Assembly: GCF_024385575.1 (NCBI RefSeq)
Contig: NZ_JANFMV010000001.1
Coordinates: 3,439,681-3,503,680, forward strand
Source of the DNA: Rhizobium sp. NRK18
GTDB taxonomy: Bacteria; Pseudomonadota; Alphaproteobacteria; Rhizobiales; Rhizobiaceae
Length of the DNA: 64,000 nt
Direction of reading: 5' to 3'
Position numbers and translations under genes: made by a program. This document shows positions 1-64,000 of the stretch, piece after piece (the stretch's first letter is position 1; every line of letters starts with the position of its first letter). The notes below the pieces were generated by a model. The model had not been told where the DNA came from and ran no database searches. It saw only the letters and a list, made by a program, of their open reading frames with translations.

Positions 1-306
1 AGTCGGTGGCTGTTCGGGAACGGCAATGCCGCCAAGCAGCGCCAGTTTCAGCGCCGCGCCAAACATGTCGTCGGGGTCGAGCCCGCGCACCCGGTCGAGC
101 GCGGCTATGGCGCCTTCGCCATTGCCGGCCTTTTCGCGATATTCGGCAAGACGAAACCATCCGGCAGCCCAGACCGGCGCGATCTCCAGCGCCTGCTCCA
201 TCAGTTCGGCCGCGCTTGCGGGCTCGCCGCCCTCGTCCAGCATGCGAGCGTAATCCGCCCGGCGGTCGGCAATGATATCGCCCGAGGAAAGCTGGTGCGC
301 CTGCAT
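1..306 (-). CDS. TPR-containing SAM-dependent methyltransferase-like protein, N-terminal part (partial)
   Basis: The minus strand is open from an ATG at 306 to the window edge (102 codons), so only the N-terminus is visible. The first ~90 residues are helical and TPR-like: they contain the phrase AAELMEQALEIAPVWAAGWFR, typical of a tetratricopeptide pair, then a second helix pair ending in RVRGLDPDDMFG. From memory, rhizobial proteins with this N-terminus continue into a class I methyltransferase domain, but that part lies outside the window, so the methyltransferase call is inference. No clear Shine-Dalgarno lies before the ATG. The two plus-strand open frames over the same bases are shadows. 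Confidence 0.55.
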   Translation of the reverse strand, partial: MQAHQLSSGDIIADRRADYARMLDEGGEPASAAELMEQALEIAPVWAAGWFRLAEYREKAGNGEGAIAALDRVRGLDPDDMFGAALKLALLGGIAVPEQPPT

Positions 307-459
307 GCAATGGGTTCCGAGGAGTAAGGGATGCGCGGCAATGACCGAAGTCACAAAAAAATACAAGTGGAATTTTATCCGACGGTGGTTGCGGGTCGCG
401 AAAACCTTGCAGCCGCGCGCAAGAGGCCTTATTTGAAGCGCCAAACAGGAGACCATCCG

Positions 460-726
460 ATGTCGGATCAGGCAAACAGATTCTTGGGCGATACGATCGG
501 CCGCACCATCGTCAAGCTGCTCGTCGTGTCGCTCATCGTCGGCTTCGTCATGAGCGCCTTCCACTGGTATCCGATCGACGTCTTCTACGCGATCCAGGAT
601 TTCTTCCGCGAATTGTGGCGCACCGGCTTTGCCGCACTCGGATCGGTCGGCCGCTATTTGGTGCTCGGCGCGACGATCGTCATCCCGGCCTTCATCATCC
701 TGCGGCTCTTGAACTATCGCCGCTGA
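460..726 (+). CDS. Small inner-membrane protein (DUF6460-like)
   Basis: The 88-residue protein starts at the ATG at 460, which has AGGAG at 447-451. The frame stays open upstream to 331, but that extension has no ribosome site and an atypical composition. Two hydrophobic helices are visible: about residues 15-40 (VKLLVVSLIVGFVMSAF) and 60-80 (LVLGATIVIPAFIILRLL), with a short amphipathic link. It resembles the rhizobial DUF6460 family of unknown function. The next gene begins 1 bp after its stop, so the two are probably cotranscribed. Confidence 0.75.
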   Translation: MSDQANRFLGDTIGRTIVKLLVVSLIVGFVMSAFHWYPIDVFYAIQDFFRELWRTGFAALGSVGRYLVLGATIVIPAFIILRLLNYRR

Positions 727-727
727 C

Positions 728-1237
728 ATGCAGGGCCAGTCGACACGCATAGCGCCCACGCGGCGTATGTTCTTCGCCGTCTCGGCCGCCGCCGCGGCGT
801 CCCTTCTGTCCGCCTGCACGACATCGAATGTGCTGAACACGGACGACGGCAACTCGGCCGACATGACCGCCGATGCCCTGCCGCTCGTCAACGACCTCAG
901 GGCCAAGAACGGCCTGCCGCCGCTGACGATCGATCGCAATGCCCAGTCGGCAGCACTCGACCAGGCCAGGCGCATGGCGCGGGCCGGCGAGATGCAGCAC
1001 AATATCGGCTTCGGCGCTGATTTCGCCAAGCGCATGAAGGGGCAGGACGTGCAGTTGCCGGCTGCCGAAAACATCGCCGCCGGGCAGAGAAGCACGCAAG
1101 ACGCGGTGACCGCCTGGATCAACTCCCCCAAGCACCTGAAGAACATGCTCGGCAGCTATAAGGGGCTGGGTGTCGCGGTGGCCAGAAATAGCGCTTCCGG
1201 AAACCGGCCCTATTGGTCCATGGTGCTGTCCGGCTGA
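728..1237 (+). CDS. CAP-domain (SCP/PR1-like) lipoprotein
   Basis: This 169-residue exported protein has an RR near the N-terminus, a hydrophobic segment (FFAVSAAAAASLLSAC) and a lipobox LLSAC, so Cys30 or so should be lipidated. Residues ~48-165 look like a CAP domain: LVNDLRAKNGLPPL, a His-containing helix around MQHN, AENIAAG and a C-terminal WINSPKHLKNML stretch. CAP proteins are envelope proteins of mostly unknown activity in bacteria. It follows the small membrane gene by one base and may be translationally coupled. The MATE transporter that follows is on the same strand. Confidence 0.82.
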   Translation: MQGQSTRIAPTRRMFFAVSAAAAASLLSACTTSNVLNTDDGNSADMTADALPLVNDLRAKNGLPPLTIDRNAQSAALDQARRMARAGEMQHNIGFGADFAKRMKGQDVQLPAAENIAAGQRSTQDAVTAWINSPKHLKNMLGSYKGLGVAVARNSASGNRPYWSMVLSG

Positions 1238-1260
1238 GGCGATTCCCGCCCGCCTTGATC

Positions 1261-2637
1261 ATGCATCCGGGGACCACCTGCTTGGATACGAGCACCGCCA
1301 CACCAGAGGGCCGGCAGCAGCCGTTCGACGTCACGCATCGCATCGTGCTGGCGATCGCCGTGCCGATGACGTTCGCCTATGTGTCGACGCCGCTGCTGGG
1401 CCTGACGGATACGGCCGTTCTCGGCCAGTTCGGACGCGCGGCGGATCTTGCCGGCCTCGGCGTCGCCGCGGTCATCTTCGATCTTGTCTTTTCGCTGATC
1501 AGCTTCATCCGCACCTCGACCACCGGTCTGGTGGCCCAGGCCTTCGGCCGCGACGACCGCGGCGAGGAAGAGGCCGTCTTCTGGCGCGCCGTGATCTCCG
1601 GCATTGCCGGTGGCGTGTCGCTGGTGATCCTGTCGCCGCTGATCCTCTATGCCGGACTTGCCGTCATCGGACCGGAACCGGCGGCGGCCGCCGTTGCGAC
1701 CACCTATTTCTACATCCGCATCCTGTCGAGCCCGGTGCGGCTCATCAACGATGCGCTGCTCGGCTATGTGCTCGGCAAGGGGCGGGGCACGATCGGTCTT
1801 CTGCTGCAGACGGTCCTCAACGGCACCAACATCGCGCTGTCGGTCTTTCTCGGCCTTGTCCTCGGCTACGGCGTCAGCGGGGTTGCCTGGGCGACGGTGA
1901 TCTCTGAAATCGTCGCTGCCGCGGCCGGATTCCTGATCGTCCTGCCGGCTTTCAAGGGGCAGCAGCATCCCTCGATGATACGCCTCTTTGAACGCGACAA
2001 GCTCATCGCGCTGTTTGCACTCAACCGCGACATCACCATCCGCTCGCTTTTGCTGGTCGCCTCTTTCGTGCTTCTGACCCGGGCCGGCGCCGCGATTTCC
2101 ACCGTCGTGCTCGCGGCCAATGCCGTGCTCATGAACTTCTTCATGATCTCGGCCTTCTTCCTCGACGGTATGGCGGCGGCGGCCGAACAGCTGGCCGGCC
2201 GCTCGATCGGCGCGCAAAACCTGATGGCATTCAGGAGATCCATCCGCCTGACGGCGCTCTGGTCGTTCGCCCTGTCCGGCTTTCTGGCAGCAGCCTTCCT
2301 GCTCTCCGGCTCGTCGGTCATCGCCTTCCTGACGACGGCAGAGACGGTGCGCGCGGCGGCAGTCGAGTATCTGCCATGGATGGCGCTGACCGGCATTACC
2401 GGGGCGCTCGCCTTCCAGATGGACGGGATCTACATCGGCGCGACATGGTCGAAGGAAATGCGCAACATGATGATCCTGTCCTTCGTCGGATACGTCATTG
2501 CGCTCGAAGCCCTGACGCCGCTGCTCGGCAATCACGGCGTCTGGCTGTCGCTCAACCTCTTCCTGTTCCTGCGCGGCGTGACGCTGGCAGCAGCGACGCC
2601 GCGGCAGATCCGTCAGAGTTTCCGATCGGCCCACTGA
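1261..2637 (+). CDS. MATE family efflux transporter (DinF subfamily)
   Basis: The ~458-residue polytopic membrane protein has about twelve hydrophobic segments and the MATE N-terminal signature around PMTFAYVSTPLLGLTDTAVLG, repeated in degenerate form in the second half. MATE proteins export cationic drugs or metabolites by Na+ or H+ antiport; the DinF branch is suggested by the LTDTAVLGQ motif. The frame opens at 1213 inside the lipoprotein gene. I prefer the ATG at 1261, although no strong ribosome site is visible, so the start is uncertain. Its 3' end overlaps the convergent pyrD by 25 bp. Confidence 0.85.
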   Translation: MHPGTTCLDTSTATPEGRQQPFDVTHRIVLAIAVPMTFAYVSTPLLGLTDTAVLGQFGRAADLAGLGVAAVIFDLVFSLISFIRTSTTGLVAQAFGRDDRGEEEAVFWRAVISGIAGGVSLVILSPLILYAGLAVIGPEPAAAAVATTYFYIRILSSPVRLINDALLGYVLGKGRGTIGLLLQTVLNGTNIALSVFLGLVLGYGVSGVAWATVISEIVAAAAGFLIVLPAFKGQQHPSMIRLFERDKLIALFALNRDITIRSLLLVASFVLLTRAGAAISTVVLAANAVLMNFFMISAFFLDGMAAAAEQLAGRSIGAQNLMAFRRSIRLTALWSFALSGFLAAAFLLSGSSVIAFLTTAETVRAAAVEYLPWMALTGITGALAFQMDGIYIGATWSKEMRNMMILSFVGYVIALEALTPLLGNHGVWLSLNLFLFLRGVTLAAATPRQIRQSFRSAH

Positions 2638-3701
2638 TCGACGCGGCTGCCGACGAGATCGGCGATGTTGCCGACGCCCTCGGTCGCGACCAGTTGCGAT
2701 AGACCGCGGACGATGCGACCGGCGAGGCCCGGACCTTCATAGACCATGGACGAATAGAGCTGCACGAGGTTGGCACCGGCCCTGATCTTTTCCAGCGCCG
2801 TCTCGCCGGAGTGAATGCCGCCGACGCCAATGATCGGCAGGTGCGGGCCGACGCGACGGCGCATCTTGGCAAGCACCGTGGTAGACAGGTCGAAGAGCGG
2901 CTTGCCGGAGAGCCCGCCCGCCTCGCCTGCCTGTGCATGGTCCTTCAGACCATCGCGACGCAGTGTCGTGTTCGAGACGATCAGACCGTCGAGATCATGG
3001 GCCAGGACTTCGGCCGCGATGTCGTCCATCCCCTCCTCGGTCAGGTCCGGTGCGATCTTGAGGAAAACCGGCACGCGCGATCCCGTACCGGCCGACAGAT
3101 CGTCACGGGTCGAAAGCACGGCCGAGAGGAGAGCCGCGAGGCTTTCGCGCGCCTGCAGATCGCGCAGGCCCGGCGTGTTCGGCGAGGAAATGTTGGCGGT
3201 GAAATAATCGGCAACCGCATGGAAGCGGCGGATGCCGGCCACGTAGTCGGCGATCCGGTCGGCACTGTCCTTGTTGGCGCCGATATTGACGCCGACGATG
3301 CCGCTGAAATTGCGCCCGGACAATCGCCCGAAGGCCGCGTCATGCCCGTCATTGTTGAAGCCGAGGCGATTGATGATCGCCTCATCCTTCACAAGCCTGA
3401 AGATGCGAGGCTTGGGATTGCCGGCCTGCGGCTTCGGCGTCAGCGTGCCGACTTCTGTGAAGCCGAAGCCCAGCCGCAAGAGCGCTTCCGGCACCTCGGC
3501 ATTCTTGTCGTAGCCGGCGGCCATGCCCAGCGGATTTGTAAAGGTGAGGCCCGCGATCTTCTGCTCGAGCTTCGGATCCGTCCTGATCCCGCAGGCCGGA
3601 ACGAGACCGGATTTCAGGGCGGCAATCGAGACCCCGTGGGCCTGTTCCGGATCCATCAGGAAAAGCGCCTTGCGGCCGAACATCTTGAACGGGTCGATCA
3701 T
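2613..3701 (-). CDS. pyrD: Dihydroorotate dehydrogenase (quinone), class 2
   Basis: PyrD oxidises dihydroorotate to orotate at the inner membrane with ubiquinone as acceptor, the fourth step of UMP synthesis. The 362-residue length and the short N-terminal amphipathic helix (MIDPFKMFGRKALFLMDPE) fit class 2. Family motifs are visible: NRLGFNNDG, NIGANKDS, the catalytic-serine loop NISSPNTPGLRDLQ, KIAPDLTEEG and the FMN phosphate loop IGVGGIHSG. The start overlaps the stop of the upstream DUF952 gene by 4 bp, indicating coupling. pyrE and pyrC are elsewhere in this window, so the pathway genes are not clustered. Confidence 0.97.
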   Translation of the reverse strand: MIDPFKMFGRKALFLMDPEQAHGVSIAALKSGLVPACGIRTDPKLEQKIAGLTFTNPLGMAAGYDKNAEVPEALLRLGFGFTEVGTLTPKPQAGNPKPRIFRLVKDEAIINRLGFNNDGHDAAFGRLSGRNFSGIVGVNIGANKDSADRIADYVAGIRRFHAVADYFTANISSPNTPGLRDLQARESLAALLSAVLSTRDDLSAGTGSRVPVFLKIAPDLTEEGMDDIAAEVLAHDLDGLIVSNTTLRRDGLKDHAQAGEAGGLSGKPLFDLSTTVLAKMRRRVGPHLPIIGVGGIHSGETALEKIRAGANLVQLYSSMVYEGPGLAGRIVRGLSQLVATEGVGNIADLVGSRVDQWADRKL

Positions 3702-4045
3702 GCGTCTAGCTCCGGGAACTGATGGCCGTCCGGTGCGAGCGGCAGGGGCTTTTCCCAGAGCACCGCGCCCAGGTCGAGATTGGCATAGAGATGCGGGAAG
3801 AGATCGCCGCCGCGCGACGGTTCAAACTTGAGAGCCTCGCCCAGGCGCTCCACGTCAACGGCGACAAGAAGCAGGTCCGTCTGACCGGCAAAATGCCGTG
3901 CGGCGGTCTCCCTGGCTTGGCTTGCCGTCGAGAAATGAATGTAGCCGTCAGTCAGATCGATCGCCGCGCCCTCAAAGACGCCCCTGGTTTTTGCTTCATC
4001 CCAAAGGCTTTTCGGAACAATCTTATAAATGACGCGTATCATCAC
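3698..4045 (-). CDS. DUF952 domain-containing protein
   Basis: This 115-residue cytosolic protein matches the DUF952 family in length and in its motifs: YKIVPKSLWDEAK near the N-terminus, DGYIHFSTASQARETAARHF in the middle, and LFPHLYANLDLGAV. The function of the family is not established; a fold related to ADP-ribosyltransferase-like glutathione-type enzymes has been proposed but I cannot test it. It starts at the first of two adjacent ATGs (4045 or 4042) and its stop overlaps the pyrD start by 4 bp, an arrangement common in rhizobia. Confidence 0.87.
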   Translation of the reverse strand: MMIRVIYKIVPKSLWDEAKTRGVFEGAAIDLTDGYIHFSTASQARETAARHFAGQTDLLLVAVDVERLGEALKFEPSRGGDLFPHLYANLDLGAVLWEKPLPLAPDGHQFPELDA

Positions 4046-4139
4046 TAGTCTCGCATAGCATCTTTCGCCCGGATTTGCCGGAAACGGCGGGCGATGTCCA
4101 CATCACAAACCGGGGCGGACGCGAAAAATGGAGGGTACA

Positions 4140-4550
4140 ATGTGGAAATGGCTGATCATCGGGCTGACGGCGGGGCTTTTTCCGCTTGCGGCGGTGGCAC
4201 AGGACGCGCCCAGCGGACGCTACCAGCTTCAACACTCGGAAGCGGGCTTTGTGCGGCTCGACACGGTAACCGGCGAAATGACCTACTGCAACGAGGCGGG
4301 CGGCGACCTGACCTGCCGTCCCTCGGCCAACGAGCGGGCTGCCTATCAGGAGGAAATCGACGACCTGTCGCGGCGCGTGCTCGCACTGGAACAGGCGCAA
4401 AAATCCGGAGCAACCAGCCAGGAAGGGCTGCCGAGCGACGAGGAGCTGGATCGGACCCTGTCCTTCATGGAAAAGTTCTTCCGCCGTTTCAAGGCGCTGA
4501 CGGACGAGTTCAGAGCCGACGATGAGGCAGACGCTGCGCCGAAAACCTGA
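4140..4550 (+). CDS. Exported hypothetical protein with coiled-coil
   Basis: I start this at the ATG at 4140 because GGAGGG sits at 4130-4135; an ATG at 4128 overlaps that site and is less likely. The 136-residue product begins with a signal peptide (MWKWLIIGLTAGLFPLAAVA, cleavage near AQD). A short domain with two cysteines (residues ~45-60, TYCNEAGGDLTCR) follows, then a charged helical segment that could form a coiled coil (residues ~65-90), then an acidic tail. I recognise it only as a conserved rhizobial exported protein of unknown function. It is divergent from the DUF952/pyrD pair. Confidence 0.7.
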   Translation: MWKWLIIGLTAGLFPLAAVAQDAPSGRYQLQHSEAGFVRLDTVTGEMTYCNEAGGDLTCRPSANERAAYQEEIDDLSRRVLALEQAQKSGATSQEGLPSDEELDRTLSFMEKFFRRFKALTDEFRADDEADAAPKT

Positions 4551-4726
4551 CGTGCGACAATGAGCGCTGAGGATTTTATTCCTTTTCTCTTTACTCCAAA
4601 GGCGGGCTTCACTATGGTGGGGCCGTCTCGGGAGCCGGGTGGTCGCTCCCGAAAGGCAGACTTCATTGCGGCGTTCCTGCCTTTGAAACAAACCCGACAA
4701 CGTATTTGCGGATCAGGGCCAGGGTA
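4551..4726 (+). other. Structured leader upstream of the S24 regulator
   Basis: No gene is seen in these 176 bases. They hold two perfect 8-bp inverted repeats: TCGGGAGC (4628-4635) with GCTCCCGA (4645-4652), and AAAGGCAG (4652-4659) with CTGCCTTT (4677-4684). The two stems share base 4652. Neither is followed by a T-run, so they are not ordinary terminators. They could be operators or a structured 5' UTR. Confidence 0.45.
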
Positions 4727-5392
4727 ATGCTTTCTCACCAGACCATTTGGGGCGCGATAGACGCTTTGGCCGAGGCCAACAAGCTGACGCCGTCAGGGCT
4801 CGCGCGCCGCGCCGGCCTCGACCCAACCGCATTCAACAAGTCGAAGCGCCTGTCGCCGGACGGACGTATGCGCTGGCCATCGACGGAATCGATCGCCAAG
4901 ATTCTCGATGCCACCGGCTCCCGCTTCGACGAATTCATAAGCCGTATCGAACCGGCAAACGGTGCATCAAAAATGCCCGGCGGCGCCTTTCCGCCGCAGC
5001 AATCGCCCATTCCCCTGCTGGGATTTGCGCAGGCCGGCGCGGGCGGCTTCTTCGACGATGGCGGATTTCCGGCAGGCCAGGGCTGGGACGAGGTGGACTT
5101 TCCCGCATCGCCCGCGCAAAAGCCCGGCGTCTACGCGCTCGAAGTGCAGGGCGACAGCATGATGCCTCTCTATCGGGACGGAGATGTGCTGATCGTCGAG
5201 CCCGGCGCGCAGGTCCGGCGCGGCGACCGCGTCGTCGTCAAGACACGCGAGGGCGAAGTCATGGCGAAGATCCTGATGCGCCAGACATCGAAGGCCGTCG
5301 AGCTGATGTCGCTCAACCCGGATCACCCCAATCGATCCTTCTCCACGGAGGACGTGGAATGGATCGCCCGCATCATATGGGCCAGCCAGTAG
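4727..5392 (+). CDS. HTH / S24 peptidase-fold (LexA-like) transcriptional regulator
   Basis: The 221-residue protein has an N-terminal helix-turn-helix (residues ~5-65, with LTPSGLARRAGLDPTAFNKSKR) and a C-terminal S24 domain (~95-220). The serine of the dyad is in GDSMMPLYRDGD and the lysine in VVVKTREGEVMAK, so the self-cleavage residues appear intact. A canonical Ala-Gly cleavage pair may be in FAQAGAGGF (residues ~100-108). The family includes phage CI-like and LexA-like repressors, but no phage genes are nearby, so I read it as a chromosomal regulator. The ATG at 4727 follows AGGGCCAGGG. Confidence 0.88.
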   Translation: MLSHQTIWGAIDALAEANKLTPSGLARRAGLDPTAFNKSKRLSPDGRMRWPSTESIAKILDATGSRFDEFISRIEPANGASKMPGGAFPPQQSPIPLLGFAQAGAGGFFDDGGFPAGQGWDEVDFPASPAQKPGVYALEVQGDSMMPLYRDGDVLIVEPGAQVRRGDRVVVKTREGEVMAKILMRQTSKAVELMSLNPDHPNRSFSTEDVEWIARIIWASQ

Positions 5393-5394
5393 GA

Positions 5395-6108
5395 ATGTTT
5401 TCTCTTCTGCGAAAACTGACCGTGCCGCTGGCCATGGTCGCGGCCGTCGAAATCTGGGTGCTGATGCTCGGTGCCGGCGCGGCACGGATCGAGGCGGGCG
5501 CGGTGTCACGACCATCAGCCCAGCTCACCACGACCGCAAGTGCAGCATCCGCCATGTCAGATGCTGCTACCGACGACCAGACGGTGATCGGCAGGGAAAC
5601 CCTGAAAGCCCGCCGGATCGCTCCGGACCAATTCGGTTACGCCGGCGTCAGCCCCGGGGAAACATTGGAGCGGATAAGCGCGCGCGCACCGCTCACGCCT
5701 CCCCAGAAGAGAGCGGAGAAGATGGCCGGCGACGGAATTCCCCGTCCAAACGCCCTGGCCGCAGGCATCATCGGCACGCCCGAGGGGCCGATCCGCCTGT
5801 GGGGCATCACTCCGACGGATCCCGAACGGCGCTGCCAGACCGGGCCGGATGACTGGCCCTGCGGCATGATGGCCCGCACCGCGATGCGGATGTTTATGCG
5901 CAACCGTACGATCGAATGCGAAGATCCGCTGGAAACCGCCGCCGACGGCATGCCGGTCAAGCGCTGCACGCTCGGCGGGCAGGATATCGCCGCATGGCTT
6001 GCCGGGCATGGTTGGGCCGAGCCAAGCACCGGCTCGCCATACGCGAAGGCGGCCGAGGAAGCCCGCGCCGCCGGCATCGGACTCTATGGCGGCGACGCCC
6101 GCCAGTAA
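5395..6108 (+). CDS. Exported SNase-like (thermonuclease fold) protein, active site doubtful
   Basis: The 237-residue protein starts 2 bp after the S24 regulator stop. It has a hydrophobic N-terminus (LTVPLAMVAAVEIWVLMLGAGAA), a variable linker and a C-terminal SNase-like domain from ~residue 120 (GPIRLWGI, ARTAMRMFM, DIAAWLAGHGWAE, AAEEARAAGIGLYGG). Active staphylococcal-type nucleases have an Asp/Glu pair after the RLxGI strand (GIDAPE); here it reads GITPTDPE, so the metal site is altered. I infer a secreted or membrane-anchored SNase fold that may not be catalytic. Rhizobial genomes carry several such proteins. Confidence 0.72.
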   Translation: MFSLLRKLTVPLAMVAAVEIWVLMLGAGAARIEAGAVSRPSAQLTTTASAASAMSDAATDDQTVIGRETLKARRIAPDQFGYAGVSPGETLERISARAPLTPPQKRAEKMAGDGIPRPNALAAGIIGTPEGPIRLWGITPTDPERRCQTGPDDWPCGMMARTAMRMFMRNRTIECEDPLETAADGMPVKRCTLGGQDIAAWLAGHGWAEPSTGSPYAKAAEEARAAGIGLYGGDARQ

Positions 6109-6195
6109 GGCCCGAGCGTCCGCCAGGTGCAGGCTTGCAAATCACCTGCCTGCAACTTAAATCCCGAAGGAAGCCAAGCAAGGGACGCCCACCAC

Positions 6196-6609
6196 ATGAA
6201 AATTCTGCTGACACCTCATGACGCGCTCATCTATGTGATGGTGATGGCATCGGCAGTCGACAGCGCCATGTCAGACGAAGAGCTCGGCCGCATCGGCCAC
6301 CTGGTGCAGACCATGCCTGTGTTTCGCGATTTCGATGACGATCGGCTGATCGAGGTGGCCCGCAAATGCGCCGAAATCCTCTCCGGCGCCGAAGGTCTCG
6401 ACATTGCGCTCGAGACGATCCGCGACGTGCTGCCGCCCCGGCTCTATGACACGGCCTATGCGCTGGCCGTGGAGCTTTCCGGTGCCGACCATATCGTCAA
6501 TGCCGAGGAAATCCGCTTCCTCCAGCTTTTGCGCGACCGCCTGAAGCTGGACAAGCTGACCTGCGCCGCCATCGAACGCAGCGCCATCGCCCGTTACCGC
6601 TGGCTCTGA
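6196..6609 (+). CDS. TerB-like (tellurite resistance TerB fold) protein
   Basis: This 137-residue acidic, all-helical cytosolic protein starts at the ATG at 6196. Residues ~5-130 fit the TerB/DjlA-N fold: an early helix LTPHDALIYVMVMASAVD, a conserved acidic turn DSAMSDEELGRI, and a second repeat with GADHIVNAEEIRFLQLLRD. TerB-like domains bind divalent metals and act as adaptors; this stand-alone version is common in alphaproteobacteria and its partner is unknown. No ter operon is present, so a tellurite role should not be assumed. Confidence 0.82.
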   Translation: MKILLTPHDALIYVMVMASAVDSAMSDEELGRIGHLVQTMPVFRDFDDDRLIEVARKCAEILSGAEGLDIALETIRDVLPPRLYDTAYALAVELSGADHIVNAEEIRFLQLLRDRLKLDKLTCAAIERSAIARYRWL

Positions 6610-6631
6610 CGAGGGGCCCAGCGAGCGCGAC

Positions 6632-7507
6632 CTAGAGGCCGTACGGGAAGTACCGGATGAAGATATCCTGCAATTTGCCGTCGCGCGACAGTGAGGCGAG
6701 CGCGTAGTCGAAGGCCGCTGCAAGCCCCTGATCCTTGCGGCGCGTCATGATCGAGAGGCCCTCGCCAAGGAAGCGCGTCGAATAATAGGGACCGTCGAAA
6801 AGCTTGCAGCATCCCTTCGAGGCGGTTCCATTGACCCAGAACGGCAACTGGATTCCGTCGGAAAACACCGCCGGAACCTCTCCTTTTTCCAGGCCTCGCA
6901 GCATGTCGCCCCTGGTGCCGTAGGCGCGCGGCTGGAGGTCCGGAAAGAAGGCCTTCAGCATTGCCTCATGGGCGCTTCCCGAAAGCACGCCGACGGCCTT
7001 GCCATTCAACGCCGCCGTCGCATCGTCACCTTCAAGCGCAGCTGCGGTGCGAATAGCAAAGCGCGCCGGCAAGAGCATGTAGGGCCGGGTAAACGACGCC
7101 TCCCGGCGGGTCTCTTCCGTCACTGCGATGCCGGCGATCACCGCCTCCCCCTCGCCTGCCGCGAGTGCGCCGGAAAGATCACCGAACGGAATGGCCTCAA
7201 CCTGGCATTTCGCCTCGATCCCCAGTTCACTGCAGATTGCCCGGGCAAGATCGATGTTGAAGCCGGACAGCCTGCCAGCCGGATCGATGAAATTGAAGGG
7301 CGGGAAATCGGTGGAGGTCAAAAAGCGGATCCGCGGCACGAGGCTCAAATCCGGCTTTTCCAGACGCTCATGCGCGTTGAAGAGCAGCGGCAGTTGCGGC
7401 ACCCCGACTTCATCGGCAAACACCGCCACTGCACCAGAAAGATGCAATGCGGTGAACATACCCAGCAATTTCCCCATAGTTTTGAGAGGTGCAACTTTAA
7501 AGATCAT
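6632..7507 (-). CDS. Extracellular solute-binding protein family 3 (amino-acid type)
   Basis: The 291-residue protein (281 if the inner ATG at 7477 is used) has a signal peptide ending near AVFADEVG and a type-3 periplasmic binding fold. Visible motifs are FLTSTDFPPFNFIDPAGRLSGFNIDLARAIC, then GEAVIAGIAVTEETRREASFTRPYM in the first lobe, and GKAVGVLSGSAHEAML in the hinge region. Such proteins deliver amino acids or opine-like ligands to ABC permeases or feed sensor kinases. No permease or ATPase gene is adjacent, so it is an orphan binding protein. It is divergent from the glycosyltransferase with a 54-bp gap. Confidence 0.85.
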   Translation of the reverse strand: MIFKVAPLKTMGKLLGMFTALHLSGAVAVFADEVGVPQLPLLFNAHERLEKPDLSLVPRIRFLTSTDFPPFNFIDPAGRLSGFNIDLARAICSELGIEAKCQVEAIPFGDLSGALAAGEGEAVIAGIAVTEETRREASFTRPYMLLPARFAIRTAAALEGDDATAALNGKAVGVLSGSAHEAMLKAFFPDLQPRAYGTRGDMLRGLEKGEVPAVFSDGIQLPFWVNGTASKGCCKLFDGPYYSTRFLGEGLSIMTRRKDQGLAAAFDYALASLSRDGKLQDIFIRYFPYGL

Positions 7508-9510
7508 TGCTAAATTCCTAACGGGGAAATTTTACGCTGGCACGAAAGCGGCTATATCACGGTGGTGGGGTTCGGGGAACATCCTGGGGATTTTTCCGGC
7601 AGTCCTGATGCGGAAAACATCGCTTTCCGCAGCCACGTCTCCGTTTCCGCTGCCGATCGAGCTGCGGCGACGTCCGCCAAACTCCGCTCTTATGCGGCAG
7701 GCCGGACCCTGCTGGCGCTTGGATTTTCCAAACCGATGGTCGCACGCTGCCTGCATCTTGCGGCCAGAAACGGCACAGGCGCCGACGACGAACTGATTGC
7801 CTCCGGCTTCGTGGAGGAGACATTCTATTTCGAGGCCATGTCCCGTCTGCTTGGCCTCCCCTTTGTCCAAAGCATCGACGCGAAACTCATCAGCGACAGC
7901 CCGCACCTGGATACCCAGCTCATCGAGCCATCCACGGTCCGGCTGGTATTGGCGGCATCCGAGCCGCTCACCATAATCGCACCGCGAGCCGATCAGTGCG
8001 AAAGGCTCCTGATGATGCTGGCGGAGCGCCCGCACATGCGTCCACGCTTTGCGATCGCCTCGCCCACCGCCATTCGAAAAGCCGTCTGGCAGGCGGGTGC
8101 CAAGCGCCGCACGGAAGAGGCCGTGAGGCTTCTTTTCGAAGGCAGAACCGATTATTCGGCAAGGTTCGTCCTCACCGGCGCTCAAGGGCTCCTCATCGGA
8201 GCCTTCGCGTCCGGACTGTTCAGTGCGCTTCTCATGGCCCCCGGACGCACCCTCCTTTGCCTGCACGCACTGGTGTCTTTTCTCTATTTCTTCTCTCTCG
8301 GCCTGCGCGGTCTCGCCGTTCTCTGGCGCGTCACCGCAAGGCGTCCAAAACCGCTCCCGGACGAAGACGGCCACCTGCCGGTCTATACCGTCATGGTCGC
8401 GCTTTACCGGGAAACCGGTGTCGCCGGTCAATTGATCGCCTCACTGAAGCGGCTGAACTGGCCGAAGTCGCGACTGGACGTGAAAATCGTCTGCGAGGAA
8501 GGCGATGACGAGACGATAGAGGCCATCCGCAATGCCGGGCCCGGGCCGGAGGTGGAAATCGTTGTCGTGCCGAAGGTCGGTCCGCAGACGAAGCCGAAGG
8601 CGCTCGACTATGCGCTTGCCGGGGCAAGAGGCACCTATACGGCGATCTTTGACGCCGAAGACCAGCCTCACCCCGATCAGTTGCGCGAAGCCTATTATCA
8701 TTTTCAATCGGCGAAGCCCGATGTCGCCTGCCTGCAGGCGCCGCTGATCATCACGAACGCAGACAGAGGATGGCTCCCTTCACTTTTCGCGATGGAATAC
8801 GGCGCATTCTTCCGGGCAATCCTGCCGCTTCTCTCGATGATGCGCATGCCGATGCCGCTCGGCGGGACATCGAACCATTTCAAGACCGACATCCTGAAGC
8901 GGTGCGGCGCGTGGGATCCCTACAATGTGACGGAGGATGCGGATCTCGGCATGCGGCTCTATAGGCTCGGCTACCGCGCCGAGGTCATCAAGCGCCATAC
9001 GCTGGAAGACGCGCCGACGCGCATAGGCGTGTGGCGAAAACAGCGGACGCGCTGGTTCAAGGGCTGGATGCAGACATGGCTGGTCCTGATGCGCAAGCCG
9101 ATGACGCTGCTTGGAGATTTCGGCCCGAAAGCTTTCGTCGTCTTTCACCTGATGATCGGCGGCATGCTAATTTCGGCGCTCGCCCATCCATTGATCTTCG
9201 TCTTTTTCCTGACGCCGCTCCTGCCCTATATCGGCGTGCCGCCACCGGAAAGCCCGATCATCCACAACGCGCTTCTCGCGCTGGATTCCATCAGCATCGT
9301 CGGCAATTACGGGCTGTTCCTCGCCCTTGGCTCGTTATCGCTGATAAAGCACGAGAAGCGTCTGGTCGGCCGGCGATGGATGGCCTTTCCGCTCTACTGG
9401 ATGCTGATTTCCTATGCGGCATGGCGCGCCGTCATCGAACTCTGGCTGAAACCGCATTTCTGGAACAAGACCCCGCATGAAGCGACGCGCGTGATGCGCA
9501 GCGCGGTCAA

Positions 9511-10476
<966 letters not shown>

Positions 10477-10603
10477 GTGCCGCCCCTTCTCGCCTGCTGA
10501 TACCGGTCTAGGGGAGTCCCGGTGGACTGTCAAAGCGGGACGTGCTTTCCCAACAGGAGAGAAGCGCGAGACACAATTTTACAAGGCGATGAGACCGGAA
10601 AAG

Positions 10604-10677
10604 TGGAGCGGGTGAAGGGAATCGAACCCTCGTATTCAGCTTGGGAAGCTGCTGCTCTACCATTGAGCTACACCCGC
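10604..10677 (-). tRNA. tRNA-Gly (anticodon CCC)
   Basis: The minus strand folds into a 74-nt cloverleaf including an encoded CCA. The acceptor stem is GCGGGTG with CACCCGC, the D arm reads GCTC-AATGGTA-GAGC, the anticodon loop is TTCCCAA giving anticodon CCC, and the T arm is GAGGG-TTCGATT-CCCTT. The anticodon stem has one mismatch at its outer pair, usual for this isoacceptor. Confidence 0.97.
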
Positions 10678-10763
10678 AATCGACGTGACACATTCATGAG
10701 GTTGCGCCGGAAGTCAAGACCATCCTTCAAAGCCGTGGGCAGGGTTGCCCAAGGCGATTGACG

Positions 10764-11858
10764 TCAGGTGCGGAAATGCTTCGACAGCTTCAGCCCCTGC
10801 GCCTGGTAGTTGGAGCCGAGGCCGGAGCCGTAGAGCGAATGCGGCTTTTCCAGCATGTGCTCGTAGACAAGACGCCCGACAATCTGGCCGTGCTCGAGGA
10901 TGAACGGCACCTCATGGCTGCGCACCTCGAGGACGGCGCGCGACCCGGTGCCGCCGGCGCCGGCATGGCCGAAGCCGGGATCGAAGAAGCCGGCATAGTG
11001 AACGCGGAACTCGCCGACCAGCGGATCGTAGGGCGTCATCTCGGCGGCATAGAGCGGGGGCACATGCACGGCTTCCCGCGAGACCAGGATATAGAACTCG
11101 TCCGGATCGAGGATTAGTTCCTCGCGGCCGCGGCTGTAGAGCGGCTCCCAGAAGTCGAACACCTCATTGGCCGCCTTCTCGTCGACATCGACGACAGCTG
11201 TGTGGTGCTTGCCGCGATAGCCGATCAGGCCGTCTTCGCCGCCGCCCTTGAGATCGATGGAGAGCGCGATCCCGCCACCGGAGACATTCGGCGTGTCGCT
11301 GGCGACCAGCGTCTCGCTCCTGTGGAGCGCCAGCAATTCGGCCTCGCTCAACAGCGGCTGGCCGATGCGGAAGCGGATCTGCGACAGCCGCGAGCCCTTG
11401 CGCACAACGATCGGAAAGGTGCGCGGCGAAATTTCCAGGTACAGCGGACCGGAATAGCCGGCCGGTATCTTGTCGAATTCCTGCGCATAGTCGGTGATGA
11501 CACGGGTGAATATATCGAGCCGGCCGGTTGAGCTCTTCGGATTGGCGGAAGCCGACATGCCGGAGGGGAGATCGAGGCTTTCCATCAGCGGCACGATGTA
11601 GACGCAGCCCGTTTCCAGCACCGCACCTTCGGACAGGTCGATGACATGCAGTTTCAGCCGGTCGAGCTTGTCGGAAACCAGGTGGTTGGGTCCCGGCAGG
11701 AAGCTAGCCCGGACGCGAAACGCCTTGGCGCCGAGACGCAGGTCGAGGCTTGCCGGCTGCACCTGGTCGATGTCGAGTTCCGCCTGGCTCGTCAGCCTGC
11801 CAGCCTCGAAAAGTTCGCGAATGGCGCCATCCGCCAGAATGCCCGTCTGTCTTGCCAT
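10764..11858 (-). CDS. dcd: 2'-deoxycytidine 5'-triphosphate deaminase, two-domain form
   Basis: The product deaminates dCTP to dUTP for dTTP synthesis. The 364-residue length is about twice that of E. coli Dcd (193) and the sequence looks like a tandem duplication. The first half has QPASLDLRLG, NPKSSTGRLDIF and the catalytic-glutamate strand YLEISPRTFPI. The second half has LDPDEFYILVSREAVHVPP and VLEVRSHEVPF but lacks the SSxxR loop. I therefore expect one active and one structural half per chain. The long form is usual in rhizobia. It starts at the ATG at 11856-11858, divergent from metZ. Confidence 0.92.
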   Translation of the reverse strand: MARQTGILADGAIRELFEAGRLTSQAELDIDQVQPASLDLRLGAKAFRVRASFLPGPNHLVSDKLDRLKLHVIDLSEGAVLETGCVYIVPLMESLDLPSGMSASANPKSSTGRLDIFTRVITDYAQEFDKIPAGYSGPLYLEISPRTFPIVVRKGSRLSQIRFRIGQPLLSEAELLALHRSETLVASDTPNVSGGGIALSIDLKGGGEDGLIGYRGKHHTAVVDVDEKAANEVFDFWEPLYSRGREELILDPDEFYILVSREAVHVPPLYAAEMTPYDPLVGEFRVHYAGFFDPGFGHAGAGGTGSRAVLEVRSHEVPFILEHGQIVGRLVYEHMLEKPHSLYGSGLGSNYQAQGLKLSKHFRT

Positions 11859-11903
11859 ATGTTCCGTCCTTGAAGTGTGAGGCACAAAACCAAACTCGAG
11901 GAA

Positions 11904-11932
11904 TTGACGCAAGCGGTGATGGGGAGTATTTG
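11904..11932 (+). promoter_or_regulatory. Putative sigma-70 promoter of metZ
   Basis: TTGACG at 11904-11909 and TATTTG at 11927-11932 are separated by 17 bp. Transcription would start near 11939, just before the first stem of the SAM-II riboswitch at 11944, which supports the assignment. Confidence 0.6.
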
Positions 11933-11940
11933 GCTCCTTA

Positions 11941-11995
11941 TCCCGTGGTGATTTGGCCGGTCGGCTTGCAGCCACGTTAAACAAGTGGCTAAAAA
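11941..11995 (+). ncRNA. SAM-II riboswitch (metA motif)
   Basis: The RNA matches the alphaproteobacterial SAM-II consensus. The stem CGTGG (11944-11948) pairs with CCACG (11972-11976). The conserved loop TGATTTG and the CGGCTTGC segment follow, then GTTAAACAAG and GCTAAAA, which form the pseudoknot strand. SAM-II RNAs bind S-adenosylmethionine and turn off methionine biosynthesis genes. The gene that follows is metZ, a known target. Confidence 0.95.
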
Positions 11996-12036
11996 GACCG
12001 GGTTGAAACCGGTCTGCATTTGCGGCCGGTTTTTTT
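11995..12036 (+). terminator. Mutually exclusive hairpins after SAM-II (candidate attenuator)
   Basis: Two stems share the same bases. Hairpin A pairs AGACCGG (11995-12001) with CCGGTCT (12009-12015). Hairpin B pairs AAACCGG (12006-12012) with CCGGTTT (12026-12032) and runs into seven Ts (12030-12036), the form of an intrinsic terminator. Only one can form at a time. The terminator lies between the riboswitch and the metZ ribosome site (GGAAAG, 12042-12047), which suggests transcriptional control. Confidence 0.7.
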
Positions 12037-12057
12037 GTTTTGGAAAGTGATCATGGC

Positions 12058-13242
12058 ATGAGCAAGAATTGGCAACCGGCAACCCAACTCGTACACGGCG
12101 GCTCCATCCGGTCGCAGTTCGGCGAGATGTCGGAATCGATCTTCCTGACGCAGGGCTTCCTTTATGAAAACTCGGCATCGGCCGAAGCCCGTTTCAAGGG
12201 CGAGACCGATGGCTACATCTATGCCCGCTACGGCAGCCCGACCAATGACATGTTCGAAAAGCGCATGTGCATGATGGAAGGTGCGGAAGACGCGCGTGCC
12301 ACCGCCTCGGGGATGGCCGCCATTTCGTCCTCCATCCTCTGCCAGGTCAAGGCCGGCGACCACATCGTCGCGGCCCGCGCTCTGTTCGGCTCCAACCGCT
12401 GGATCATAGAGACACTCGCACCGAAATACGGCGTCACTTGTACGCTGGTCGACGGTCGTGACCTCGCCAATTGGGAAGCCGCCGTTCGGCCGAATACCAA
12501 GGTCTTCTTCCTCGAAAGCCCGACGAACCCGACGCTGGAAGTCGTCGACATTGCCGGCGTCTCCAAACTCGCCAAGCAGGTCGGCGCTACCCTGATCGTC
12601 GACAACGTGTTCGCCACACCGCTCTTCCAGAAGCCGTTCGAACTCGGCGCCGATGTCGTCGTCTATTCGGCCACCAAGCATATCGACGGCCAGGGCCGCT
12701 GCCTCGGCGGCATCGTGCTGTCGTCCAAGAAGTGGATCGACGAGAACCTGCACGACTACTTCCGTCACACGGGACCGGCCATGTCGCCGTTCAATGCCTG
12801 GGTGCTGCTGAAGGGCCTCGAGACCCTGCCGCTGCGCGTCAAGCAGCAGACCGAGAATGCCGCGAAGGCCGCCGACTTCCTCGCCGAGCACAAGGCCGTC
12901 GCCAAGGTCATCTATCCCGGCCGCAAGGACCATCCGCAGGCCGATATCATCGCCAAGCAGATGAAGGCCGGCTCTACGCTGGTCTGCCTGGAACTGAAGG
13001 GCGGCAAGGAAGCGGCGTTCGCGATGCAGGACGCCCTGCAGGTCATCAAGATCTCCAACAATCTCGGCGACACCAGAAGCCTGATCACTCATCCGGCAAC
13101 GACGACGCACAAGAACCTCACCGACGAAGCGCGGGCCGAACTCGGCATTTTGCCCGGCACCGTGCGCCTGTCGCTCGGCATCGAGGACGGCGGCGATCTG
13201 GTCGCCGATCTCGAACAGGCGCTCGACAAGGTCAAGTTCTGA
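12058..13242 (+). CDS. metZ: O-succinylhomoserine sulfhydrylase
   Basis: MetZ makes homocysteine directly from O-succinylhomoserine and sulfide with pyridoxal phosphate. The 394-residue protein has the Cys/Met-metabolism PLP signature: the PLP lysine is in YSATKHIDGQGR, with GGIVLSS after it, and the substrate-binding stretches YARYGSPTNDMFEKRM and ESPTNPTLEVVDI are intact. I use the ATG at 12058 (MSKNWQPATQLVHGG), which follows GGAAAG at 12042-12047. The upstream TTG at 12040 overlaps the terminator region. A two-codon ATG GCA TGA at 12053-12061 overlaps the start. Expression is controlled by the SAM-II leader. Confidence 0.95.
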   Translation: MSKNWQPATQLVHGGSIRSQFGEMSESIFLTQGFLYENSASAEARFKGETDGYIYARYGSPTNDMFEKRMCMMEGAEDARATASGMAAISSSILCQVKAGDHIVAARALFGSNRWIIETLAPKYGVTCTLVDGRDLANWEAAVRPNTKVFFLESPTNPTLEVVDIAGVSKLAKQVGATLIVDNVFATPLFQKPFELGADVVVYSATKHIDGQGRCLGGIVLSSKKWIDENLHDYFRHTGPAMSPFNAWVLLKGLETLPLRVKQQTENAAKAADFLAEHKAVAKVIYPGRKDHPQADIIAKQMKAGSTLVCLELKGGKEAAFAMQDALQVIKISNNLGDTRSLITHPATTTHKNLTDEARAELGILPGTVRLSLGIEDGGDLVADLEQALDKVKF

Positions 13243-13257
13243 TCAACACAGCGGACG

Positions 13258-13282
13258 GCCGGGGCGTCAGTCACGCCCCGGC
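13258..13282. terminator. Hairpin between convergent metZ and CDP-alcohol gene
   Basis: A perfect 10-bp inverted repeat (GCCGGGGCGT, 13258-13267, and ACGCCCCGGC, 13273-13282) with a 5-nt loop lies at the junction of two convergent genes. It has no T-run on either side, so it could be a weak bidirectional terminator or an mRNA 3' stabiliser. It overlaps the last codons of the minus-strand gene. Confidence 0.45.
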
Positions 13283-13893
13283 GGTTCCTCGCGCATCATG
13301 CGTCTGGCGAACAGGATGCGGGCGGCAGCGGTGTAGAGCGTGAGCGCCGCGAAGAGATAGGCCAGCCACCAGAACCAAGCGGCAAAGACACAGGCGACCG
13401 CGAAGACGGCGATCGTCTCCGTCGCTTCGGCGAGCCCGGTCGTGAAGTAGAACGACTTTTCACCGCGCGCATCCGTCGTCAGCCGGCGCTTTTCCGCCAT
13501 CACCGCGAAGGCGAGGAAGCTCGATCCGTTGACGTAGAAGGCAAACAGCAGCACCGCTCCAGCTATGCCGTTGCGCCCCGGATCGGCGATGACGAAGGCG
13601 AGCGGGACCGCACCGTAGAAGACAAAGTCGAGGACGATGTCGAGGAAGCCGCCGAAATCGGTCTTCCGGGTGGCTCGGGCGATGGCACCGTCAAGGCCGT
13701 CGCCAAGCCGGCTGGAGAGGAGAAGGGGCAGCGCCAGCCAGCCGTGGCCGAGGGCGATGAATGCGGCGGAGAGAAGGCCCAGCCCGCAGGCGATCAGCGT
13801 CATCTGGTCGGCACCGACGCCCCGGATCGCCAGCCAGTCGCCGGCCTGCTGCAGATGTGGGTCAATTCTCTTCCTGATTGTGCCGTCAAGCAT
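13267..13893 (-). CDS. CDP-alcohol phosphatidyltransferase family protein
   Basis: The 208-residue integral membrane protein carries the CDP-alcohol phosphotransferase signature: GDGLDGAIARATRKTDFGG followed by FLDIVLDF, close to the family pattern DGxxARx(7-8)GxxxDxxxD. The aspartates bind the metal and CDP moiety. About five membrane helices follow. Members make phospholipids such as PGP or PS, or inositol-type lipids. The length and lack of further motifs do not fix the substrate. It is convergent with metZ and divergent from apaG. Confidence 0.85.
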   Translation of the reverse strand: MLDGTIRKRIDPHLQQAGDWLAIRGVGADQMTLIACGLGLLSAAFIALGHGWLALPLLLSSRLGDGLDGAIARATRKTDFGGFLDIVLDFVFYGAVPLAFVIADPGRNGIAGAVLLFAFYVNGSSFLAFAVMAEKRRLTTDARGEKSFYFTTGLAEATETIAVFAVACVFAAWFWWLAYLFAALTLYTAAARILFARRMMREEPPGRD

Positions 13894-14082
13894 CCTTACC
13901 GCCCCTTTCCGGTCAGAGAACCGGCGCCTCGCCGAGCCCCCAAGCGTTAACCTAACCTATTATGATTAACGGCAAAAACCGCGTTCATTTCTGGTTTTTA
14001 ATGTTTCGCAAGGGCCATCGCGCTTGACGCAACCGGCAGGCTATACGATATCGTTTATGAAATCTTAAGGAAGGTGTCCGGT

Positions 14083-14475
14083 ATGTATCGCGCGCTGACA
14101 CGGGACATAGAAGTTGTGGTGGAGCCCTACTATCTGGAGGAGCAGTCCGATCCGGAAGACAGCCGCTATGTCTGGGGTTACCGCATCGTCATTTCCAACA
14201 ATTCCGACATATCCGTCCGCCTGATCAATCGCTACTGGCACATCACGGATCAGAACGGCCAGGTCGACGAAGTGCGTGGTCCGGGCGTCGTCGGCGAACA
14301 GCCGCGTCTGACGCCGGGCGATTCCTATGAATACTCGTCAGGCTGCCCGCTCGATACACCATCCGGCGTCATGTTCGGCCACTACCAGATGGCGACCGAC
14401 GAGGGCGAACTGTTCGATGTCGATATTCCGGCCTTTTCGCTCGACACGCCGGACATGACCCGCACCCTCAACTGA
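14083..14475 (+). CDS. apaG: ApaG protein (DUF525)
   Basis: The 130-residue protein has an immunoglobulin-like beta fold with the ApaG hallmarks: [39 protein letters not shown] and the glycine-rich [14 protein letters not shown] loop. ApaG has been linked to Co2+ and Mg2+ resistance and to diadenosine polyphosphate breakdown, but its biochemical role is unsettled. The start at ATG 14083 is preceded by AAGGAAGG at 14067-14073; a GTG nine bases upstream lies too close to that site. Confidence 0.95.
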
Positions 14476-14508
14476 AGCGACGGTTCACCAGGCCCTCGCG
14501 ACCTGCTG

Positions 14509-15345
14509 CTAGCCGGCGCTTGCGTGGCGGGCCGCATGGTGGCCACGGGCCGATAGCGTGCGGGTCGCGACAACGACGGCGATCAGGGTGACCACGTAGA
14601 CCAGCACCTGGAATTCGCTGGGCTGCTGGGAATAGCCGAACATGGTGTGCATCAGGCGGCCGGGAATGCTGCCTTCCTGCAGAAGCCAGGATGTGTCCCA
14701 GGCAGTCGCCGAAAGCCAGTCGATCTTGCCGGCACGTTCCAGGTAAGCAGCCGACTGAGATGCCATGCTGGCGGCAAGGAAGGTGATGAGGACGCTCGTG
14801 ACCGAGAACAGATGGCGCATCGGAATTTTCACAAGGCCGAAATAGGTCAGCGCCGAAACGCCGCCGCCAAGCAGCAGACCGAGGGCCGATCCGAGCGCCA
14901 GCGACGACCAGCTGTCGCCTCCGGCGAGAATGATGCCGTACATGAAGAGCGCTATTTCGGCGCCCTCGCGCAGGACGGCAATGCCGACGACAAGCGCAAG
15001 CGCTGCCAGAGACCGCTGACCGTCACTCACCGCCTTGCCGGTGGCAGCGAGATCGGCGGCGAGTTCGCGGCCGTGATGCGCCATCCAGAGATTGTGCCAG
15101 ATCAGCATGACGGCAGCGATCGCCAGGATGCCGGCATTGAAGAGTTCCTGACCGAAGCCGTCCGCCCATTCCGAGACAACGCCGGCAAAGGCTGCCAGCA
15201 CCAGGCTTCCGGCAATGCCACCGGCGACACCTGCGGCGATCCACCAGCGGCTGCCGGCGACCAGCCGCGTTGCGGCCAGCACGATGCCAACGATCAGGCC
15301 GGCTTCGAATATCTCGCGGAAAACGATGACCAGTGCGCCCAGCAT
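14509..15345 (-). CDS. FTR1 family high-affinity iron permease
   Basis: The 278-residue polytopic inner-membrane protein has the two REXXE motifs that bind iron: REIFEAG near the N-terminus (residues ~9-15) and REGAEIALF in the middle (~124). Seven or so hydrophobic helices are visible. FTR1/EfeU/FtrC permeases import ferric iron produced by a coupled oxidase. It lies just downstream of a cupredoxin gene on the same strand (18-bp gap), matching the FtrB-FtrC arrangement known from Brucella and Bordetella; FtrA and FtrD genes are not adjacent. Confidence 0.93.
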   Translation of the reverse strand: MLGALVIVFREIFEAGLIVGIVLAATRLVAGSRWWIAAGVAGGIAGSLVLAAFAGVVSEWADGFGQELFNAGILAIAAVMLIWHNLWMAHHGRELAADLAATGKAVSDGQRSLAALALVVGIAVLREGAEIALFMYGIILAGGDSWSSLALGSALGLLLGGGVSALTYFGLVKIPMRHLFSVTSVLITFLAASMASQSAAYLERAGKIDWLSATAWDTSWLLQEGSIPGRLMHTMFGYSQQPSEFQVLVYVVTLIAVVVATRTLSARGHHAARHASAG

Positions 15346-15363
15346 GCCTCTTCTCCCGTCACA

Positions 15364-15708
15364 TCACTCGACGACGACGTGGCCGACATACTGCTTGGGA
15401 TGGAAGTCGTCGAAGAAGTCATAAGTCCCCGGCTCCTTCGCACGCACGTTCACGACGATGTCGTGGCCGCTTTCGACGATCTTCTCGAAACCGAGAGCGG
15501 CGGACTCCAGCTCGACCGGCAATTCCGTCTTGTTATGAAGTTTGATGCGGAAGGGCTCGCCGGCCTTGGCCTTGATCTGCTGCGGGCTGAAGGTGTCGGC
15601 ATTCAAGGTGATCTCGTAAGTCTTCACGTCCGCTGCCGTCGCGGCGGTAAAGGCGGCGCCCACCATCATGGCAATGGCGGCCGTGACAATGATCTTGTGT
15701 CCGTTCAT
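15364..15708 (-). CDS. Periplasmic cupredoxin (FtrB-like)
   Basis: The 114-residue protein has a signal peptide (IIVTAAIAMMVGAAFTAATA, cleavage before AADVKTYE) and a small Greek-key cupredoxin domain: FSPQQIKAKAGEPFRIKLHNKTELPVELE and PGTYDFFDDFHPKQYVGHVVVE. Classical blue-copper residues are reduced: there is a single conserved His near the end and no Cys, which fits the EfeO/FtrB cupredoxins thought to oxidise Fe2+ or hold copper/iron for the FTR1 permease. The two genes form an operon, and a candidate RirA operator sits upstream. Confidence 0.87.
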   Translation of the reverse strand: MNGHKIIVTAAIAMMVGAAFTAATAADVKTYEITLNADTFSPQQIKAKAGEPFRIKLHNKTELPVELESAALGFEKIVESGHDIVVNVRAKEPGTYDFFDDFHPKQYVGHVVVE

Positions 15709-15778
15709 CGGGTCTACTCCGGATAGTGGCCACGGCCAGGACGCGCCCGGCCAACAGTTTTCTGCAGCCTTAATATCA

Positions 15779-15793
15779 TGAGATCATTTATCA
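15779..15793 (-). promoter_or_regulatory. Candidate iron-responsive operator (TGA-N9-TCA)
   Basis: TGA (15779-15781) and TCA (15791-15793) are separated by nine bases, matching the TGA-N9-TCA core of RirA iron-responsive operators in rhizobia. It lies about 70 bp upstream of the cupredoxin start, where an iron-uptake operon would need one. The motif is short and can occur by chance. Confidence 0.4.
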
Positions 15794-15811
15794 AGAAATA
15801 TTATGTCGCAG

Positions 15812-15840
15812 GTGACGCATCGTTTTTATCGATGCGTCAC
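15812..15840. repeat. Perfect 11-bp inverted repeat between cupredoxin and hslO genes
   Basis: GTGACGCATCG (15812-15822) and CGATGCGTCAC (15830-15840) flank a 7-nt loop. It lies about 40 bp downstream of hslO and 100 bp upstream of the cupredoxin gene. There is no T-run after it in the minus direction, so it could be a terminator lacking a U-tract, or an operator. Confidence 0.5.
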
Positions 15841-15882
15841 GCATTTCCGCCCGATCTGGCCATCAGCGGCAACAGTCCGAGC

Positions 15883-16869
15883 TTATTCGATCACCTCATT
15901 GGCGTCGAAGACATAGGTCGTCGAGCAGAATTCGCAGGTAACGGCGATCTTGCCGTCCTCTTCGCTCGCCATGATTTCCTCTGCCGAAAAGCCCTTGAGA
16001 ACGCCGCCGATCTTCTCGCGCGAACAGGAGCAACGGTCGTAGACCGGCTGCGGATCGAACACACGCACACCGCGCTCGTGGAAGAGCCGGAACAGGAGGC
16101 GTTCCGCGCCGACCTGCGGATCGGTCAATTCGTCGGCATCGATCGTCTCGGCGAGCGTGCGTGCCTCCATCCAGGCATCGTCCTCGAACATCGGCAGGGC
16201 GTTGTCGTCGCCGTCGCCGCCCGGCAGATCCGGCTGGCGCATGCGCTCCGGCGCTTCCGGGAGAAACTGGACGATCACGCCACCCGCGCGCCACGTGTGG
16301 CGGGCCTTGCCGTCCTCGTCGCGGTCGTAGAGTTCGGCCGCGGCCAGCCGCATATGCGTCGGGATCTGTTCCGACTGGCGAAAGTAGGTGCCGGCAATCT
16401 CTTCGAGCGACGCGCCGTCGAGAGCGACGATGCCCTGATAGGGCTGGCTGAAGCGGCCCTGGTCGATGGTGAAGGCGAGAACGCCCGTTCCCAGCAACTG
16501 CTCGGGTTCGGCCATGCCTTCACTGATCGCCAGTTCGAGGGCCTCCTCGTCGAAACGGGCATAGGCGCGCATGCTGTCGGGCGTCGAGAAATCGGCGACG
16601 AGCAGGTCGACCGGTCCGTCGCTCTTCGTCTGGACTGTGAACTTGCCTTCAAATTTCAGCGACGTGCCGATGAGCACGGTCAGCGTGATGACTTCCGCCA
16701 GAAGGCGGGCGACCGGCACGGGATAATCGTGACGCCCCAGTATGGCGTCGAGCATCGGGCCGAGCTGAACCGCGCGGCCGCGCACATCCAGCCCCTCCAC
16801 CTGGAAAGGCACGACCTTATCATCTCCGGCGAAACCGAATTCGCCGAGTTTGGTGGTTTCTTCCGCCAT
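15883..16869 (-). CDS. hslO: Hsp33 family redox-regulated chaperone
   Basis: Hsp33 is a cytosolic holdase switched on by oxidative unfolding of a zinc-bound cysteine domain. The 328-residue protein has the N-terminal core (PFQVEGLDVRGRAVQLGP and the Gly-rich sheet) and all four redox cysteines: CSC in YDRCSCSREKI and CEFC in TCEFCSTTYVF near the C-terminus. It sits upstream of no obvious partner; argF ends 48 bp before its start on the same strand, so argD-argF-hslO may be cotranscribed. Confidence 0.96.
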   Translation of the reverse strand: MAEETTKLGEFGFAGDDKVVPFQVEGLDVRGRAVQLGPMLDAILGRHDYPVPVARLLAEVITLTVLIGTSLKFEGKFTVQTKSDGPVDLLVADFSTPDSMRAYARFDEEALELAISEGMAEPEQLLGTGVLAFTIDQGRFSQPYQGIVALDGASLEEIAGTYFRQSEQIPTHMRLAAAELYDRDEDGKARHTWRAGGVIVQFLPEAPERMRQPDLPGGDGDDNALPMFEDDAWMEARTLAETIDADELTDPQVGAERLLFRLFHERGVRVFDPQPVYDRCSCSREKIGGVLKGFSAEEIMASEEDGKIAVTCEFCSTTYVFDANEVIE

Positions 16870-16916
16870 GGCGGATACTCCTTAAGTTTCGGCGCGCGAA
16901 ACGGGGCGGCGCCGTA

Positions 16917-17834
<918 letters not shown>

Positions 17835-17865
17835 GATAACCTGTCAGAATTTCGCTTTGGCCGCC

Positions 17866-19065
<1,200 letters not shown>

Positions 19066-19104
19066 GGCGCTGACCTTTCCTGGGCTATGTTGGCTGGGCA
19101 CAAA

Positions 19105-19164
19105 TAAAAAAGACCGCCTTTTGGGCGGTTGCCGCACTATCATCATATAGGGTGCCGATGTCAA
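19105..19164 (-). promoter_or_regulatory. argD promoter with a terminator-like hairpin at the transcript 5' end
   Basis: On the minus strand TTGACA (19164-19159) and GATAGT (19141-19136) are exactly 17 bp apart. The predicted start near 19130 falls at the first base of a hairpin in which ACCGCC pairs with GGCGGT across a CAAAA loop, followed by TTTTTT (about 19129-19105). The mRNA would therefore begin with a terminator-shaped stem-loop about 50 bp before the argD ATG. Confidence 0.55.
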
Positions 19165-19280
19165 CAAATCACCCGCAAAATCAGGCCATCGCAGGGCTTC
19201 GTGAAAAAGCGGGAACGACCTCGCAACAGACCGGCGGCCGAAAAAATTTCAAACAGCAAGTTGGGGAAAACCGAGAAATC

Positions 19281-19346
19281 GAATCGCGATGATTCCGGCG
19301 ACTCTTGTCACGGAGTCAGGCTGGCACTAGGTTAAACATGCATTAA
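19281..19346 (+). promoter_or_regulatory. gcrA promoter region: GANTC cluster, sigma-70 promoter and CtrA box
   Basis: Four CcrM-type GANTC sites lie within 37 bp: 19281, 19291, 19300 and 19313 (a fifth is at 19428). A TTGTCA at 19305-19310 and TAGGTT at 19328-19333 are 17 bp apart. A perfect CtrA box, TTAA-N7-TTAA, lies at 19332-19346, overlapping the -10 and start. The layout fits methylation-sensitive transcription repressed by CtrA, as shown for gcrA in Caulobacter. Confidence 0.75.
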
Positions 19347-19466
19347 GAATTTGCGCTTGGCGGAAAAAAGTCACCCGGCAGTACAAGAGGCGTACTCCGT
19401 TCCGAAGGAATTCGGGACACGGTGAAGGATTCTGCCATGCATTGGACTGCAGGCGGAGAAGACCCA

Positions 19467-20000
19467 ATGAACTGGACAGACGAACGCGTTGAAAAGCTTA
19501 AGAAATTGTGGGCGGATGGGCTGAGCGCCAGCCAGATCGCCGCACAGCTCGGTGGCGTCAGCCGCAATGCCGTCATCGGCAAGGTTCACCGTCTCAACCT
19601 TCCCGGACGCGCAAAGTCCGGCGGCGCGTCCTCGGCGGCACGCACGGTCAAGCGCCCCGTGACCGCACCGAAGGCTCCGAACTATGCAGCCCGCGTTACG
19701 ACCCGCACCGTCACCCGTACGGCAGGCGCCACGGCACTGAAGGAAGAGGTCGAAATCAACGCGATCCAGGAGCATCGCTACGTTCCCGCCTCGAACGTCG
19801 TCGTGCCGATATCCCGCCGCCTGGCCCTGACGGAACTGACCGAACGCACCTGCAAGTGGCCGGTCGGCGATCCGCTGCAGGACGACTTCCATTTCTGCGG
19901 CTGCGAGTCCCCGGACAATTCGCCGTACTGCAATTATCACGCCCGCCTCGCCTATCAGCCGACCAGCAGCGACCGCCGTCGCGCCGCAGCGGCCAGCTGA
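19467..20000 (+). CDS. gcrA: Cell-cycle regulator GcrA
   Basis: GcrA is a DNA-binding co-activator that binds sigma-70 holoenzyme and works at promoters carrying GANTC methylated by CcrM. The 177-residue protein starts at the ATG at 19467 (upstream ATGs at 19422 and 19437 give a non-conserved N-terminus). It has the N-terminal HTH MNWTDERVEKLKKLWADG with SRNAVIGKVHRLNL, a basic low-complexity linker, and the C-terminal sigma-binding part with CKWPVGDP and a FCG/YCNYHARLAY cysteine-histidine cluster. It is divergent from argD. Confidence 0.97.
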   Translation: MNWTDERVEKLKKLWADGLSASQIAAQLGGVSRNAVIGKVHRLNLPGRAKSGGASSAARTVKRPVTAPKAPNYAARVTTRTVTRTAGATALKEEVEINAIQEHRYVPASNVVVPISRRLALTELTERTCKWPVGDPLQDDFHFCGCESPDNSPYCNYHARLAYQPTSSDRRRAAAAS

Positions 20001-20034
20001 TCGCGGCGGAGCGACCGAACAGACCATCATGACG

Positions 20035-20057
20035 AACGGGCCTGCGGGCCCGTTTTT
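20035..20057 (+). terminator. gcrA intrinsic terminator
   Basis: AACGGGCC (20035-20042) pairs with GGCCCGTT (20047-20054) around a TGCG loop, followed by a T-run to 20057. It is 34 bp after the gcrA stop. Confidence 0.85.
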
Positions 20058-20080
20058 CGTTTCCGGCTGCGAGAAGTCAA

Positions 20081-20109
20081 AAGAAAACCCCGCTGTGAAC
20101 AGCGGGGTT
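20081..20109 (-). terminator. phoB intrinsic terminator
   Basis: In the minus direction AACCCCGCTG pairs with CAGCGGGGTT (arms at 20109-20100 and 20095-20086) around a 4-nt loop, then a U-rich tract TTCTT continues. It ends the phosphate operon and lies back to back with the gcrA terminator. Confidence 0.85.
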
Positions 20110-20139
20110 CAGAAGCATTCGGATGAAAATTCCAGGAGG

Positions 20140-20823
20140 TCAGACTTCCATGGAATAGCCGGCACCACGCACGGTGCGGATGACGTCCTGCATGTTGGAG
20201 AAGTTCAGCGCCTTGCGCAGACGGCCGACGTGAACGTCGACCGTGCGTTCGTCGACATAGATGTCATGGCCCCAGACGCCGTCGAGCAGCTGGGAACGCG
20301 AGAAGACGCGGCCCGGGGACGCCATCAGGAATTCCAGAAGCCGGAACTCGGTCGGGCCGAGGCGGACTTCACGGCTCTTGCGGTGGACACGATGCGTTTC
20401 GCGGTCGAGCTCGATATCGCCGCAGCGAAGCACGGCGGAGAGAACTTCCGGATGGGCACGACGGAGCATGGCCCGAACGCGGGCCATCAGTTCGGGCATC
20501 GAGAACGGCTTGACGACATAATCATCGGCACCGGTCGACAGTCCGCGAACGCGTTCGCTTTCCTCACCGCGCGCCGTCAGCATGATGATCGGCAGCCGTT
20601 CGGTCTCAGGGCGCATGCGCAGGCGACGGCAGAGCTCGATGCCGGGAACGCCCGGCAGCATCCAGTCGAGCAGGAGAAGGTCGGGCACGCGCTCCTTGAG
20701 GCGGATTTCCGCCTCGTCGCCGCGCATGATCGCCTCGACTTCGTAGCCCTCGGATTCCAGATTGTAGCGAAGAAGCTCGCTCAGAGCTTCCTCGTCTTCA
20801 ACAACCGCTATTTTCGGGACCAT
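20140..20823 (-). CDS. phoB: Phosphate regulon response regulator
   Basis: PhoB is the OmpR-family activator of the Pho regulon, phosphorylated by PhoR. The 227-residue protein has a receiver domain (residues 1-~120) with the acidic pair in VVEDEEAL, the phosphorylated aspartate in LLLLDWMLPG, the Thr in MLTARG and the lysine in VVKPFSM. The C-terminal winged helix (~130-227) shows LGPTEFRLLEFLM, RTVDVHVGRLRKAL and TVRGAGYSMEV. It is the last gene of the phoR-pstSCAB-phoU-phoB cluster, 26 bp after phoU. Confidence 0.97.
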   Translation of the reverse strand: MVPKIAVVEDEEALSELLRYNLESEGYEVEAIMRGDEAEIRLKERVPDLLLLDWMLPGVPGIELCRRLRMRPETERLPIIMLTARGEESERVRGLSTGADDYVVKPFSMPELMARVRAMLRRAHPEVLSAVLRCGDIELDRETHRVHRKSREVRLGPTEFRLLEFLMASPGRVFSRSQLLDGVWGHDIYVDERTVDVHVGRLRKALNFSNMQDVIRTVRGAGYSMEV

Positions 20824-20849
20824 TCACGGTTCTCCAACTTATCGAGCCG

Positions 20850-21569
20850 TCACTCGGACGTCACGCCCATGGTCGACGTGTTGTCGTCCTTCGGACGCTC
20901 ACCTTCCGGCTGGCTGCCGGTGGTCATGTAGTAGATCGTCTCGGCGATGTTCGTGGCATGATCGCCGATACGCTCGATGTTCTTGGCGCAGAAGAGAAGA
21001 TGCGTGCAGGTGGTGATGTTGCGCGGATCTTCCATCATGTAGGTCAGGAGTTCGCGGAACAGCGACGTATGGATCGCGTCGATTTCCTCGTCGCGGTCGC
21101 GGATCGACTTGGCCTTTTCCGCCGAGCGGCTGGAGTAGACGTCGAGCACTTCCTTGAGCTGCACCGAGGCCAGTTCGGACAGGTGTTCCAGGCCGCGGGC
21201 GAGCTTGCGCGGGACGCCGGTGCCCTGCACCGCGATGACGCGCTTGCCGATGTTCTTGGCAAGGTCGCCGACGCGTTCAAGGTCGGCCGCGATGCGGATC
21301 GAGCCCATGATTTCGCGCAGGTCGGCGGCAACCGGCTGGCGGCGTGCGATGGTGACGACGGCCGCGTCGCCGATTTCGCGCTCGCCGGTGTCGAGAATGA
21401 CGTCGTCGGAGATCAGCTTCTGGGCAAGCGCCAGATCGCCGGTCACGAGAGCCTGAACGGACTCGCTGACCATCTGCTCGGCAAGACCACCCATTTCGGA
21501 GATCCGGCGCTGCAGGAACTTCAATTCGTCGTCGTAAGCCGACATGAGATGCTGTTGTGTCGAGGGCAT
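20850..21569 (-). CDS. phoU: Phosphate signalling protein PhoU
   Basis: PhoU links the Pst transporter to PhoR and keeps the Pho regulon off when phosphate is plentiful. The 239-residue protein is two three-helix PhoU repeats, each with a metal-binding DLERVGDLAKNIG or NIERIGDHATNIAE motif. It has the conserved IARRQPVAADLREI stretch. The start could be the first ATG at 21569 (after AGGGAA) or Met9 at 21545. It follows pstB by 47 bp. Confidence 0.97.
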   Translation of the reverse strand: MPSTQQHLMSAYDDELKFLQRRISEMGGLAEQMVSESVQALVTGDLALAQKLISDDVILDTGEREIGDAAVVTIARRQPVAADLREIMGSIRIAADLERVGDLAKNIGKRVIAVQGTGVPRKLARGLEHLSELASVQLKEVLDVYSSRSAEKAKSIRDRDEEIDAIHTSLFRELLTYMMEDPRNITTCTHLLFCAKNIERIGDHATNIAETIYYMTTGSQPEGERPKDDNTSTMGVTSE

Positions 21570-21616
21570 GGTGGTGTTCCCTGATATCTTGAGGCAGGCT
21601 TCAGCGCGGCTGCGGA

Positions 21617-22420
21617 TCAGCCGAAGCGACCGGTGACGTAGTCCTGCGTGCGGCTTTCCTTCGGAGAGGTGAAGATCTTCGCCGTCTCGTCGAATTCGAC
21701 CAGTTCACCGAGATACATGAAGGCGGTCTGGCGCGAGACGCGGGCAGCCTGCTGCATGTTGTGCGTGACGATGACGATCGTGTAGTCGGCGCGCAGCTCG
21801 TCGATCAGCTCCTCGATCTTGGCGGTCGAGAGCGGGTCGAGAGCGGAGGCCGGTTCGTCGAGCAGAATGATCTCCGGCTTGACGGCAACGGTGCGGGCGA
21901 TGCAGAGGCGCTGCTGCTGACCGCCGGACAGGCTGAGACCGCTGGCATGCAGCTTGTCCTTCACCTCGTTCCAGAGGGCCGCGCGGGTCAGGGCCGCTTC
22001 CACGCGCTCGTCCATCTCGCTCTTGTTGAGATTTTCGTAGAGGCGGATGCCGAAGGAGATGTTCTCGTAGATCGACATCGGGAACGGGGTCGGCTTCTGG
22101 AAGACCATGCCGACCTTGGTGCGCAGCAGGTTGAGGTCCTTCGACTTGTCGAGAATGTTCTCGCCGTCGATCAGCACCTCACCCTCGGCGCGCTGCTTTG
22201 GATAAAGCTCATAGATCCGGTTGAGGACACGCAGCAGGGTCGACTTGCCACAGCCCGACGGACCGATGAAGGCGGTGACGCTGCGCTCCGGCAGGGACAG
22301 GCTGATGTCCTTGAGGGCTTTGCTGTTGCCGTAGTAGAAGTTGAGATTCTTGATCTCGATCTTTGCCTTTTCGGCAGTCTTCTGCGGCGCGACTTTGTCT
22401 AGGGAAAGCATCTGGCTCAT
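21617..22420 (-). CDS. pstB: Phosphate ABC transporter ATP-binding protein
   Basis: PstB hydrolyses ATP to drive phosphate import through PstCA. The 267-residue protein has the Walker [10 protein letters not shown], the Q-loop [12 protein letters not shown] typical of PstB, the ABC signature [13 protein letters not shown], Walker [14 protein letters not shown] and the H-loop VTHNMQQA. Its start overlaps the pstA stop by 4 bp, indicating coupling. Confidence 0.98.
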
Positions 22421-23259
22421 CTGTCCTCTCTGCGTCCGGTCAGGCTACGGGAAATTACGCTCAAACCCAAGACGGTCATGGTTATGATCAATGCGCCGGT
22501 CCAGGCCAATTGCTGCCATTCTTCATAGGGGCTGAGGGCAAACTGGAAGATCGTCACCGGCAGGCTCGCCATCGGAGCATTGAGGTTAGAACTCCAGAAC
22601 TGGTTGTTGAGCGCGGTAAACAGAAGCGGCGCGGTTTCGCCGGAAATGCGGGCGACGGCCAGCAGGACACCGGTGACGATGCCCGAGCGGGCGGCGCGGT
22701 AGGCGACCGAGCGGATGACGATCCAGCGTGGGGCGCCGATGGCCGTGCCGGCTTCACGCAGTGCATTCGGCACGAGGCTCAGCATGTCTTCGGTCGTGCG
22801 CAGCACCACGGGGATGACGAGCACGGCGAGTGCGAAAGAGCCGGCCAGCGCCGAGAAGTGGCCCATGGGCCGCACCACGATTTCGTAGATGAACAGGCCG
22901 ACGACAATCGAGGGCGCCGACAGCAGGATGTCGTTGATGAAGCGCACGACCATGGTCAGCTTGCTGAAGCGGCCGTATTCGGCCATGTAGGTGCCGGCCA
23001 GGATGCCGATAGGCGTGCCGACGAACATGGCGATGATGGTCACGATCAGGCTGCCGAAGATGGCATTCAGAAGGCCGCCCTCCTCGCCCGGAGGCGGGGT
23101 CATTTCGGTGAAGACCTGAATGTTCAGGCCGGCGGCGCCCTTGTAGACCAGTGCGCCGAGAATGAGCGCGAGCCAGGCGATGCCGATGCCGGCGGCGACG
23201 ACGCACAGCGACATCATCACGGTATTCTTGATCTTGCGACGGGGATAGATCGAGGACAT
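22417..23259 (-). CDS. pstA: Phosphate ABC transporter permease PstA
   Basis: The 280-residue inner-membrane permease has about six transmembrane helices and the binding-protein-dependent permease (EAA) loop around [21 protein letters not shown]. The conserved GLFIYEIVV and [11 protein letters not shown] stretches identify PstA. It lies 3 bp downstream of pstC and overlaps pstB by 4 bp. The N-terminus is shorter than the ~430-residue PstA variants seen in many rhizobia; here it is close to the E. coli length (296). Confidence 0.95.
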
Positions 23260-23262
23260 CGG

Positions 23263-24246
23263 TCAGGCTCCCTTCTTGCTCTCGATGCGCATCAGCATGT
23301 AGCGCGCGATGGCAAGGATGATGAAGGTAATGATGAAGAGGATCAGACCGAGAGCGATCAGCGAGGACGTGTACATTTCGCCGTCCGCTTCGGTGAATTC
23401 GTTGGCGATCGTCGCGGAGATCGTCGTGCTCGGCGCAAAGAGCGAGGCACTGATGCGGTGCGCGTTACCGATGACGAAGGTGACGGCCATGGTCTCGCCC
23501 AGTGCACGGCCGAGGCCGAGCATGACGCCGCCCATGATGCCGACGCGAGTATAGGGGACCACGACGTTCTTCATCACTTCCCAGGTGGTGCAGCCGATGC
23601 CGTAGGCGGATTCCTTCAGAACCGACGGTACGGTGTCGAACACATCCTTGGTGATCGACGAAATGAACGGCAGGACCATGATCGCCAGGATCAGCGAGGA
23701 GGTCAGCAGGCCGATGCCGTAGGGCGGACCGGCAAACAGGCTGGAGAGGATCGGGACGCCGTGGAAGAAATCGATGACGAAGGGCTGAACTTTCGTCTGG
23801 ATGAACGGTGCGAAGACGAACAGGCCCCAGATACCATAGATGATCGACGGAATGCCGGCGAGCAGCTCGATGGCGATGCCGATCGGGCGACGCAACGGAC
23901 GCGGGCAGAGTTCGGTCAGGAAGATGGCGATGCCGATGCCGATCGGCACGGCGATCAGGATGGCGATGGCGGACGTTACGATGGTGCCGTAGATCGGAGC
24001 CGCGGCGCCGAAGTTTTCCTTCACCGGGTTCCAGCTTTCGGTGACCAGGAAGGAAAAGCCGAACTTGGACAGCGCGTCCCAGGAGCCGACGAACAGCGAG
24101 ACGGCAACGCCACCGAGAAGAACCAGGACAAGGACAGCGGATGCGCGGGAAACGGCGTGGAAGACCGCGTCGGTCAGGGCGAAGCGCCGGACGACCTTTT
24201 CACGGCGACTTGCCATCTGTTGATCTGTGACTGCTGCCATCGACAT
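23263..24246 (-). CDS. pstC: Phosphate ABC transporter permease PstC
   Basis: The 327-residue permease partners PstA in the membrane channel. It has the typical motifs: LSKFGFSFLVTESWNP, YGTIVTSAIAILIAVPIGIGIAIFLTE, the LLAGIPSIIYGIWGLF stretch, the EAA loop VLKESAYGIGCTTWEVMK, and RALGETMAVTFVIGN. It starts at the ATG at 24246; a second ATG is two codons in. It is 74 bp from pstS with a strong hairpin in the gap. Confidence 0.96.
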   Translation of the reverse strand: MSMAAVTDQQMASRREKVVRRFALTDAVFHAVSRASAVLVLVLLGGVAVSLFVGSWDALSKFGFSFLVTESWNPVKENFGAAAPIYGTIVTSAIAILIAVPIGIGIAIFLTELCPRPLRRPIGIAIELLAGIPSIIYGIWGLFVFAPFIQTKVQPFVIDFFHGVPILSSLFAGPPYGIGLLTSSLILAIMVLPFISSITKDVFDTVPSVLKESAYGIGCTTWEVMKNVVVPYTRVGIMGGVMLGLGRALGETMAVTFVIGNAHRISASLFAPSTTISATIANEFTEADGEMYTSSLIALGLILFIITFIILAIARYMLMRIESKKGA

Positions 24247-24285
24247 GCGGCTGTTCTCCCTCGCAGGTCCGGAAAGGAAAAGAGA

Positions 24286-24310
24286 AAGAGGGGCGGAGAC
24301 CGCCCCTCTT
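24286..24310 (-). terminator. Intercistronic hairpin between pstS and pstC
   Basis: In the minus direction AAGAGGGGCGG pairs with CCGCCCCTCTT across a 3-nt loop (arms 24310-24300 and 24296-24286), followed by TCTCTTTTCC. Such a partial terminator after pstS lets the binding protein be made in excess over the permeases. Confidence 0.75.
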
Positions 24311-24320
24311 CCAAAGGCAA

Positions 24321-25379
24321 TTACATTGCGGAGTAGACCGGCTTGCCGTCAGAACCGACGACGTCCTTTGCCCACATTTCCTCAACGCTCTTGACGACGT
24401 TCTCCGGCATGGCGACGTAGTCGAGTTCGTCGGCCATCTTGCCGCCGTTCTTGTACGACCAGTCGAAGAACTTCAGAGCTTCGCCGGTAGCAGCGGCATC
24501 TTCCGGCTGCTTGTAGACGAGGATCCAGGTAGCAGCCGTCATCGGCCAGGATTCAGCGCCCGGCTGGTTGGCGAGGATGACGCCGTAGCCCGGCTGGGAG
24601 TTCCAGTCAGCGTTGGCAGCAGCTGCAGCGAAGGCTTCAGCCGTCGGAGCAACCGTCTTGCCGTCCTTGTTGAGCATGTCGGCATAGGTCATCTTGTTCT
24701 GCTTGGCATAAGCATACTCGACGTAACCGATGGAGCCCGAGGTCTGCGCAACGTTGTTGGCAACGCCTTCGTTACCCTTGGCGCCGATGCCGACCGGCCA
24801 TTCGACGGCCTTGTCTACGCCGATCTTTTCCTTCCAGTCGGCGGAAACGTCAGCGAGGTAGTAGGTGAAGTTGTAGGTGGTGCCCGAACCGTCCGAACGG
24901 TGAACGACGGCGATTGCCTGCGACGGCAGGGAAAGGTCCGGGTTCAGCTTCTTGATGGCTGCGTCATCCCACGAGGTGATTTCGCCCATGAAGATCTTGG
25001 CCAGCGTTTCGCCGTCGAGAACCAGCTTGCCCGGCTCTACGCCTTCGATGTTCACGACCGGAACGATGCCGCCCATGACCATCGGGAACTGTGCGAGACC
25101 GACTTCCTTGAGCTCATCGCCGGAAAGCGGAGCGTCGGAAGCGCCGAAGGTCACGGTCTTTGCCTTGATCTGCTTGATGCCGCCGCCGGAACCGATCGAC
25201 TGGTAGTTGAGGCCGATACCGGTTTCCTTCTTGTAGGCGTCAGCCCACTTTGCGTAGATCGGATAAGGGAAGGTCGCGCCAGCGCCGGAGATGTCGGCAG
25301 CCTGGGCGGCGGAAAGCATGAAGCCTGCCGAGGCAGCCACTGCCACAGCGTAGGCCATCGGACGGAAGAAGTTTTTCAT
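24321..25379 (-). CDS. pstS: Phosphate-binding periplasmic protein
   Basis: PstS captures phosphate in the periplasm. The 352-residue precursor has a signal peptide ([20 protein letters not shown], cleavage after AQA) and the binding motifs [36 protein letters not shown] and [16 protein letters not shown]. The start at the ATG at 25377-25379 is preceded by AAGAGGAG. A PHO box lies about 200 bp upstream, so the operon should be induced by phosphate limitation. Confidence 0.98.
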
Positions 25380-25576
25380 TGAGGTCGCTCCTCTTGGAAT
25401 TCGATCTTGGGAACACCGCGAACGGTGCCTTTCGGGGCCGGACAAAGTAGACGGCGGCGTCTTCTCCGTGGCTGCAGACCGTGGGATGCTTCTTTTTCCC
25501 TCAATCTGCGGCGCTGGATTTTTGACCTTTCCGGCGCCCGGCCCGCTTGTCATATCCGCTCCAGCAACACCCTTTT

Positions 25577-25605
25577 ATGTCAGTTCAGTGAAAGTTTTGT
25601 GACAG
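25577..25605 (-). promoter_or_regulatory. PHO box (PhoB binding site) upstream of pstS
   Basis: The minus strand carries three 7-mers at an exact 11-bp period: CTGTCAC (25605-25599), CTTTCAC (25594-25588) and CTGACAT (25583-25577), each followed by an A-rich 4-mer. This is the direct-repeat form of rhizobial PHO boxes. It lies between phoR and pstS. Confidence 0.85.
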
Positions 25606-25666
25606 GTCATGTCGTTGAAAATAAACGGTGTTATTGGCGGCGCAAAATCGCCTTCCCGCCAATATG

Positions 25667-26947
25667 TCAAAAACGGACGGTAAACTTGGCGCCCTTGCCG
25701 ACTTCGGAGGAGACGAGCAGCCTGGCGCGATGGCGGGTGAGGATGTGCTTGACGATTGCCAAGCCGAGACCGGTGCCCTTTTTCGAGCGGCTGTCTTCCA
25801 CGCTGACGCGGTAGAAGCGCTCGGTCAGGCGTGGCACGTGCTCGGCGGGAATGCCCGGCCCGTAGTCGACAACATTGACCTCGATCGGCTTGCCGCCGCC
25901 TTCGCTGAGGTAAACGTCGATGCGCTTGCCTTCCTGGCCGTACTTGCAGGCGTTCTCGATCAGGTTCTCGAAAACCTGCACGAGTTCATCGCGATCGCCG
26001 ATCACCTCGACCGGCTTGTCGGGCATATGCAGGACGATATCGATGCCCAGTTCCTCCGATAGCGGCTTCAGCCCGTCGGTGACGTGACCGAGGAGCGGCA
26101 CGAGATCGACCTTGGCGTCGGGTGCGATGTGCGATTTCAGCTCGAGCCGCGAGAGGGAGAGCAGGTCGTCGATCAGACGGCTCATGCGGGTCGCCTGCTC
26201 GAGCATGATGCCGAGAAAGCGCTGCTGCGCCTTGGGATCGTCCTTCGCCGGCCCCTGGATCGTCTCGATGAAGCCGCGCAGAGAGGCAAGCGGCGTCCTC
26301 AGTTCGTGGCTCGCATTGGCGACGAAATCGGACCGCATGCGATCGAGCCGGCGCAATTCGGACACGTCGCGGAAGGACAGAAGGAACAGGCCGGCTCGCG
26401 CCTCTCCCGGAACGGGCAGCGGCTTGACGCAGACGATGAAGCTGCGCTCCGACGGCAGGCGTTCGAAGTGTTCGGTCTGGTTGACCTTGCCGCTCGTCAC
26501 CGTGTCGCGCGCCATGTCGAGAATGCCGGGCGAGCGGATGCGGGCGGAAAGGTGCGCGCCTTCGGTCAGTTCGCCGAAAGCCTTGAGCGCCGCTTCGTTC
26601 TGGAAGACGACCGCCAGGTCGCGATCGAGCAGGAAGAGCGGCATGTCGATTGCCGACAAGGCGGCGCGAACGCCACGGACATCGCCCGCATGGGCGCGCC
26701 GTTCCTCGGCCGAATTGCCCTTCGCCTCATCGATCCGGCGGCCGACAGGCGTGGCAACAAGCGCCACAGTCGCGGCGAACCACAAAATGACAACGATCGG
26801 CCATCCGGGGCTGATCAGCGCCACAAGGAGAGCGAAGCAGGACAGGACCAGGAGCGGCAAGGCGGCGAGACGCAGGCGGCCGACAAGCTGGCTCACCACG
26901 CCTGCGGTCTCTTCTCGGGTCTCTGGTTGGTCCGGTCGCTGCAACAT
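25667..26947 (-). CDS. phoR: Phosphate regulon sensor histidine kinase
   Basis: PhoR phosphorylates PhoB when Pst/PhoU report low phosphate. The 426-residue protein has two close N-terminal membrane helices (~20-60), a PAS-like domain (~90-190), a HisKA domain with the phosphorylated His in NASHELRTPLASLRG, and an HATPase domain with ENLIENACKYGQ, YGPGIPAEHVPRLTERFYRV and GTGLGLAIVKHI. I start it at the ATG at 26945-26947 after AGAAGTGGCGG; longer forms to 27232 would run into the ppk2 start region. It is divergent from ppk2. Confidence 0.94.
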   Translation of the reverse strand: MLQRPDQPETREETAGVVSQLVGRLRLAALPLLVLSCFALLVALISPGWPIVVILWFAATVALVATPVGRRIDEAKGNSAEERRAHAGDVRGVRAALSAIDMPLFLLDRDLAVVFQNEAALKAFGELTEGAHLSARIRSPGILDMARDTVTSGKVNQTEHFERLPSERSFIVCVKPLPVPGEARAGLFLLSFRDVSELRRLDRMRSDFVANASHELRTPLASLRGFIETIQGPAKDDPKAQQRFLGIMLEQATRMSRLIDDLLSLSRLELKSHIAPDAKVDLVPLLGHVTDGLKPLSEELGIDIVLHMPDKPVEVIGDRDELVQVFENLIENACKYGQEGKRIDVYLSEGGGKPIEVNVVDYGPGIPAEHVPRLTERFYRVSVEDSRSKKGTGLGLAIVKHILTRHRARLLVSSEVGKGAKFTVRF

Positions 26948-27131
26948 CCGCCACTTCTGATTTCTGGTGAGGAAGGCCCTTGTTATCTCTTTTTCATGAC
27001 AGAAGTTTTTTGTCGGCGCCATAGGCGATAGATTGCCCCGCCTGCAACGCATCTTGAACTCGCCTTCAGGATATGGCCACATGCGGCGGTCGATTTTCTC
27101 ACATCGATCAACATCTTGGAGAGGAGCCCCG

Positions 27132-28013
27132 ATGAGCGACGTCATGGAGAGCCGCGCTGTGGAACTGACCGTCAGCGGCAAGAAACGCATCTTCGACATC
27201 GACGATCCGAAGCTGCCGGACTGGGCCGACAAGGACGAAATCGAATCGGGCGACTTCCCTTACAAGGAGAAGATGGACAAGGGCGAATACGAGAAGACGA
27301 TCGAGGCGCTGCAGATCGAACTCGTGAAGATGCAGTTCTGGATGCAGGACAAGGGCAAGCGCGTCATGGCCGTGTTCGAGGGGCGCGATGCGGCCGGCAA
27401 GGGCGGCTCCATCTTCGCCACCCGCGCCTATCTCAACCCCCGCTATGCCCGAGTGGTGGCGCTCCCGAAGCCCAGCGACATCGAACGCGGGCAGTGGTAC
27501 TTCCAGCGCTATGTCGAGCATTTCCCGACGACCGGCGAATTCGTGATGTTCGACCGCTCCTGGTATAACCGCGCCGGCGTCGAACCGGTGATGGGCTTCT
27601 GCACGCCGGACCAGTACGAGCATTTTCTCAAGCAGGTACCGCGCTTCGAGGAAATGCTGGTCGACGACGGCATCTTTCTCTTCAAGTTCTGGCTGAACAT
27701 CGGCCAGGAAATGCAGATCAAGCGCTTCCACGACCGCCGCCATGATCCGCTCAAGGTCTGGAAGCTGTCGCCGATGGACATTGCCGCGCTGACGAAATGG
27801 GACGACTACACCGAAAAGCGCGACCGCATGCTGAAGGAAACGCACACCAAGGATGCGCCCTGGACCATCATCAAGGCGAACGACAAGCGCCGCGCGCGCA
27901 TCAACCTGATCCGCCACATCCTGCTATCGCTGGATTACGACGGCCGCGACCTGAAGGTGATCGGCGACATCGACGGCAAGATCCTCGGCCAGGGGCCGAA
28001 CTTCCTCAAGTAG
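27132..28013 (+). CDS. ppk2: Polyphosphate kinase 2
   Basis: PPK2 enzymes use polyphosphate to phosphorylate nucleoside di- or monophosphates. The 293-residue single-domain protein has the Walker A-like [22 protein letters not shown], Walker B-like [19 protein letters not shown] and the lid module [15 protein letters not shown]. The length and the VMGF motif fit class I (ADP to ATP or GDP to GTP). Start at ATG 27132 after GAGAGGAG. Its position beside phoR, divergent, fits a role in phosphate storage, but I see no PHO box directly upstream. Confidence 0.95.
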
Positions 28014-28019
28014 CGGCGC

Positions 28020-29255
28020 TCATCGTCCCGGCAGCAGCCGCACCGCATAGAGATTGATGCCGTTGCCCTTGGCCTGAAGGTCCGGGTTGATGATCAGCTT
28101 GCCAGGCGAGTTGGGGGTCAGCGAGCGGGCAAATGTGACTTGGAACAGCGTGTCGGTCTTCTCCTGAGACACGGTGAACCGGTGTCTGCCGCAGCCGCCG
28201 AGCGTGGAAAAATCGCACTGGACGGAGACCTGCACATTGGTCTCCGAAGACGACTGGAAGGTCAGCGCAATCGTGGAGCGCTTGCCGGCCATGGCCCTCA
28301 ATATCGCGGGCGGGATCGTCACCGTCACCGAGCCGTCGTCGTCGGCGCTGGTCGAGGTCATCTGGATCGCCGGCCCGGTGCTGGTGTCCACGGGATCGAT
28401 GGTGGCGTTCTGTCGGGCGTTCAGAACGGAGATGTTCTGCGGCGTGAAGAGTTCGATCCATTCGGACGAGAAGCCGGTCTGAATGCCGACCGTCTGCGGC
28501 TTGTCGGTCGCGTCGGAATCTTCCGCGGCAACCTGCGGCGTCGGGCTTTGCGGCGCTTCATCCCCGGCTCCACCGCCGAGAAGCCCGGCCTCCAGTGCCC
28601 AACCGAGACCAATGCCGATGAAGGCGATGACAACCGACACCATGAAGATGCGCGAAAACAGGCCCCGCCTGCGGCGCGGCTTGGCAGAGGGCGTGGCTGG
28701 CAGGTCTAGCATGTCCGCGAGCTGAGGCCGGTCACTTCCTGCCGGGCGGGCATCTGCGGCACCGAGCGCTGAAAGATCGTTGGCCGCAGGCGGCGGGGCG
28801 CGCCTCCGCCCGTTGGCGGACGAGGGTCCGGAAGCCGATGTGCTGACGGCAGGTGCGTCGAACCAGCCGGCATCGGCGGCGGGCGGCGCGTCATGGGTAA
28901 GGTCCGGCTCGGGATAGACCGAAGCCGGTGCCGGCTTCTGCTGCTGCGGCAGCGGCGCATGATGGCGCGGCTCTGGCTCCGGTGCAGCCTCCGGATAGGT
29001 CTCTTCGGGCTCAGGTTCGTCGAACTCTTCCGGCTCGGGCGGCAGACGCAGCTCTTCTTCCTGCTCGATTGCGGCGATCACCCGTTCAAGGCGTCCGCGC
29101 TGCGCTGCTATCGTGACCGGATCGTCGATGCCCTGCTTTTCCAGGCCCGATTCGAGCGCCCGGCGCGCCGACTGATAAATCTTGGCGCGAACGCGCGGAT
29201 CGGAGCGGTTCGCCCGCTCCAGCGCATTCCTGATCGCCGCATCCAATCCCGTCAC
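28020..29255 (-). CDS. Bitopic membrane protein with coiled N-terminus and Pro/Glu-rich linker
   Basis: I start this at the GTG at 29253-29255 (VTGLDAAIRNALERA), preceded by an AAGG; the open frame further upstream to 29852 lacks conserved features. The ~411-residue product has an N-terminal helical domain (residues 1-~65), a long acidic Pro/Glu-rich linker (~65-205), a polybasic stretch (KPRRRRGLFSR), one membrane helix (~MVSVVIAFIGIGLGWALEAGLL) and a ~165-residue C-terminal domain with a Cys pair (QCDFSTLGGC) that should be periplasmic. I do not recognise the function. It is convergent with ppk2, 6 bp apart. Confidence 0.7.
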   Translation of the reverse strand: MTGLDAAIRNALERANRSDPRVRAKIYQSARRALESGLEKQGIDDPVTIAAQRGRLERVIAAIEQEEELRLPPEPEEFDEPEPEETYPEAAPEPEPRHHAPLPQQQKPAPASVYPEPDLTHDAPPAADAGWFDAPAVSTSASGPSSANGRRRAPPPAANDLSALGAADARPAGSDRPQLADMLDLPATPSAKPRRRRGLFSRIFMVSVVIAFIGIGLGWALEAGLLGGGAGDEAPQSPTPQVAAEDSDATDKPQTVGIQTGFSSEWIELFTPQNISVLNARQNATIDPVDTSTGPAIQMTSTSADDDGSVTVTIPPAILRAMAGKRSTIALTFQSSSETNVQVSVQCDFSTLGGCGRHRFTVSQEKTDTLFQVTFARSLTPNSPGKLIINPDLQAKGNGINLYAVRLLPGR

Positions 29256-29464
29256 GAATAAACCCTTGCCTTGCCGAACATAGCACTCGCTGGAATCGGT
29301 AGACGCAAAGTCCGGCCGGTTCAAGTTCTCACGCCCGCCGATGCGCTCTTGTCCCCTTTGAAATGCCCTCGATTCGGATAGGCTCACAACGCCCGCGACG
29401 TTCCTGCCTGTCGGGATGCGGCGCGAATGGGGCTTTCCCTCCGCCGTCGCCTCTGCTAGAGATT

Positions 29465-29486
29465 TTGACGTTCGCGTAAACGTCAA
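29465..29486. promoter_or_regulatory. Palindromic operator (TTGACGT...ACGTCAA) before the nitronate monooxygenase gene
   Basis: The 22-bp near-perfect palindrome begins TTGACGTT and ends AACGTCAA (29465-29486), 17 bp before the ATG and beside the ribosome site. The same arms, at closer spacing, occur upstream of the acyl-CoA ligase at 37072-37087. They resemble MerR-family LiuR operators for acyl-CoA and branched-chain amino-acid breakdown genes. Confidence 0.6.
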
Positions 29487-29502
29487 TTGTGTCGGAGGAG
29501 AC

Positions 29503-30462
29503 ATGACGCTTCCCAAGGTACTGAGCGAAAACCTGCGTCTGCCGGTCGTCGCCTCGCCGCTTTTCATCATTTCCCATCCGGCCCTGACGCTGGCGCAGTG
29601 CAAGGCCGGCGTGATCGGCGCCTTTCCGGCGCTCAATGCGCGGCCTGAATCCCAGCTCGACGAATGGCTTGCCGAAATCACCGAGGGGCTCGCCGCGCAC
29701 AATGCCGCCCATCCGGAGCGGCCGGCAGCACCGTTCGCGGTCAACCAGATCGTCCACACCTCCAACAAGCGCCTCGAGCACGACCTGATGATGTGCGTGA
29801 AGTACAAGGTGCCGATCGTCATATCCTCGCTCGGCGCCGTGCCGGAGGTCAACCAGGCGGTCCATTCCTATGGCGGCATCGTGCTGCATGACGTCATCAA
29901 CAACCGCCACGCCAATTCGGCGATCCGCAAGGGCGCGGACGGGCTGATCGCGGTTGCGGCCGGCGCGGGCGGCCATGCCGGTCGCCTTTCGCCCTTTGCC
30001 CTCGTGCAGGAAATCCGCGAATGGTTCGACGGACCGCTGCTGCTCGCGGGCGCGATCGCCAATGGCGGCGCGATCCTCGCCGCCCGGGCCGCCGGCGCCG
30101 ACATGGCCTATATCGGCTCGCCCTTCATCGCCACCAACGAGGCCCGCGCCAGCGACGCCTACAAGCAGATGATCGTCGACAGCAAGGCCGACGACATCGT
30201 CTATTCCAACTACTTCACCGGTGTGCACGGCAATTACCTGAAACCCTCCGTCATCGCCGCCGGCATGGACCCTGACCACCTGCCGGAAGGCGACCTGAAA
30301 ACGATGGATTTCGACAGCGCGGTGACCGGCGCCAAGGCCTGGAAGGATATCTGGGGCTGCGGCCAGGGGATCGGTGCCGTCAAGGAAATCGCCAGCGTCG
30401 AGGGCCTCGTGACACGGCTCGAGCGCGAATACCGGGACGCAAAGGCGAGGCTTTGCAGCTGA
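29503..30462 (+). CDS. Nitronate monooxygenase / NAD(P)H-dependent flavin oxidoreductase
   Basis: The 319-residue FMN TIM-barrel starts at ATG 29503 after GGAGGAG. It has the family motifs LPVVASPLFIISHPALTLAQCKAG, a phosphate-binding AVAAGAGGHAGR loop, and AGAIANGGAILAARAAGADMAYIGSPF. Members oxidise nitronates or act on enoyl-type substrates with FMN; 2-nitropropane dioxygenase labels are unreliable. The LiuR-like operator upstream hints at control with fatty-acid or branched-chain amino-acid catabolism, but the in vivo substrate is unknown. It is divergent from the membrane-protein gene. Confidence 0.88.
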   Translation: MTLPKVLSENLRLPVVASPLFIISHPALTLAQCKAGVIGAFPALNARPESQLDEWLAEITEGLAAHNAAHPERPAAPFAVNQIVHTSNKRLEHDLMMCVKYKVPIVISSLGAVPEVNQAVHSYGGIVLHDVINNRHANSAIRKGADGLIAVAAGAGGHAGRLSPFALVQEIREWFDGPLLLAGAIANGGAILAARAAGADMAYIGSPFIATNEARASDAYKQMIVDSKADDIVYSNYFTGVHGNYLKPSVIAAGMDPDHLPEGDLKTMDFDSAVTGAKAWKDIWGCGQGIGAVKEIASVEGLVTRLEREYRDAKARLCS

Positions 30463-30595
30463 GACGATTTCCGTTCCGCATTTCCACTGCGCGATTTTTT
30501 TGGACGCAGCGGAACTCATGACTTGAAATCCGCCCGCTTTGCGGTTATCAGCCCCTCACGCCAGCCGCCGGCCCCGCGCCGACGGCATTTCAAGG

Positions 30596-30671
30596 GCCGC
30601 TTTAGCTCAGTCGGTAGAGCACATCATTCGTAATGATGGGGTCACGTGTTCGAGTCACGTAAGCGGCACCA
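30596..30671 (+). tRNA. tRNA-Thr (anticodon CGT)
   Basis: The 76-nt cloverleaf includes ACCA at its 3' end. The acceptor arms are GCCGCTT and AAGCGGC, the D arm GCTC-AGTCGGTA-GAGC, and the anticodon stem-loop CATCA-TTCGTAA-TGATG gives anticodon CGT. The T arm is CACGTG-loop-CACGT. A lower-GC stretch follows but no integrase. Confidence 0.97.
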
Positions 30672-30771
30672 CTTCCCTGTAAGCCCATAGCGAAATATGT
30701 GGTCCTTTCGGATAGTCTGTACGGGGTCTGTGTCTTGGCGTCCTGTTCGCACCAAGGCATGGTGACGGCCT

Positions 30772-31116
30772 TCAATCGGCTCCGTCAAGCTTCAGCGAAC
30801 CCTCGATCTCCGCCTCGCGGTAACCGTCGAGGCTGATCAGGTGGCTTCTGCCGATCTCGATGATTGTCGATGTTGCCTCTTTTTCGCTCCAGCCCACCGC
30901 CACAGCCCGCGAAATCAACTCCATGACATCCGCGTATACTGCCCGCTCGCAATCGATTGCTCGATCGGGATCGTTTTCTGCAATTTTAGGGCTGGCTAAG
31001 CTCTGCGCCGAGACAATGGCGATCTCAAGTTCATGAGCTATACTTGATATATGGCGAACCTCTCCGAATTCGCGCAGAACATCTACAATCGCGGCATACA
31101 GTTTATCATTGCGCAT
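30772..31116 (-). CDS. Hypothetical protein in lower-GC stretch
   Basis: This 114-residue frame reads as a plausible acidic helical cytosolic protein: it has an even amino-acid composition, a long amphipathic N-terminal helix (KLYAAIVDVLREFGEV), and a C-terminal part rich in Glu and Arg. The codon choice is less GC-biased than neighbours, consistent with recent acquisition next to tRNA-Thr. I recognise no domain and see only a weak ribosome site before the ATG. Treat as hypothetical. Confidence 0.5.
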   Translation of the reverse strand: MRNDKLYAAIVDVLREFGEVRHISSIAHELEIAIVSAQSLASPKIAENDPDRAIDCERAVYADVMELISRAVAVGWSEKEATSTIIEIGRSHLISLDGYREAEIEGSLKLDGAD

Positions 31117-31594
31117 CCGTCGTACCCCACACGATAATTGCTATCGTGATCATTTTTCCAGCCGCAAAAGTTGTGATGATAATAAATAACACTTAACAGA
31201 CTTCATATATCGACTGCCCAATGCTCCGTCCAGACTTCGGAACAGATCAAATTTGGTTATAAAACTGGCGAGATCCCAACTTCGCGCATCATTCTGAAAC
31301 AACCGAAGATCAATATCTTGCCGCTGAAAGCACCGGGAGAAGATCGACCCGGGAATTAGCGACGCAGGGGCGATCTCTGCCCCGGCCTGATCCGCATTCT
31401 CATCAGGCCCATCCGCCCATTTTTGACAAATCACAGTCTCCGGCTTGCCGGGCGCCGCCGCCTGTGCCACCGGCGTTAGCCAAGATGAGTGGCGTCAGGT
31501 GACAAATGTCACCTTTCGATGCATTGTCGAGATCAAGTCCAGCTTATTTTAGAACTATTGGGTCCAGATATTTAATTGGTCGCGGCGGGCAGAA
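31117..31594. other. Lower-GC interval without a convincing gene; contains a palindrome
   Basis: This 478-bp stretch has lower GC than the surroundings. It contains a 106-residue minus-strand frame (31150-31470) with poor coding character that I do not accept. A perfect palindrome AGGTGACA-AA-TGTCACCT at 31497-31514 lies about 80 bp before the HTH gene that follows and could be its operator. Confidence 0.5.
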
Positions 31595-32485
31595 GTGGCG
31601 TTGTCATTGGGAAGTATCGAGCAAGTTGCCGCCAGTCCCGGGTTCGCGCGGATTGCAGATGAGCTGGCGCGCAATTTCATGAGCGTGCATGACGCGGCTC
31701 CGCGGCTGGCCGGGCTGTTTGCCACCCAGCAGCGATGGTTTCTCTCGCATGTGGCGCTCGGCCTCTATTTCGAGGGACTGGCCGAGGGGCGTCATACGCT
31801 GAACCGGCGCGACCTCGTCAAGGCCGCCCTGCACTATCGGATCTCGAGCCGCAACACGGCCGTCAGCTTCTTCCTCGAAGCCATCAAATACGGTGTCGTC
31901 GTGCCGGTGGACGGGGTGAACCTGCGCACCTTGCAGCCCTACCGGCCATCGGCACAGACGCTGGAACTGCTCGGCCGCTGGTACATGTTCCACCTTGCCG
32001 CGCTCGACAGGCTGGACGGCGGCGGACGCTGCGGACAGTTCGCGCGTGATGTCGACGGCCACATCGCCGCCCTGCAGCCGGCGCTGGCGCACGCGCTGCT
32101 CGAATGCCCGGCGATCCGTTCACACGGCAAGATCTATTCGCTTTTCACCTGGATGGACGATGGCGGACTGCTGATGGACCGGCTGATTGCCGGCAGCGCA
32201 GCCGGGCAGACGATGGAAGATGGAGAACGGCTGCTGACCGATGTCACGTCGCTCGGCTACCTCGCACGCAGCTTCGGCCTGTCGCGCTCGCATGTGGGCC
32301 GCAAGTTCGCTGCCGCCGAGGCGATCGGCGCCATCGGCTGGAGCGGTCGTCCCGGCCGTTCCCCGATCTGGATATCGCCGGAATTCCGGCGCGAATATTA
32401 CGAGGCGCAGGCTGCCAAGATGATCGTTCTCGATGAGACGATGGCGGCGCTGCTGCCGCACAGCAGGGCGCAACCGGCGGCCTGA
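31595..32485 (+). CDS. Winged-helix / HTH DNA-binding protein of unknown role
   Basis: The frame opens at GTG 31595 (296 residues) with no clear ribosome site, and the first in-frame ATG is at 31679, so the start is uncertain. Two helix-turn-helix-like stretches are visible: one at ~residues 70-105 (LVKAALHYRISSRNTAVSFFLEAIKYGVV, MarR-like with a wing) and one at ~215-250 (LGYLARSFGLSRSHVGRKFAAAEAIGAIGW). I recognise no ligand domain. It stands alone between a lower-GC stretch and the convergent AbgB-like peptidase gene, and a palindrome upstream may mark autoregulation. Confidence 0.72.
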   Translation: MALSLGSIEQVAASPGFARIADELARNFMSVHDAAPRLAGLFATQQRWFLSHVALGLYFEGLAEGRHTLNRRDLVKAALHYRISSRNTAVSFFLEAIKYGVVVPVDGVNLRTLQPYRPSAQTLELLGRWYMFHLAALDRLDGGGRCGQFARDVDGHIAALQPALAHALLECPAIRSHGKIYSLFTWMDDGGLLMDRLIAGSAAGQTMEDGERLLTDVTSLGYLARSFGLSRSHVGRKFAAAEAIGAIGWSGRPGRSPIWISPEFRREYYEAQAAKMIVLDETMAALLPHSRAQPAA

Positions 32486-32532
32486 CGTCCGCTCCTCCGA
32501 CCGACTGCATAGTGCACCACCCTTGCGGCCGG

Positions 32533-33963
32533 TCATTCCGCCGCCATCGGCCTCGGCTGGAGCGGCGGCATCACGTCATCCGGTATCGGGCAGACATAAG
32601 GGGTCTCGGCGAGGGTCTCGCGGTGCTCCCTCTTCGCGCGCGCAAGCAGGGTCTCGTCGGCCATCAGCGTCTGCGCGGTCTGCGCCATGATCTTGGCTGC
32701 ATGCACCATGCCCTTGTGCGCGGCGGGCGCCTTGCCCTGCGCGGTGATCTGCCAGCTGTGGCCGGGCGTGCCGATCGCATGGGTCGCCACCCAGCACTGC
32801 ACCGTCGGCACCTTCCAGGTGACGTCGGCGACGTCGGTGGAGCCGAGCATCTTCTCGCCGCCATTGCGCAACGGCACGACATAGCCGCAGAGCGGCTCGT
32901 CCTTGACCGGCTTGAGGCCGACGCTCGCATAGCTCGCCCGGATATCCTCCTCCGACAGCGTCGCCTGGATGCGGCGCGCGTATTCCCTGTCGGCCTCGTC
33001 GAAGGGCACGCCACCGAGCTGGTCCAGCACGCTCTGCATGGTCGCTTCCATCGTCGCGTTGGGCAGCATGTTGGAGACGGCGGACATGATGGAGATATCG
33101 ACCTCGGTCTCGGTCATCATCGCCGCACCGCGCGCGACCTTCTTCACCCGCTCATTGAGCGCCAGCATGCCGGACAGCGTAAGCGAGCGGATCGAATAAC
33201 GCACCTTGGCACGGGCCTGCACCACATTCGGCGCCGTGCCGCCGACATCGAGATAGGCGTAATGGATACGGCTGTCGGAGGGCACATGCTCACGCAGATA
33301 GTTGACGCCGACGGACATGATCTCCGCGGCATCGAGCGCGGATCGCCCGAGATGCGGCGTTGCGGCGGCGTGGCTCGCGCGGCCGGTGAAGACGAAGTCC
33401 ATGCGGGTATTGGCGAGACTGTCCTCGGTATCGACGCGCGTCATCGTCGCCGGATGCCAGGTGATGGCGGCATCCACGTCGTCGAAGGCGCCATCGCGCA
33501 CCATGAAGGCTTTCGCAGCGCCGCCCTCTTCCGCCGGGCAGCCGTAATAGCGTACCCGGCCGGGCGTTCCGGTTTCGGCCAGCCAGTCCTTCAACGCGCA
33601 GGCGGCGAGAAGAGAGGCGGAGCCGAGCAGGTTGTGCCCGCAGCCATGGCCGTTGCCGCCGGCTTCCACCGGGCGCGGCTCGGCGATGTTGGCCTCCTGG
33701 CTCAATCCCGGAAGGGCGTCATATTCGCCGAGGACGGCGATCACCGGTCCGCCCTCGCCGGCCTCACCCATAACGGCGGTCGGAATGCCGGCAACCGCCT
33801 CCGTCACGCGGAAACCTTTCTGGCGGAGCATCTCGGTGTGCTCGGCGCAGGAGCGGTATTCCGCGTAGAGCGTCTCCGGCATGCCCCAGACCCGGTCGGA
33901 CAGGCCGATCAGATCGTCGCGATGGTTCTCGACCTTGTCCCAGATGATTTCCGAATTGCGCAT
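32533..33963 (-). CDS. M20 family amidohydrolase (AbgB-like, p-aminobenzoyl-glutamate hydrolase type)
   Basis: The 476-residue zinc peptidase of the M20 family has the metal-binding stretch GNGHGCGHNLLGSAS, the acidic pair in CPAEEGGAAKAFM, and a dimerisation lid with the conserved SHAAATPHLGRSALDA histidine. The closest family is AbgB, which with AbgA splits p-aminobenzoyl-glutamate; other members hydrolyse indole-3-acetyl conjugates or dipeptides. No abgA or abgT is adjacent, so the substrate is open. I start it at Met7 of the longest frame (MRNSEIIWDKVE), ATG at 33961-33963. Confidence 0.88.
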   Translation of the reverse strand: MRNSEIIWDKVENHRDDLIGLSDRVWGMPETLYAEYRSCAEHTEMLRQKGFRVTEAVAGIPTAVMGEAGEGGPVIAVLGEYDALPGLSQEANIAEPRPVEAGGNGHGCGHNLLGSASLLAACALKDWLAETGTPGRVRYYGCPAEEGGAAKAFMVRDGAFDDVDAAITWHPATMTRVDTEDSLANTRMDFVFTGRASHAAATPHLGRSALDAAEIMSVGVNYLREHVPSDSRIHYAYLDVGGTAPNVVQARAKVRYSIRSLTLSGMLALNERVKKVARGAAMMTETEVDISIMSAVSNMLPNATMEATMQSVLDQLGGVPFDEADREYARRIQATLSEEDIRASYASVGLKPVKDEPLCGYVVPLRNGGEKMLGSTDVADVTWKVPTVQCWVATHAIGTPGHSWQITAQGKAPAAHKGMVHAAKIMAQTAQTLMADETLLARAKREHRETLAETPYVCPIPDDVMPPLQPRPMAAE

Positions 33964-34093
33964 GCGGCAGGCTCCAAGCATTCAATCGCTGCGACATTGC
34001 CCTGCCGGTGGCAGCCTTTCAACGGAAAAGGCGGACCATCACGGCGATGGCCCGCTTTTCAAGGCGCTCGGGTCTTCAGATGACCGCATCATG

Positions 34094-35308
34094 TCACTGC
34101 GTCAGGCGCGAGACCTTGGAAGTCGCCTGGGCGCCGATGCTGTTGAAGGCGGCGATCAGGTCGCTTGCGTTGCTGGCGTCGAAGTAGTGGGCAGCGTCAG
34201 TTGCACAGTAGCTGAGCAGGGCCTTGCCCGCCGCCGGAGCCATGAAGGCGACCGTGTAGATGATGGTGCCCTCCCTTTTCGCGTCGTCGCACTCTTTCTT
34301 GGTCTTTGTATCGGATTTGGGGTCGTTATTCTCGCCATCCGTCATGAAAACCATGTATTTGACCGGGACTCCGCCATTCTTCTTCTTGTGCGCCTGATCC
34401 TCGGAGTTGGCATGCAATGCATTGCGTGCGGTCGTCACCGCCTGGCTGGAATCCGTTCCACCGTCTGCTATCAGGGTGTCGACATATGCCAGCGTCTTGG
34501 CGGTTCCCCAATCAAGATCGAGCGGAGTGTCCATATCGCTGTTGTAGGACACTGCAGCCGTACGGACGTATTTCTGCTCCGGATCAGCCGCAGCCAATTG
34601 GGCCATAAGGTTCGAGACGGCCTGCTTGAGAGCATAAATTTTGGGTATATATCCGATTGCTGAATAAGTGCATGTCTTGGGGTGATATTCCCATACCTTA
34701 TTTCTGCCTCTGCCTTCCGAAGTCCAATAGCTGCAGTCATACGACACTTCGTAGGTCCCATACTGGTCCGTATCCCAAGCCATCGAACCGGACCGGTCGA
34801 GGACCAGGTACATGCTGAGCGGCGACTTGGTGGATTCGGTGGAGGTTCGTGCAGCCGAGTTGACGGAAACCGGTCGGCTGTCGATGCCGAGGAGACCCGT
34901 CATCGCGGTCATCTTGACGTCGAGGTTCAGCTTCACCTGTACATCGTAGGTGCCCGACCCGTCAGCATTGGTGACCTTGGTCGGCACAATGTCGATGTTA
35001 TCCTTGTCGAGCGTGCCGCCCAGATCGTTGTCCAGCGCCAGTTGCGAGTTGACGAAGTTCAGCGCCAGGACCTTGGCCTGCGCCTCGGTCATGCCCTGAT
35101 CGGCCATGGCCTTGGAGGCGACCAGCGCGGCAGAGTCGGCCGCGGACTGAAGCTGTGTGCGCGTATTGAGGAGGCGGCTCATGTCGATGGCAACACCGAC
35201 AAAGGCGATGACGACCGGCAGCGACAACGCCGTCAGAATGGCAAAGTTGCCGTCGCGGGATCTGAAGAACTGTTTCACTGCATGTGAAGCGGAAAGGTTT
35301 GTCATCAT
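34094..35308 (-). CDS. TadE/TadG-family pilus-assembly-like VWA protein
   Basis: The ~404-residue protein begins with two ATGs at 35308 and 35305. The N-terminus is TadG-like: FRSRDGNFAILTALSLPVVIAFVGVAIDMSRLLNTRTQLQSAADSAALVASKAMAD, a positively charged stretch, a membrane helix and the conserved pseudopilin-like helix. The C-terminal VWA domain (~165-400) has a full MIDAS motif DRSGSM, a later Thr in the GGTDSSQAV loop and the FMTDGENND aspartate. It should sit in the membrane with the VWA domain outside. No other tad genes are near. Confidence 0.9.
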   Translation of the reverse strand: MMTNLSASHAVKQFFRSRDGNFAILTALSLPVVIAFVGVAIDMSRLLNTRTQLQSAADSAALVASKAMADQGMTEAQAKVLALNFVNSQLALDNDLGGTLDKDNIDIVPTKVTNADGSGTYDVQVKLNLDVKMTAMTGLLGIDSRPVSVNSAARTSTESTKSPLSMYLVLDRSGSMAWDTDQYGTYEVSYDCSYWTSEGRGRNKVWEYHPKTCTYSAIGYIPKIYALKQAVSNLMAQLAAADPEQKYVRTAAVSYNSDMDTPLDLDWGTAKTLAYVDTLIADGGTDSSQAVTTARNALHANSEDQAHKKKNGGVPVKYMVFMTDGENNDPKSDTKTKKECDDAKREGTIIYTVAFMAPAAGKALLSYCATDAAHYFDASNASDLIAAFNSIGAQATSKVSRLTQ

Positions 35309-35690
35309 AACAACACCGTTAACAGGGCCTAAACGTCTGTGGTTTGGCAGGATTAGACCGGGGTTATGTGTTGATCGACTTAATGGATTAGGGAAAATTT
35401 TCGTTAAATTCCGTCGGACCGCCGAGAACCGGGCTTTCCATCTGGCGGTGTCGTCCCGTTTTGGCACTCGCGGAATGGCTGCGGCTGTCCAGAAGTCCAA
35501 CAAAACTCAGGGTTATATCAATATTGGAGGTTGTAAACGGCCGATTGTGCGACGGGATCTGACCCGTTTCGATACGATTGCGGACTTTGCCAACATGCCT
35601 AACAGAACGCTAAGGCTCGGCGGCCAACAGTTGCACTTCGGCCGCCAATCCACAATCAAGGCCCCGACGCGGCGGCGGCCGCGCCTTGGA
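35309..35690. other. Intergenic region with a GC-rich hairpin
   Basis: No gene is seen in this 382-bp stretch between the VWA protein and the Rieske oxygenase, both on the minus strand. It holds the promoter side of the VWA gene and an inverted repeat, GGCGGCC (35619-35625) and GGCCGCC (35640-35646), which may end the Rieske transcript but lacks a T-run. Confidence 0.5.
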
Positions 35691-36827
35691 TCAGCCTGAT
35701 ATCTTCGACGAAATATACTGGGCAAACTCGAAGTTGGGGCGCTCCAGATGTGACAGCGCCCCGGGGGCCGACAGCTTTCCGGTGATGCCCTTGTAGACCT
35801 TTTCCGTGCAGCCGCGATCCTCGTCGTTGACGTCGTCGAGGAGCGCCTTCAACGTTGCGAAATGCTTCTGTGCCTCCGGGTCGCCGGCATAGTCGGGATG
35901 CATGCCGCCACCATAGAGGATCTTCACGTGGTCCGGGCCGTCCGGATGCAGGGACAGATACCAGAAATATCCCGGCGTCAGCGTGATGAAGAGTGCCGGA
36001 TAGATCGACAGCAGCCAGGTCTTGACCCGTTCCTCGCCGGTCAGCACCGTATTGGACGGGTGGGCAACCGTCAGCGGCGCGTCGCCCTTCTTCAGGATCC
36101 AGTGATAGTTGAAGGCCGGATAACCCTCAGGGCAGGTCATCTTTTCCAGCGACACGAAGCCGCCGATGGTGCCGGAGTGACAGACCGGCAGATGGTAGCT
36201 TTCCATGAAGTTTTCGCCGAGCACCTTCCAGTTGGTGTTCCAGCGGTGCTCCTCGCGGAAGGTTTCGACGTAGCTTCCCATGTCCAGATAGCCGACGAGC
36301 GCGTCGACATCCTTCAGGCTTTCCTCCGGATCCGGCGCATCCGGGTTAAGGCTGACCAGGATCCAGCCCTTCCAGTCGACACAGCGGATCGCCGGCAGCG
36401 CCACGTTCTCCTTGCAGAAGCCTTCGTTGAGCGTCATCGCCGGCGCGCCGCGCAGCGTGCCGTCGAGATTGTAGGTCCAGGCATGATACGGACAGACGAT
36501 CGAGCGCACATGGCCGCTGCCCTCCAGGAGGGTCGACATGCGGTGGCGACAGACATTGGAAAGCGCCCGGAGCTGACCGTCCCGGTCGCGGAGCACGATG
36601 ACCGGCTCACCGGCGATTTCCATGGTCAGGTAATCGCCGGGGTTCTTCAGCCCGTCGGTCCGGCCCGCGCAGAGCCATTCCTTGGCAAAGATGTGCTCGA
36701 GTTCCTGGGCCAGAAAGGACTCGGATGTGTAGACACTCTTCGGCATGGCCGCCGCCTTTTCGAAAGGCACGGAGACATTGGCCTTGAGCTCGGCGGCGAG
36801 AGAACGCTCGGGACTGTGGATCGTCAT
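35691..36827 (-). CDS. Rieske-type ring-hydroxylating or demethylating oxygenase, alpha subunit
   Basis: The 378-residue protein has an N-terminal Rieske [2Fe-2S] domain with CRHRMSTLLEG and CPYHAWTYNLDG, and a C-terminal catalytic domain with the mononuclear iron facial triad in NFMESYHLPVCH plus a downstream Asp. Members hydroxylate aromatic rings or demethylate quaternary amines such as glycine betaine, carnitine or stachydrine; sequence alone does not choose. No reductase gene is adjacent. The start is the ATG at 36825-36827; the longest frame adds 11 residues. It is divergent from the acyl-CoA ligase gene. Confidence 0.88.
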   Translation of the reverse strand: MTIHSPERSLAAELKANVSVPFEKAAAMPKSVYTSESFLAQELEHIFAKEWLCAGRTDGLKNPGDYLTMEIAGEPVIVLRDRDGQLRALSNVCRHRMSTLLEGSGHVRSIVCPYHAWTYNLDGTLRGAPAMTLNEGFCKENVALPAIRCVDWKGWILVSLNPDAPDPEESLKDVDALVGYLDMGSYVETFREEHRWNTNWKVLGENFMESYHLPVCHSGTIGGFVSLEKMTCPEGYPAFNYHWILKKGDAPLTVAHPSNTVLTGEERVKTWLLSIYPALFITLTPGYFWYLSLHPDGPDHVKILYGGGMHPDYAGDPEAQKHFATLKALLDDVNDEDRGCTEKVYKGITGKLSAPGALSHLERPNFEFAQYISSKISG

Positions 36828-36903
36828 TTTACATCGCCCTTGGAAAAGAGGTTGGTACACAAACGAATTTTCAGGATGGTGACACGATTTTCGGTTTTGT
36901 TAA

Positions 36904-36917
36904 GCCGAATTTTCGGC
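36904..36917. promoter_or_regulatory. Palindrome GCCGAA-TT-TTCGGC upstream of the Rieske gene
   Basis: A perfect 14-bp palindrome lies 77 bp upstream of the Rieske oxygenase start, in the 375-bp divergent gap to the acyl-CoA ligase. It is a plausible operator; the binding protein is unknown. Confidence 0.35.
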
Positions 36918-37071
36918 GAACCGCATTTTTGTTTCCAAAATCGGATTTCCGGCCAGCCTGCCATGTTCCAGCCCCTGCAAACACGAGGATGGACGGATCG
37001 AAAGATTGCATTTGCGCCTCCCGACATTTGCGACGATGATGCCTTCACCCAAACTGCCTGAAACAAAAATA

Positions 37072-37087
37072 TTGACGTTTACGTCAA
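37072..37087. promoter_or_regulatory. Palindromic operator (TTGACGT-TT-ACGTCAA) upstream of acyl-CoA ligase
   Basis: A 16-bp palindrome, TTGACGT (37072-37078) and ACGTCAA (37081-37087) with a TT centre, sits 115 bp before the ligase ATG. It shares its arms with the site at 29465-29486 and resembles LiuR-type operators for acyl-CoA genes. Confidence 0.6.
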
Positions 37088-37202
37088 GGTTATAATAATC
37101 AGAATTCAAGACCGGCTGCCGAAAGGCTGCCGTCGCCGAACGGAGGAGGAAGTCCCGGCAACGGGAGAGCCGTTCGGCCCATCAGGCCACGGGAGGGCCC
37201 CT

Positions 37203-38918
37203 ATGAGCAGCACGATGTCGACCTCCACCGGAGAAGACACCACCGCCACCGCATCCGGCAAGCCGTGGCTTGCCTCCTATCCGGAAGGCGTGCCGGCCGA
37301 AATCCCGCCGTTGGCTCATCAGTCTCTCGGTGACTTCTTCGACGCGAATGTGGCAAAGTTCGCCGCCCGCAAGGCCTTCACCAACATGGGCAAGGACCTG
37401 ACCTTCCGCGATCTCGACGCCGCCTCTCGCCGGGTGGCCGCCTGGCTGCAGAGCAAGGGGCTGAAGAAGGGCGACCGCGTTGCGGTGATGATGCCCAACA
37501 TCCTGCAGAATCCCGTCGCCACCTACGCCGTGCTGCGCGCCGGACTGACCGTCGTCAACGTCAATCCGCTCTACACGCCGCGCGAACTCGAACACCAGCT
37601 GAAGGATTCCGGCGCCAAGGCGCTCTTCATCCTGGAGAACTTCTGCGTCACCGCCGAAAAGGTGCTGGAAAGGACAGACGTCAAGCATGTCGTCGTCGCC
37701 TCTCTCGGCGATATGCTCGGACTGAAGGGTCTGATCGTCAACCTCGTCGTGCGGCGGGTGAAGAAGCTCGTTCCGCACTGGTCAATCCCGGGCCATACCC
37801 GCTTCAAGGCCGTGCTCGCAGACGGTGGCCGCCTGCCGTTCAACAAGCCGACGCTCGGCCTCAGCGATGTCGCCTTCCTGCAATATACCGGCGGCACGAC
37901 CGGCGTGTCCAAGGGAACGACGCTGACGCATGCCAATCTTCTCGCCAACACCTCGCAGGTCATGACCTGGCTGACGACGCGCGCCAACGCCAAGCCGATG
38001 CCGGAAGACATCCTGATGGTCTGCGCGCTGCCGCTTTACCATATCTTCGCGCTCACCGTGAACTCGCTGGTCGGCATGGCGCTCGGCGGCCACAATCTTA
38101 TGATCACCAATCCACGCGACATCCCGGCCTTTGTGGAAGAGCTGAAAAAGCACCCCTTCCACATCTTCCCCGGCCTCAACACGCTGTTCAACGCGCTCCT
38201 CAACAATCCGGATTTCCGCAATCTCGACTTTTCCAACGGCCTGCTGGTTCTGGGCGGCGGCATGGCCGTGCAGCGTCCGGTCGCGGAACGCTGGAAAGAG
38301 GTGACGGGGATCGCGATCACCGAAGGCTACGGCCTGTCCGAGACCTCGCCGGTGGCAACGGTCAACCGGCTGGATGCGATGGAGTTTTCCGGCACGGTGG
38401 GCCTGCCCCTGCCCTCGACCGACATCGACATCCGCGACGAGGACGGCAAGTCGCTGCCGATCGGCGAGGTCGGCGAAATCTGCATTCGCGGACCGCAGGT
38501 GATGGCCGGCTACTGGAACCGGCCGGAAGAGACCGCACAGGTGATGACGGCGGACGGCTTCTTCCGCTCCGGCGACATGGGTTTCATGAATGCGTCCGGC
38601 TACACGACGATCGTCGACCGAAAGAAGGACATGATCCTGGTTTCGGGCTTCAACGTCTATCCGAACGAGATCGAGGAAGTGGCCGTCATGCATGACGGCA
38701 TCCTCGAGGCGGCGGCCGTCGGCGTGCCGGACCAGCACTCGGGCGAGGCGGTGAAACTCTTCGTGGTGCGCAAGGACCCCAACCTCACGGAAGCCGACGT
38801 GAAGGCGCATTGCGCGGCAAACCTCACCAATTACAAGCGCCCGAAGTTCATCGAATTCCGCGACGAACTGCCGAAGTCGAACGTCGGCAAGATCCTGCGC
38901 AAGGAACTGCGGAACTAG
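37203..38918 (+). CDS. Long-chain fatty-acid--CoA ligase
   Basis: The enzyme activates fatty acids to acyl-CoA at the membrane with ATP via an acyl-adenylate. The 571-residue protein has the AMP-binding P-loop YTGGTTGVSKGTT, the gate motif EGYGLSETSPVATVN, and the C-terminal GFFRSGDMGFMN and IVDRKKDMILVSGFNVYPNEIEE motifs, ending in SNVGKILRKEL. This is FadD-like. The start follows GGGAGGG. It overlaps the convergent pccR gene by 4 bp, and a LiuR-like operator is upstream, consistent with induction by acyl-CoA-derived signals. Confidence 0.95.
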   Translation: MSSTMSTSTGEDTTATASGKPWLASYPEGVPAEIPPLAHQSLGDFFDANVAKFAARKAFTNMGKDLTFRDLDAASRRVAAWLQSKGLKKGDRVAVMMPNILQNPVATYAVLRAGLTVVNVNPLYTPRELEHQLKDSGAKALFILENFCVTAEKVLERTDVKHVVVASLGDMLGLKGLIVNLVVRRVKKLVPHWSIPGHTRFKAVLADGGRLPFNKPTLGLSDVAFLQYTGGTTGVSKGTTLTHANLLANTSQVMTWLTTRANAKPMPEDILMVCALPLYHIFALTVNSLVGMALGGHNLMITNPRDIPAFVEELKKHPFHIFPGLNTLFNALLNNPDFRNLDFSNGLLVLGGGMAVQRPVAERWKEVTGIAITEGYGLSETSPVATVNRLDAMEFSGTVGLPLPSTDIDIRDEDGKSLPIGEVGEICIRGPQVMAGYWNRPEETAQVMTADGFFRSGDMGFMNASGYTTIVDRKKDMILVSGFNVYPNEIEEVAVMHDGILEAAAVGVPDQHSGEAVKLFVVRKDPNLTEADVKAHCAANLTNYKRPKFIEFRDELPKSNVGKILRKELRN

Positions 38919-40327
38919 ACCAGCCGGTAAGGCAGGATATCGCGGTTTTCGTGATCGACGACGATGCGGCTCTTGACCGGCGGCATGGCGCGGCTCGGAC
39001 AGTTCTGCCGCTCGCAAATGCGGCAGGAAATGCCGATCGGATCGAAGGCCGCACGATTGCCGAGATCCATGTCGTCGGCGTACACGAAATTTTCCGCGTA
39101 GGAGACCTCGCAGCCGAGCGCCAGCGCATATTGTTGCTGGCTCTGGCGGAAGCCGCGCCCACCCTTGGAAACCTGTAGCGCGACGCTGAGATAGCGCACG
39201 CCATCCGGCGTCTCGGCCAGCTGGCGGACGATGCGGCCCGGCATTTCGAACGCCTGATGCACCTTCCACAGCGGACAGGCGGAGCCGAAGCGGGCGAATT
39301 GCAGCTTGGCGGCGCTGTGGCGCTTGATGATGTTGCCGGCCCGGTCGATCTTGGCAAAGAACACCGGAACGCCCTTCATGCCCGGGCGTTGCAGAGTCGA
39401 CAGGCGATGACAGACCTGCTCGAGGCTGGCGCCGAAGCGCGCCGTCAACAGGTCGAGATCGTGTCGCAGCTCGCGCGCGGCATCCATGAACCGGCGATAG
39501 GGCAGGACCAGCGCGCCGGCAAAATAGTTCTGCAGACCGATCGTGCAGATCTCCCGCGCCTCGGCAGTGCGGAAACCGACGGCGCCGGCAATGGCGTCGA
39601 TCGCCGCGCCCGCCTCCACCTGCGCGATCTTCATGGCGATCTGGAAGGCGCGCGTCTGCGCCGGCAAATAGGGATTCAGCGACAGAACCCGCGCATCGGC
39701 ATCATAATGGCGGATCATGTCGTCGCCGCGGGCGGCGCGGATGACGCGGATATCATGCGCCTCTTCGAGAAAGCCGGTCAGTGCCGCGTTGAGGTCCACC
39801 TCGCCGATGCCCAGCCGCGTCGCCAGCTTTTCCGCCTGCAGGTCGAGTTCGTGGACATAGTTGTCGACGAAATGGAAGTAGTCGCGCACCTCTTCGTAGG
39901 GCGTGTTCTCGGCAAGCGCCGTGCCCTGGCCGAGCGATTGGTCAAGGCTGGCGATCTGTTCGGAATTGTGGCGGTAGGCCTGATGGCAGGCAATCAGCGC
40001 GTGCGCGATTCCCGGCGCGTTCTGCACCACCATCTTCATGTCTTTGAGCGTCGGCGTCCACGCCTGGAACATCGGATCGGCCAGCGCCTCGGACAGCGCT
40101 GACAAGAGACGGTCGTCCTCGCCGCCCGACAGATCCGCCAGATCGATCCGGTAGCGCTCGGCGAGCGCCAGCAGCACGGCGGCGGAGACGGGCCGCTGGT
40201 TGTTCTCGATCTGGTTCAGGTAGGAGACCGAAATGCCGATACTTTCGGCAAAGCGGGCCTGGGTGGCCTTGTTTTGCTGCCGCAGTTCCCGCACCTTGCG
40301 GCCGATATAGAGCTTGCCGATCGCCAT
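38915..40327 (-). CDS. pccR: Short-chain fatty acyl regulator PccR (XRE/ScfR family)
   Basis: The 470-residue ScfR-type regulator has an N-terminal XRE helix-turn-helix (~8-65: TQARFAESIGISVSYLNQIENNQRPVS), then an IrrE-like/DUF955 central region and a C-terminal DUF2083-like part with a cysteine cluster (ISCRICERQNCP). In Rhodobacter and others PccR activates propionyl-CoA carboxylase genes in response to propionyl-CoA. Its position divergent from pccB, with a TTTGCAAA element between, fits that role. It starts at the ATG at 40325-40327. Confidence 0.93.
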   Translation of the reverse strand: MAIGKLYIGRKVRELRQQNKATQARFAESIGISVSYLNQIENNQRPVSAAVLLALAERYRIDLADLSGGEDDRLLSALSEALADPMFQAWTPTLKDMKMVVQNAPGIAHALIACHQAYRHNSEQIASLDQSLGQGTALAENTPYEEVRDYFHFVDNYVHELDLQAEKLATRLGIGEVDLNAALTGFLEEAHDIRVIRAARGDDMIRHYDADARVLSLNPYLPAQTRAFQIAMKIAQVEAGAAIDAIAGAVGFRTAEAREICTIGLQNYFAGALVLPYRRFMDAARELRHDLDLLTARFGASLEQVCHRLSTLQRPGMKGVPVFFAKIDRAGNIIKRHSAAKLQFARFGSACPLWKVHQAFEMPGRIVRQLAETPDGVRYLSVALQVSKGGRGFRQSQQQYALALGCEVSYAENFVYADDMDLGNRAAFDPIGISCRICERQNCPSRAMPPVKSRIVVDHENRDILPYRLV

Positions 40328-40328
40328 G

Positions 40329-40344
40329 TTCGCAACTTTGCAAA
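40329..40344 (-). promoter_or_regulatory. Candidate PccR/RamB-type site (TTCGCAAC-TTTGCAAA)
   Basis: A perfect TTTGCAAA (40337-40344) abuts a degenerate copy TTCGCAAC (40329-40336), ending 2 bp before the pccR ATG and 104 bp before pccB. PccR and RamB proteins bind TTTGCAAA repeats. The position suggests autoregulation; control of pccB from here is possible. Confidence 0.55.
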
Positions 40345-40448
40345 ATTCATCTTCTTAATCTGTAAATTGTGCACATTCACATTTTCAAGCATTTTATGTG
40401 CGCGCAAAGCGGATTATGTAACGGCAACAATCCGAATGAGGAGGATCC

Positions 40449-41981
40449 ATGTCCGAAATTCTCGAGCAACTGGAAGCCCGCCGCGCCGAGGCGCATCTGG
40501 GCGGCGGCACGCGGCGCATCGAGGCCCAGCACGCCAAGGGCAAGCTGACGGCGCGCGAGCGTATCGAGGTCCTGCTCGACGAGGGTTCGTTCGAGGAATA
40601 CGACATGTATGTCACCCACCGCTGCGTCGACTTCGGCATGGCGGAGACCAAGGTGCCGGGCGACGGCGTGGTGACCGGCTGGGGCACGATCAACGGCCGC
40701 CAGGTCTACGTGTTCAGCCAGGACTTCACCGTACTCGGCGGCTCGCTGTCGGAAACGCATGCCCAAAAGATCTGCAAGATCATGGACATGGCGGTCCGGA
40801 ACGGCGCGCCGGTGATAGGCCTCAACGATTCCGGCGGCGCCCGCATCCAGGAAGGCGTGGCGTCGCTTGCCGGCTACGCCGAAGTGTTTCGCCGCAATGC
40901 CGAAGCCTCCGGCGTCATCCCGCAGATTTCCGTCATCATGGGCCCATGTGCGGGCGGCGCGGTCTACTCGCCGGCGATGACCGACTTCATCTTCATGGTG
41001 CGCGACAGCTCCTACATGTTCGTGACCGGTCCCGACGTCGTCAAGACGGTGACCAACGAGATCGTCACGGCGGAAGAGCTCGGCGGCGCCTCCACCCACA
41101 CGAAGAAATCCTCGGTTGCCGATGGCGCCTATGAAGACGACATCGAGACGCTGGAGCAGGTCCGCCTGCTGTTCGATTTCCTTCCCTTGAACAATCGCGA
41201 AAAGCCGCCGGTTCGCCCCTTCCATGACGACCCGGCCCGCATCGAGAACCGTCTCGACACTCTGATCCCCGACAGCGCCAACAAGCCCTACGACATGAAG
41301 GAGCTTATCCACGCGATCGCCGACGAGGGCGACTTCTTCGAGCTGCAGGCGGAATATGCCAAGAACATCATCACCGGCTTCATCCGCATCGAAGGCCAGA
41401 CGGTCGGCGTCGTCGCCAACCAGCCGATGGTGCTCGCCGGCTGCCTCGACATCGACAGTTCGCGCAAGGCGGCCCGTTTTGTGCGCTTCTGCGACGCCTT
41501 CTCGATCCCGATCCTGACGCTGGTCGACGTGCCCGGCTTCCTGCCCGGTACCGCGCAGGAATATGGCGGCGTCATCAAGCACGGCGCGAAACTCCTGTTC
41601 GCCTATTCGGAAGCGACCGTGCCGATGGTGACGCTGATCACCCGCAAGGCCTATGGCGGCGCCTATGACGTGATGGCCTCCAAGCACATCGGCGCCGACG
41701 TCAACTATGCCTGGCCGACTGCGGAAATCGCGGTGATGGGCGCCAAGGGCGCGACCGAGATCCTCTACCGCTCGGAGCTCTCCGATCCGGAGAAGATCGC
41801 GGCGCGCACGAAGGAATACGAGGAGCGCTTCGCCAATCCCTTCGTCGCCGCCGAACGCGGCTTCATCGACGAGGTGATCCGCCCGCATTCCTCGCGCCGC
41901 CGCATCGCCCGCGCCTTCGCGTCGCTCCGCAACAAGAACCAGACGACGCACTGGAAGAAGCACGATACGATCCCGCTGTGA
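40449..41981 (+). CDS. pccB: Propionyl-CoA carboxylase beta (carboxyltransferase) subunit
   Basis: PccB transfers carboxyl from biotin to propionyl-CoA, giving methylmalonyl-CoA. The 510-residue crotonase-fold carboxyltransferase has an oxyanion stretch [36 protein letters not shown], and a second half with [34 protein letters not shown]. Start at ATG 40449 after GAGGAGG. pccA lies 1.9 kb downstream on the same strand, separated by the DUF4160/DUF2442 pair, yghU and a small gene, so the complex genes are split. Confidence 0.97.
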
Positions 41982-41997
41982 GGAGAGGCGGACCGCG

Positions 41998-42237
41998 ATG
42001 CCGACAGTGTTTGAATGGAAAGGGTGGAAATTTCTGTTCTACAGTCAGGACCGGGGCGAACCACCGCATATTCACGTCCGCAAGGATCGCAGCGAAGTCA
42101 AGATCTGGCTTGAAGGCCTCAAGGTAGCGCGGAACAGGCGCTGTACGGACCAGGAGATCAATGCGATCCTGGCCGTGGTCAAAGCCAACAGGAACGAATT
42201 TCTGGAGAAATGGTATGAGCACTTTGGAAATCGATGA
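41998..42237 (+). CDS. DUF4160 domain-containing small protein
   Basis: This 79-residue protein begins 16 bp after pccB. It matches DUF4160: FEWKGWKFLFYSQDRGEPPHIHVRKD, then a strand with KIWLEGLKVARNRRCTD and a C-terminal helix ending KWYEHFGNR. It is strongly basic at the end, and the next gene overlaps its last 23 bp. DUF4160 and DUF2442 proteins often occur in pairs and have been suspected to form a toxin-antitoxin module; no activity is proven that I know of. Confidence 0.85.
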   Translation: MPTVFEWKGWKFLFYSQDRGEPPHIHVRKDRSEVKIWLEGLKVARNRRCTDQEINAILAVVKANRNEFLEKWYEHFGNR

Positions 42238-42493
42238 GGATCTGCTGGAGCCGATGAAGGCCGAATGCACGACCACGGACCTTGTCGTGACGCTTGCGGA
42301 TGGTGTTCAGATCGTCACCCCGCTGTGGTGGTATCCGCGCCTTTTGGCGGCGTCTCCGGAACAACGGAAGAAGGTGGAGCTTTCGCCGTTCGGCCTTCAT
42401 TGGCCAGACATCGACGAAGACCTCAGCATCGAAGGAATGCTGACGGGCTCTAAGGCACCCGGCGCGAAGCCACCGGCAGAAGCAGCGGAGTAG
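42215..42493 (+). CDS. DUF2442 domain-containing protein
   Basis: The 92-residue acidic protein starts at the ATG at 42215, inside the DUF4160 gene (23-bp overlap), so its translation is coupled. It has the DUF2442 features: LVVTLADGVQIVTPLWWYPRLLAASPEQRKKVEL and FGLHWPDIDEDLSIEGMLTG. The acidic C-terminal part contrasts with the basic DUF4160 partner, the typical charge pairing of small two-component modules. Its partner role is inference from the overlap and the family association. Confidence 0.83.
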   Translation: MSTLEIDEDLLEPMKAECTTTDLVVTLADGVQIVTPLWWYPRLLAASPEQRKKVELSPFGLHWPDIDEDLSIEGMLTGSKAPGAKPPAEAAE

Positions 42494-42578
42494 GCGGAAA
42501 TATTTCGTGCGTCTCCTATATTAAAGTGCCGGCGTCCGGCCCCTCGGATGCCTAAGGCAACATTTCAGGATGGATTTC

Positions 42579-43475
42579 ATGACCGATAAGAACCCGCAAG
42601 ACAATTTTCCCGCCGGATACGAGCCGGACAAGGTTTGGACCTGGGACAAGGGCAATGGCGGCGCGTTTGCCTCCATCAACCGCCCGATCGCCGGCGCGAC
42701 CCACGACAAGCCGCTGCCGGTCGGCAAGCATCCGCTGCAGCTTTATTCGCTGGCGACGCCGAACGGCCAGAAGGTCACCATCATGCTGGAGGAGCTTCTG
42801 GAAGCGGGCCACAAGGATGCCGAATATGACGCATGGCTGATCAAGATCGGCGATGGCGACCAGTTCGGCTCCGGCTTCGTCGAGGTCAACCCGAACTCCA
42901 AGATCCCGGCGCTGATGGACCACTCGACGGCCGAGCCGACCCGCGTCTTCGAATCCGGCTCGATCCTTCTCTATCTCGCCGAAAAGTTCGGCGCTTTCCT
43001 GCCGAAGGATCTGAAGGCCCGCACCGAGACGATGAACTGGCTGTTCTGGCAGATGGGCTCGGCCCCCTTCCTCGGCGGCGGCTTCGGGCATTTCTATGCC
43101 TATGCGCCGATCAAGATCAAATACGCCATCGACCGCTATGCGATGGAAGTGAAGCGGCAGATGGACGTGCTCGACCGGCATCTCGCCGACCATCAGTTCA
43201 TGGCCGGCTCCGAATATTCGATCGCCGACATGGCCATCTGGCCCTGGTACGGCCGCCTTGCCCGCAGCGAGGCCTACAACGACGCCGGTACGTTCCTCGA
43301 AGTCGAGGGCTACAAGAACGTCAAGCGCTGGACGGACGAGATCGGCGCGCGGCCGGCGGTCAAGCGCGGCGTGATGGTCAACAAGGCCTCCGGCGATCCG
43401 TCCGAACAACTGCATGAACGCCACGACGCCTCCGACTTCGAGACGAAGACGCAGGACAAGATCGGCAAGAACTGA
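42579..43475 (+). CDS. yghU: Glutathione-dependent disulfide-bond oxidoreductase (YghU/GST fold)
   Basis: The protein belongs to the Nu-class GST branch (YghU) that reduces disulfides and peroxides with two bound glutathiones. The ~298-residue length, the N-terminal extension (KVWTWDKGNGGAFASINRPIAGATHDKPLPVGKHPLQLYS) and the thioredoxin-like part with NPNSKIPALMD and ESGSILLYLAE are typical. I start it at 42579 because AGGATGGA precedes that ATG; the ATG at 42570 lies within that site. It follows DUF2442 by 85 bp. Confidence 0.9.
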   Translation: MTDKNPQDNFPAGYEPDKVWTWDKGNGGAFASINRPIAGATHDKPLPVGKHPLQLYSLATPNGQKVTIMLEELLEAGHKDAEYDAWLIKIGDGDQFGSGFVEVNPNSKIPALMDHSTAEPTRVFESGSILLYLAEKFGAFLPKDLKARTETMNWLFWQMGSAPFLGGGFGHFYAYAPIKIKYAIDRYAMEVKRQMDVLDRHLADHQFMAGSEYSIADMAIWPWYGRLARSEAYNDAGTFLEVEGYKNVKRWTDEIGARPAVKRGVMVNKASGDPSEQLHERHDASDFETKTQDKIGKN

Positions 43476-43486
43476 GGATATACTGA

Positions 43487-43864
43487 ATGGCCAAGCTTCC
43501 CGACATGACGAAACACCGCGGATTTCCGTCCGGCATGCCGGGAACCGGCCTTCAGTTCACCATAAGGCGGGCGAATCCCAAGGGGATTTCCCCGCTGGTG
43601 GTGCTGCCGCGGCGCTTCAGCCGCGACGACACCGAACACCGCGCCGATGCCGCCTTCATCCATGCGATCTGGCACTGTTTCGGCGCGGAGCCCTTCGAGC
43701 GCGGCAATCTCGACGCCCGCCGCCTGTCGCGGCTGTTCGAGCGCGAGATCGTGCCGGCCGAAAAGCCGTTCGATAAGGCCTCCTACCAGGCCATGCTGCA
43801 ACTCAACGAGCCGCTCGCCCGCTCGAATTTCCCCGAATCCTTTGATGACGTGCTGGAAGTGTGA
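43487..43864 (+). CDS. Conserved hypothetical protein between yghU and pccA
   Basis: The 125-residue protein starts 11 bp after yghU. Its sequence is basic in the first half (PRRFSRDDTEHRADAAFIHAIWHCFG) and ends in a Glu/Phe-rich stretch. I recognise no domain. Its stop codon shares a base with the pccA start (TGATG at 43862-43866), which is translational coupling, so its function is likely tied to the carboxylase. Rhizobial pcc loci often carry a small gene here, as far as I recall. Confidence 0.75.
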   Translation: MAKLPDMTKHRGFPSGMPGTGLQFTIRRANPKGISPLVVLPRRFSRDDTEHRADAAFIHAIWHCFGAEPFERGNLDARRLSRLFEREIVPAEKPFDKASYQAMLQLNEPLARSNFPESFDDVLEV

Positions 43865-45873
43865 TGCCGATGATCAAGAAAATCCTGATCGCCAATCGCG
43901 GTGAAATCGCCTGCCGGATCATCAAGACCGCGAAGAAGATGGGCATTGCCACCGTCGCCGTCTATTCCGACGCCGACCGCGAGGCCATGCATGTGAAGAT
44001 GGCCGACGAAGCCGTTCACATCGGCCCGGCGCCTTCGAACCAGTCCTACATCGTCATCGACAAGATCCTCGACGCCATACGCAAGACAGGTGCCGATGCA
44101 GTGCATCCGGGCTATGGCTTCCTGTCGGAGAACCCGCTGTTTGCCAAGGCGCTGGAGAAGGAGGGCGTGACCTTCATCGGCCCGCCCGTCGGCGCCATCG
44201 AGGCGATGGGCGACAAGATCACCTCGAAGAAGCTGGCAGCCGAAGCCGGCGTTTCCACCGTGCCCGGCCATATGGGTCTGATCGAGGATGCCGACGAGGC
44301 GGTGAAGATCGCCTCCTCCATCGGCTATCCGGTGATGATCAAGGCCTCGGCCGGCGGTGGTGGCAAGGGCATGCGGATTGCCTGGAACGACGCCGAGGCG
44401 CGCGAGGGTTTCCAGTCGTCCAAGAACGAAGCGAAATCCTCGTTCGGCGACGACCGCATCTTCATCGAGAAGTTCGTCACCCAGCCGCGCCATATCGAAA
44501 TCCAGGTGCTGGGCGACAAGCACGGCAACACGCTCTATCTCGGCGAGCGCGAATGCTCGATCCAGCGCCGGAACCAGAAGGTGATCGAGGAAGCCCCCTC
44601 GCCGTTCCTGGACGAGGCGACCCGCAAGGCGATGGGCGAGCAGGCCGTGGCGCTCTCTAAGGCGGTCGGCTATCACTCCGCCGGCACGGTCGAGTTCATC
44701 GTCGATGGCGACCGCAATTTCTACTTCCTGGAAATGAATACCCGCCTGCAGGTCGAGCATCCGGTCACCGAACTGATCACCGGCATCGACCTCGTCGAAC
44801 AAATGATCCGCGTCGCCTCCGGCGAGGAACTCTCCTTCGGGCAGGACGATATCCGCCTCAACGGCTGGGCGATCGAGAGCCGTCTCTATGCCGAAGACCC
44901 CTATCGCAACTTCCTGCCGTCGATCGGACGGCTGACGCGCTACCGTCCGCCGGAAGAAGGCACGGCTGCGGACGGCACGACCGTGCGCAACGATACCGGC
45001 GTCTATGAAGGCGCGGAAATCTCGATGTATTACGATCCGATGATCGCCAAGCTCTGCACGCATGGCCTCAACCGGGCGGAAGCGATCGACGCCATGGCGG
45101 ATGCACTCGACCGGTTTGAGGTCGAAGGCATCGGCCACAACCTGCCCTTCCTGTCGGCGGTCATGGGCCAGGATCGGTTCCGCAAGGGCGCGCTGACGAC
45201 CGCCTATATCGCCGAAGAATTCCCCGACGGCTTTTCCGGCGTCAAGCCGGATGCTTCCGAGACCCGTTTCCTGGCAGCGATCGCCACCCATGTCCATCTG
45301 ACTCTGCAGGAGCGCGCCGTGCAGATTTCCGGCACGATCGGCAATCACCGCCGCGTTCCGGGCAAGGACTGGGTCGTCCGCTTCAACGGGGAAGGCATTG
45401 CCGTCTTGAGTGCTGCGACGGAGAAAGGGCGGCTTGTCGAATTCGAGGACGGCCAGTCTCTCACCATCGTCAGCGACTGGACGCCCGGCCGTACCACCGC
45501 GCTCTTCAGCGCCGGCGGCGAGGCGGCCCATGTGAAGGTCGAAACCGTTGGCACCGGCATCCGGCTGCGCTGGCGGGGTATCGATCTGACCGCACATGTC
45601 CGCTCGCCGCGCATTGCCGAGCTTGCCCGCCTCATTCCGGAAAAGCCGCCGCGCGACACCTCCAAGATGCTGCTCTGCCCGATGCCGGGCGTGCTGACTG
45701 CGCTCAGCGTTGCGGAAGGCCAGACCGTGGAAGCCGGCCAGCCGCTGGCGACCGTCGAAGCCATGAAGATGGAAAACGTGCTGCGCGCCGAAAAGCGCGG
45801 TGTGGTCAAACGCCTCGCCGCCGCCGCCGGCGCCAGCCTGGCGGTGGACGAGCTGATTTTGGAGTTCGAGTGA
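43864..45873 (+). CDS. pccA: Propionyl-CoA carboxylase alpha (biotin carboxylase/carrier) subunit
   Basis: PccA carboxylates its biotin using ATP and bicarbonate, then hands the carboxyl to PccB. The 669-residue protein has a biotin carboxylase core (KILIANRGEIACRI, GGGGKGMR, the HIEIQVLGD and EMNTRLQVEHPVTE motifs) and a C-terminal biotin carrier domain with the biotinylated lysine in EAMKMEN. The start ATG at 43864 overlaps the previous stop by one base. Downstream is a RIME-like repeat and then the mutase gene. Confidence 0.97.
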   Translation: MPMIKKILIANRGEIACRIIKTAKKMGIATVAVYSDADREAMHVKMADEAVHIGPAPSNQSYIVIDKILDAIRKTGADAVHPGYGFLSENPLFAKALEKEGVTFIGPPVGAIEAMGDKITSKKLAAEAGVSTVPGHMGLIEDADEAVKIASSIGYPVMIKASAGGGGKGMRIAWNDAEAREGFQSSKNEAKSSFGDDRIFIEKFVTQPRHIEIQVLGDKHGNTLYLGERECSIQRRNQKVIEEAPSPFLDEATRKAMGEQAVALSKAVGYHSAGTVEFIVDGDRNFYFLEMNTRLQVEHPVTELITGIDLVEQMIRVASGEELSFGQDDIRLNGWAIESRLYAEDPYRNFLPSIGRLTRYRPPEEGTAADGTTVRNDTGVYEGAEISMYYDPMIAKLCTHGLNRAEAIDAMADALDRFEVEGIGHNLPFLSAVMGQDRFRKGALTTAYIAEEFPDGFSGVKPDASETRFLAAIATHVHLTLQERAVQISGTIGNHRRVPGKDWVVRFNGEGIAVLSAATEKGRLVEFEDGQSLTIVSDWTPGRTTALFSAGGEAAHVKVETVGTGIRLRWRGIDLTAHVRSPRIAELARLIPEKPPRDTSKMLLCPMPGVLTALSVAEGQTVEAGQPLATVEAMKMENVLRAEKRGVVKRLAAAAGASLAVDELILEFE

Positions 45874-45895
45874 TGGAACCGCGGGGGATGAGATC

Positions 45896-46007
45896 GCCCC
45901 TCATCCCCCTGCCGGAACCTTCTCCCCGTCTAGACGGGGAGAAGGGACGCGCGGCGACGGTATCGTCCCCTCGCCCCGCTTGCGGGGAGAGGGTTAGGGT
46001 GAGGGGC
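45896..46007. repeat. RIME1-like palindromic repeat
   Basis: The ~112-bp element fits rhizobial intergenic mosaic elements. Outer arms are GCCCCTCA (45896-45903) and TGAGGGGC (46000-46007). Inside is a perfect 13-bp stem, CCTTCTCCCCGTC/GACGGGGAGAAGG (45918-45945), and a second hairpin around 45969-45993. It fills the gap between pccA and the mutase. Confidence 0.8.
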
Positions 46008-46030
46008 AATGTAATCGGGGAGTTCCAACA

Positions 46031-48172
<2,142 letters not shown>

Positions 48173-48278
48173 CGTTTCGCGGGCAGGTGACGAAATCCCT
48201 GCCCGCCACTCCCCGTCCCTTGATTTACCTGGCAAAGCGGCTAGTTTCGCGGCAACAAGACTATCAAGGAGATGCCCC

Positions 48279-49904
48279 ATGCAGTCCATCGTTGCAGCGC
48301 TGAAGAAGACCGTCGCGTCGACCGCCGCCACCGACATCCGCGCCGCCTTCGCAGCCGATCCGGACCGGTTCGCCCATTTCAGCGCCGCCTTCGACGACCT
48401 GTTGATGGACTATTCCAAATGCGCCGTGAATGCCGACATCATGGCCGGGCTCATCGAGCTCGCCGACAAGGGCGCCGTTGCCGCCAAGCGCGACAGGATG
48501 TTTGCCGGCGAGGCGATCAACTTCACCGAGGACCGGGCCGTGCTGCATACGGCGCTGCGCAACCGCTCCAACACGCCGGTAATGGTCGATGGCAAGGATG
48601 TCATGCCTGACGTCAACGCCGTGCTCGACGCCATGGGCGCATTTTCCGACGGCATCCGTTCAGGCAAGCTTGCCGGGGCTACCGGCCGCAAGATCACCGA
48701 CGTCGTCAACATCGGCATCGGCGGCTCCGATCTCGGCCCGGTCATGGCGACGCTGGCGCTCGCTCCCTTCCATGAAGGCCCGCGCCTGCATTTCGTCTCC
48801 AATGTCGACGGCGCCCATATCGCCGATACGCTGAAGACGCTGTCGGCCGAAACCACGCTGTTCATCATCGCCTCGAAGACCTTCACGACGATCGAAACGA
48901 TGACCAATGCGAAGACCGCCCGCGACTTCGTCGCCAAGGCGCTCGGCGAAGCAGCCGTCAAGCATCACTTCGCCGCTGTTTCCACCGCGCTCGACAAGGT
49001 TGCAGCCTTCGGCATCGACGCAGACCGCGTCTTCGGCTTCTGGGACTGGGTCGGCGGTCGCTACTCCATCTGGTCGGCGATCGGCCTGCCCTTGATGATC
49101 GCCATCGGCCCGGAGAATTTCGGCAAGTTCCTCGACGGCGCGCATGCCATGGACCGGCACTTCCGCGAGGCGCCGACGGAGAAGAACCTGCCGATGCTGC
49201 TCGGCCTGATCGGCTATTATCACCGTAACGTGCTCGGCTACGGCTCGCGGGCGATCATCCCCTATGACCAGCGCCTGTCGCGTTTCCCGGCCTATCTGCA
49301 GCAGCTCGACATGGAATCGAACGGCAAGGGCGTCACCGTCGACGGCACGCCGGTCGAGGGCGAGAGCGGCCCGGTCGTCTGGGGCGAGCCCGGCACCAAC
49401 GGCCAGCACGCCTTCTTCCAGCTCCTGCACCAGGGCACCTCGATCATCCCGATCGAATTCATGATCGCGGCCAACGGCTTCGAACCCAACCTTCGCCATC
49501 AGCACGAGCTGTTGATCGCCAACTGCCTGGCGCAGAGCCAGGCCCTGCTGAAGGGCCGCACGCTCGCCGAAGCCAAGGCGCAGCTGACCACCAAGGGCAT
49601 GGACGACAAGCAAGCCGACTTCATCGCCCCGCACCGTGTCTTTTCCGGCAACCGCCCGTCGATCACCTTCGTCTACGACCAGCTGACGCCGTTCGCGCTC
49701 GGCCGCCTGATCGCGCTCTACGAGCACCGCGTCTTCGTCGAAGGGGTGCTCTTCGGCATCAACTCCTTCGACCAGTGGGGCGTCGAGCTCGGCAAGGAAC
49801 TGGCGACCGGCCTGCTGCCGGCCGTCGAAGGCAAGACCGACGGCGGCGACCTCGACAGCTCGACAGCCGGGCTGGTCAAGACGCTGATATCGCGGAAGGG
49901 GTAA
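48279..49904 (+). CDS. pgi: Glucose-6-phosphate isomerase
   Basis: Pgi interconverts glucose-6-phosphate and fructose-6-phosphate. The 541-residue protein has the signature [54 protein letters not shown] and the active-site stretch [10 protein letters not shown] near the C-terminus. The ATG at 48279 follows AAGGAG at 48266-48271. It follows the mutase by about 100 bp but its function is central carbon metabolism; no link to the propionate genes is implied. A repeat-rich gap separates it from phaZ. Confidence 0.97.
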
Positions 49905-50081
49905 AGACCCCCTCTGCCCTGCCGGGCATCTCCCCCACAAGGGGGGAGAAAACTCGCGGCGGCGCTTTGCCATCAGTCGGCGGATACCACCCGCAGAAAT
50001 GCTTTCTTTTGAATGATGCGGAAGACGTGGAGGTAGCCCCTCCCCCTTCTGGGGAGGGGTTGGGGAGGGGCATTTCCGACC
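49905..50081. repeat. Short GC-rich palindromic repeats between pgi and phaZ
   Basis: Two repeat-type hairpins are visible: CTCCCCC/GGGGGGAG (49930-49948) and CCCCTCCCC/GGGGAGGGG (50037-50059). They resemble fragments of rhizobial intergenic palindromes and sit between convergent genes. The first may also act as a terminator-like stem. Confidence 0.6.
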
Positions 50082-51296
50082 CTACTCCATCGCGAGAATA
50101 TGGTTGCGGACCACTGGATAGATCTCGCCGTCCCATTTGCGGCCGTTGAACACGCCGTAATGGCCGACATTGGCCTGCAGGTGGTGGCGGCGCAGGTGCG
50201 GGCGCAGCGAATTGCAGAGATCGTGGGCGGCGGCCGTCTGGCCCATGCCACAGATGTCATCGCGGCCGCCTTCCACCGTCAACAGCGCCGTCTTGCGGAT
50301 CGCGCCCGGATCGACCAGCCGGCCGCGATACATGAAGGTGCCGTTCGCCAGTTCGGCCTTATGGAACACGCGGTCGATCGTCTCAATATAGAATTCCTCG
50401 GTCAGGTCGAGGACGGCGAAATACTCGTCGTAGAAGGTCTTGATCTTCTCGGCCTTCTCGGTCTCGCCCTTGGCCAGATAGTCGTAGAGGTTCTGGTGGG
50501 CGGTGCGGTGGCGGTCGATGTTCATCGCCATGAAGGCGACCAGCTGCAGAAAGCCCGGATAGACCTTGCGGCCACCGCCCTTGAACCGCCACGGCACGGT
50601 GGTGATCACCGAATGCTCGAACCAGGCGAGCGACTTTTTGACGGCGAATTCGTTGACCTCCGTCGGGCTTTCGCGCGGATCGACCGGGCCTGCCATCAGC
50701 GTCATCGTGCGCGGCGTGGCCGGATGATCGTCCTGCGACATCACCGCGACGGCGGCGAGCGTCTGCACGCAGGGCTGACAGACGGACAGCACATGCGCGC
50801 CCGGGCCCATCTCTTCAAGAAAACGGATGATATATTCGACATAATCCTCGACGCCGAAGGCGCCGGCGCTCAGCGGCACGTCCCGGGCATTCGCCCAATC
50901 GGTGATGTAGACGTCGTGGTCACGCAGCAGCGTCTTCACCGTTCCGGCCAGAAGCGTGGAAAAGTGTCCCGAGAGCGGCGCGACCACCAGGACCTTCGGC
51001 TGTTCGGCTTCGGTTTCCTTGGCGAAATGCAGGAGGTTGCCGAAGGGCAGCGACAGCGCCACCTCTTCGCGCACCGGCGTCAGCGTGTTGCCGCTCATCA
51101 CCTCGCTTATACCGAAATCGGGCCGCTCGTGGCTGAGCTTGAAGCGGGAGATAAGTTCCATGGCAGCGAGGAAATGCTGCGCCGCCCCCTGCCCGACACT
51201 GCCGGCGCCCCAATTTCCGAAGGACATCCAGAAGCGCGCCAGCTCGCGGAAGGGCCCCACCAAGTCGTCCTGGAACTGGTAGACCTGATAAAGCAT
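50082..51296 (-). CDS. phaZ: Intracellular polyhydroxyalkanoate depolymerase
   Basis: PhaZ degrades stored polyhydroxybutyrate to 3-hydroxybutyrate. The 404-residue alpha/beta-hydrolase has the intracellular-type nucleophile motif with Cys in place of Ser (LSVCQPCVQTLAAV), an N-terminal YQVYQFQDDLVGPFRELARF and the downstream catalytic Asp and His (TVEGGRDDICG and NVGHYGVFNG). I start it at the ATG at 51294-51296; the longest frame adds 12 residues. A palindrome lies about 22 bp upstream. It is convergent with pgi and divergent from a GST gene. Confidence 0.93.
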   Translation of the reverse strand: MLYQVYQFQDDLVGPFRELARFWMSFGNWGAGSVGQGAAQHFLAAMELISRFKLSHERPDFGISEVMSGNTLTPVREEVALSLPFGNLLHFAKETEAEQPKVLVVAPLSGHFSTLLAGTVKTLLRDHDVYITDWANARDVPLSAGAFGVEDYVEYIIRFLEEMGPGAHVLSVCQPCVQTLAAVAVMSQDDHPATPRTMTLMAGPVDPRESPTEVNEFAVKKSLAWFEHSVITTVPWRFKGGGRKVYPGFLQLVAFMAMNIDRHRTAHQNLYDYLAKGETEKAEKIKTFYDEYFAVLDLTEEFYIETIDRVFHKAELANGTFMYRGRLVDPGAIRKTALLTVEGGRDDICGMGQTAAAHDLCNSLRPHLRRHHLQANVGHYGVFNGRKWDGEIYPVVRNHILAME

Positions 51297-51317
51297 GCGG
51301 GGCCATCCTTTTTCGTC

Positions 51318-51332
51318 TTGTGCAATGCACAA
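51318..51332. promoter_or_regulatory. Palindrome TTGTGCA-A-TGCACAA upstream of phaZ
   Basis: A perfect 15-bp palindrome ends 22 bp upstream of the phaZ ATG. Its TGC...GCA core resembles PhaR/AniA-type operators of PHB genes, so PhaR control of phaZ is a reasonable guess. Confidence 0.5.
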
Positions 51333-51404
51333 AAACTAGTGCATCTTTGACCAACTTGCCAGAGAATAGTGACACTATCGAAAACGGCGCGAAAAGGGCG
51401 GATC

Positions 51405-52058
51405 ATGTTGCACGGCACGCTGACCATCTCCTCGAAGAACTATTCCTCCTGGTCGCTGCGCGGCTGGCTCCTCTGCCGGATGGCGGGCCTTTCCTTCACC
51501 GAGGTGATGGCGAAGCCCGACGAGAAGAACCGGCAGGAACTGCTGCTGCTGTCGCCCTCCGTTCTCGTGCCGCGGCTGACGCATGGCTACGTGACGGTGT
51601 GGGATACGCTGGCGATTGCCGAGTATGTCGCCGAATACGCACCGTCGGCGGGGCTCCTGCCCTACGACCAGGCGGTCAGGGCGCATTGCCGGGCGATCTG
51701 CGGCGAGATGCATTCCGGGTTCCACAATCTGCGCTCGGCCCTGCCGATGAACATCAAGGCGCGGCACGAGCGCTTCAAGATCTTTTCCGGCGCGCGGCCG
51801 GATATCGAGCGCATCAAGGAAATCTGGAACGAGTGCCTGGACAAGTATGGCGGGCCTTATCTCTTCGGCACGGCGCCCAACATGGCCGATGCGATGTTCG
51901 CACCCGTCTGCTCGCGCTTCCGCACCTATGCCGTCGATCTGGACGACCGCCTGTCGGACTACTGCAACCTTATCCTCGACTGGGACCTCATGCAGGAATG
52001 GGCCGAAGGGGCAGCTGCCGAGGAAGACGAGATGATCGAGCTCGAGGTCGAGTTCTGA
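51405..52058 (+). CDS. Glutathione S-transferase family protein
   Basis: The 217-residue cytosolic protein has a thioredoxin-like N-terminal domain (SSKNYSSWSLRGWLLCRM, VPRLTHGYVTVWDTLAIAEYVAEY) and an all-helical C-terminal domain with GAPNMADAMFAPVCSRF-type motif in GTAPNMADAMFAPV. The SSKNYSSWSLR start is like beta/YfcF GSTs acting on peroxides or in detoxification. The ATG at 51405 follows an AAGGGCGG. It is divergent from phaZ. Confidence 0.88.
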   Translation: MLHGTLTISSKNYSSWSLRGWLLCRMAGLSFTEVMAKPDEKNRQELLLLSPSVLVPRLTHGYVTVWDTLAIAEYVAEYAPSAGLLPYDQAVRAHCRAICGEMHSGFHNLRSALPMNIKARHERFKIFSGARPDIERIKEIWNECLDKYGGPYLFGTAPNMADAMFAPVCSRFRTYAVDLDDRLSDYCNLILDWDLMQEWAEGAAAEEDEMIELEVEF

Positions 52059-52286
52059 CCAAGCGGCGTCTCGGAGAACTTATTGCGCACTGCGACAGCT
52101 TTGTATCCGAAGAGATGAGGCGGTGTGCTCGGGAAGGACGAGAGGAAGGCAACGCATCGCGCTCTCTCGAGGCTGCCGAAACTGTGGGCTCCACGTCTGG
52201 AGTTTCGAAAACAGCCATTCCATCAAAGAATCAAGGAGAGGCGTTTCCTCGTTTCCGAAACCGAAGTTTTGACGTTCATGCACTGA

Positions 52287-52886
52287 TCAAGGGCATTGTC
52301 CCAAGGCCTGCATGCCGTCATCGCCGAGGAGCGATCTTAGGTCTGCCTGCCTGACGACGGGCAGGAAGGACTGGTTCGGCGCCGTTTGCAGCCAGATCCT
52401 CAAGGACAGGGGAAGAGCGGCGGATGACAGCGCACCTCGCCAGCACCCGCCGGACAGACTGACGGACAGACTGCCATGCCCTTCATCGCCGCGCGCTTTC
52501 GCGTTTCGGATCTCCTGCTGCATGCCGCGCAGCGCCGGGACGTCATCGGACGCGACCGTCATCAGCACCAGTTTCTCGCCAGGACCCGGTGTCTGCGACA
52601 GCCCGCCCGTCGCGGTTGCCGCTTCGGCGATCGTCAGACGGGCAGCTTTCTGTGCCTTTGTGGGGGTTCTGCTGGAATTCCACGTCAGGGTCAGGTTCGC
52701 GCCGCCGCGAGCGATCTCCAGAGGCTCCGGAACATTGAGGAGGACGCGAAAGCTTGCGGGATCCGCCTCGATCGGAGACAGGGTGGCAATTCGCGCCGTC
52801 GTGACCGGATCCGTCGAGACGCAGGCGGCCAGAAACCCGAGCAGAACCACACCCAGCGGAAACCACAATGCCCAAATTCTACTCAT
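52287..52886 (-). CDS. Hypothetical lipoprotein
   Basis: The 199-residue protein has a lipoprotein signal (WFPLGVVLLGFLAAC, lipobox LAAC, Cys22) and a beta-rich periplasmic domain with a Cys at residue ~145 (SGGCWRG) and one near the end (QALGQCP). I recognise no family. The upstream and downstream genes are unrelated. It is divergent from the DUF2975 gene with a 76-bp gap. The 228 bases between the GST and this gene hold no recognisable feature. Confidence 0.7.
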   Translation of the reverse strand: MSRIWALWFPLGVVLLGFLAACVSTDPVTTARIATLSPIEADPASFRVLLNVPEPLEIARGGANLTLTWNSSRTPTKAQKAARLTIAEAATATGGLSQTPGPGEKLVLMTVASDDVPALRGMQQEIRNAKARGDEGHGSLSVSLSGGCWRGALSSAALPLSLRIWLQTAPNQSFLPVVRQADLRSLLGDDGMQALGQCP

Positions 52887-52962
52887 GCCGAAAAATCCCC
52901 TTTGACGATTAATTATTATTGTTTTACGATAATTACATCTCGCAAATCAAGAGTATTTCGCC

Positions 52963-53520
52963 ATGCATCATGATTCTCTCGAACAGATACGCCGCCTCAG
53001 TCAGAAACTACGTCTCTTCGTCGTGTTGATGGGCATGCTGCTGACAGTCGCCTTTCTCTATGTCGCGTGGCGACTATCATTCGACCTTGAAGGCTTTGTC
53101 GGCGATGCGTCCGGCTTTCTCTTGGGGGGATCGGCGACCGCCGTTACGCTCACGCCGGGGACTGCAACCGGGCTGATTATACTGGCGGCCTTGAATGCCA
53201 TAATCGCGCTCGGCGCCTTGCAGGCGATCTGGTCGCTGTCCGGGCGCTATGAAGCCGGAGACCTGTTTTCGCCTCGCTGCGGCAGGTTGCTGCGTCGGGC
53301 AGGCCTGTTTTCACTGACCGGTGCGGTGTCGTCGATCCTCTCGAAAGCACTGGCAACCCTGCTCCTGACCTTCGCATACCCGCCGGGACAGCGCCTGCTC
53401 ACACTGGGCATCGGCAGCACCGAACTCTTCCTGCTTCTGCTCGCGGGTCTACTCTTTGTGCTGGGTCATATCATGATGGTGGCCGGCGAGATCGCAGCCG
53501 AAAACCGGAGTTTTGTGTAG
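52963..53520 (+). CDS. DUF2975 membrane protein
   Basis: The 185-residue protein has four membrane helices (about residues 20-40, 65-85, 110-130 and 145-175) and matches DUF2975: RLSQKLRLFVVL, GRYEAGDLFSPRCGRLLRRAG, and HIMMVAGEIAAENRSFV, ending with the conserved basic-acidic tail (E-x-x-F-V). DUF2975 genes nearly always precede a small HTH gene, as here (2-bp gap). A regulatory membrane partner for the HTH protein is likely; the signal is unknown. Confidence 0.87.
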   Translation: MHHDSLEQIRRLSQKLRLFVVLMGMLLTVAFLYVAWRLSFDLEGFVGDASGFLLGGSATAVTLTPGTATGLIILAALNAIIALGALQAIWSLSGRYEAGDLFSPRCGRLLRRAGLFSLTGAVSSILSKALATLLLTFAYPPGQRLLTLGIGSTELFLLLLAGLLFVLGHIMMVAGEIAAENRSFV

Positions 53521-53522
53521 CC

Positions 53523-53741
53523 ATGCCGATTGTCGTCAACCTCGACGTGATGCTGGCGAAGCGCAAGATGCGTTCCAAGGAACTGGCCGAGCAGGTCGGC
53601 ATCACAGAGCAGAATATTTCGCTGCTGAAATCGGGCAAGGTCAAGGGCGTGCGCTTCGACACACTGGACGCCATCTGCCGCGCGCTCGACTGTCAGCCTG
53701 GCGACCTGCTGGAGTTTCGGAAGGATCTGCCAACTCCGTGA
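53523..53741 (+). CDS. Small Cro/C1-type HTH regulator (YozG-like)
   Basis: The 72-residue protein is a single XRE helix-turn-helix: LAKRKMRSKELAEQVGITEQNISLLKSGKVKGVRFDTLDAICRALDCQPGDLLEF. It starts 2 bp after the DUF2975 stop, so the two are coupled. Such pairs are thought to form a membrane-held regulator system, with the HTH protein acting on its own operon. A convergent fructokinase gene ends 9 bp after it. Confidence 0.93.
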   Translation: MPIVVNLDVMLAKRKMRSKELAEQVGITEQNISLLKSGKVKGVRFDTLDAICRALDCQPGDLLEFRKDLPTP

Positions 53742-53750
53742 TGGCCGCCC

Positions 53751-54677
53751 TCAGAGGGCGATTTCGTTCGCCCAGGGCGGGTTTGCACCGGCGCGCGATA
53801 CGGTGACTGCGGCGGCCTTGGCGGCCAGTGACAGCGCATCGCGCACCGCCTCTTCGCTGAGCGACGCCACCTTCTCCTTGGTCAGGAGATCGTTGCGCTT
53901 CAGCGATGCAAGCACGCCGGCATCGAAGGTGTCGCCGGCGCCGACCGTGTCGACCACCTCGGCCTTGACGCCGGGGACCGACACCTTGAAATCCTTCGTG
54001 TAGCCATCGGCGCCGTCGGCGCCCTTGGTGATGATCACCAGCCTGGCGCCGTGGTCGAGCCAGTGGCGGGCAAGCTCTTCCTGACTGCCGGTCATGCCGA
54101 ACCATTCCAGGTCTTCATCCGAGAACTTGACGATGTCCGACATGGCCGCCATGCGGTTGATGCGCTGCATGTGCGCGACCTTGTCCTTGATGAAGCCGGG
54201 GCGGATGTTCGGATCGAGCGAGATGACGCGGCGGTCGTGTTCGCGTGCCATCAGCGCCTCATATGTCGAGCCGCAGGGCTCCGAGATCAGGCTGATTGCG
54301 CCGAAATGCAGCGCCTCACAGTCGTCGCCAAGGTCCGGGAGGTCATCTTCGGTGATCATCCGGCCGGCGGTGTTCTCGTCGTAGAAGGCATAGGAGGCGC
54401 TGCCGTTCGTCAGCTTGACGAAGGCGATCGTCGTCGGACGCGAGGAGATGGCGCAGGGCGACGCATCGACGTTCGACGCCTTCAGCGCCTTCTGCAGGAT
54501 GTCGCCCATCATATCGTCGGAAAGACCGGTGAAGAAGGCCGTCGGCACGCCGAGCCGGCCGAGCGCGATGGCCGTGTTGAAGACGGCGCCGCCGGCATAG
54601 GGCGCAAAACCGTTCTCGCCCTTGGTGGTTTCGCGCGGCAACATGTCGATCAGGGCTTCGCCACAGCAGATGATCAT
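53751..54677 (-). CDS. PfkB family carbohydrate kinase (fructokinase)
   Basis: The 308-residue ribokinase-fold enzyme has the N-terminal GEALIDMLP and GGAVFNTAIALGRLG motifs and the C-terminal ATP/anion-hole motif DTVGAGDTFDAGVL with the catalytic Asp. Length and N-terminus fit fructokinases of rhizobia, which make fructose-6-phosphate; other sugars cannot be excluded. It starts at the ATG at 54677 after GAGAGA. It is convergent with the DUF2975/HTH pair and followed upstream by pyrE on the same strand. Confidence 0.9.
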   Translation of the reverse strand: MIICCGEALIDMLPRETTKGENGFAPYAGGAVFNTAIALGRLGVPTAFFTGLSDDMMGDILQKALKASNVDASPCAISSRPTTIAFVKLTNGSASYAFYDENTAGRMITEDDLPDLGDDCEALHFGAISLISEPCGSTYEALMAREHDRRVISLDPNIRPGFIKDKVAHMQRINRMAAMSDIVKFSDEDLEWFGMTGSQEELARHWLDHGARLVIITKGADGADGYTKDFKVSVPGVKAEVVDTVGAGDTFDAGVLASLKRNDLLTKEKVASLSEEAVRDALSLAAKAAAVTVSRAGANPPWANEIAL

Positions 54678-54763
54678 AGTCTCTCTCCCAAAGGATGAAT
54701 TTCAATCGATTTAATTCAATGTCCCGGCAAAGGCCAGCACTTTATACGCCGAGGGTCAACGGC

Positions 54764-55462
54764 TCACTGGGTCGGCAGTTCCGACACGCCGCCATGTTCG
54801 GCGGACCATTTCAGCGGCGCATCGAGAAAGGCGGCGACCGAGGTGAGCGTCGCCTCGTCGAACAGCTTGTCCTGGCGCGCGGCAGCCAGCACTTCGCGCC
54901 ATGTGGAGATATGGTGCAGCTTGACCTTGCCGTTGACGAAGCGCTCCGCCGCCTCCGGAAAGATGCCGTAATAGAAGAGCGCCATGCCATGGTCGACAAT
55001 GCCGCCGGCCGCGCGGATGGCATCGATGAACTTGAACATCGAACCGCCGGCCGTCGTCAGATCCTCGATCACCAGAACCCGGGCGCCGTCCGGCATATGG
55101 CCTTCGATCTGGGCGTTGCGGCCGTGACCCTTCGGCTGCTTGCGGACATAGATCATCGGCAGGCCCAGGCGGTCGGCCAGGAATGCCGCGAAGGGGATGC
55201 CGGCCGTTTCGCCGCCGGCGACGCAATCGAACTGTTCGAAGCCCGCTTCGCGCAGCACGGTAGAGGCGGCAAAATCCATCACCGCAGAGCGGATGCGCGG
55301 ATATGAGATCAACTTGCGGCAGTCGATATAGACAGGGCTCATCATCCCGGATGCGAGCTTGTAGGGCTTGTCCGGGCTGAAGTGAACCGCCTTGATCTCC
55401 CAGAGCATACGGGCCACGAGGGACGCCATTTCGGCGCGGTCGGGAAACGAGTTCTGAAACAT
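54764..55462 (-). CDS. pyrE: Orotate phosphoribosyltransferase
   Basis: PyrE joins orotate to PRPP to make OMP. The 232-residue protein has the PRPP-binding motif [13 protein letters not shown], a [18 protein letters not shown] loop and the flexible [14 protein letters not shown] loop. The ATG at 55460-55462 follows AAGGAG; the longest frame adds 40 residues of poor sequence. Its PRPP partner genes pyrC and pyrD are elsewhere in the window. A divergent gene for a DUF1269 protein begins 178 bp away. Confidence 0.96.
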
Positions 55463-55640
55463 CGGCGCTCCTTGCAAAGCCATGGATTTGACAGCGCATA
55501 GCAGGATGCGCAGCGGTATTCCAGAAGCGCAGCCATCTTCATGAACAAAGTTTAACGCATACGGCCTCTTCAAATGCAACAAAACGTCGCCATGTCAGTT
55601 GTATGAGTTGTCGATCCGACGACGAGGGAAAGGAACCGCG

Positions 55641-56156
55641 ATGTCCGAGTTGATTGTCATTGGTTACAATACCGAAGCTCAGGCCGAGCAGGCCCGGGAA
55701 ACGCTCTACGGCCTGTCCAAGGAATATCTGGTCGAGATCAAGGATGCGGTCGTCGCCTCCGCCGGTGATGACGGCAAGATCAGGCTCAACCAGATGGTCC
55801 ACATGTGGGCGATCGGCGCCAGCGGCGGCGCCTTCTGGGGCATCCTCGCCGGCCTCATCTTCTTCAACCCGCTGATCGGCCTTGCCGCCGGCACCGCAAG
55901 CGGAGCCCTTGCCGGCGCGCTGACCGACTACGGCATTTCCGACACGTTCATGAAGGATGTCGCCGGCGTTCTCCGGCCCGGCCAGGCGGCGCTCTTCATT
56001 CTCGCCGAGCGCGCCTCTTCCGACAAGGTGATCGACAAGCTCAGCCTGCATGGCGGTCGCATCCTGCGCACCAACCTCGACACCTCGCACGAGGGCAAGC
56101 TCAGGGAAGCGTTCGAGCATGCGCGCGGCGCAGCGACCCCGGCGGATCCCGTCTGA
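55641..56156 (+). CDS. DUF1269-like membrane protein
   Basis: The 171-residue protein starts at ATG 55641 after AAAGGAA. It has an N-terminal alpha/beta part (SELIVIGYNTEAQAEQARETLYGLSKEY), a glycine-rich hydrophobic hairpin (GGAFWGILAGLIFFNPLIGLAAGTASGALAGAL) and a C-terminal part with GQAALFILAERASSDKVIDKL. This matches DUF1269-type proteins of unknown function, often stress or envelope associated. A DUF3096 gene follows 39 bp later. Confidence 0.85.
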   Translation: MSELIVIGYNTEAQAEQARETLYGLSKEYLVEIKDAVVASAGDDGKIRLNQMVHMWAIGASGGAFWGILAGLIFFNPLIGLAAGTASGALAGALTDYGISDTFMKDVAGVLRPGQAALFILAERASSDKVIDKLSLHGGRILRTNLDTSHEGKLREAFEHARGAATPADPV

Positions 56157-56195
56157 TACCGTTTGAAGCAACCTTATGCATAAAGGAGCACTGAC

Positions 56196-56345
56196 ATGAT
56201 GTCCGCCGTCTACATCCAGCCGATCATCGCGCTCATCGCCGGCATCCTCATTCTCGTCGCGCCGCGCATCCTCAATTACGTGGTGGCGATCTATCTGATC
56301 CTGATCGGCCTGACCGGCCTTTTCCCGCACATGATGGGCGGCTGA
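56196..56345 (+). CDS. DUF3096 small membrane protein
   Basis: This 49-residue gene is too small for standard frame lists. It starts at the first of two ATGs (56196, 56199) with AAAGGAG at 56182-56188. It has two hydrophobic helices, YIQPIIALIAGILILVAP and ILNYVVAIYLILIGLTGLF, the pattern of DUF3096, a family of unknown function. It is 39 bp after the DUF1269 gene and ends 32 bp before a terminator, so the two form an operon. Confidence 0.87.
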   Translation: MMSAVYIQPIIALIAGILILVAPRILNYVVAIYLILIGLTGLFPHMMGG

Positions 56346-56377
56346 TCCGCCACCCATGACGCGATCGTCCGAATGAG

Positions 56378-56402
56378 AAAGGCCCGCACGATGCGGGCCT
56401 TT
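56378..56402 (+). terminator. Intrinsic terminator after the DUF3096 gene
   Basis: AAAGGCCCGCA (56378-56388) pairs with TGCGGGCCTTT (56392-56402) around a CGA loop. It lies between two convergent genes and can work in both directions, since both arms end in A/T runs. Confidence 0.8.
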
Positions 56403-56423
56403 CCATGTCACAGTTCAGACAGA

Positions 56424-57788
56424 CTACTTTAGCAGCTGGTAGTTACATTCCGCCAGAGGCCGCAGCGGAAGCTTTCTGACGTATTCGAAGCAGGAGTCGC
56501 CGCTGGCGGCACCGGTGTTGATGGTCACCACCGGCGTCGGCTTGGGGTGATGCTTCCAGTGGTGGCGGTGGTGCTTCTTGTGGTGGCGGTGCTCGTGAGG
56601 CGACTTCATCATGTGATGCTTCTTGTGGCCGTGATGGGCCTTCTCATGATGATTCCGCTTGCCTTCGACCTTGTGGAACCGCTTGTGGTGAGGACGTTCC
56701 TTCATCTCCGGCTTCTTGTTCCAGTCCTTGCCGGGGAACATCGGCTTGATGTCGTCCCACTTGCGCGGTCCGGACCACTTGACCGGGCGATTGCCGGGCT
56801 TCTTGAAGTCGTTGCCCTTCTTTCCGTCGCGATGGCCGATCATCGGCTTCGGGCCATCCTTGCGCCCGCCCCAATCGCCGCCGCGATGACGAGGTTCATT
56901 GCTGGTGAACATCGGCTTCGGGCCTGAGGGGCCACGGAAGTCCTTGTCACCACGCTTGTCGTCTTCGCGATGACCGAACATCGGCTGCGGACCAGACTTG
57001 CCGTCGAACCCGCCGCGCCTGCCGTTCGACTTGTTGTCGTCACGGCCACTCATCATCGGCTTCTGACCACGCGGGCCGCCAAAGCCCTTGTTGTCGTCCG
57101 ACTTGTTGTCGTCACGACCGCCGAACATCGGCTGCGGACCGTTCGGAGCGCCGAAGCCCTTGCCGTTGCCCGGTTTGTTGTCGTCCTTGCCACCAAACAT
57201 CGGGGACGGACCGGACTGCGGCTGTTCGCCGTTGTTCTGCTGACCGTTCCGCCCGCCACCGGACGGGGTCTGACCGTTGCTCTGCTGGCCGTTCCGTCCG
57301 CCGCCCGACGGCGACTGGCCGTTGTTCGGCTGACCACCGGACGGCGGCTGGCCGTTATTCTGCTGCTGGCCGCCGTCCTGCTGACCATTCCGACCGCCAC
57401 CCGACGGAGTCTGGCCGTTGTTCGGCTGACCGCCAGACGGCTGCTGCTGACCGCCGCTCTGCTGCTGGCCGCCGTCCTGCTGACCATTCCGACCGCCACC
57501 CGACGGCGTCTGGCCGTTGTTCGACTGACCGCCAGACGGCTGCTGACCGCCGCTCTGCTGCTGGCCGCCGTCCTGCTGACCGTTCCGTCCGCCACCCGAC
57601 TGCTGCTGACCGTTGTTCTGCTGCTGGCCGCTGCGTCCGGCAGCATACGCGGCCGACGAATAGAACGCCGGGATAGTACTGGCGGTGGCAAAGACGAAAG
57701 CAGCCACAAAGGCTGCCACATTTATTTTCCTGCCTGAAGTACATTCTTTACTTGGGGAATTGACAGCCCCAGAGACAATCGTACCCAT
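56424..57788 (-). CDS. Secreted low-complexity repeat protein (Gln/Gly-rich, His-rich C-terminus)
   Basis: The 454-residue protein starts at the ATG at 57786-57788 after AGGAG. A signal peptide (residues ~22-50) ends near AAYAAG. Residues ~52-190 hold a Gln/Gly/Asn tract with four copies of NGQ(T/S)PSGGGRNGQQ. Next come six copies of a GPxPMFGxRDDxK unit. Residues ~370-430 are a His/Lys-rich, metal-binding-like stretch. It ends in a folded tail with two cysteines (GDSCFEYVRKL and AECNYQLLK). I know no named family. The Gln/Asn and His content suggest an assembly-prone, metal-binding envelope or matrix protein. Two CtrA boxes lie upstream. Confidence 0.8.
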   Translation of the reverse strand: MGTIVSGAVNSPSKECTSGRKINVAAFVAAFVFATASTIPAFYSSAAYAAGRSGQQQNNGQQQSGGGRNGQQDGGQQQSGGQQPSGGQSNNGQTPSGGGRNGQQDGGQQQSGGQQQPSGGQPNNGQTPSGGGRNGQQDGGQQQNNGQPPSGGQPNNGQSPSGGGRNGQQSNGQTPSGGGRNGQQNNGEQPQSGPSPMFGGKDDNKPGNGKGFGAPNGPQPMFGGRDDNKSDDNKGFGGPRGQKPMMSGRDDNKSNGRRGGFDGKSGPQPMFGHREDDKRGDKDFRGPSGPKPMFTSNEPRHRGGDWGGRKDGPKPMIGHRDGKKGNDFKKPGNRPVKWSGPRKWDDIKPMFPGKDWNKKPEMKERPHHKRFHKVEGKRNHHEKAHHGHKKHHMMKSPHEHRHHKKHHRHHWKHHPKPTPVVTINTGAASGDSCFEYVRKLPLRPLAECNYQLLK

Positions 57789-57874
57789 GAATTTCACTCC
57801 TACGCGAGACAAAGTCCGGAGTTATTCCGGCAGCGAAGTGTTATCCACAGTTATTTTTAAGCGCAATCTAAAGT

Positions 57875-57942
57875 TTAACACATGGTTAACCCTGAAAATG
57901 CGGGAGTCTCGCCATATATACATAATTTTAATATAATTTTAA
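57875..57942 (-). promoter_or_regulatory. Two CtrA boxes (TTAA-N7-TTAA) upstream of the repeat protein
   Basis: Exact TTAA-N7-TTAA motifs occur at 57875-57889 and 57928-57942, 87 and 140 bp upstream of the start, with a GAGTC (GANTC) methylation site between them at 57904-57908. The nearer box could overlap the -35 of a promoter whose -10 is AATAAC on the minus strand. The region is AT-rich, which raises chance matches. Confidence 0.55.
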
Positions 57943-57957
57943 CGAAATTTTTCCAAT

Positions 57958-58384
57958 TAATACTTGACAAGAAAAAGCCTGGCGCGACTGTGCCGATCTA
58001 AAACGGCAGCGCCTGGCGGTTGTGGGAATTCTCGGATTTCAGGTGGGAGACGGCAGCACGGCTTGAGCAGACGTCTGCTGCTTCAGGGGGAAAACTTGCC
58101 CTGAGTGCATATCGTCGGCGTCTGCGGCGCGGCGATGAACGGCGGCACCGCCCAGAACTCTAACTTTTTGGATTGTTGAGGTTTTCGCCTTGGAACCGAT
58201 AGACGAACTTCGCCTGGGGGCGTGCTACGAAGCTTCTTAAAAGCGCAACGCGTCGGAATTGTCCGCTCAGGCGGTCAATTCAAGTGGAGTGGCCAACGAC
58301 GGCAAACTTCGCCGCCAGCGGCCATGTCCGACACCATGGAAGGCAGACAATCGAAATCGTCTGCCATCGCCTGACGGACCGGGA
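57958..58384. other. Noncoding 427-bp stretch with hairpins, possible structured RNA
   Basis: No convincing gene lies here, between the repeat protein promoter and the 3' end of pyrC. It includes a perfect 14-bp palindrome AGCAGACGTCTGCT (58066-58079), a nearby CAGGG/CCCTG hairpin (about 58083-58103) and other short stems. I cannot tell whether it encodes an RNA. Confidence 0.4.
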
Positions 58385-59425
58385 TTACCGTTCGACATCC
58401 CAATGCAGCGGGAACATCGGATCGAAGACGGTCACAGGCCCGGCGCCGGTCTCGATCTTTTGCGGAAATGTCACGGGAGCGTCGCGCTTGACCAACGTCA
58501 TCGTCTCCGTATTCGGCTCAAGGCCATACCAGGCGGGACCGTTCAGCGAGGCGAAGGCCTCGAGCTTGTCGAGCGCGTTCTCCTGTTCGAAGACATGGGC
58601 AAGGCAGCTCATCGTGTTGATGGAGGTGTAGATGCCGGCGCAGCCGCAGGCGCATTCCTTCAGCGGATCGACATGCGGGGCGGAGTCGGTGCCGAGGAAG
58701 AAGCGCGGGTCGCCGGAAACGGCAGCCGCCCGCAGAGCCAAACGGTGGCTCTCGCGCTTGGCAACCGGCAGGCAATAATAGTGCGGCTTGATACCGCCAA
58801 CCAGGATGGCGTTGCGGTTGATGATCAGGTGATGGGTGGTAAGTGTACCGGCGAGATTGCCGGCCGACGACTTGATGTAGTCGATCCCGTCCTTGGTGGT
58901 CACATGCTCCATCGTCACCTTGAGCTCCGGCACGCGGCGGCGCAGCGGCTCGAGGACGGTCTCGATGAAGACGGCCTCGCGATCGAAGATGTCGACCTCC
59001 GGCGTCGTGACTTCGCCGTGAACGCAGAGCGGCAGACCGATCTTCGCCATGCGCTCCAGCACCGGCATGACCTTGTCGAAATCGCGCACGCCGCCATGGG
59101 AGTTGGTCGTGGCACCGGCCGGGTAGAGCTTGACGGCGTTGATCAGCCCGCTCTTCTTGCCTTCTTCCACGTCGTCCGCATCCGTTCCTTCCGTCAGGTA
59201 GAGGGTCATCAGCGGCGAGAAGCGGTCACCGGCCGGGATGGCGTCGACGATCCGCTTCTTGTAGGCGATCGCATCGGCGGTGGTGACGACCGGCGGCACG
59301 AGATTGGGCATGATGATGGCGCGGGCAAAATCGCGGCTGGTGTCGCCGACAACGCCTTTCAACATCTCGCCGTCGCGCAGGTGCAGGTGCCAGTCGTCGG
59401 GGCGGCGGATGGTGAGGCTTCGCAT
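58385..59425 (-). CDS. pyrC: Dihydroorotase (class II, homodimeric type)
   Basis: PyrC closes carbamoyl aspartate to dihydroorotate, the third step of UMP synthesis. The 346-residue zinc amidohydrolase has the metal-binding DWHLHLRDG, the carboxylated-lysine strand [17 protein letters not shown] (in LCVHGEVTT), the THHL motif and the catalytic Asp in [11 protein letters not shown] start it at Met4 of the longest frame (ATG 59423-59425, [13 protein letters not shown]). An upstream phosphorelay operon ends 81 bp away on the same strand. Confidence 0.96.
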
Positions 59426-59505
59426 GATCGGCAATCTCCGGCTGATGTCACTGTCAGTCGGGCCATACCATTTTCAGGCGCCGGAAAACAATCCGGAACT
59501 GATCG

Positions 59506-60585
59506 TCAGATGGCTTCGCGGTATTTCTCGGCCAGCGTCAGCTCCTTTTCCTGCAGCGCCTTGTCCTCGTCCCTGATCGCCCGGATCTTCGGCAGCGCAC
59601 GCTCGAAGGCGGCGACGCATGCGGGATCGAACTGCGAGCCGGCACGCGCCAGAATATGAGCGACGGTTCGATCGAAGGGCCAGGCCGACTTGTACGGCCG
59701 TTCGGACGTCAGGGCGTCGAAATTGTCGGCAATACAGACGATTCGACCGGCAAGCGGAATGTCTTCTCCCGCGACACGGTTGGGATAACCCTGCCCGTCC
59801 CAGCGTTCGTGGTGGCTCGCGGCGATTTCGGCGGCCAGTTGCAGCAGCGAGGAATGGGAGCGGCCGAGGATGTCGCTTCCGACCAGGGCGTGGCATTGCA
59901 TCTGCCGATATTCGGCCTCGGTCAGCTTGCCCTGTTTCAACAGAACCGTATCGGGAATGGCGACCTTGCCGATATCGTGCATGGGTGCAGCGAGCCTGAT
60001 GTCGCGGCAAAGCTCGTCCGGCAGGCCGAGCTCCCTGGCGATCGCTTCGGCATACGAGGCGACACGCAGCGTGTGGTGGGCCGTATCCGGGTCCTTGTAT
60101 CCGGCGGCCAGCGTCAGCCGATGGATGATTTCCTCCTCGCGCTCGCGCAGCTCCTTTACGGTCTTCTCGACCTCGGTGCGCAGCCATTCGGCGCGCTTCT
60201 GAAGCTCGCTGCGGGCGCGGGCGAGATTGACGATGTTGTGGACACGGGCGTTAAATTCGAGCGGATTGACCGGCTTCATCAGGAAGTCGATCGCGCCGGC
60301 GTTCAGTGCCTCCATGCGCGTCGCCTGGTCGGTATCGGCGGTCACGAAGACCACCGGCATCTGAGCGTATTTTTCGAACCGGATGATTTCGGTATAGAGT
60401 TCGACGCCGTTATAGGTCGGCATCTGGTAGTCGAGGATCGCCAGATCGAGGTCGATGTCGGGAAGCGCACCGAGGGCTTCGTCCGGCGTCGAGAATGCCA
60501 CGATCTCACACCCTTCGATCTTGCCGGCAAGATGGACGAGAAGCTTGAGGCTGGTCTTGTTGTCGTCGACGATGAGAATGCGCAT
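59506..60585 (-). CDS. Response regulator with HD-GYP c-di-GMP phosphodiesterase domain
   Basis: The 359-residue protein has a receiver domain (1-~120: LIVDDNKTS, phospho-Asp in LAILDYQMP, VTADTD, LMKPVNP) followed by a coiled linker (~125-165) and an HD-GYP domain: HTLRVASYAEAIARELG, the HD pair in AAPMHDIGKVAIPD, and HHERWDGQGYP. All metal-ligand motifs and GYP are present, so it should hydrolyse c-di-GMP when phosphorylated or dephosphorylated. It is the last gene of the operon, 31 bp after the hybrid kinase. Confidence 0.95.
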   Translation of the reverse strand: MRILIVDDNKTSLKLLVHLAGKIEGCEIVAFSTPDEALGALPDIDLDLAILDYQMPTYNGVELYTEIIRFEKYAQMPVVFVTADTDQATRMEALNAGAIDFLMKPVNPLEFNARVHNIVNLARARSELQKRAEWLRTEVEKTVKELREREEEIIHRLTLAAGYKDPDTAHHTLRVASYAEAIARELGLPDELCRDIRLAAPMHDIGKVAIPDTVLLKQGKLTEAEYRQMQCHALVGSDILGRSHSSLLQLAAEIAASHHERWDGQGYPNRVAGEDIPLAGRIVCIADNFDALTSERPYKSAWPFDRTVAHILARAGSQFDPACVAAFERALPKIRAIRDEDKALQEKELTLAEKYREAI

Positions 60586-60616
60586 GGGTTTGTTGCCTCC
60601 CTTGTGATGTCTTTGT

Positions 60617-62878
60617 TCAGGCGGCCTGATCCGGCCGATGGGCCTCGATCTTTTCCGCCAGATATTCGATGTCGGCGATCGCCGGCGTCTTGCCGCGAAG
60701 CTGCTCGGCCATGCCGGCGACGCCGTTGAAGCCCAGATTGGCGGCCATGCCCTTCAAGGTGTGCAGCGCCTTGTCGATGCCGCTCGGATCGCCTGTGGCC
60801 AGTGCCACGTGGAGTTCGTCGAGAAGCGCGGCGGCATCGGTGAAATAGGAGTCCAGAAGCTCTTCGAAGATTTCCTCGCCAAGCGCCTCCGTCAGTTCCT
60901 GGCGGCGGGCGCGATCGAACTCCTCTGACGAGATCGGTTCGCGCAAGGCGGTATCCGACGAGGCCGACTGGTCCAGATCCTGGGCATGATCCGCCGCGGA
61001 TGTCGCCGTCCCTTCGGACGTGACTGGGACCGAGGCATGGGCGGCGAGAACGGCACGCAGGCGATCGAGGGAAATCGGCTTCGACTCGAAGCCCTGCATC
61101 CCGGCCTGGCGACACTGTTGCCTGTCATCGTCCGAGGCATTCGCAGTCATGGCGACGATCGGCGTTTCTGCGTTCAATCCGCTGCCCTTGCGGATCTCGA
61201 TCGTCGCCTGAATGCCATCCATCACGGGCATCTGCATATCCATGAGGATGATATCGAAGCTTGACGAGGTCGCCATGCTGACCGCCTCGGCGCCATTCGC
61301 CGCAATGACGACGTCCTGCCCAAGGCGGTCGAGGAAGCGCATGGCGACCTGCTGGTTGACGCGATTGTCCTCGACGAGCAGGACGCGGTGTCGGGCAAGC
61401 GGACCCTGTGGCCGTTCGGCGCGCTTGCCGCAGCAGGATTCGGCCGCCTCGACGCGAGTTACCGGCAATTCGAACCAGAACGTCGATCCCTCGCCGATCC
61501 GGCTTTCGACACCGAGTTCGCCGCCCATCCGCTCGACGATCTGCTTGCAGATGGTCAGGCCCAGCCCGGTTCCGCCATAGCGACGGCTGATCGAGGCATC
61601 GACCTGAGAGAACGGCTTGAAGAGCTTCTTCTTGCCTTCCTCGTTGATGCCAATGCCGGTATCGGTGATCTCGAACCGCAAGCGCAGATCCTTGTCCTTG
61701 CCGGATTCCCGCACCTTCAAGGTAATTTGCCCGTTCTCAGTGAACTTGGCGGCGTTGCTCATCAGGTTGAGCAGTACCTGGCGCAACCGGGTGGGATCGC
61801 TGGCGACGCACGGCACCTCCAGGGCGTCGGGGATGTCCAGGATCAGCCGATTGTGCCGCTGCGTAGCCCGGCCCGCCACGATCTTGACAACGGTTTCCGA
61901 GAGTTCACGCACGTCGACGGGGCGCTCCTCCACATCCAGGTTGCCGTGCTCGATCTTGGAAAAGTCGAGGATCTCGTTGATGATTTCGAGCAGAGCTTCA
62001 CCGGACGAGCGGATGACGCCGACATTGGCGGCCGCCGGCTTCGGCAGGTCGGACATTTCCAGCAGTTCGGCCATCCCGAGGATCGCGTTCAGCGGCGTGC
62101 GGATCTCATGGCTCATCGTCGCCATGAACTGCGATTTGGCCCGGTTGCCGGCATCGGCCGCCTCATAGGCGGTGCCCAGCTCGTCTGCCATATGCTCGAG
62201 CTTCAGACCGGCGGCGCGAACGGACTTGAGCTGGCGACGCAGCATGACGATCAGCAGGCCGACCGACAGGAACAGCAGCCCGAGCATGATCGCAGAAGTG
62301 CGCTCGAGCCTGAAGACCTCATCGCGGCTCTCCGCCCGCACCTCGCTGAGGCGTGAGTTGACATAAAGCAGCAGCTTTTCGGTAGATTGGGTCAAAGTCG
62401 CAATGGAACCGGATAGCTCAGCGAGTTCCTCGACTGTCGGATATATCTTCTGATTGATCTTGTCGAAGAACGGCTCACTGGAGAATATGATATCTTCAGC
62501 CTGACCGACTCTATCGGCAAAATTCCGATCATCCGTGAAGAACTTCTCGAAGCGGGTCTCTGTGATCAGCTTTATCCGGGAATAGAGGATATCATAGCGC
62601 AGGGACATGTTCTTGTAGTTTTCGGCCGTCTGCAGCTCCGGCGAGTGTAGCATGCCGTCGACGGCAAACCCGAGCGTCCTGGCTTCCCGATCCAGTTGAT
62701 AGATCGACCACTGGGTGTTTTCGCGAATGCCGTCCTGGAGCGACGTATAGCGGGATGAAATATCGGAATAGAGAAACGCCAGGACGGCCAGAAGCATGAC
62801 GGAAAAGATCTGCAGGACCGCAGTGGACTTTCCCGCCCGGCGAATAGCCTCGCTGCTGGTCTTGTCCCGGTGTTTCAC
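60617..62878 (-). CDS. Hybrid sensor histidine kinase with receiver and HPt domains
   Basis: The 753-residue kinase starts at the GTG at 62876-62878 ([11 protein letters not shown]). TM1 is residues ~21-37, a periplasmic helical sensor domain spans ~38-194, and TM2 is ~195-214. The HisKA box has His257 in [18 protein letters not shown]; the HATPase domain has [32 protein letters not shown] and [26 protein letters not shown] receiver follows (~515-630, phospho-Asp in [13 protein letters not shown]), then an HPt domain (~690-745, His in [12 protein letters not shown]). The start overlaps the stop of the periplasmic-protein gene by 4 bp. Confidence 0.96.
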
Positions 62879-63369
62879 TCGACGACCTCGATTTCCTTGA
62901 TCTGCCAGACCGAGCGGCTGAAATAGAGTTCGTTGTAGAGGTCCTTGTTCTCGTCAAAGGGATAGACCAGCATCAGCGGTCCCTTGTCGCGAACGGACAT
63001 GACCTCGCCATCCTGATGATCGGCGAGAATGGTGTCGAGTTTCGCATCCTCGGCCGGAACCTCTGCCGCGTAGTCGTTCAGAGCGCGGACCTTGAGCATG
63101 TGCCCTTTCGCGCCGGCAGCCTTCAGAACCTCGCGCAGCAGCGGGCCCGAGAACTCGACCTTGCCCTTCGTCCAGGGCGTTTCCATGTATGCCTTGCGGC
63201 CGGGTAGTGCTGCCAGCATGTCGCGATCGAAAGCAGCCGTGCCGTCGACATTGGCGTTGGCGATCGAACCCTTGACGACAAGGATCACGTCGCCCTTGGG
63301 GGCATCGAGCGCCCAGGCGGGAGCCGTCAGGCAGGCTGCAGCGAGAATTGCCGTGATGAACTTCTTCAT
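62875..63369 (-). CDS. Periplasmic sulfite-oxidase-fold (PruR-like, pterin-binding type) protein
   Basis: The 164-residue exported protein has a signal peptide (FITAILAAACLTAPAWA, cleavage before LDAPKG) and a compact oxidoreductase molybdopterin-binding (SUOX-fold) domain: FDRDMLAALPGRKAYMETPW, FSGPLLREVLKAAGAKG, VRALNDYAAEVP and DKGPLMLVYPFDENKDLYN...SRSVWQI. It lacks the cysteine that ligates molybdenum in real sulfite oxidases. This is the make-up of PruR, the periplasmic pterin receptor of Agrobacterium that controls c-di-GMP. The pterin role here is inference. Its stop overlaps the hybrid-kinase start by 4 bp. Confidence 0.83.
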   Translation of the reverse strand: MKKFITAILAAACLTAPAWALDAPKGDVILVVKGSIANANVDGTAAFDRDMLAALPGRKAYMETPWTKGKVEFSGPLLREVLKAAGAKGHMLKVRALNDYAAEVPAEDAKLDTILADHQDGEVMSVRDKGPLMLVYPFDENKDLYNELYFSRSVWQIKEIEVVE

Positions 63370-63400
63370 GTTTGACCTCTTGGATTTCGACAGATTGCCG

Positions 63401-63799
63401 TCAGGACGCCGCGCGCACGCCGGGCCCAAGCAAGGGAAGATGGAGATGGTTGAACAGCAGTTCGCGGAATGCGACGGCTTCCACCGGTTTCATGAGGAAA
63501 TCATTGACGCCGGCCTCGATAGCCTTTGCCTTCAGGTCCGGCCCGTGATCGGCCGTCACCATGACCACCGGCGTCTCTCTGTACCGGTCGATCATCCGGA
63601 TCGCCTTGACGAACTGGACGCCCGTCATCGTCGGCAACATCTGGTCGACGATGAGCAGGTCGAACAAGGTCTGATGGCACAGAGCCAGGGCCTTGACCGG
63701 ATCAGCCTCGACGCGGATCTCCTCCGCATCGATCTTCTTTGCGAGATGCTTGATGATCAGCGCATTGGTGGCGTTGTCTTCAACGATCAGAATTGCCAT
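63401..63799 (-). CDS. Single-domain response regulator (CheY-like)
   Basis: The 132-residue receiver starts at the ATG at 63797-63799 (MAILIVEDNATN); an ATG at 63811 adds four residues. It has the acidic pair in VEDNAT, phospho-Asp in LLIVDQMLPTMTG, the Thr in MVTADHG and the lysine in FLMKPVEAV. It has no output domain, so it likely passes phosphate within the relay or binds another protein. It is the first gene of the operon; the SUOX-fold gene begins 31 bp after it. The tail ends in a basic-hydrophobic stretch. Confidence 0.93.
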   Translation of the reverse strand: MAILIVEDNATNALIIKHLAKKIDAEEIRVEADPVKALALCHQTLFDLLIVDQMLPTMTGVQFVKAIRMIDRYRETPVVMVTADHGPDLKAKAIEAGVNDFLMKPVEAVAFRELLFNHLHLPLLGPGVRAAS

Positions 63800-64000
63800 G
63801 TCATTCCCCATGTGGTCCGCGGCGACCGGCGCCGGGACAAGAGCTGCACGAACGTCCGACGCGGCGGGCTGGGGCGAACCGGCCGGCGACTATGCTCGAT
63901 GCATTGATTTTCAGAGAGACAACGCCGGGCTTTCCGGCTCAGTGCGGGGGCTTCATGCCGACCCAAAATGGGCTTCGCTCTGGCTTATACGCTCTTTCTA
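63800..64000. other. Upstream region of the phosphorelay operon; no gene seen
   Basis: These 201 bases to the window edge should contain the promoter of the minus-strand relay operon. Short open stretches at the edge on the minus strand (ending at 63953 and 63939) are too short to judge. I see no clear promoter, operator or RNA. Confidence 0.5.

What the first reader, a model, noticed from the sequence alone, without database searches (positions are those of the whole stretch)
59506..63799. Candidate periplasmic-ligand to c-di-GMP phosphorelay: PruR-like protein, hybrid kinase, HD-GYP regulator
Four genes in one direction: lone receiver, exported SUOX-fold protein without a molybdenum-ligating cysteine, hybrid kinase with a large periplasmic domain, HPt and receiver, and a REC-HD-GYP protein. 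The SUOX-fold and kinase genes overlap by 4 bp. In Agrobacterium the SUOX-fold protein PruR binds pterins and controls the c-di-GMP enzyme DcpA through its periplasmic domain. Here a kinase seems to take that place, giving a pterin (or other ligand) to phosphorelay to HD-GYP route. That route is inference.
Basis: partly seen in the sequence, partly recalled or inferred. Interest (0 to 1): 0.85.

Follow-up and report, generated by a model that had tools for sequence, protein, structure and literature searches.

The report
Pterin-binding protein, kinase, c-di-GMP hydrolase operon
A bacterium related to Rhizobium carries a conserved gene set that probably senses a pterin outside the inner membrane and passes the signal through a phosphate relay to an enzyme predicted to destroy the messenger c-di-GMP; the sensor half is already described by others, while its conserved link to this enzyme appears to be the new part.

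Summary
In detail: four co-directional genes (REC, PruR-like, hybrid kinase with REC and HPt, REC-HD-GYP). The window's pair meets its testable features: E 1e-35 to A. tumefaciens PruR (7KOS), pterin residues present, no cysteine, WX7E motif, a periplasmic domain related to that of DGC/PDE partners of pruR.

What my searches did not find in print is the third gene. REC-HD-GYP accompanies pruR-kinase in 73 of 80 named related loci (a similarity-ranked set; 5 of 7 misses are contig ends). The link survives gene-order change and relocation, and recurs in two more families, once with a different HD-GYP protein. In a reverse search of 101 genomes the six best HD-GYP matches all lie beside pruR; below them linked and unlinked genes mix. 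This PruR-DTB branch therefore most likely lowers c-di-GMP through a phosphorelay, reaching the output of PruR-DcpA by another wiring. Ligand, docking, direction and hydrolysis are inferred. Five relatives keep the operon although their HD-GYP has lost several metal ligands. New variant of a known kind.

The parts
63401..63811 (-). Lone receiver-domain protein (136 aa; alternative start 63799). Optional part of the operon.
   Evidence: Pfam Response_reg 2.8e-21. Aligned phospho-Asp kept in 26 of 26 lone RECs upstream of pruR. 40% identical to the REC of the HD-GYP protein, 27% to the kinase REC.
62875..63369 (-). PruR-like periplasmic pterin-binding protein (ATG start; open frame runs to 63429), with N-terminal signal sequence
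   Evidence: phmmer to 7KOS (A. tumefaciens PruR) 1.1e-35 over residues 40-180 of the 184-aa frame. Residues matching N102, Y104, W160 of PruR present; those three columns kept in 80 of 80 loci of this type, and no Cys in the matched domain in 80 of 80. AlphaFold model pLDDT 90.
62875..62878 (-). 4-bp stop/start overlap (GTGA) of pruR and kinase gene
   Evidence: Sequence; 76 of 80 loci end pruR in GTGA (50), TTGA (14) or ATGA (12).
60617..62878 (-). Hybrid histidine kinase (TM - periplasmic - TM - HisKA - HATPase - REC - HPt), DTB type
   Evidence: Pfam; best NCBIfam match TorS 435 bits, below its cut-off 676.5. HisKA His 78 of 78; REC Asp 77 and HPt His 77 of 78, with 1 gap each.
62294..62767 (-). 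Kinase periplasmic domain (about residues 38-195), DcpA type, predicted helical bundle
   Evidence: hhalign to the periplasmic domains of DGC/PDE partners of pruR: probability 97.9, E 3e-13; nine other segments E 0.15 or more. AlphaFold pLDDT 92; Foldseek has no match under E 0.001, NarQ and Adeh_2942 sensor domains among the weak ones.
62684..62710 (-). WX7E motif (kinase W57 to E65), published signature of DcpA/DTB periplasmic domains
   Evidence: Sequence; W and E kept in 77 of 78 aligned kinases of the type, 1 gap; motif described in PMC13259868 section 8.
59506..60585 (-). REC-HD-GYP response regulator, predicted c-di-GMP phosphodiesterase
   Evidence: Pfam HD_5 4.6e-36 and Response_reg 3.4e-23. 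HD-GYP part matches 4MCW at 1.4e-58. HD-GYP motifs intact.

Best explanation
A PruR-DTB signalling system whose output is an HD-GYP phosphodiesterase. PruR is exported to the periplasm and binds a small, probably reduced, pterin. The pterin-PruR complex docks on the helical periplasmic domain of the membrane hybrid kinase, as PruR does on DcpA. This changes the kinase/phosphatase balance of the cytoplasmic HisKA-HATPase core. Phosphate passes His to Asp (own REC) to His (HPt) to Asp on the REC of REC-HD-GYP, which switches its c-di-GMP hydrolysis. The lone REC, where present, is most likely a second acceptor of HPt phosphate that tunes the relay. Shown here: homologies, conserved residues, close gene spacing, conserved and recurrent linkage. 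Inferred: ligand, docking, direction of phosphate flow, sign, enzyme activity, substrate, and the role of the lone REC.
For: PruR homology and pterin residues. DcpA-type periplasmic domain with WX7E. Relay residues conserved. REC-HD-GYP in 73 of 80 named relatives; on the PruR tree 78 of 85 rows of one branch, with 5 cut by contig ends and 2 without. Order varies (75 downstream, 5 upstream of pruR), always same strand, and pyrC is a neighbour in 26 of 80 only, so linkage is not just frozen synteny. Reverse search with the window's REC-HD-GYP alone in 101 genomes: the 6 best matches all lie beside pruR. The window genome's other REC-HD-GYP lies beside genes that look CheY- and CheA-like by eye. 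Recurrence outside the branch: L214, L215 and L176, L185 with REC-DUF3369-HD-GYP. HD-GYP metal ligands present in the window protein. Candidate pteridine reductase with TGX3RXG and YX3K in the same genome.
Against: No binding, phosphotransfer or c-di-GMP data, and no complex could be folded. Five relatives keep the operon although their HD-GYP domain has lost several metal ligands, and three more have one ligand His changed, so hydrolysis is not the output everywhere. In the single-protein reverse search, unlinked REC-HD-GYP genes (G065, G079, the window genome's second copy; 320-327 bits) score slightly above two linked ones (G086 320.0, G070 315.5), so the linked genes are not a cleanly separate set by score; near the G079 gene stands a divergent hybrid kinase with HPt and no pruR. 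The profile version of that search is circular, its eight rows being the eight linked genes. The kinases of L214 (no REC, no HPt by Pfam), L215 (no HPt by Pfam) and L176, L185 (no HPt by my profiles) do not show the same relay. Mirror-tree partial correlations do not single out PruR/kinase-periplasmic or HPt/REC pairs. 50 of 156 PruR loci have a kinase without HD-GYP within 4.5 kb. WX7E was found in 5 of 15 DGC/PDE partners. The 80-locus survey was ranked by similarity to eight members of the branch.
Confidence: 0.7

Rival explanations
1. PruR-DTB relay with HD-GYP output, but the ligand is not a free pterin: PruR senses another small molecule, redox state or protein partner.
For: The review calls the precise pterin that binds PruR in vivo unclear (section 11 passage).
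Against: Pterin-site residues N, Y, W are kept in 80 of 80 loci of this type; a pteridine-reductase-like gene is in the genome.
Confidence: 0.15
2. The kinase's real target is elsewhere (a transcription regulator or the lone REC), and REC-HD-GYP is a co-transcribed but separately controlled enzyme or a c-di-GMP feedback sensor.
For: Other PruR-kinase loci sit beside OmpR- or LuxR-type regulators. HD-GYP is heavily degenerate in five relatives that keep the operon. In Breoghania (L158) the kinase lacks HPt and no HD-GYP is in the 14-kb locus.
Against: The REC-HD-GYP phospho-Asp is kept in 77 of 78 with 1 gap, linkage survives rearrangement, and a different REC-HD-GYP architecture is coupled in another family.
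Confidence: 0.13
3. Chance or hitch-hiking neighbourhood: REC-HD-GYP and pyrC are simply inherited together with pruR-kinase.
For: pyrC lies in 26 of 80 loci; many sampled loci are close relatives.
Against: 54 of 80 show no pyrC in the fetched stretch, order is inverted in 5, same strand in 80 of 80, and the pairing recurs in other families; only two HD_5 matches in the 4.5 Mb genome.
Confidence: 0.02

Closest known systems
[quoted passage not shown] 2024 PNAS (the latter not held)
   Same: pruR directly upstream of a kinase with DcpA-type periplasmic domain and WX7E; TorS-like hybrid core.
   Different: Described as two-gene operons; the sections I read name no output for the kinases. Here a REC-HD-GYP (and sometimes a lone REC) is a regular further gene and the kinase carries an HPt.
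PruA-PruR-DcpA pathway of Agrobacterium tumefaciens
   Same: PruR homologue, related periplasmic domain, expected output on c-di-GMP hydrolysis.
   Different: DcpA is itself the GGDEF-EAL enzyme; here the enzyme is a separate HD-GYP protein, presumably reached by a phosphorelay.
RpfC-RpfG (hybrid kinase with HPt and REC-HD-GYP; recalled, not looked up)
   Same: Hybrid kinase with REC and HPt beside a REC-HD-GYP regulator.
   Different: RpfC senses a fatty acid itself (recalled; a listing title agrees); here a separate periplasmic pterin-binding protein is the probable receptor.
TorT-TorS and QseG-QseE type systems, in which an envelope protein works with a kinase (TorT-TorS recalled; QseG-QseE seen only as a PDB title)
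   Same: Separate envelope protein plus periplasmic kinase domain.
   Different: Different receptor proteins and outputs (recalled).

Membership tests
PruR (periplasmic pterin-binding, SUOX-like) | Homology to solved PruR over the domain | tested here: met
   7KOS 1.1e-35, 7RKB 3.6e-33, 7KP2 2.3e-21
PruR (periplasmic pterin-binding, SUOX-like) | Pterin-site residues N102, Y104, W160 | tested here: met
   N98, Y100, W155 of the ATG-start protein; 80 of 80 in the type
PruR (periplasmic pterin-binding, SUOX-like) | No molybdenum-ligating cysteine; N-terminal export signal; about 170 aa | tested here: met
   No Cys in mature sequence; hydrophobic N-terminus ending AWA; 164 aa from ATG. Export read by eye, no signal predictor run; a sub-threshold lipoprotein-site match (E 0.051) is not excluded.
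PruR (periplasmic pterin-binding, SUOX-like) | Binds a pterin | not testable with these tools
   needs a binding assay
SUOX-family molybdoenzyme (for example YedY) | Cysteine ligand to Mo | tested here: not met
   no cysteine in the mature protein or, in 80 relatives, in the matched domain
PruR-DTB system | pruR and kinase adjacent, kinase downstream | tested here: met
   4-bp overlap
PruR-DTB system | DcpA-type periplasmic domain with WX7E | tested here: met
PruR-DTB system | TorS/BaeS-like kinase core | tested here: met
   TorS model is the best NCBIfam match, though below its cut-off
PruR-DTB system | Two-gene operon | tested here: not met
   a REC-HD-GYP gene 31 bp downstream, conserved in relatives; hence filed as a variant. 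Transcription itself not tested.
PruR-DcpA system | GGDEF-EAL protein as pruR partner | tested here: not met
   partner is a kinase; the profile of this branch's periplasmic domain finds one match in the genome, the kinase itself
HD-GYP phosphodiesterase | HD and HHExxDGxGYP motifs with metal ligands | tested here: met
   HDIGK, HHERWDGQGYP present; one E-to-D change against 4MCW
HD-GYP phosphodiesterase | Hydrolyses c-di-GMP | not testable with these tools
   second-best solved match is a 3'3'-cGAMP enzyme, so substrate is open

The most novel reading that the evidence does not exclude
Pterin sensing by PruR has been wired to c-di-GMP breakdown several times over: directly (DcpA), through a kinase-HPt relay to REC-HD-GYP (this branch), through kinases in which I found no HPt to REC-HD-GYP (L214, L215), and through a kinase to REC-DUF3369-HD-GYP (L176, L185). 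c-di-GMP breakdown would then be the common purpose of many PruR systems, and in relatives with a dead HD-GYP domain the phosphorylated pseudo-enzyme would act as a c-di-GMP-binding or protein-binding effector.
Probability: 0.35. Interest if true: 0.72.

Novelty: new variant of a known kind. Interest (0 to 1): 0.55.

Why it matters
The 2026 review defines kinase-type PruR systems, but the sections I read give no output for them. Here the probable output is encoded in the same gene cluster, also in named rhizobia such as Mesorhizobium huakuii, so the question what a PruR-DTB kinase controls becomes directly testable. If right, pterin signalling reaches c-di-GMP by at least two different wirings.

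Tried and rejected
A molybdoenzyme reading of the SUOX-fold protein was rejected (no cysteine; the four convincing solved matches are named pterin-binding or Oxidored_molyb-domain proteins). Passive synteny with pyrC was rejected (26 of 80). Mirror-tree was inconclusive: distance correlations 0.38-0.76; partial correlation PruR/kinase-periplasmic 0.25, the largest being kinase-periplasmic/HD-GYP 0.47. Promoter and terminator scans gave no more than shuffles, so the operon rests on spacing and conservation. Solved-structure search with the periplasmic profile gave only weak matches, best E 0.003 to a designed coiled coil; Foldseek gave none under 0.001, with NarQ at probability 1.00 but E about 0.06, TM 0.52. 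TIGR02685 is not specific for pteridine reductases (rings in 13 of 14 controls, over the cut-off in none); of its 36 matches in the genome I read the 8 fetched, and 1 of 8 shows TGX3RXG with YX3K; that one passes NF006597 (an SDR model without a specific name) but not the pteridine reductase model NF006598. The profile reverse search was dropped as a test because its rows are the genes it finds; one search repeats it with the window protein alone and is less clean. Confidence in the best explanation was lowered from 0.72 to 0.70 for that. RdsA of R. etli was looked at as a possible relative: passages only, no HD-GYP or pterin in its text. Whether the PNAS 2024 paper or its supplement mentions HD-GYP partners could not be checked (not held). 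Literature searches were made; some searches listed only the best 15-20 of 59, 434, 130 and 113 papers.
Full report
What is there. Four genes run on the minus strand: lone REC 63401-63811, PruR-like 62875-63369 from its likely ATG, hybrid kinase 60617-62878, REC-HD-GYP 59506-60585. The pruR stop overlaps the kinase start by 4 bp. Pfam gives the expected domains, including HPt at the kinase C-terminus. On the PruR tree its nearest rows with a family name are Rhizobiaceae, with highest identity 75% to a Rhizobium rosettiformans locus.

The PruR-like protein. It matches the solved A. tumefaciens PruR 7KOS at 1.1e-35 and V. cholerae 7KP2 at 2.3e-21 (which entry is which organism from the review's legends). 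The review names N102, Y104 and W160 as residues of the pterin site; the window has all three, and among 80 loci with an HD-GYP neighbour the three columns are kept in 80 of 80, with no cysteine in the matched domain in 80 of 80. AlphaFold gives a mixed alpha/beta domain at mean pLDDT 90, low only in the first 17 or so residues; its fold could not be searched.

The kinase. Its periplasmic part is the DcpA type. Profile comparison with the periplasmic segments of DGC/PDE partners of pruR gives probability 97.9 and E 3e-13; with segments of other pruR-linked kinases 99.6 and 2e-24; nine other segments, some near-duplicates, give E 0.15 or more (two further intended controls turned out to be pruR partners and scored). 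The WX7E motif of the review is at W57-E65. The bare pattern was found in the segment of 79 of 79 kinases beside HD-GYP (in L176 at another place, so probably by chance), 33 of 47 other kinases and 5 of 15 DGC/PDE partners; aligned, W and E are kept in 77 of 78 with one gap. The model of kinase residues 15-235 is all-helical, mean pLDDT 92, with weak likeness to NarQ. Relay residues: HisKA His 78 of 78; kinase REC Asp, HPt His and REC-HD-GYP Asp each 77 of 78 with one gap; lone REC Asp 26 of 26.

Already known. The review PMC13259868 (abstract, sections 5, 7 and 8, the first part of the reference list, and passages) reports PruR linked to DcpA-type periplasmic domains in a set of more than 5500 unique sequences, two-gene operons, and an alternative configuration with a kinase, named PruR-DTB, citing Greenwich 2024 (not held). 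HD-GYP occurs once in that review, in a general sentence. Seven searches (four of them showing only the best 15-20 papers) showed me no paper that ties PruR to HD-GYP; passages of PMC4646962, PMC9756655, PMC9022086 and PMC8846402 did not either. PMC9756655 does report REC-DUF3369-HD-GYP as a recurrent architecture in Rhodobacterales and Rhizobiales, so that protein type itself is known.

The third gene. In 101 genomes, all of different genera, 35 have a PruR match. Of 40 match regions fetched (of 46), 8 hold pruR, kinase with REC and HPt, and REC-HD-GYP, and these are the 8 best PruR matches; in the other 32 none was found. A profile scan of genome contigs kept 80 named loci (of 531 relatives found, ranked by similarity to eight members, so biased to this branch): 73 of 80 hold REC-HD-GYP; of the 7 without, L092, L093, L117, L132 and L166 end inside or just after the kinase, L158 (Breoghania) has a kinase without HPt, and L163 has only a short kinase frame. 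The PruR tree (156 rows) has one branch of 85 rows, SH-aLRT 99: 78 with HD-GYP, 5 contig-edge, 2 without; the label needs 9 changes against a shuffled mean of 52, or 4 if contig-edge and unclassed rows are left out. In a trimmed tree with more classes that branch has support 91, so its exact limits are less sure.

The linkage is not just inheritance of one block. REC-HD-GYP is downstream of the kinase in 75 and upstream of pruR in 5 of 80, same strand in 80 of 80; pyrC is found in the fetched stretch in 26 of 80; pruR ends in GTGA, TTGA or ATGA in 76 of 80. Reverse test with the window's REC-HD-GYP protein alone in the 101 genomes: the six best matches (365-797 bits) all lie beside pruR; then come three that do not (G065, G079 and the window genome's second copy, 320-327 bits), two that do (G086, G070) and others that do not. 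So the linked genes are mostly, not cleanly, the nearest kin; an earlier profile version gave the eight linked genes on top, but those eight were its query. Of the unlinked ones looked at, the window genome's lies beside CheY- and CheA-like genes (by eye), and G079's near a divergent hybrid kinase with HPt.

Recurrence. 3 of 40 fetched class-wide loci and 2 of 20 fetched phylum-wide loci have HD-GYP by pruR-kinase: L171 (joins the branch), L176 and L185 (REC-DUF3369-HD-GYP), L214 and L215. The last two pairs fall apart from the branch on the tree, though one gain with losses cannot be excluded for L214/L215. No HPt was detected in the kinases of these four, and no REC in that of L214, so their relay differs.

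Enzyme. The HD-GYP part matches 4MCW at 1.4e-58 with the metal-site motifs present; the E of its KDPET is D in the window. Among 80 loci, several ligands are lost in L034, L126, L139, L140 (one branch) and L119; one ligand His is changed in L144, L152 and L155; L154 has GYS for GYP; L185 has M at the first His column; the gene is split in L123. The five heavily changed loci and L154 also have the lone REC; L144, L152 and L155 do not. This is unexplained; it suggests a non-catalytic role in some lineages.

Ligand supply. Of 36 SDR-type matches in the genome, 8 were fetched and one shows TGX3RXG (TGAAKRLG) with YX3K, the pteridine reductase motifs of the review. It passes the NF006597 SDR model and not the NF006598 pteridine reductase model. 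It is a candidate only.

Mechanism and limits. The best-supported reading is pterin to PruR to kinase to HPt to REC-HD-GYP to lower c-di-GMP. Ligand, docking, direction, sign and substrate are inferred. Mirror-tree did not single out interacting pairs. Verdict: real, conserved, partly known; the new element is the regular and recurring HD-GYP neighbour.

Noticed in passing
L034:9652-10677, L119:9714-10772, L126:9744-10772, L139:9672-10700, L140:9735-10778 (GYS in L154): REC-HD-GYP genes with several metal ligands lost although the operon is kept; these and L154 also have the lone REC upstream of pruR.
   Followed up: partly
L144, L152, L155: HD-GYP domains with a single ligand His changed (N or Y) and no lone REC.
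   Followed up: no
L211:6285-6998; L068:5252-5938; L065:9493-10545: Other pruR-kinase loci sit beside OmpR-type (divergent) or LuxR-type regulators, so kinase-type PruR systems may have several outputs.
   Followed up: partly
L176:10587-12131 and L185:10667-12229: pruR-hybrid kinase followed by a REC-DUF3369-HD-GYP protein in another alphaproteobacterial family.
   Followed up: yes
L069:6335-7555, L071:7547-8818: pruR beside proteins with a GGDEF motif and no EAL motif by simple pattern, possibly cyclase-only partners.
   Followed up: no
L231:3901-7725 (window genome): The genome's second REC-HD-GYP lies beside CheY-like and CheA-like genes, judged by eye.
   Followed up: partly
L234:3495-7632: A REC-HD-GYP divergent from a hybrid kinase with HPt, in a genome with no PruR match.
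   Followed up: partly
window 56424-57812, minus strand: Long exported-looking frame with Gly/Gln/Asn-rich repeats and a His/Lys-rich C-terminal part.
   Followed up: no
L114:7423-9690: The kinase gene is split into two frames in this metagenome-derived copy; artefact or decay not decided.
   Followed up: no
L136: One copy of the gene set lies on a plasmid of Rhizobium sp. L51/94.
   Followed up: no
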